Assembly (NCBI GenBank): GCA_947594085.1
Contig: CANQEB010000044.1
Coordinates: forward strand, 1-12,762
Source: an uncultured Lachnospiraceae bacterium
GTDB taxonomy: Bacteria > Bacillota > Clostridia > Lachnospirales > Lachnospiraceae
DNA length: 12,762 nt
Direction: 5' to 3'
Shown: positions 1-12,762 of the stretch, one piece after another
Layout: each line of letters starts with the position of its first letter
Numbering within the stretch: the stretch's first letter is position 1
Program-made: the position numbers and the translations under genes
The notes under the pieces: generated by a model
What the model was told of the DNA's origin: nothing
Database searches by the model: none
The model's input: only the letters and a program-made list of their open reading frames with translations

Positions 1-12
1 CAGCGCCCTCGG

Positions 13-3000
13 CTACCACCTTTGCATTTCTTTCTCTGCCCCAAACGTTATCTCCAGAAGCTCCGCCGCGATATCCTTGCTGCACACTCTCATCAGATTG
101 TCCTCCGCATCTTCCTTTGACAACAGATTGACGCTCCCATACCAGACGATCTCACGATCGATCACTGCAAAATGCTCGCAGGATTCTTCCACCAGCCTGA
201 CTTCAAATCCGGCTTTGCGAAGTATCTCCATCAATTCCATCCGGACATCGTCCCTGCCATATTTGTACGCGTCCGGGTGCCAGGTTACGATCGTTACTTT
301 TATTCCTGTTTCCTGACGTTTTCCAAACTCACTTATAATACGGTTCACTTTCTGCGTATTCAGACGCGGGCTTGATATCACAACACTGGATTTCGCCTCT
401 TCAAGATCCCGCCAGTAGGTTTCCGCATAGTTATCAATATCATAAATTGCATTTGCCTTCTGTTTCTCCCCGTCCATGCCGACGCAGAGTTCATATCCAA
501 TCTTTTTGTATGCTTTGAGCCTTGCAGCGTACATTTTATCAAACTTGGGAATATGACTGTCCACATAATCATAAACAATGACATTTTCCTTACCCTCGTA
601 ATCCCGATTAAGCCTTCCAACATACTGCTCTACAACATTTTCTCCTGACACCGGAGCAGCCATGAATAACGTGTCAAGCCTCGGAAAGTCAAACCCTTCT
701 CCAAGCAGCGATCCCGTTCCCACCAGAATAAGGCTCTCAGAATCATCCACCGCATTCAGCTCGGCTACCTGCGCTTTCCTGGCCTTAGTGCCTTCAGAAC
801 CTGTAAGCAAAATCAACCGGTCTGCACAGGTTTTTAATTGATCTGAAAGCTTTTTAGCATGGTCTACGAATTTTGTCAGCACAACCGGCGTGCGGCCGGC
901 CTTAACGCAATCCGCTACATCCCGGATAATCTGTCCATCCCGGACATCATTATTTCTTATAAGCTCATATGCATCATTTCCATATGGTGTCTTTGACAGA
1001 TGGTGCGCCTTTACCGTGCGGGTAAAACGCGGATATACCAGATGATCAATCTTTTGCTCCTCCGCCCGATCCTTTGCCGTGAATCTGTACCGCACAGGTC
1101 CCAGCAAAAACTCGTTGATCTTCTCTTTGCCATCTCCACGCTTAGGCGTTGCGGTCACGCCATACACATACTTCGCGTTTATCTCCTGCAGTACCTCTAT
1201 CGCGCTGTCCGAAGCAGCGTGATGGCATTCGTCAAAATATACCTGCGCGTACTCCTTAAGCATCGGATGAAAGCCATCCTTCTTTTTCAGCGAGCGTATC
1301 ATAGCCACATCTACTATGCCGGCCAGGGTATCATGCGCCCCTTGCAGATTGCCGATCAAAGACTTTCTTTTTCTTATCCGTCCGCCTTTTGTCTTATATT
1401 CCGGTAATTCCTCATCGATGTTCAAAAAATCGTTCAAACGCCTCAGCCATTGATTCATCAGATCCGCCCTGTCTACAAGTATCAGCGTACTAACACTCCT
1501 TTTTGCGATCATATCACAGCATACCACAGTCTTGCCAAAAGCCGTAGCTGCATGCAGGATTCCTGTTTCATTTTGAAGCATGGCCTCGGCCGCCAGAACC
1601 TGCGATTCTCTCAGCTCTCCTTTAAACGAAATATTGAGTTTACGGCCGTCCGATCTTTTATCCTCGATCTCATACCTGACACCGGCTTTATCGAAACGTC
1701 TCTGAATATCTTCCCGCAATCCGCGCGGCAATACGATATATTTTCCTTCATCAGCCCCAAGATAAATGAAGCGGGATTCATCATAATTCGGCATATCCAT
1801 GACCTGATTCTGATAATACCGTCTATTCGAAAATGTCGCCAGACGGCGCAGCTGCCTTTTCACCTTGTTAGACAGCCCGGAAGAATCTATATAAATGCGG
1901 TTTGCAAGTACGATATGCACTACCCCTTTTACGCCGCCGGCATCAATCTCCGAATTTCTATCCCATGGAGCATCATCCCCATCTGTTTTCGCATCACCAA
2001 CACTATACCACAAGGAGAGGAAATCCTCAATTTCCTGCTTTGTCAGCCTTTTTGTTCCTGAAAGAAGCCTGAGCTGATCCTCATATGCGTTCCAATTCTC
2101 ATCAACGAAAGCACTGTTCCCCGATTTTAAAGCCATCCCCTGCAGCGGAAGCGCGATCACATTGCCAAGTCCGCCCTCCGGAAGACTATCCTGTGCCGGT
2201 ATCATGCGATCATAATACCGAAAAGACTTCAGGTTTACTGATTCCGCACCTTTTTCCAGAAGAGCGTATCCAAATCGCCTCGCCAGTCTGGCCGGTACCA
2301 TTTCCTTAAAGAATATCCACAGATGCGCGCCCAGTCCTGATCTCGACCGTTCCACTACCGCATCTACACCAAGATTCTTACAGATACGGCGCAATGCATT
2401 TACTTCCTCTTTCCAACTGTCATCAACATTCGCATAATCCTCCTGCTCCATGCCCTTTCCATGATTATCAAAATCAAATACCAGCAACTGGCAGAGATTA
2501 TTTTCCAGCATCGGATATATCGCAACCACATCACTTCCATTAGGATCTGCACCGACCATATGTGCCTTGATCAATGGCAACGTAACCGGCTTGTATGCTC
2601 TTAACTCACAATCTCTGCACCTCACGCCGTCTTTTTTCTGGATATGGCAGCTCCGCTCCCAACGATTAAAACACTGCGTATAATATCCATTCTTCCCTGT
2701 CCTCGGATTGGTATAACGGAGATCGTACACGTCCTTCCTGCCTCGGCAGAACATCATAAAAAAATTGCTGGCAATTTTGTCAGTCACCTCAAATTTTCGT
2801 ATACGCGCTCCCTGATCCGGATCAAACGCTGTATTCTTGTCCGCGTCGTCTTCCTCACAGATATCCGCATATGAAACACCGGCTTCTTTCAAACGATCCT
2901 TTAGAAGCCGGTTTTCATTTTCCAATGTCTGAATCTTTGATTTCAATTCTTCAACTATTTCTTGTGAGATAGTAATGCTGTTTCCCCGTCCCGCAGGGAT

Positions 3001-3021
3001 TTGATTTATGGAATCTTTCAT
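13..3021 (-). CDS. TOTE-type conflict protein: primase (AEP) - SF2 helicase - PLD-like domain
   Basis: Predicted nucleic-acid-acting defence protein of about 1002 aa. Positions here count from an upstream ATG at 3039, giving 1008 aa. Residues 28-55 form a short coiled coil. Residues 80-345 resemble an archaeo-eukaryotic primase domain: a Cys/His cluster (C123, C131, H132, C141, C144) that could bind zinc, an acidic motif VFDFD (187-191), and an SxH-like stretch ending GAHLW (237-241). Residues 475-850 are a superfamily-2 helicase: Walker A ATAFGKT (498-504), Walker B DECHH (603-607), motif III TAT (629-631), motif VI QYVGRLNR (805-812). Residues 880-1000 resemble a phospholipase-D-type nuclease with D961 and GSVN (968-971). 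These modules in one chain match the TOTE conflict architecture; a role against foreign DNA is prediction only. The ATG at 3021 is chosen because GGAAGGTGAG lies 6 bases upstream; the ATG at 3039 lacks a well-spaced SD. The GNAT gene lies 60 bases upstream, same strand. Confidence 0.88.
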   Translation of the reverse strand: MKDSINQIPAGRGNSITISQEIVEELKSKIQTLENENRLLKDRLKEAGVSYADICEEDDADKNTAFDPDQGARIRKFEVTDKIASNFFMMFCRGRKDVYDLRYTNPRTGKNGYYTQCFNRWERSCHIQKKDGVRCRDCELRAYKPVTLPLIKAHMVGADPNGSDVVAIYPMLENNLCQLLVFDFDNHGKGMEQEDYANVDDSWKEEVNALRRICKNLGVDAVVERSRSGLGAHLWIFFKEMVPARLARRFGYALLEKGAESVNLKSFRYYDRMIPAQDSLPEGGLGNVIALPLQGMALKSGNSAFVDENWNAYEDQLRLLSGTKRLTKQEIEDFLSLWYSVGDAKTDGDDAPWDRNSEIDAGGVKGVVHIVLANRIYIDSSGLSNKVKRQLRRLATFSNRRYYQNQVMDMPNYDESRFIYLGADEGKYIVLPRGLREDIQRRFDKAGVRYEIEDKRSDGRKLNISFKGELRESQVLAAEAMLQNETGILHAATAFGKTVVCCDMIAKRSVSTLILVDRADLMNQWLRRLNDFLNIDEELPEYKTKGGRIRKRKSLIGNLQGAHDTLAGIVDVAMIRSLKKKDGFHPMLKEYAQVYFDECHHAASDSAIEVLQEINAKYVYGVTATPKRGDGKEKINEFLLGPVRYRFTAKDRAEEQKIDHLVYPRFTRTVKAHHLSKTPYGNDAYELIRNNDVRDGQIIRDVADCVKAGRTPVVLTKFVDHAKKLSDQLKTCADRLILLTGSEGTKARKAQVAELNAVDDSESLILVGTGSLLGEGFDFPRLDTLFMAAPVSGENVVEQYVGRLNRDYEGKENVIVYDYVDSHIPKFDKMYAARLKAYKKIGYELCVGMDGEKQKANAIYDIDNYAETYWRDLEEAKSSVVISSPRLNTQKVNRIISEFGKRQETGIKVTIVTWHPDAYKYGRDDVRMELMEILRKAGFEVRLVEESCEHFAVIDREIVWYGSVNLLSKEDAEDNLMRVCSKDIAAELLEITFGAEKEMQRW

Positions 3022-3027
3022 TCCAAT

Positions 3028-3037
3028 CTCACCTTCC
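3028..3037 (-). promoter_or_regulatory. Ribosome binding site deciding the TOTE-type gene start
   Basis: On the minus strand GGAAGGTGAG ends 6 bases before the ATG at 3021-3019. The alternative ATG at 3039-3037 overlaps this site and has only AAGGG about 12 bases upstream. The downstream start is therefore preferred. Confidence 0.55.
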
Positions 3038-3081
3038 ATATCTGTTCATAACCCTTAACCAAAGCAATACGTCAAATAACC

Positions 3082-4104
3082 TTACCCAATTAATAGAATC
3101 TCCATCTCATGCCACTTTTCGCCGCCCCATTTGGATGCGGATCCGCCGAGATCCCGAAATCCGAATTTTGTGTACATCTCCACCTTGTCCTCGTGGCAGG
3201 TGAGAACCATTCTCTCAGTGCCCCTCATCTCTTCCCTGCGGCGGTAATTCAGAACAAGCTCCCGGCCCAGACCCTGCCGCCTGTACTCCGGCAGAACATC
3301 GAGGCCAAGCAGCATGATATTTTTCCCATCCGGGTCGTGCGTTGACACGTCCGTAAAGAATTCATCCCGGAAGGACTTTTCATTCGTGGCAATGCCATTC
3401 AGAAAGCCGGCAAGCTTTCCGCTCTCCCGGTCAACCGCCACCAGAAATCGATCTCCTGCTGCCTGAATGCGTGCTAGCATGTGCTCCCTCAGACATGCCT
3501 CATTGGACGGAAAGCACATTTCTTCGATATCCGCCGCCTCCTCTGCTTCCTCCGGCCTGATGCTCCGGAATTCAAAACGCTCATAAAGCCCCGCCTGCAA
3601 TGCGACTCGGTATTCCAGAAGCCGGTAGGCATGTCCGTCCCTGGCGTCCGTCCTGTCCTCCCCGCCGACCAATGTTAATCCGAGCGATCTTGCCAGCGCA
3701 TTCGACGCCTCGTTTTCCTCCCGCGCCGTGTAGACGAATTCCTTCGCGCCGCGTTCATCCCTGCAAAACTGCATCAGTCTTTGGACAATCTGCTTCCCAT
3801 ATCCCCTGCGCACATAGTCCGGCCCGACGCAAATCCCCGTATCCTCATACGTATGCGGACCCGTCTGCACGACCCCTGCAAAGCCGATCGCCCTGCCGCT
3901 CGCCCGCTCGTAGACCAGAAACGCATCGTGATCCTTCTGAAACGCGATCGTCCCCTCAATCCTGCGTCTGGCCTCTTCCTCATCCGGCGTCAGCTCCCAG
4001 AGCATGTATTTCGCACTCTCCGGCCGCGACCAGACGTTGTCGTACATATCTTTCCAATCAGAATACTTTGCCTTATCCAGAATCAGATCTTCCGTCGTGA
4101 GCAT
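3082..4104 (-). CDS. Tandem double-GNAT acetyltransferase
   Basis: Predicted acetyl-CoA-dependent N-acetyltransferase of 340 aa; substrate unknown. Positions count from an upstream ATG at 4128 (348 aa). The first GNAT domain spans about 10-175 and resembles the RimJ/RimL-type group, with acetyl-CoA loop RRGYGKQI (107-114) after a beta strand ending ICVGPDY. The second spans about 186-347, with a clearer motif A, LDVLPEYRRQGLGRELV (276-292), and a C-terminal YTKFGFRDLG (319-328) typical of GNAT motif B. Both CoA-binding loops look intact, so neither half is obviously degenerate. The start at 4104 is chosen because GGAGG lies 10 bases upstream, whereas the ATG at 4128 has no SD. A promoter-like sequence lies about 100 bases upstream. 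It could be co-transcribed with the primase-helicase gene downstream, but a functional link is not shown. Residues contacting the substrate cannot be read from sequence. Confidence 0.85.
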   Translation of the reverse strand: MLTTEDLILDKAKYSDWKDMYDNVWSRPESAKYMLWELTPDEEEARRRIEGTIAFQKDHDAFLVYERASGRAIGFAGVVQTGPHTYEDTGICVGPDYVRRGYGKQIVQRLMQFCRDERGAKEFVYTAREENEASNALARSLGLTLVGGEDRTDARDGHAYRLLEYRVALQAGLYERFEFRSIRPEEAEEAADIEEMCFPSNEACLREHMLARIQAAGDRFLVAVDRESGKLAGFLNGIATNEKSFRDEFFTDVSTHDPDGKNIMLLGLDVLPEYRRQGLGRELVLNYRRREEMRGTERMVLTCHEDKVEMYTKFGFRDLGGSASKWGGEKWHEMEILLIG

Positions 4105-4114
4105 ATTACATTTT

Positions 4115-4119
4115 CCTCC
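4115..4119 (-). promoter_or_regulatory. Ribosome binding site deciding the GNAT gene start
   Basis: GGAGG on the minus strand, 10 bases before the ATG at 4104-4102. It lies inside the coding sequence if the upstream ATG at 4128 were used, and that ATG has no SD-like sequence, so the shorter protein is preferred. Confidence 0.55.
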
Positions 4120-4210
4120 GCAATCCATTCATCGCGTTTCAAATCAAGAATATCTGCCACTTACAGCTAATACTTTTCTATTCTCTGCGCGAACTTCTTT
4201 CACCATATCT

Positions 4211-4238
4211 ACTATATCCTGCTCATTTTGAATATCAA
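4211..4238 (-). promoter_or_regulatory. Putative sigma-A promoter for the GNAT gene
   Basis: Minus strand: TTGATA (-35, 4233-4238), a 16-base spacer, TATAGT (-10, 4211-4216). Each hexamer matches consensus at 5 of 6 positions. It lies just downstream of the metallophosphoesterase stop and would give a leader of about 100 nt to the GNAT start at 4104. Found by eye; not tested. Confidence 0.5.
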
Positions 4239-4262
4239 CTTTTTTATATTATTCAACTCCAA

Positions 4263-5057
4263 TCACCGCCCTGCGATCTCGATCCGATCCATCACGCCCT
4301 GCACGTCGATGCCGGGGTGCGTAAAGTAGATTTGGCAGATCTGCTCCGTCAGCATGCGGCTGATCCCGCGTGTCTTCACGATGCGGTCAACCGACTTCCC
4401 GCGCCCGAGATCTCTCACAATCGTCTCAACGATGCCCCGCAGTTCCCCGCTGCCAAGCTCCGGACACAAGTCGTCCGCGTTAGCTCCGGCCGTATTCCGC
4501 GCAGCTCCAGCAGCCCCCTGCTCGACCCCAGTCATGCCTCGTGCAGCTCCGGCCGTATTCCGCTCCTCGCCCTCCGTCAGCTCGATCCGCTTTACCGTCA
4601 GACTCCCGCTCTCCTCGTCGATCTCCAGCACAGCCATCGTCGCCGGGCGCCCGAAACGCCGCGGCCCGCCGCTCCCCGGATTCAGCCAGAGCCTGCCGTC
4701 TTCTTCCTTCTCCTCGTACTTGTGCGAGTGCCCATAAATAATGACATCTGCTTTCTCCGCTTTCCCAGATATATGCTTTTTATTGTGAACCATATATATC
4801 ATCTTTCCATACAGCTCGAAACAAGCTTCCTGCGGCAGCTCTTCTGCCCACTCCTTGTCGCAGTTTCCACGCACCGCAATCACCCGCGCGCATTCGCCCA
4901 GTCTGTCCAATGTCTTCTGATCCGCGACATCTCCGCCGTGCAGGATCAGCTCCGCCTTCCGAAGCATCTCAATCGCCTCCGGCCGCAGGATTCCATGTGT
5001 ATCCGATATCACTGCAACCCTGTGCATCGAACTGATATTTTCAGAATACTTTCCCAT
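4263..5057 (-). CDS. YfcE/MJ0936-type metallophosphoesterase with C-terminal extension
   Basis: Calcineurin-like phosphodiesterase, 264 aa, probably cytoplasmic (no signal peptide). The metal-binding motifs of the family appear in order: SDTHG (18-22), GGDV (41-44), GNCD (64-67), a VH (90-91) and GHSH (109-112), followed by NPGSGGPRR (126-134). The family usually ends near residue 160, its catalytic core being about 150-180 aa. Here an Ala/Gly-rich linker (166-194) follows, containing two copies of an NTAGA-type unit 21 residues apart, and then a charged, probably helical tail (200-264). The tail gives no recognised family. Natural substrate is unknown; relatives hydrolyse bis-pNPP or cyclic phosphodiesters in vitro. 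The start is supported by AGGAGAG 5-6 bases upstream. It is divergent from the PMT gene and has its own promoter candidate. Confidence 0.88.
   Translation of the reverse strand: MGKYSENISSMHRVAVISDTHGILRPEAIEMLRKAELILHGGDVADQKTLDRLGECARVIAVRGNCDKEWAEELPQEACFELYGKMIYMVHNKKHISGKAEKADVIIYGHSHKYEEKEEDGRLWLNPGSGGPRRFGRPATMAVLEIDEESGSLTVKRIELTEGEERNTAGAARGMTGVEQGAAGAARNTAGANADDLCPELGSGELRGIVETIVRDLGRGKSVDRIVKTRGISRMLTEQICQIYFTHPGIDVQGVMDRIEIAGR
4482..4563. repeat. In-frame 63-base duplication trace in the metallophosphoesterase linker
   Basis: A 19-base sequence, AGCTCCGGCCGTATTCCGC, occurs perfectly at 4482-4500 and 4545-4563, start-to-start distance 63 bases (21 codons). The bases between are also Ala/Gly-coding with related AGCTCC words. 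On the coding (minus) strand it gives the repeated residues NTAGA in the linker between catalytic core and C-terminal tail. The length is a multiple of three, so the frame is kept. Confidence 0.85.
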
Positions 5058-5162
5058 AGCTCTCCTTTCTCCTGTCCCCGTGCTCTATGCTTTCTCCGTC
5101 TTCAGCAGTTTCCTCTCGCTCCTTATCTTCATAAACTCGTACAGGTTCGTTTATCTCTAGTA

Positions 5163-5191
5163 ATTATACACGTTCTATCAGCTTCTGTGTA
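5163..5191 (-). promoter_or_regulatory. Putative sigma-A promoter for the metallophosphoesterase gene
   Basis: Minus strand: TACACA (-35, 5186-5191; 4 of 6 to consensus), 17-base spacer, TATAAT (-10, 5163-5168; perfect). It predicts a leader of roughly 100 nt to the start at 5057. It points away from the plus-strand promoter at 5254-5282. Confidence 0.5.
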
Positions 5192-5253
5192 TTTTTTCTT
5201 GAATTCTCAATATAAATTTGTGAAAGACGCACGACCTCGCAACGCTTTTCATA

Positions 5254-5282
5254 TTGAAAAAGTTGAGCTTTCGAAATATAAT
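5254..5282 (+). promoter_or_regulatory. Near-consensus sigma-A promoter reading toward the PMT gene
   Basis: TTGAAA (-35, 5254-5259; 5 of 6), a spacer of exactly 17 bases, and TATAAT (-10, 5277-5282; perfect). Predicted transcription start is near 5289, giving a leader of about 200 nt to the PMT start. The leader would contain the decayed Big_2 domain. This is the best promoter match I found in the window. Confidence 0.65.
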
Positions 5283-5297
5283 AATTAAAACGCTTAC

Positions 5298-5457
5298 ACT
5301 TTGACAAGCCGACAGTGGTCAGCGTTAGCTCCAGCGGAAAAAATTACAGCAAAAAAGGTTGGAAACGCTACTATTACAGCAAAAATCGGCAGCAAAAAAA
5401 CGCAAATGTAAAATAGCCGTAAAATTAGATGGTATCGTCAAGGCATACGAGCAATGA
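5298..5457 (+). pseudogene. Decayed Big_2 (bacterial Ig-like group 2) domain remnant
   Basis: Three reading frames taken in turn spell the C-terminal half of a Big_2 domain as found in clostridial surface proteins. 5312-5341 gives TVVSVSSSGK. After one extra A, 5343-5399 gives ITAKKVGNATITAKIGSKK. After another extra A, 5401-5457 gives RKCKIAVKLDGIVKAYEQ and a TGA stop. The frame changes fall in runs of six A (5338-5343) and seven A (5394-5400). Upstream, 5298-5309 (TLTS) may continue the domain in the second frame; further upstream are stops and a promoter. No start codon or complete protein can be made, so it is a relic of a lost gene. Homopolymer sequencing error could explain the shifts but not the missing N-terminal part. 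The remnant identity rests on remembered family consensus. Confidence 0.72.
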
Positions 5458-5487
5458 TATCCAGCGTTTCGGCGCAGGGCCTGTCAT

Positions 5488-7407
5488 ATGATTTATGGAG
5501 AGTATGATATCGTGAAGCTTTTTTCCCTTTTGAAAAACAAATTGTGCATGTTTCATTCTTCGTCTGGTCGGTCGGCCTCTCGTTTAAATGACTATCTGCC
5601 CGACTGCCGGTTCTGCCGCCTCACCAGAACGGACCGCGTCTGCATGTTTACCTTGACACTGCTCTTCGCCCTGATGGCGTTTTTTCGGCTCGGGAACACC
5701 TACGCGCCCCAATCCGCCTATACCGCCCTGGCAGAGAATCCGGATATAATCCTGGATTTCGGAGACTACGTCGACATCGATTCGGTCTCACTCTATCTGA
5801 ACTGCCAGTCCAACTGCCATTTCACGCTTTCCGCCTACAACGAGGTCACTCGAAAATGGGAGCTCTTCAACGAGAGCGCCAAGGCTTCCTCTGTCTTCAC
5901 CTGGAATAAACTGAACGTCAATTATAACCTGCGATATCTGGGTCTTGTTGCGCTGGAGAATGACACAGTCCTGAATGAACTGGTCGCTGTGACTCCGGAG
6001 GGCAGCGTGATCCTTCCCGTGAACGCAGGAGAATATCCGGAGCTTTTCGATGAGCAGGAAATGTTCCCCGAAGATGTCACCTACATGAACGGCACCATAT
6101 TTGACGAGGTGTACCATGGACGCACGGCCTACGAGATTCTGCACGGCCTTCCCATCTATGAGACGACACATCCGCATTTTGGGAAGATCCTGATCTCCCT
6201 CGGCATCGCACTCTTTGGAATGACTCCTTTTGGCATGCGCTTCATGTCGGCGATATTCGGGATTCTGATGGTGCCGCTGATCTATCTCTTCGCGAAGCGC
6301 TTGTTCAAAAATACATTCTGCGCAACGGCCACCGCTTTTTTGCTGGTCTTCGATTGCATGCATTTCACACTCTCGCGAATCGCCACGATTGATATTTTCG
6401 CGGCATTCTTCATTCTGCTGATGTATTACCTTATGTACCGCTATTTCGAGGAGGATACAATATACCGACAGGACAAACCCATTTCAACAGACATGCCACA
6501 GCCTGAAAACGCTGCTTTTTCGACAGCACAGCCCAGCCGGAATATTCCCGACGAATTTGTCCCCGAGAACGCTGTCTCCTCTGCTTCCCCTGTATGCGAT
6601 AAGCTTCCTCCGCGTCAAGTGCTCTTCCCGCTCGCGCTGTGCGGCGTCAGCATGGGACTCGGCATCGCCACCAAATGGACCGGCGTCTACGCAGGAGCGG
6701 GGCTTGCACTTCTCTTCCTGCTGCACACAATCCGGCACAATCCGGGCAGGCAAACACTTCGCCTGTTCTTTTTCTGCTGCACCTTTTTCATTCTAATCCC
6801 GCTTGGCCTCTATATGCTCAGCTTTCTTCCCGTCATCACCCGCACCGAATATCCAAGCCTGCTAGAAAAGGTCATCAAATGTACACAGGACATGTTCCGC
6901 TATCACTTCAATCTGGTGGACAAGCATTATTATAGCTCGCCCTTCTATGAATGGCCGATCATATGGATGCCGCTGCTCGCCATCAGCAATGCCGTTGGCG
7001 CAGCGAAGGTCAGCGCTGTCAGCTACATGGGCAACCCGGCAATCTGGTGGCCCGGTATACTTTGCTGCCTCTACGTTCTGTTCCGCTGGCTCATCAAAAG
7101 AGATTGGCAAGCAAGGTTCCTCTCGATCGCGTATCTGGCGCAATATATCCCGTGGATGCTGGTGCCGCGGCTCACATTCATCTATCACTACTTTCCGGCC
7201 TCTATTATGATGCTCCTGTGCATAGGTTATACGATCAACCGCATCGTGCATCGATTCCAGGCCAAAGGAAGAGCGGCAATAGTCGGATACCTCACGATCG
7301 CCGCCTGCTGTTTTCTCATGTTCTATCCGGTCGTCTCCGGATACCCTTTCTACAAGGAATGGGGGTTACATCTGCGCTGGCTCAAAGACTGGATCCTGGT
7401 GCTGTAG
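5488..7407 (+). CDS. PMT-family (GT39) phospholipid-carrier-dependent mannosyltransferase
   Basis: Multi-pass membrane glycosyltransferase, 639 aa, of the dolichyl/polyprenyl-phosphate-mannose protein mannosyltransferase family; expected to transfer a sugar from a polyprenyl-phosphate carrier outside the membrane. The first membrane helix is about 50-67. Residues 72-195 form a beta-rich soluble segment resembling a discoidin-like fold, inserted before the catalytic loop. The GT39 signature follows: FDEVYHGRTAYE (205-216, with the conserved DE at 206-207), then LPIYETTHPHFGK (221-233). Further helices run to about 615, with ATKWTGVYAG (394-403) and the PMT-like IYHYFPA (565-571). A hydrophilic loop of about 50 residues (324-376) is Pro/Ser-rich. 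The ATG at 5488 has weak AGG 9 bases upstream. A GTG at 5512 has GGAGAG 9 bases upstream and may be the real start (631 aa). The 3' end overlaps the convergent glycosyltransferase gene by 26 bases. Confidence 0.9.
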   Translation: MIYGEYDIVKLFSLLKNKLCMFHSSSGRSASRLNDYLPDCRFCRLTRTDRVCMFTLTLLFALMAFFRLGNTYAPQSAYTALAENPDIILDFGDYVDIDSVSLYLNCQSNCHFTLSAYNEVTRKWELFNESAKASSVFTWNKLNVNYNLRYLGLVALENDTVLNELVAVTPEGSVILPVNAGEYPELFDEQEMFPEDVTYMNGTIFDEVYHGRTAYEILHGLPIYETTHPHFGKILISLGIALFGMTPFGMRFMSAIFGILMVPLIYLFAKRLFKNTFCATATAFLLVFDCMHFTLSRIATIDIFAAFFILLMYYLMYRYFEEDTIYRQDKPISTDMPQPENAAFSTAQPSRNIPDEFVPENAVSSASPVCDKLPPRQVLFPLALCGVSMGLGIATKWTGVYAGAGLALLFLLHTIRHNPGRQTLRLFFFCCTFFILIPLGLYMLSFLPVITRTEYPSLLEKVIKCTQDMFRYHFNLVDKHYYSSPFYEWPIIWMPLLAISNAVGAAKVSAVSYMGNPAIWWPGILCCLYVLFRWLIKRDWQARFLSIAYLAQYIPWMLVPRLTFIYHYFPASIMMLLCIGYTINRIVHRFQAKGRAAIVGYLTIAACCFLMFYPVVSGYPFYKEWGLHLRWLKDWILVL

Positions 7408-8593
7408 CGTCTTTCACCTGTACAAGAAGATCGTACCCCACATACAGAATCAGCCCCAGCAGCCCCATCGCCGTGTACTGAAGCGGGACAACCTCCACCG
7501 CGATCAGGTACGGCATGAAGCTGACGACAGAGATCAGCGAAAAGCCAAAAAAGACGGGCAACCTTCGGACATCCAGCATCACATAGACGATCGCCAACAG
7601 ATCAATCAAAATCCCGTATCGTTCATGCATGTGCGGCAATGTGTAGACCGTCAACGCCACCGTCAGAAGCGCCAGGGTCACAGCTAGCCGGTCTGTGATC
7701 TGGACTTTTGGGGTGTAGAGATAGTAGGCGAGCCCGCCCAGAACCGCAACGGCCAAGAGGATTCCCGCACCACTCACCTCGTCTGTGTGATGCAGATTCG
7801 GCATCGTCTCCCCGAGCAGCGCATACAAGTTCGGGTAATTCAGTGTCCCCCACGGGTAATAATCCGCCTGCCCAAAATAGATCGTCAACAGGTCGCCGGG
7901 ATTTCTCCCCATCAGCCACGCCGGAACGATACTGATCACATAGATGATCGGAATCCAAACAAAATGACGCAGCTTTATCGTTCTGCGCTTCGCCCACATA
8001 ATAATCAAAAACGGGAGCAAAAATACAGCCTGCAGCTTAAACGCAAACGCGACCGCAACAAAGATCAGACAAAGATTGCTGTCATCCCTGAAAAACCAGT
8101 AGATCGCGAGCAGCAAAAACGCCGCGTAGATCATATCGCACTGTGCCCAATATGCGCTGTCCAGAAGGACCGCCGGGGAGAACAGCAGAAGCGCCATTCC
8201 AAGAATCGCCTTTCTCGCATTTCCGGTAAGCCGATATACCGTCAAGAGTATTGCTGCTGCCGCCACATAGTCAAAGAGGATCGAAACGAGCTTCAATGTA
8301 TACAAGTCATTGGCCTTCAGGTAGGACAGCAGGCACATAATGTACATGTACGGCGATGAATAATTGGAAATCTTTATCCCGAGCGACCGGAAGCCGCCGC
8401 TCTCTCTTACCTGCTCCATCCACCCCTTCAAAAATCCCGTGTAGTCCGCAGACTCGATCGGCATCAAGCGCAAGCGTACCAGAAAAGCTAATACCAGCAT
8501 ACAGCACACGAAAAGCACGTCCACAATCTGGCACTGAATACTTCCAATCTCTATTTTCTTAAACATCATCCGGTCAAACGCTCGTTTTTCCAT
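7382..8593 (-). CDS. Gpi18-like multi-pass GT-C glycosyltransferase
   Basis: Predicted integral membrane glycosyltransferase of the GT-C fold, about 403 aa, resembling the bacterial group related to Gpi18 mannosyltransferases (COG5542-like). Positions count from an upstream ATG at 8656 (424 aa). A first helix is at 45-63. The following outer loop carries ESADYTGFLKGWM (68-80), where D71 is a candidate catalytic acid. DSAYWAQCDMIYAAF (166-180) and PHMHERYGIL (341-350) are characteristic of this group. About ten hydrophobic segments are visible. Donor is presumably a polyprenyl-phosphate sugar; acceptor unknown. The start at 8593 is chosen for AAAGGG 5 bases upstream. The ATG at 8656 has only AGGA one base upstream. 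It lies 117 bases after hydG on the same strand and converges with the PMT gene, overlapping it by 26 bases with no terminator between. Confidence 0.8.
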   Translation of the reverse strand: MEKRAFDRMMFKKIEIGSIQCQIVDVLFVCCMLVLAFLVRLRLMPIESADYTGFLKGWMEQVRESGGFRSLGIKISNYSSPYMYIMCLLSYLKANDLYTLKLVSILFDYVAAAAILLTVYRLTGNARKAILGMALLLFSPAVLLDSAYWAQCDMIYAAFLLLAIYWFFRDDSNLCLIFVAVAFAFKLQAVFLLPFLIIMWAKRRTIKLRHFVWIPIIYVISIVPAWLMGRNPGDLLTIYFGQADYYPWGTLNYPNLYALLGETMPNLHHTDEVSGAGILLAVAVLGGLAYYLYTPKVQITDRLAVTLALLTVALTVYTLPHMHERYGILIDLLAIVYVMLDVRRLPVFFGFSLISVVSFMPYLIAVEVVPLQYTAMGLLGLILYVGYDLLVQVKDATAPGSSL

Positions 8594-8668
8594 CTCTGCC
8601 CTTTGTTCCGTACGACTTTCCGATCTTACTTCCTGCCCAACGTACCCGGTGGCCATATCCTAAAACCC

Positions 8669-8685
8669 ATATATCTGAGATATAT
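8669..8685. repeat. Perfect AT-rich palindrome between hydG and the GT-C gene
   Basis: ATATATCT (8669-8676), one central base, then AGATATAT (8678-8685), a perfect 8-base inverted repeat. It lies 26 bases after the hydG stop and about 75 bases before the preferred start of the GT-C gene. There is no adjoining T-run, so it does not look like an intrinsic terminator. It could be an operator, but no cognate regulator is in the window. Confidence 0.6.
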
Positions 8686-8710
8686 CAGCTTTTCTATTCT
8701 GGCATACCAC

Positions 8711-10159
8711 TTAGAATCGGAAATCCCTGCTGTTGGAATTCTTGATATCCTCAATATGCTGCGCCGCAATGTTGCGGATCTTCTCCTTCGGGATCTTCGC
8801 GAGCTCCTTTTCGATCAGCTCAAAGCCGAGCTTCTTCGTCTCCTCCGACGCATAATCCACCAGATACTCCGTCAGCGTCATCAGCGCGTTCGGATGGCAG
8901 CAGTTCAAGATCTGCCCGTTCTTGCACAAGCTCATGAAGCGATCGCCCGTCCTTCCCTCGCGATAGCAGGCCGTACAGAACGACGGAATATGCCCCTGCT
9001 CCATCAGCCAGCGCACGACTTCGTCGAGCGTCCTCTGGTCGGACACGTCGAACTGCTCAGAATCATGCGGGCGCTCCTCCTCGGTATAACCGCCCACGGA
9101 CGTGCGGGATGCGCCGCTGATCTGCGAGATGCCGAGGTCAAGCACGCGGCCGCGAACCTCCTGCGACTCTCTCGTCGAGATAATCATCCCGGTATATGGC
9201 ACCGCGATGCGGATGCAGGCGATGATCTTCTCGAACATCTCGTCCGGGATTGAGTTGTCGAACACGTCTGGATCGATATCGTCGGCGTGCTTCACGCGCG
9301 GCACGCTGATCGTGTGTGGGCCGACGCCGTGCACGGCCTCCAGATGCTCGGCGTGCATCAGCAGCCCGGCGAATTCATATTTATACATCTCCAAACCGAA
9401 CAGAACGCCGAGTCCCACGTCGTCGATGCCACCCTCCATCGCGCGGTCCATCGCCTCGGTGTGATAATCGTAGTCGTGCTTCGGCCCGGTCGGATGTAAT
9501 TCCAGATAACTCTGTTTGTGATAGGTCTCCTGGAAGAGAATATAGGTACCAATCCCAGCTTCCTTCAGTTTGCGGTAGTCCTCGACGGTCGTCGCCGCGA
9601 TGTTGACGTTCACGCGGCGGATCGCGCCGTTCTTGTGCTGGATGCTGTAGATCGTCTTGATGCACTCCAGTATGTATTCGAGCGGATTATTGATCGGATC
9701 TTCACCCGCCTCAATCGCAAGACGCTTGTGTCCCATATCCTGCAGTGCGATCACCTCCTGACGCACTTCCTCCTGCGTCAGCTTTTTGCGCGCGATGTGC
9801 TTGTTCTTCAAATGATACGGGCAGTAAAGGCAGCCGTTCACACAGTAATTCGACAGGTACAGCGGCGCGAACATCACGATGCGGTTCCCATAGAACGCCA
9901 GCTTGATCTCCTTCGCGATCTGATACATCTCCTCGACCTTTTCCGGGATATCGCAGGCCAGGAGCACGGAAGCCTCCCGGTGCGTCAGTCCCTGACAGAC
10001 CGTCCCGGTCGCCGTCTTTTGCGGCCGCGCCTTCGCAAGGATCTGATCGATCAGCTCGACGTTATTCTTGTTCTTCTCCGCGTATTCAAGCGTCTCTAAG
10101 ATCTCCTCGTGGTTGATGAATTCTTCTGCCTTCAGTGATTTCGGATTGTAAACTGCCAT
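8711..10159 (-). CDS. hydG: [FeFe]-hydrogenase H-cluster maturase HydG
   Basis: Radical-SAM tyrosine lyase, 482 aa, cytoplasmic. HydG cleaves tyrosine to p-cresol and dehydroglycine and delivers Fe(CO)2(CN)-type units for the diiron site of [FeFe]-hydrogenase. The radical-SAM motif CX3CX2C is at C106, C110 and C113 (CVNGCLYC). The C-terminal HydG motif CX2CX22C is complete (C395, C398, C421), so the second cluster that carries the dangler iron should form. Length is normal for the family (about 470 aa). Stretches such as GGIDDVGLGVLFGL (243-256) and GISQISGASRTSVGGY (343-358) distinguish it from ThiH. AGAGGA lies 8 bases before the ATG. It follows hydE by 154 bases on the same strand, a larger gap than in a tight operon. 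A start-proximal overlapping reading frame on this strand is ignored. Confidence 0.97.
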   Translation of the reverse strand: MAVYNPKSLKAEEFINHEEILETLEYAEKNKNNVELIDQILAKARPQKTATGTVCQGLTHREASVLLACDIPEKVEEMYQIAKEIKLAFYGNRIVMFAPLYLSNYCVNGCLYCPYHLKNKHIARKKLTQEEVRQEVIALQDMGHKRLAIEAGEDPINNPLEYILECIKTIYSIQHKNGAIRRVNVNIAATTVEDYRKLKEAGIGTYILFQETYHKQSYLELHPTGPKHDYDYHTEAMDRAMEGGIDDVGLGVLFGLEMYKYEFAGLLMHAEHLEAVHGVGPHTISVPRVKHADDIDPDVFDNSIPDEMFEKIIACIRIAVPYTGMIISTRESQEVRGRVLDLGISQISGASRTSVGGYTEEERPHDSEQFDVSDQRTLDEVVRWLMEQGHIPSFCTACYREGRTGDRFMSLCKNGQILNCCHPNALMTLTEYLVDYASEETKKLGFELIEKELAKIPKEKIRNIAAQHIEDIKNSNSRDFRF

Positions 10160-10236
10160 CTTGCATTCCTCTTTTCTTCTCTTTATTTTCTCTGTCCCTT
10201 TTTTCTTCGGTCAGATCCATTCTTTTAAAACTTGGG

Positions 10237-10307
10237 CTTTTCTGTACCTTTTCTGTACCGTATCCTATTTTGGTTCCCACAAATCAACCGCGCACATGTA
10301 CCGTACC
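10237..10307. repeat. Tandem 11-base repeat and four GGTAC copies in the hydE-hydG gap
   Basis: CTTTTCTGTAC is tandemly repeated at 10237-10247 and 10248-10258. GGTAC (minus strand; GTACC on plus) occurs at 10244-10248, 10255-10259, 10298-10302 and 10303-10307: two pairs, with copies 11 and 5 bases apart. No convincing promoter or terminator was found in this 154-base gap. Chance or a local duplication are possible; an operator cluster is speculative. Confidence 0.6.
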
Positions 10308-10313
10308 GGCTTG

Positions 10314-11465
10314 CTACGAATCCTTCCACCCCTTCACGTCGCCCCGTGCGGTCACGACATGATAGCCGATCGACTCCATGCGCTGCTCCAGACAATGCCT
10401 ACACTGCGCCGACTCGTCCCCGGTGCAGATCTTGTTGTCGTACAGCTCATACTTCTTCCGCACCGCCACAGGAGAGAGATTCGGCATCACGACATTCGCG
10501 CCTGCCAATATTCCCTTCTCGCGTCCTCGCGGGTCGATCGTCCCGAGCGCCGTCGTCGACGGGAGCAGCACGTTCGGATGGATCAGCCGTATGATCGACA
10601 GCAGATAGCAGGTCAGCTCTACGGTCCCCGCCGGCTCTTTTGCGAACGGCGTCGCCTGATGCGGAACAAACGGTCCGATACCGCACATGTCCGGGCGGAA
10701 TTCTTCGATGAATTTCAGATCCTCCGCAAGCGTCCGAGCGGTCTGATACGGCGAGCCGACCATGAACCCACAGCCCACCTGATAGCCGATCTCCCGCAGA
10801 TCGCGCAGGCAGCGCATCCGGTTGTCAAATGACATCTGCGGTGGATGCAGCTTCTCATAATGCGCCTTGTCCGCGGTCTCATGCCGCAGCAGATAGCGAT
10901 CCGCCCCGGCGTCGAACATCCGCCGATAGCTCTCGCGGCTGCGCTCTCCGAGCGACAATGTCACCGCGCAATCTGGATGATTTTCTTTGATTCGCCCAAC
11001 TAAGCGGCAAACCACCTCATCCGAGAAATATGCGTCCTCTCCGCCTTGCAGGACAAAGGTACGAAAACCAAGCTCATACCCTTGTGCACAACACTCCAAA
11101 ATCTCCTGCTTCGAAAGCCGGTAGCGTTCACACGAGCGATTGCTTCTGCGGATTCCGCAATAGTAGCAGTCATTCTTACAGATATTGCTGATCTCGATCA
11201 GCCCGCGCACGTAAACATCCCTGCCATAGACCTGCTGCCGCACAGCGGCTGCTTTTTCTGCCAGCAGAGCCGCTACATCTACCTGATGCCCGGTCGGAGC
11301 TTCGTCTTCTGATGTTCGGTCTGTTCTGTCGTGCGCAGGCCGCTCAATCATATATCCGATCAGAGATTCGTACTCCGCAAGCGTCAGGGAATGTTGCGCT
11401 TCCAGTGTCCCAATCAGGGATACCATCTCTTTCGCCGTATTCTTAACTGTATTTTCCTCTTTCAT
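10314..11465 (-). CDS. hydE: [FeFe]-hydrogenase H-cluster maturase HydE
   Basis: Radical-SAM enzyme, 383 aa, cytoplasmic; in the HydE-F-G pathway it acts on the HydG product to help build the azadithiolate-bridged diiron subcluster. The radical-SAM motif CX3CX2C is at C96, C100 and C103 (CKNDCYYC) after RGLIEISNI. Conserved GGED (141-144) and GCGFMVGSPYQT (231-242) fit HydE rather than BioB or PylB. The C-terminal CX7CX2C (C347, C355, C358) matches the optional second cluster seen in some HydE proteins. Residues 41-62 form a hydrophilic insertion rich in Asp/Arg/Thr before the core, which makes it longer than the usual 350 aa. The start has no clear SD. It sits 24 bases after the patatin-like gene, so translation may depend on coupling, or an internal start such as the ATG at 11426 may be used. 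Confidence 0.96.
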   Translation of the reverse strand: MKEENTVKNTAKEMVSLIGTLEAQHSLTLAEYESLIGYMIERPAHDRTDRTSEDEAPTGHQVDVAALLAEKAAAVRQQVYGRDVYVRGLIEISNICKNDCYYCGIRRSNRSCERYRLSKQEILECCAQGYELGFRTFVLQGGEDAYFSDEVVCRLVGRIKENHPDCAVTLSLGERSRESYRRMFDAGADRYLLRHETADKAHYEKLHPPQMSFDNRMRCLRDLREIGYQVGCGFMVGSPYQTARTLAEDLKFIEEFRPDMCGIGPFVPHQATPFAKEPAGTVELTCYLLSIIRLIHPNVLLPSTTALGTIDPRGREKGILAGANVVMPNLSPVAVRKKYELYDNKICTGDESAQCRHCLEQRMESIGYHVVTARGDVKGWKDS

Positions 11466-11489
11466 AACAATAACCAGATTCTGTTTTTT

Positions 11490-12383
11490 TCACCTTACCA
11501 GCAGCCTTTTACGGCTGATACATTCCTCACGCTTTGCGAGCCATTCCCTAAGCTCCGGATAGATCTGCTTCGCAAGCTCATAGCCGTGCCAATAGAAATC
11601 TTCAAGCTTCTCAAGATCGGTCTCCGTCCGACTGACGCATGGAACAGTCGGGCGAATTGCAAAGACCTTCCCTTGCTTCTCAAGCCGGTCGATCAGATCC
11701 ATCTCCCGGTTGTAGACATGGTTGCGCATTATCAGCGCGCGGGCCAGCTCCGGATATTTCCGGTAGACGAGCTTCGCAAGCTTCATCAGGGAGGTATTAC
11801 TCTCCTTCTTGTAATACCCGTGCCCCCTCGTCAATATCACAATGTTGCAGTCAAATCCGTCTGCGATCGCCTTGCGCACCGGCACCGAGTCCGCAATTCC
11901 CCCGTCCATCATCGGGACTCCGTCAATCTGTGCCATCGCGGCAGCAAACGGCAGGCTCGAGGACGCGCAGCAGATATCCATCAACCGCGCCTTGTCATGG
12001 TACTCTTCAAAAAACTGTGCCCTGCCCGTTAGGCAGTTCGTGGCTGCAATCAGGCACCTTGTCGGCGACTTCACAAATGCCTTGAAATCAAACGGGTACT
12101 CATGGTACGGAAACTGGTTAAAAATCAGATCCATATTCATGAAATGCTTCGTCTTCATCATCGTGCGGAATCCATACAGCTCATGATCAAGCTGTGCGTC
12201 AAGCATGCACTCTTTTGTTCGCAGAATCTGTCCAGACACGTAATCCACCGCATTGCACGCGCCCGCGGACACCCCGATCACATACGGAACCATAAGCTTG
12301 CGCTCCATAAAATAATCCAGCACACCGCTCGTGAAAATGCCCCGCTGGCCGCCGCCTTCCAAGATCATTCCTACTTTTTTCAT
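11490..12383 (-). CDS. Patatin-like phospholipase
   Basis: Predicted serine acyl hydrolase of the patatin family, 297 aa, cytoplasmic or membrane-associated, no signal peptide. The oxyanion-hole glycine loop EGGGQRGIFTSGVLD (9-23) comes first. The nucleophile elbow GVSAG (37-41) carries Ser39, and the catalytic Asp is in DGGIADS (160-166), Asp160. This completes the Ser-Asp dyad. The C-terminal part (200-297) is Lys/Arg-rich and helical, as in YjjU-like bacterial members. Substrate is unknown; a lipid or acyl ester is likely. A GGGAGGGG tract is 10-11 bases before the ATG. The stop lies 24 bases before hydE, suggesting co-transcription. A biochemical tie to hydrogenase maturation is not evident. 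Confidence 0.9.
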   Translation of the reverse strand: MKKVGMILEGGGQRGIFTSGVLDYFMERKLMVPYVIGVSAGACNAVDYVSGQILRTKECMLDAQLDHELYGFRTMMKTKHFMNMDLIFNQFPYHEYPFDFKAFVKSPTRCLIAATNCLTGRAQFFEEYHDKARLMDICCASSSLPFAAAMAQIDGVPMMDGGIADSVPVRKAIADGFDCNIVILTRGHGYYKKESNTSLMKLAKLVYRKYPELARALIMRNHVYNREMDLIDRLEKQGKVFAIRPTVPCVSRTETDLEKLEDFYWHGYELAKQIYPELREWLAKREECISRKRLLVR

Positions 12384-12559
12384 CGTTCTTTCACCCCTCC
12401 CGGACCGACCCCCTCCATGTTTTCGACTCCGGTCCGCTCATTCATTCTTTCTGATTTCTCGTCACTCGTATTCGTGCGATCTCATTTTCTCGCGTCACTC
12501 GTCTGCAATTCTATGGTCTCTCCTCTGCGTCTGCATCGCCCATCTGCGGCTCTATGGTC
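12384..12559. other. Intergenic gap of 176 bases with degenerate repeats
   Basis: Between the patatin-like start and the EamA stop. It contains most of the direct-repeat cluster described separately and a 7-base inverted repeat (12401-12407 with 12430-12436) just before the patatin RBS. No convincing promoter or terminator was found. Confidence 0.6.
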
Positions 12560-12580
12560 TCATTCTCCTTCGTCACTCGT
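12461..12580. repeat. Degenerate direct repeats at the 3' end of the EamA gene
   Basis: GTCACTCGT occurs at 12461-12469, 12494-12502 and 12572-12580. TCTATGGTCTC occurs at 12510-12520 and 12551-12561. The 30-base segments starting at 12481 and 12559 agree at 23 positions. The rightmost copy is inside the last codons of the EamA gene and the others lie beyond its stop. This suggests repeated duplication of the gene's 3' end followed by drift. Confidence 0.6.
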
Positions 12581-12762
12581 CTGTATTGCCGTGTACAGGT
12601 ACAGTCCAGCCAGTATAATCACAGCTCCGATCACCTGCTGCAGCGCCGGGATCTGCCCGAATAGAAAAACACCCAGCACGGTCGCACACACCGGCTCTCC
12701 GAGCTTCACCGTGGAGATAAATGTCGCCGGCATGGCGGTCGTGCCAAACACCTTCGCTGTGG
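12560..12762 (-). CDS. EamA/DMT-family transporter, C-terminal end (partial)
   Basis: The last 66 or so codons of a gene that begins beyond the right edge; the frame stays open to 12762. The visible part has two hydrophobic helices separated by FGQIP, the first ending in LGEPVCATVLGVFLFGQIP and the second AVIILAGLYLY. The LGEP...G motif and closing GAVIILAGLYL are typical of the last two helices of EamA (drug/metabolite) transporters. A short acidic tail, TSDEGE, follows. No substrate can be inferred. The apparent start at the GTG at 12751 is internal and not the real one. The patatin-like gene follows 176 bases downstream on the same strand. Confidence 0.75.
   Translation of the reverse strand, partial: TAKVFGTTAMPATFISTVKLGEPVCATVLGVFLFGQIPALQQVIGAVIILAGLYLYTAIQTSDEGE

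What the first reader, a model, noticed from the sequence alone, without database searches (positions are those of the whole stretch)
13..3021. Single-chain primase-helicase-PLD protein as a candidate stand-alone defence system
One gene carries an AEP-type primase core with a Cys/His cluster, a full SF2 helicase and a PLD-like C-terminus, preceded by a coiled coil. This is the TOTE-type conflict architecture, known mainly from computation. No restriction, CRISPR or toxin gene is next to it. The gene also looks AT-rich: a hand count gives 24 of 60 G+C at 1741-1800 against 41 of 60 at 9301-9360 in hydG. This fits horizontal gain, though two samples prove little.
Basis: partly seen in the sequence, partly recalled or inferred. 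Interest (0 to 1): 0.72.

Follow-up and report, generated by a model that had tools for sequence, protein, structure and literature searches.

The report
Mobile primase-helicase with decayed nuclease tail
A gut bacterium carries one large gene that fuses a DNA-copying primase, an XPB-like helicase and a nuclease-like tail that has lost its usual catalytic residues; the gene moves between bacteria and is often broken or lost, which suits a defence or mobile-DNA role, but no function has been shown.

Summary
The gene is real: a 1008-aa ORF on the minus strand (3039..13) with an AEP primase domain (Pfam AEP-TOTE, 8.9e-73), four invariant cysteines, an XPB/UvsW-type SF2 helicase and a C-terminal PLD-like domain. 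Primase and helicase residues are invariant or nearly so in 360 database relatives. The PLD HxK pair is not: CxH in 120 of 120 close relatives, mostly ExR in a sister clade, HxK in 113 of 120 of a third clade. The tail is therefore probably a dead nuclease, yet under purifying selection. 'TOTE' is only the domain's name: TOTE means TPR-OB-TBP-Effector, and TBP is absent from 55 of 55 carrier genomes. Nearest solved relative: the PrimPol domain of CAPP; non-CRISPR helicase-fused CAPP relatives are already described (PMC8211822). Horizontal transfer is well supported: 82-84% identity in other genera whose GyrA/ParC-family protein is 63-68%, against 47-54% in congeners at 82-86%. At this site one relative has lost the gene and another lacks it. 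Neighbours vary and are often toxin-like; none is obligate. Defence is plausible, not shown. 'Stand-alone' cannot be judged: the gene ends 12 bases from the contig end.

The parts
13..3039 (-). Whole gene: AEP primase - XPB-like SF2 helicase - PLD-like protein, 1008 aa (or 1002 aa from the ATG at 3021)
   Evidence: Open frame; Pfam; dN/dS 0.144 against the 94% relative
2884..2982 (-). aa 20-52, long N-terminal helix, probable coiled coil; in the fastest evolving part
   Evidence: Model me1bd0fdade24; dN/dS 0.369 in aa 20-92 against the 94% relative
2023..2763 (-). aa 93-339, AEP (PrimPol-type) domain with D189, D191, H239
2608..2673 (-). aa 123-144, four-cysteine cluster (C123, C131, C141, C144), probable zinc site
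   Evidence: Invariant in 360 of 360 database relatives of three clades and 35 of 35 locus proteins; zinc binding itself is inferred
475..1926 (-). aa 372-855, XPB/UvsW-like SF2 helicase with the domain in front of it; K503, D603-E604, R809, R812
58..411 (-). aa 877-994, PLD-like domain
   Evidence: Pfam PLDc_2 7.5e-7; dN/dS 0.125 in aa 870-1000
157..180 (-). aa 954-961 CEHFAVID: where HxK-bearing relatives have HxK(x4)D
   Evidence: CxH 120/120 in this clade, HxK 113/120 in the third clade
3082..4128 (-). Upstream neighbour: double GNAT acetyltransferase, 42 bases before the ATG at 3039; marks the site where relatives have or lack the gene
   Evidence: Orthologue 91% in G005 without the primase gene; 94% in G023 with it; 90% in G009 with a contig-cut copy of it

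Best explanation
The gene encodes a horizontally spreading, single-chain DNA-processing enzyme related to the CAPP_A PrimPols. An AEP primase-polymerase with a probable zinc site is fused to an XPB/UvsW-like DNA translocase, followed by a PLD-fold tail that has lost its nuclease residues and probably serves to bind DNA or to dimerise. Most likely it acts in conflict with foreign DNA: the helicase remodels stalled, branched or invading DNA, and the primase makes or extends primers on the exposed strand, disturbing the invader's replication or turning its DNA into a substrate for other host functions. Shown here: domain identity, conservation of primase and helicase sites, loss of the PLD catalytic pair, horizontal transfer, frequent breakage and loss, and variable, often operon-like neighbours. 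Inferred: enzymatic activity, target, the role of the tail, and defence as the selected benefit.
For: Domains. Sites: of 360 database relatives D189 in 359, D191 in 359, H239 in 359, K503 in 360, D603 in 360. Patchy in the genus: 7 of 35 congeners have a full-length open copy, 11 only broken, short or contig-cut traces, 17 no trace beyond distant helicases (many of these assemblies are incomplete). 70 of 393 genomes and 45 of 174 genera of the order carry the domain. Transfer: other genera G389, G129, G304, G315 have 82-84% identical copies although their GyrA/ParC-family protein is 63-68% identical, while congeners G001, G011, G012, G017, G020 have 47-54% copies at 82-86%. At this site L064 keeps GNAT joined to the last ~118 bases of the gene, a clear loss; G005 has GNAT but no primase gene, and since its GyrA/ParC-family protein (97%) is closer to this genome's than that of the carrier G023 (95%), a second loss is the simpler reading. 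In 42 of 86 loci the gene lies within 60 bases of a same-strand upstream gene. First neighbours include AAA_14, AlbA/Schlafen, HEPN, Fic, AbiEii and DUF4411 families; of these only Fic (2 of 137) is among the 25 of 122 families listed for the distant control genes.
Against: No phage or plasmid test exists. PADLOC tallies near and far do not separate (167 and 172 families), and the distant set also holds defence genes: Wadjet, CRISPR Cas8c/Csd1, restriction enzymes and nSTAND3. Nothing was found in IMG/VR with six peptide patterns, and no phage record covers 80% of the protein, so there is no direct link to phage. Neighbours are not constant: the commonest one, a metallophosphoesterase, is also found away from the gene, in this genome too. 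Neighbour counts are not independent, as several loci share a lineage. G+C and codon use are ordinary for the genome. The closest families are equally well known as replication, repair and mobile-element enzymes.
Confidence: 0.45

Rival explanations
1. An accessory repair or replication-restart enzyme: the XPB/UvsW-like motor remodels stalled forks or lesions and the PrimPol reprimes downstream. It spreads horizontally but serves the host chromosome.
Against: No trace in 17 of 35 congeners; repeatedly broken or deleted; congeners carry mostly 47-54% identical versions.
Confidence: 0.28
2. A mobile-element enzyme: a replication or mobilisation factor left behind by, or travelling with, integrative elements.
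For: PLD-less relatives on proteobacterial plasmids have three tyrosine recombinases within about 0.9 kb in 5 of 8 inspected regions, and one follows TniB-TniQ directly. PMC8211822 says non-CRISPR CAPP relatives, most often helicase-fused, are typically in mobile and transposable elements, with others in phage genomes.
Against: Resolvase in only 3 and Recombinase in 2 of 150 first neighbours in this set. Outside loci that share a neighbour, DNA similarity ends near the edges of the coding sequence, so no shared element ends are visible.
Confidence: 0.17
3. A component of a multi-gene toxin system: the gene works with the upstream or downstream toxin-like gene (for example DUF3990/DUF3791) and is not stand-alone.
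For: In L049 an HTH-like gene, DUF3791, DUF3990, a 79-aa PDC-M13C-like gene and the primase gene overlap in turn by 4, 4, 1 and 4 bases, with related pieces in L039, L040, L045, L061; DUF3791-DUF3990 lies directly downstream in G023.
Against: DUF3990 occurs in 49 of 62 carrier genomes but lies next to the primase gene in only 1 of them (my comparison of places); other loci have quite different neighbours.
Confidence: 0.1

Closest known systems
CAPP_A PrimPols (CRISPR-associated primase-polymerases), helicase-fused type, and their non-CRISPR homologues (PMC8211822; passages and the Discussion section seen)
   Different: No cas1/cas2 in view; 77 bits against the 200-bit cut-off of NCBIfam PrimPol_Msp; a PLD-like tail that the passages seen do not mention.
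AEP-TOTE domain / TOTE conflict systems (TPR, OB, TBP, Effector; passages of PMC12458937, which cites Aravind 2022; that review is not held)
   Same: The primase domain belongs to the Pfam family named after these systems (245 bits, cut-off 27).
   Different: No TBP in 55 of 55 carrier genomes; no TPR-OB gene recognised beside it.
Archaeal XPB (XPB-Bax1) and phage T4 UvsW helicases
   Different: Fused to a primase; far below the XPB equivalog cut-off (40 against 610 bits).
ATP-dependent restriction enzyme SauUSI (7clg)
   Same: Helicase similarity 2.8e-10; like this protein it joins an SF2 helicase to a PLD-type domain (the PLD part is recalled).
   Different: No primase there (recalled); here the tail lacks the HxK pair.

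Membership tests
AEP-TOTE domain family (PF22548) | Profile score above the curated cut-off | tested here: met
   245.1 bits against 27
AEP primase superfamily | Motifs hhhDhD/E, sxH and hD/E | tested here: met
   VFDFD 187-191, SRSGLGAH 232-239, YDR 276-278, conserved in nearly all relatives; motif definition from a passage of PMC5862659; taking D277 as motif III is inferred
TOTE conflict system | TBP gene in the system | tested here: not met
   0 of 55 carrier genomes have PF00352, with 4 of 14 control genomes positive; 50 of the 55 are at least 90% complete and at most 5% contaminated
TOTE conflict system | TPR-OB (cold-shock) gene in the operon | tested here: inconclusive
   None among the 5 of 8 upstream window genes scanned against Pfam or NCBIfam; not among the first 25 of 98 families of 150 neighbours; downstream side cut off by the contig end
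CAPP (CRISPR-associated PrimPol) | PrimPol domain related to MpCAPP | tested here: met
CAPP (CRISPR-associated PrimPol) | cas1/cas2 or a CRISPR array beside the gene | tested here: inconclusive
   None among the scanned upstream genes; no Cas family among the first 25 of 98 families of 150 first neighbours; no CRISPR array search was run; downstream side cut off
XPB/UvsW-type SF2 helicase | Complete helicase core with Walker A, DExH and motif VI residues and the same fold | tested here: met
   GKT 502-504, DECH 603-606, Q805/R809/R812; fold matches
PLD superfamily nuclease | PLD profile | tested here: met
   PLDc_2 29.5 bits, just above 27; the tail was not folded and searched alone
PLD superfamily nuclease | Catalytic HxK(x4)D motif (recalled) | tested here: not met
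   CEH(x4)D; CxH in 120/120 close relatives; HxK in 113/120 of a distant clade
Anti-phage defence system | Protection against phage or plasmid | not testable with these tools
   Needs a challenge experiment
Anti-phage defence system | Location among defence genes more often than chance | tested here: inconclusive
   PADLOC near and far not separated; toxin-like Pfam families look commoner near, no formal test, capped lists

The most novel reading that the evidence does not exclude
A widespread immune enzyme of gut Clostridia that works by DNA synthesis instead of cutting: the helicase opens the invader's DNA and the PrimPol floods it with primers or copies. In two large clades the ancestral PLD nuclease has been converted into a sensor or DNA-binding tail, in this clade with a fixed Cys-x-His...Asp site that could even be a new catalytic or metal site.
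Probability: 0.12. Interest if true: 0.75.

Novelty: new member of a known kind. Interest (0 to 1): 0.36.

Why it matters
The family is very common in sequenced microbial DNA: 4698, 5819 and 8000 proteins at E up to 0.001 in three searches capped at about 8000 scored candidates each (they overlap, and distant helicases may be among them). I found no paper that tests this architecture (limited to the held library). If it is immune, it would show a non-cutting, primase-based mechanism. The natural contrast between a clade with an intact HxK tail and two clades without it makes the role of that tail directly testable.

Tried and rejected
TOTE system as such: rejected, because TBP is missing. DUF3990 as the fixed partner: rejected; next to the gene in only 1 of 62 carrier genomes. 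Metallophosphoesterase as an obligate partner: rejected; it is in 42 of 397 genomes, and of the ten copies inspected two have an open or contig-cut primase gene behind them, one has a remnant of it, six have none and one is cut by the contig end. The copies with the gene or remnant are among the closest ones (83-90%). Phage gene: no support. Compositional foreignness as proof of transfer: weak. Defence-island enrichment by PADLOC: not decided.

The first structure model had mean pLDDT 58 and was not used; the second has 79. The viral fold search gave only helicase-type hits among nearly all its named rows. rpoB was not found in this incomplete genome, so a GyrA/ParC-family protein found below the gyrA cut-off (736 against 877 bits) served as the yardstick. 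HydG as a second yardstick had no match in 8 of 20 genomes and only distant ones in two.

Limits: gene neighbours come from my own simple ORF caller, so small spurious ORFs occur; one search ended with an error before listing L064 and the window, and part's listing was cut. For the neighbour scans 150 of 170 first neighbours and 137 of 147 distant genes were given; I dropped those over 900 aa, very short ones and pieces of the primase gene. One of six 'plasmid' rows is a wrong ORF (L067:9956-12580); the other five are the relatives.

Full report
The observation. The window is a complete contig (C44, 12,762 bases) of a fragmented genome assembly, 71% complete in 319 contigs. The gene ends 12 bases before the contig end, so its downstream side cannot be seen.

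Catalytic sites. I aligned 402 sequences: the window, 360 database proteins from three searches (clade 1 around the window protein, clade 2 at about 48% identity, clade 3 at about 38%), 35 locus proteins and 6 plasmid ORFs, one of them a wrong ORF. The four cysteines are invariant in 360 of 360; D189, D191 and H239 are each present in 359 of 360; K503, D603, E604, R809 and R812 in 360 of 360. The PLD pair behaves differently: CxH in 120 of 120 of clade 1, ExR in 99 of 120 of clade 2, HxK in 113 of 120 of clade 3. The Asp and the GS/GG-N part of the motif remain. That HxK(x4)D is the catalytic motif of the PLD family is recalled knowledge. The simplest reading is that an ancestral nuclease tail lost catalysis in the clade of this gene. 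The clade 1 proteins are 85% or more identical to the query, so 120 of 120 is weaker evidence than it sounds. Among 73 locus proteins whose tail matched a script's pattern there were CxH 42, HxH 8, CxR 7 and other combinations, none HxK; L140 (38% identity), missed by that pattern, has an intact HxK. The tail is still constrained: dN/dS is 0.125 for aa 870-1000 and 0.144 for the whole gene against the 94% relative. Comparisons at 85% and below are close to or beyond saturation at synonymous sites.

Spread. In the genus, 7 of 35 other genomes have a full-length open copy, 11 only broken, short or contig-cut traces and 17 no trace beyond distant helicases (my count). In the order, 70 of 393 genomes and 45 of 174 genera carry the domain. 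Identity does not follow relationship: genera G389, G129, G304 and G315 hold 82-84% identical copies with a GyrA/ParC-family protein of 63-68% identity; congeners G001, G011, G012, G017 and G020 hold 47-54% copies with that protein at 82-86%; the congener G003 (88%) holds an 84% copy. By contrast G023 (94%) and the contig-cut copy of G009 (91%), both with HydG at 99%, look vertical. Six peptide patterns found nothing in IMG/VR, and no phage record covers 80% of the protein.

The site. A GNAT gene lies 42 bases upstream. G023 and G009 have the same order. G005, with HydG 99% and the GyrA/ParC-family protein 97% identical to this genome's, keeps GNAT but has no primase gene; the end of GNAT runs into sequence resembling the start of the DUF3791 gene that follows the primase gene in G023. 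This could be a site that never held the gene, but as G005 is closer to this genome than the carrier G023 (95%), loss is the simpler reading. In L064 GNAT is joined to the last ~118 bases of the primase gene (93% identical): a clear loss. Absence and loss at one site, broken copies elsewhere and transfer between genera show fast turnover.

Neighbours. In 92 non-redundant loci the upstream gene is on the same strand in 72 of 86 cases and also within 60 bases in 42 of 86; downstream in 61 and 18 of 84. The commonest first neighbours by Pfam are metallophosphoesterases (9 of 150), AAA_14 (6), HATPase_c_4 (6), AlbA/Schlafen (5) and GNAT (5), with HEPN 3, Fic 3, AbiEii 2 and DUF4411 2; several of these loci share a lineage. 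Among 137 genes at least 4.5 kb away the listed families are mostly metabolic or signalling, with Fic 2, nSTAND3 2 and Cas_Csd1 1. PADLOC did not separate the two sets (167 and 172 families); the distant set includes Wadjet, Cas8c and restriction models. No partner is obligate: the metallophosphoesterase also occurs without the gene, and DUF3990 lies next to it in only 1 of 62 carriers. On proteobacterial plasmids the relatives in the inspected regions (34-37% identity) lack the PLD tail; three tyrosine recombinases lie within about 0.9 kb in 5 of 8 regions, TniB-TniQ directly before in one, HigB and a regulator in one, HipA in one.

What is known. TOTE stands for TPR, OB, TBP, Effector (PMC12458937, passages seen). 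TBP is absent from all 55 carriers searched, so the window gene belongs to the domain family but is not shown to be part of a TOTE system. PMC8211822 (passages and Discussion seen) describes CAPP_A PrimPols with a helicase-fused type and states that non-CRISPR relatives, most often with a putative helicase domain, are typically in mobile and transposable elements, with others in phage genomes. That is the nearest described kind. I found no paper on the primase-helicase-PLD form in the held library.

Verdict. The architecture call was good. The GC argument was weak, but the transfer conclusion is right for other reasons. The defence claim remains open: turnover, transfer and toxin-like company favour it; a degenerate nuclease tail, no fixed partner and no clear defence-island signal limit it. 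I give 0.45 to a conflict role, 0.28 to repair or replication restart, 0.17 to a mobile-element function and 0.10 to a part of a multi-gene toxin system.

Noticed in passing
L065, L067, L195, L196, L197 (plasmid regions): PLD-less AEP-helicase genes have a trio of tyrosine recombinases next door (within about 0.9 kb) on alphaproteobacterial plasmids. Gemmobacter fulvus and Dinoroseobacter shibae DFL 12 each have such a helicase gene on two plasmids (one plasmid of each inspected); they may travel with recombinase-trio elements.
   Followed up: partly
L068 9974-12421 (Sphingobium plasmid): An AEP-helicase gene overlaps the end of a TniQ gene in a Tn7-like TniB-TniQ operon, as if it were part of the transposition machinery or its cargo.
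   Followed up: no
L049 8772-12976; also L039, L040, L045, L061; L091 7072-7877: HTH-like, DUF3791, DUF3990, a 79-aa PDC-M13C-like gene and the primase gene overlap by 1-4 bases in L049; in the 94% relative DUF3791-DUF3990 lies downstream instead. DUF3990 matches PADLOC's candidate family PDC-M13 and, weakly, an ADP-ribosyltransferase model.
   Followed up: partly
window 157-180 and relatives: Clade-specific replacement of the PLD HxK pair: CxH here, mostly ExR in a sister clade, HxH in some others, intact in a distant clade; the domain stays under purifying selection.
   Followed up: partly
L064 8965-10114; L090 5612-6700: The same GNAT gene with the primase gene deleted to its last ~118 bases (L064) or absent (L090, G005).
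   Followed up: yes
L219 7307-7602 (G583): Internally deleted remnant of the primase gene (aa 27-107 and 500-522) directly behind a metallophosphoesterase gene.
   Followed up: partly
window 7382-7407: Two convergent ORFs (5488-7407 plus, 7382-8656 minus), by eye membrane glycosyltransferase-like, overlap tail to tail by 26 bases.
   Followed up: no
window 11490-12383: Patatin-like phospholipase with a weak, sub-threshold match to the CBASS lipase model (24 bits against 200), beside hydE; probably ordinary.
   Followed up: no
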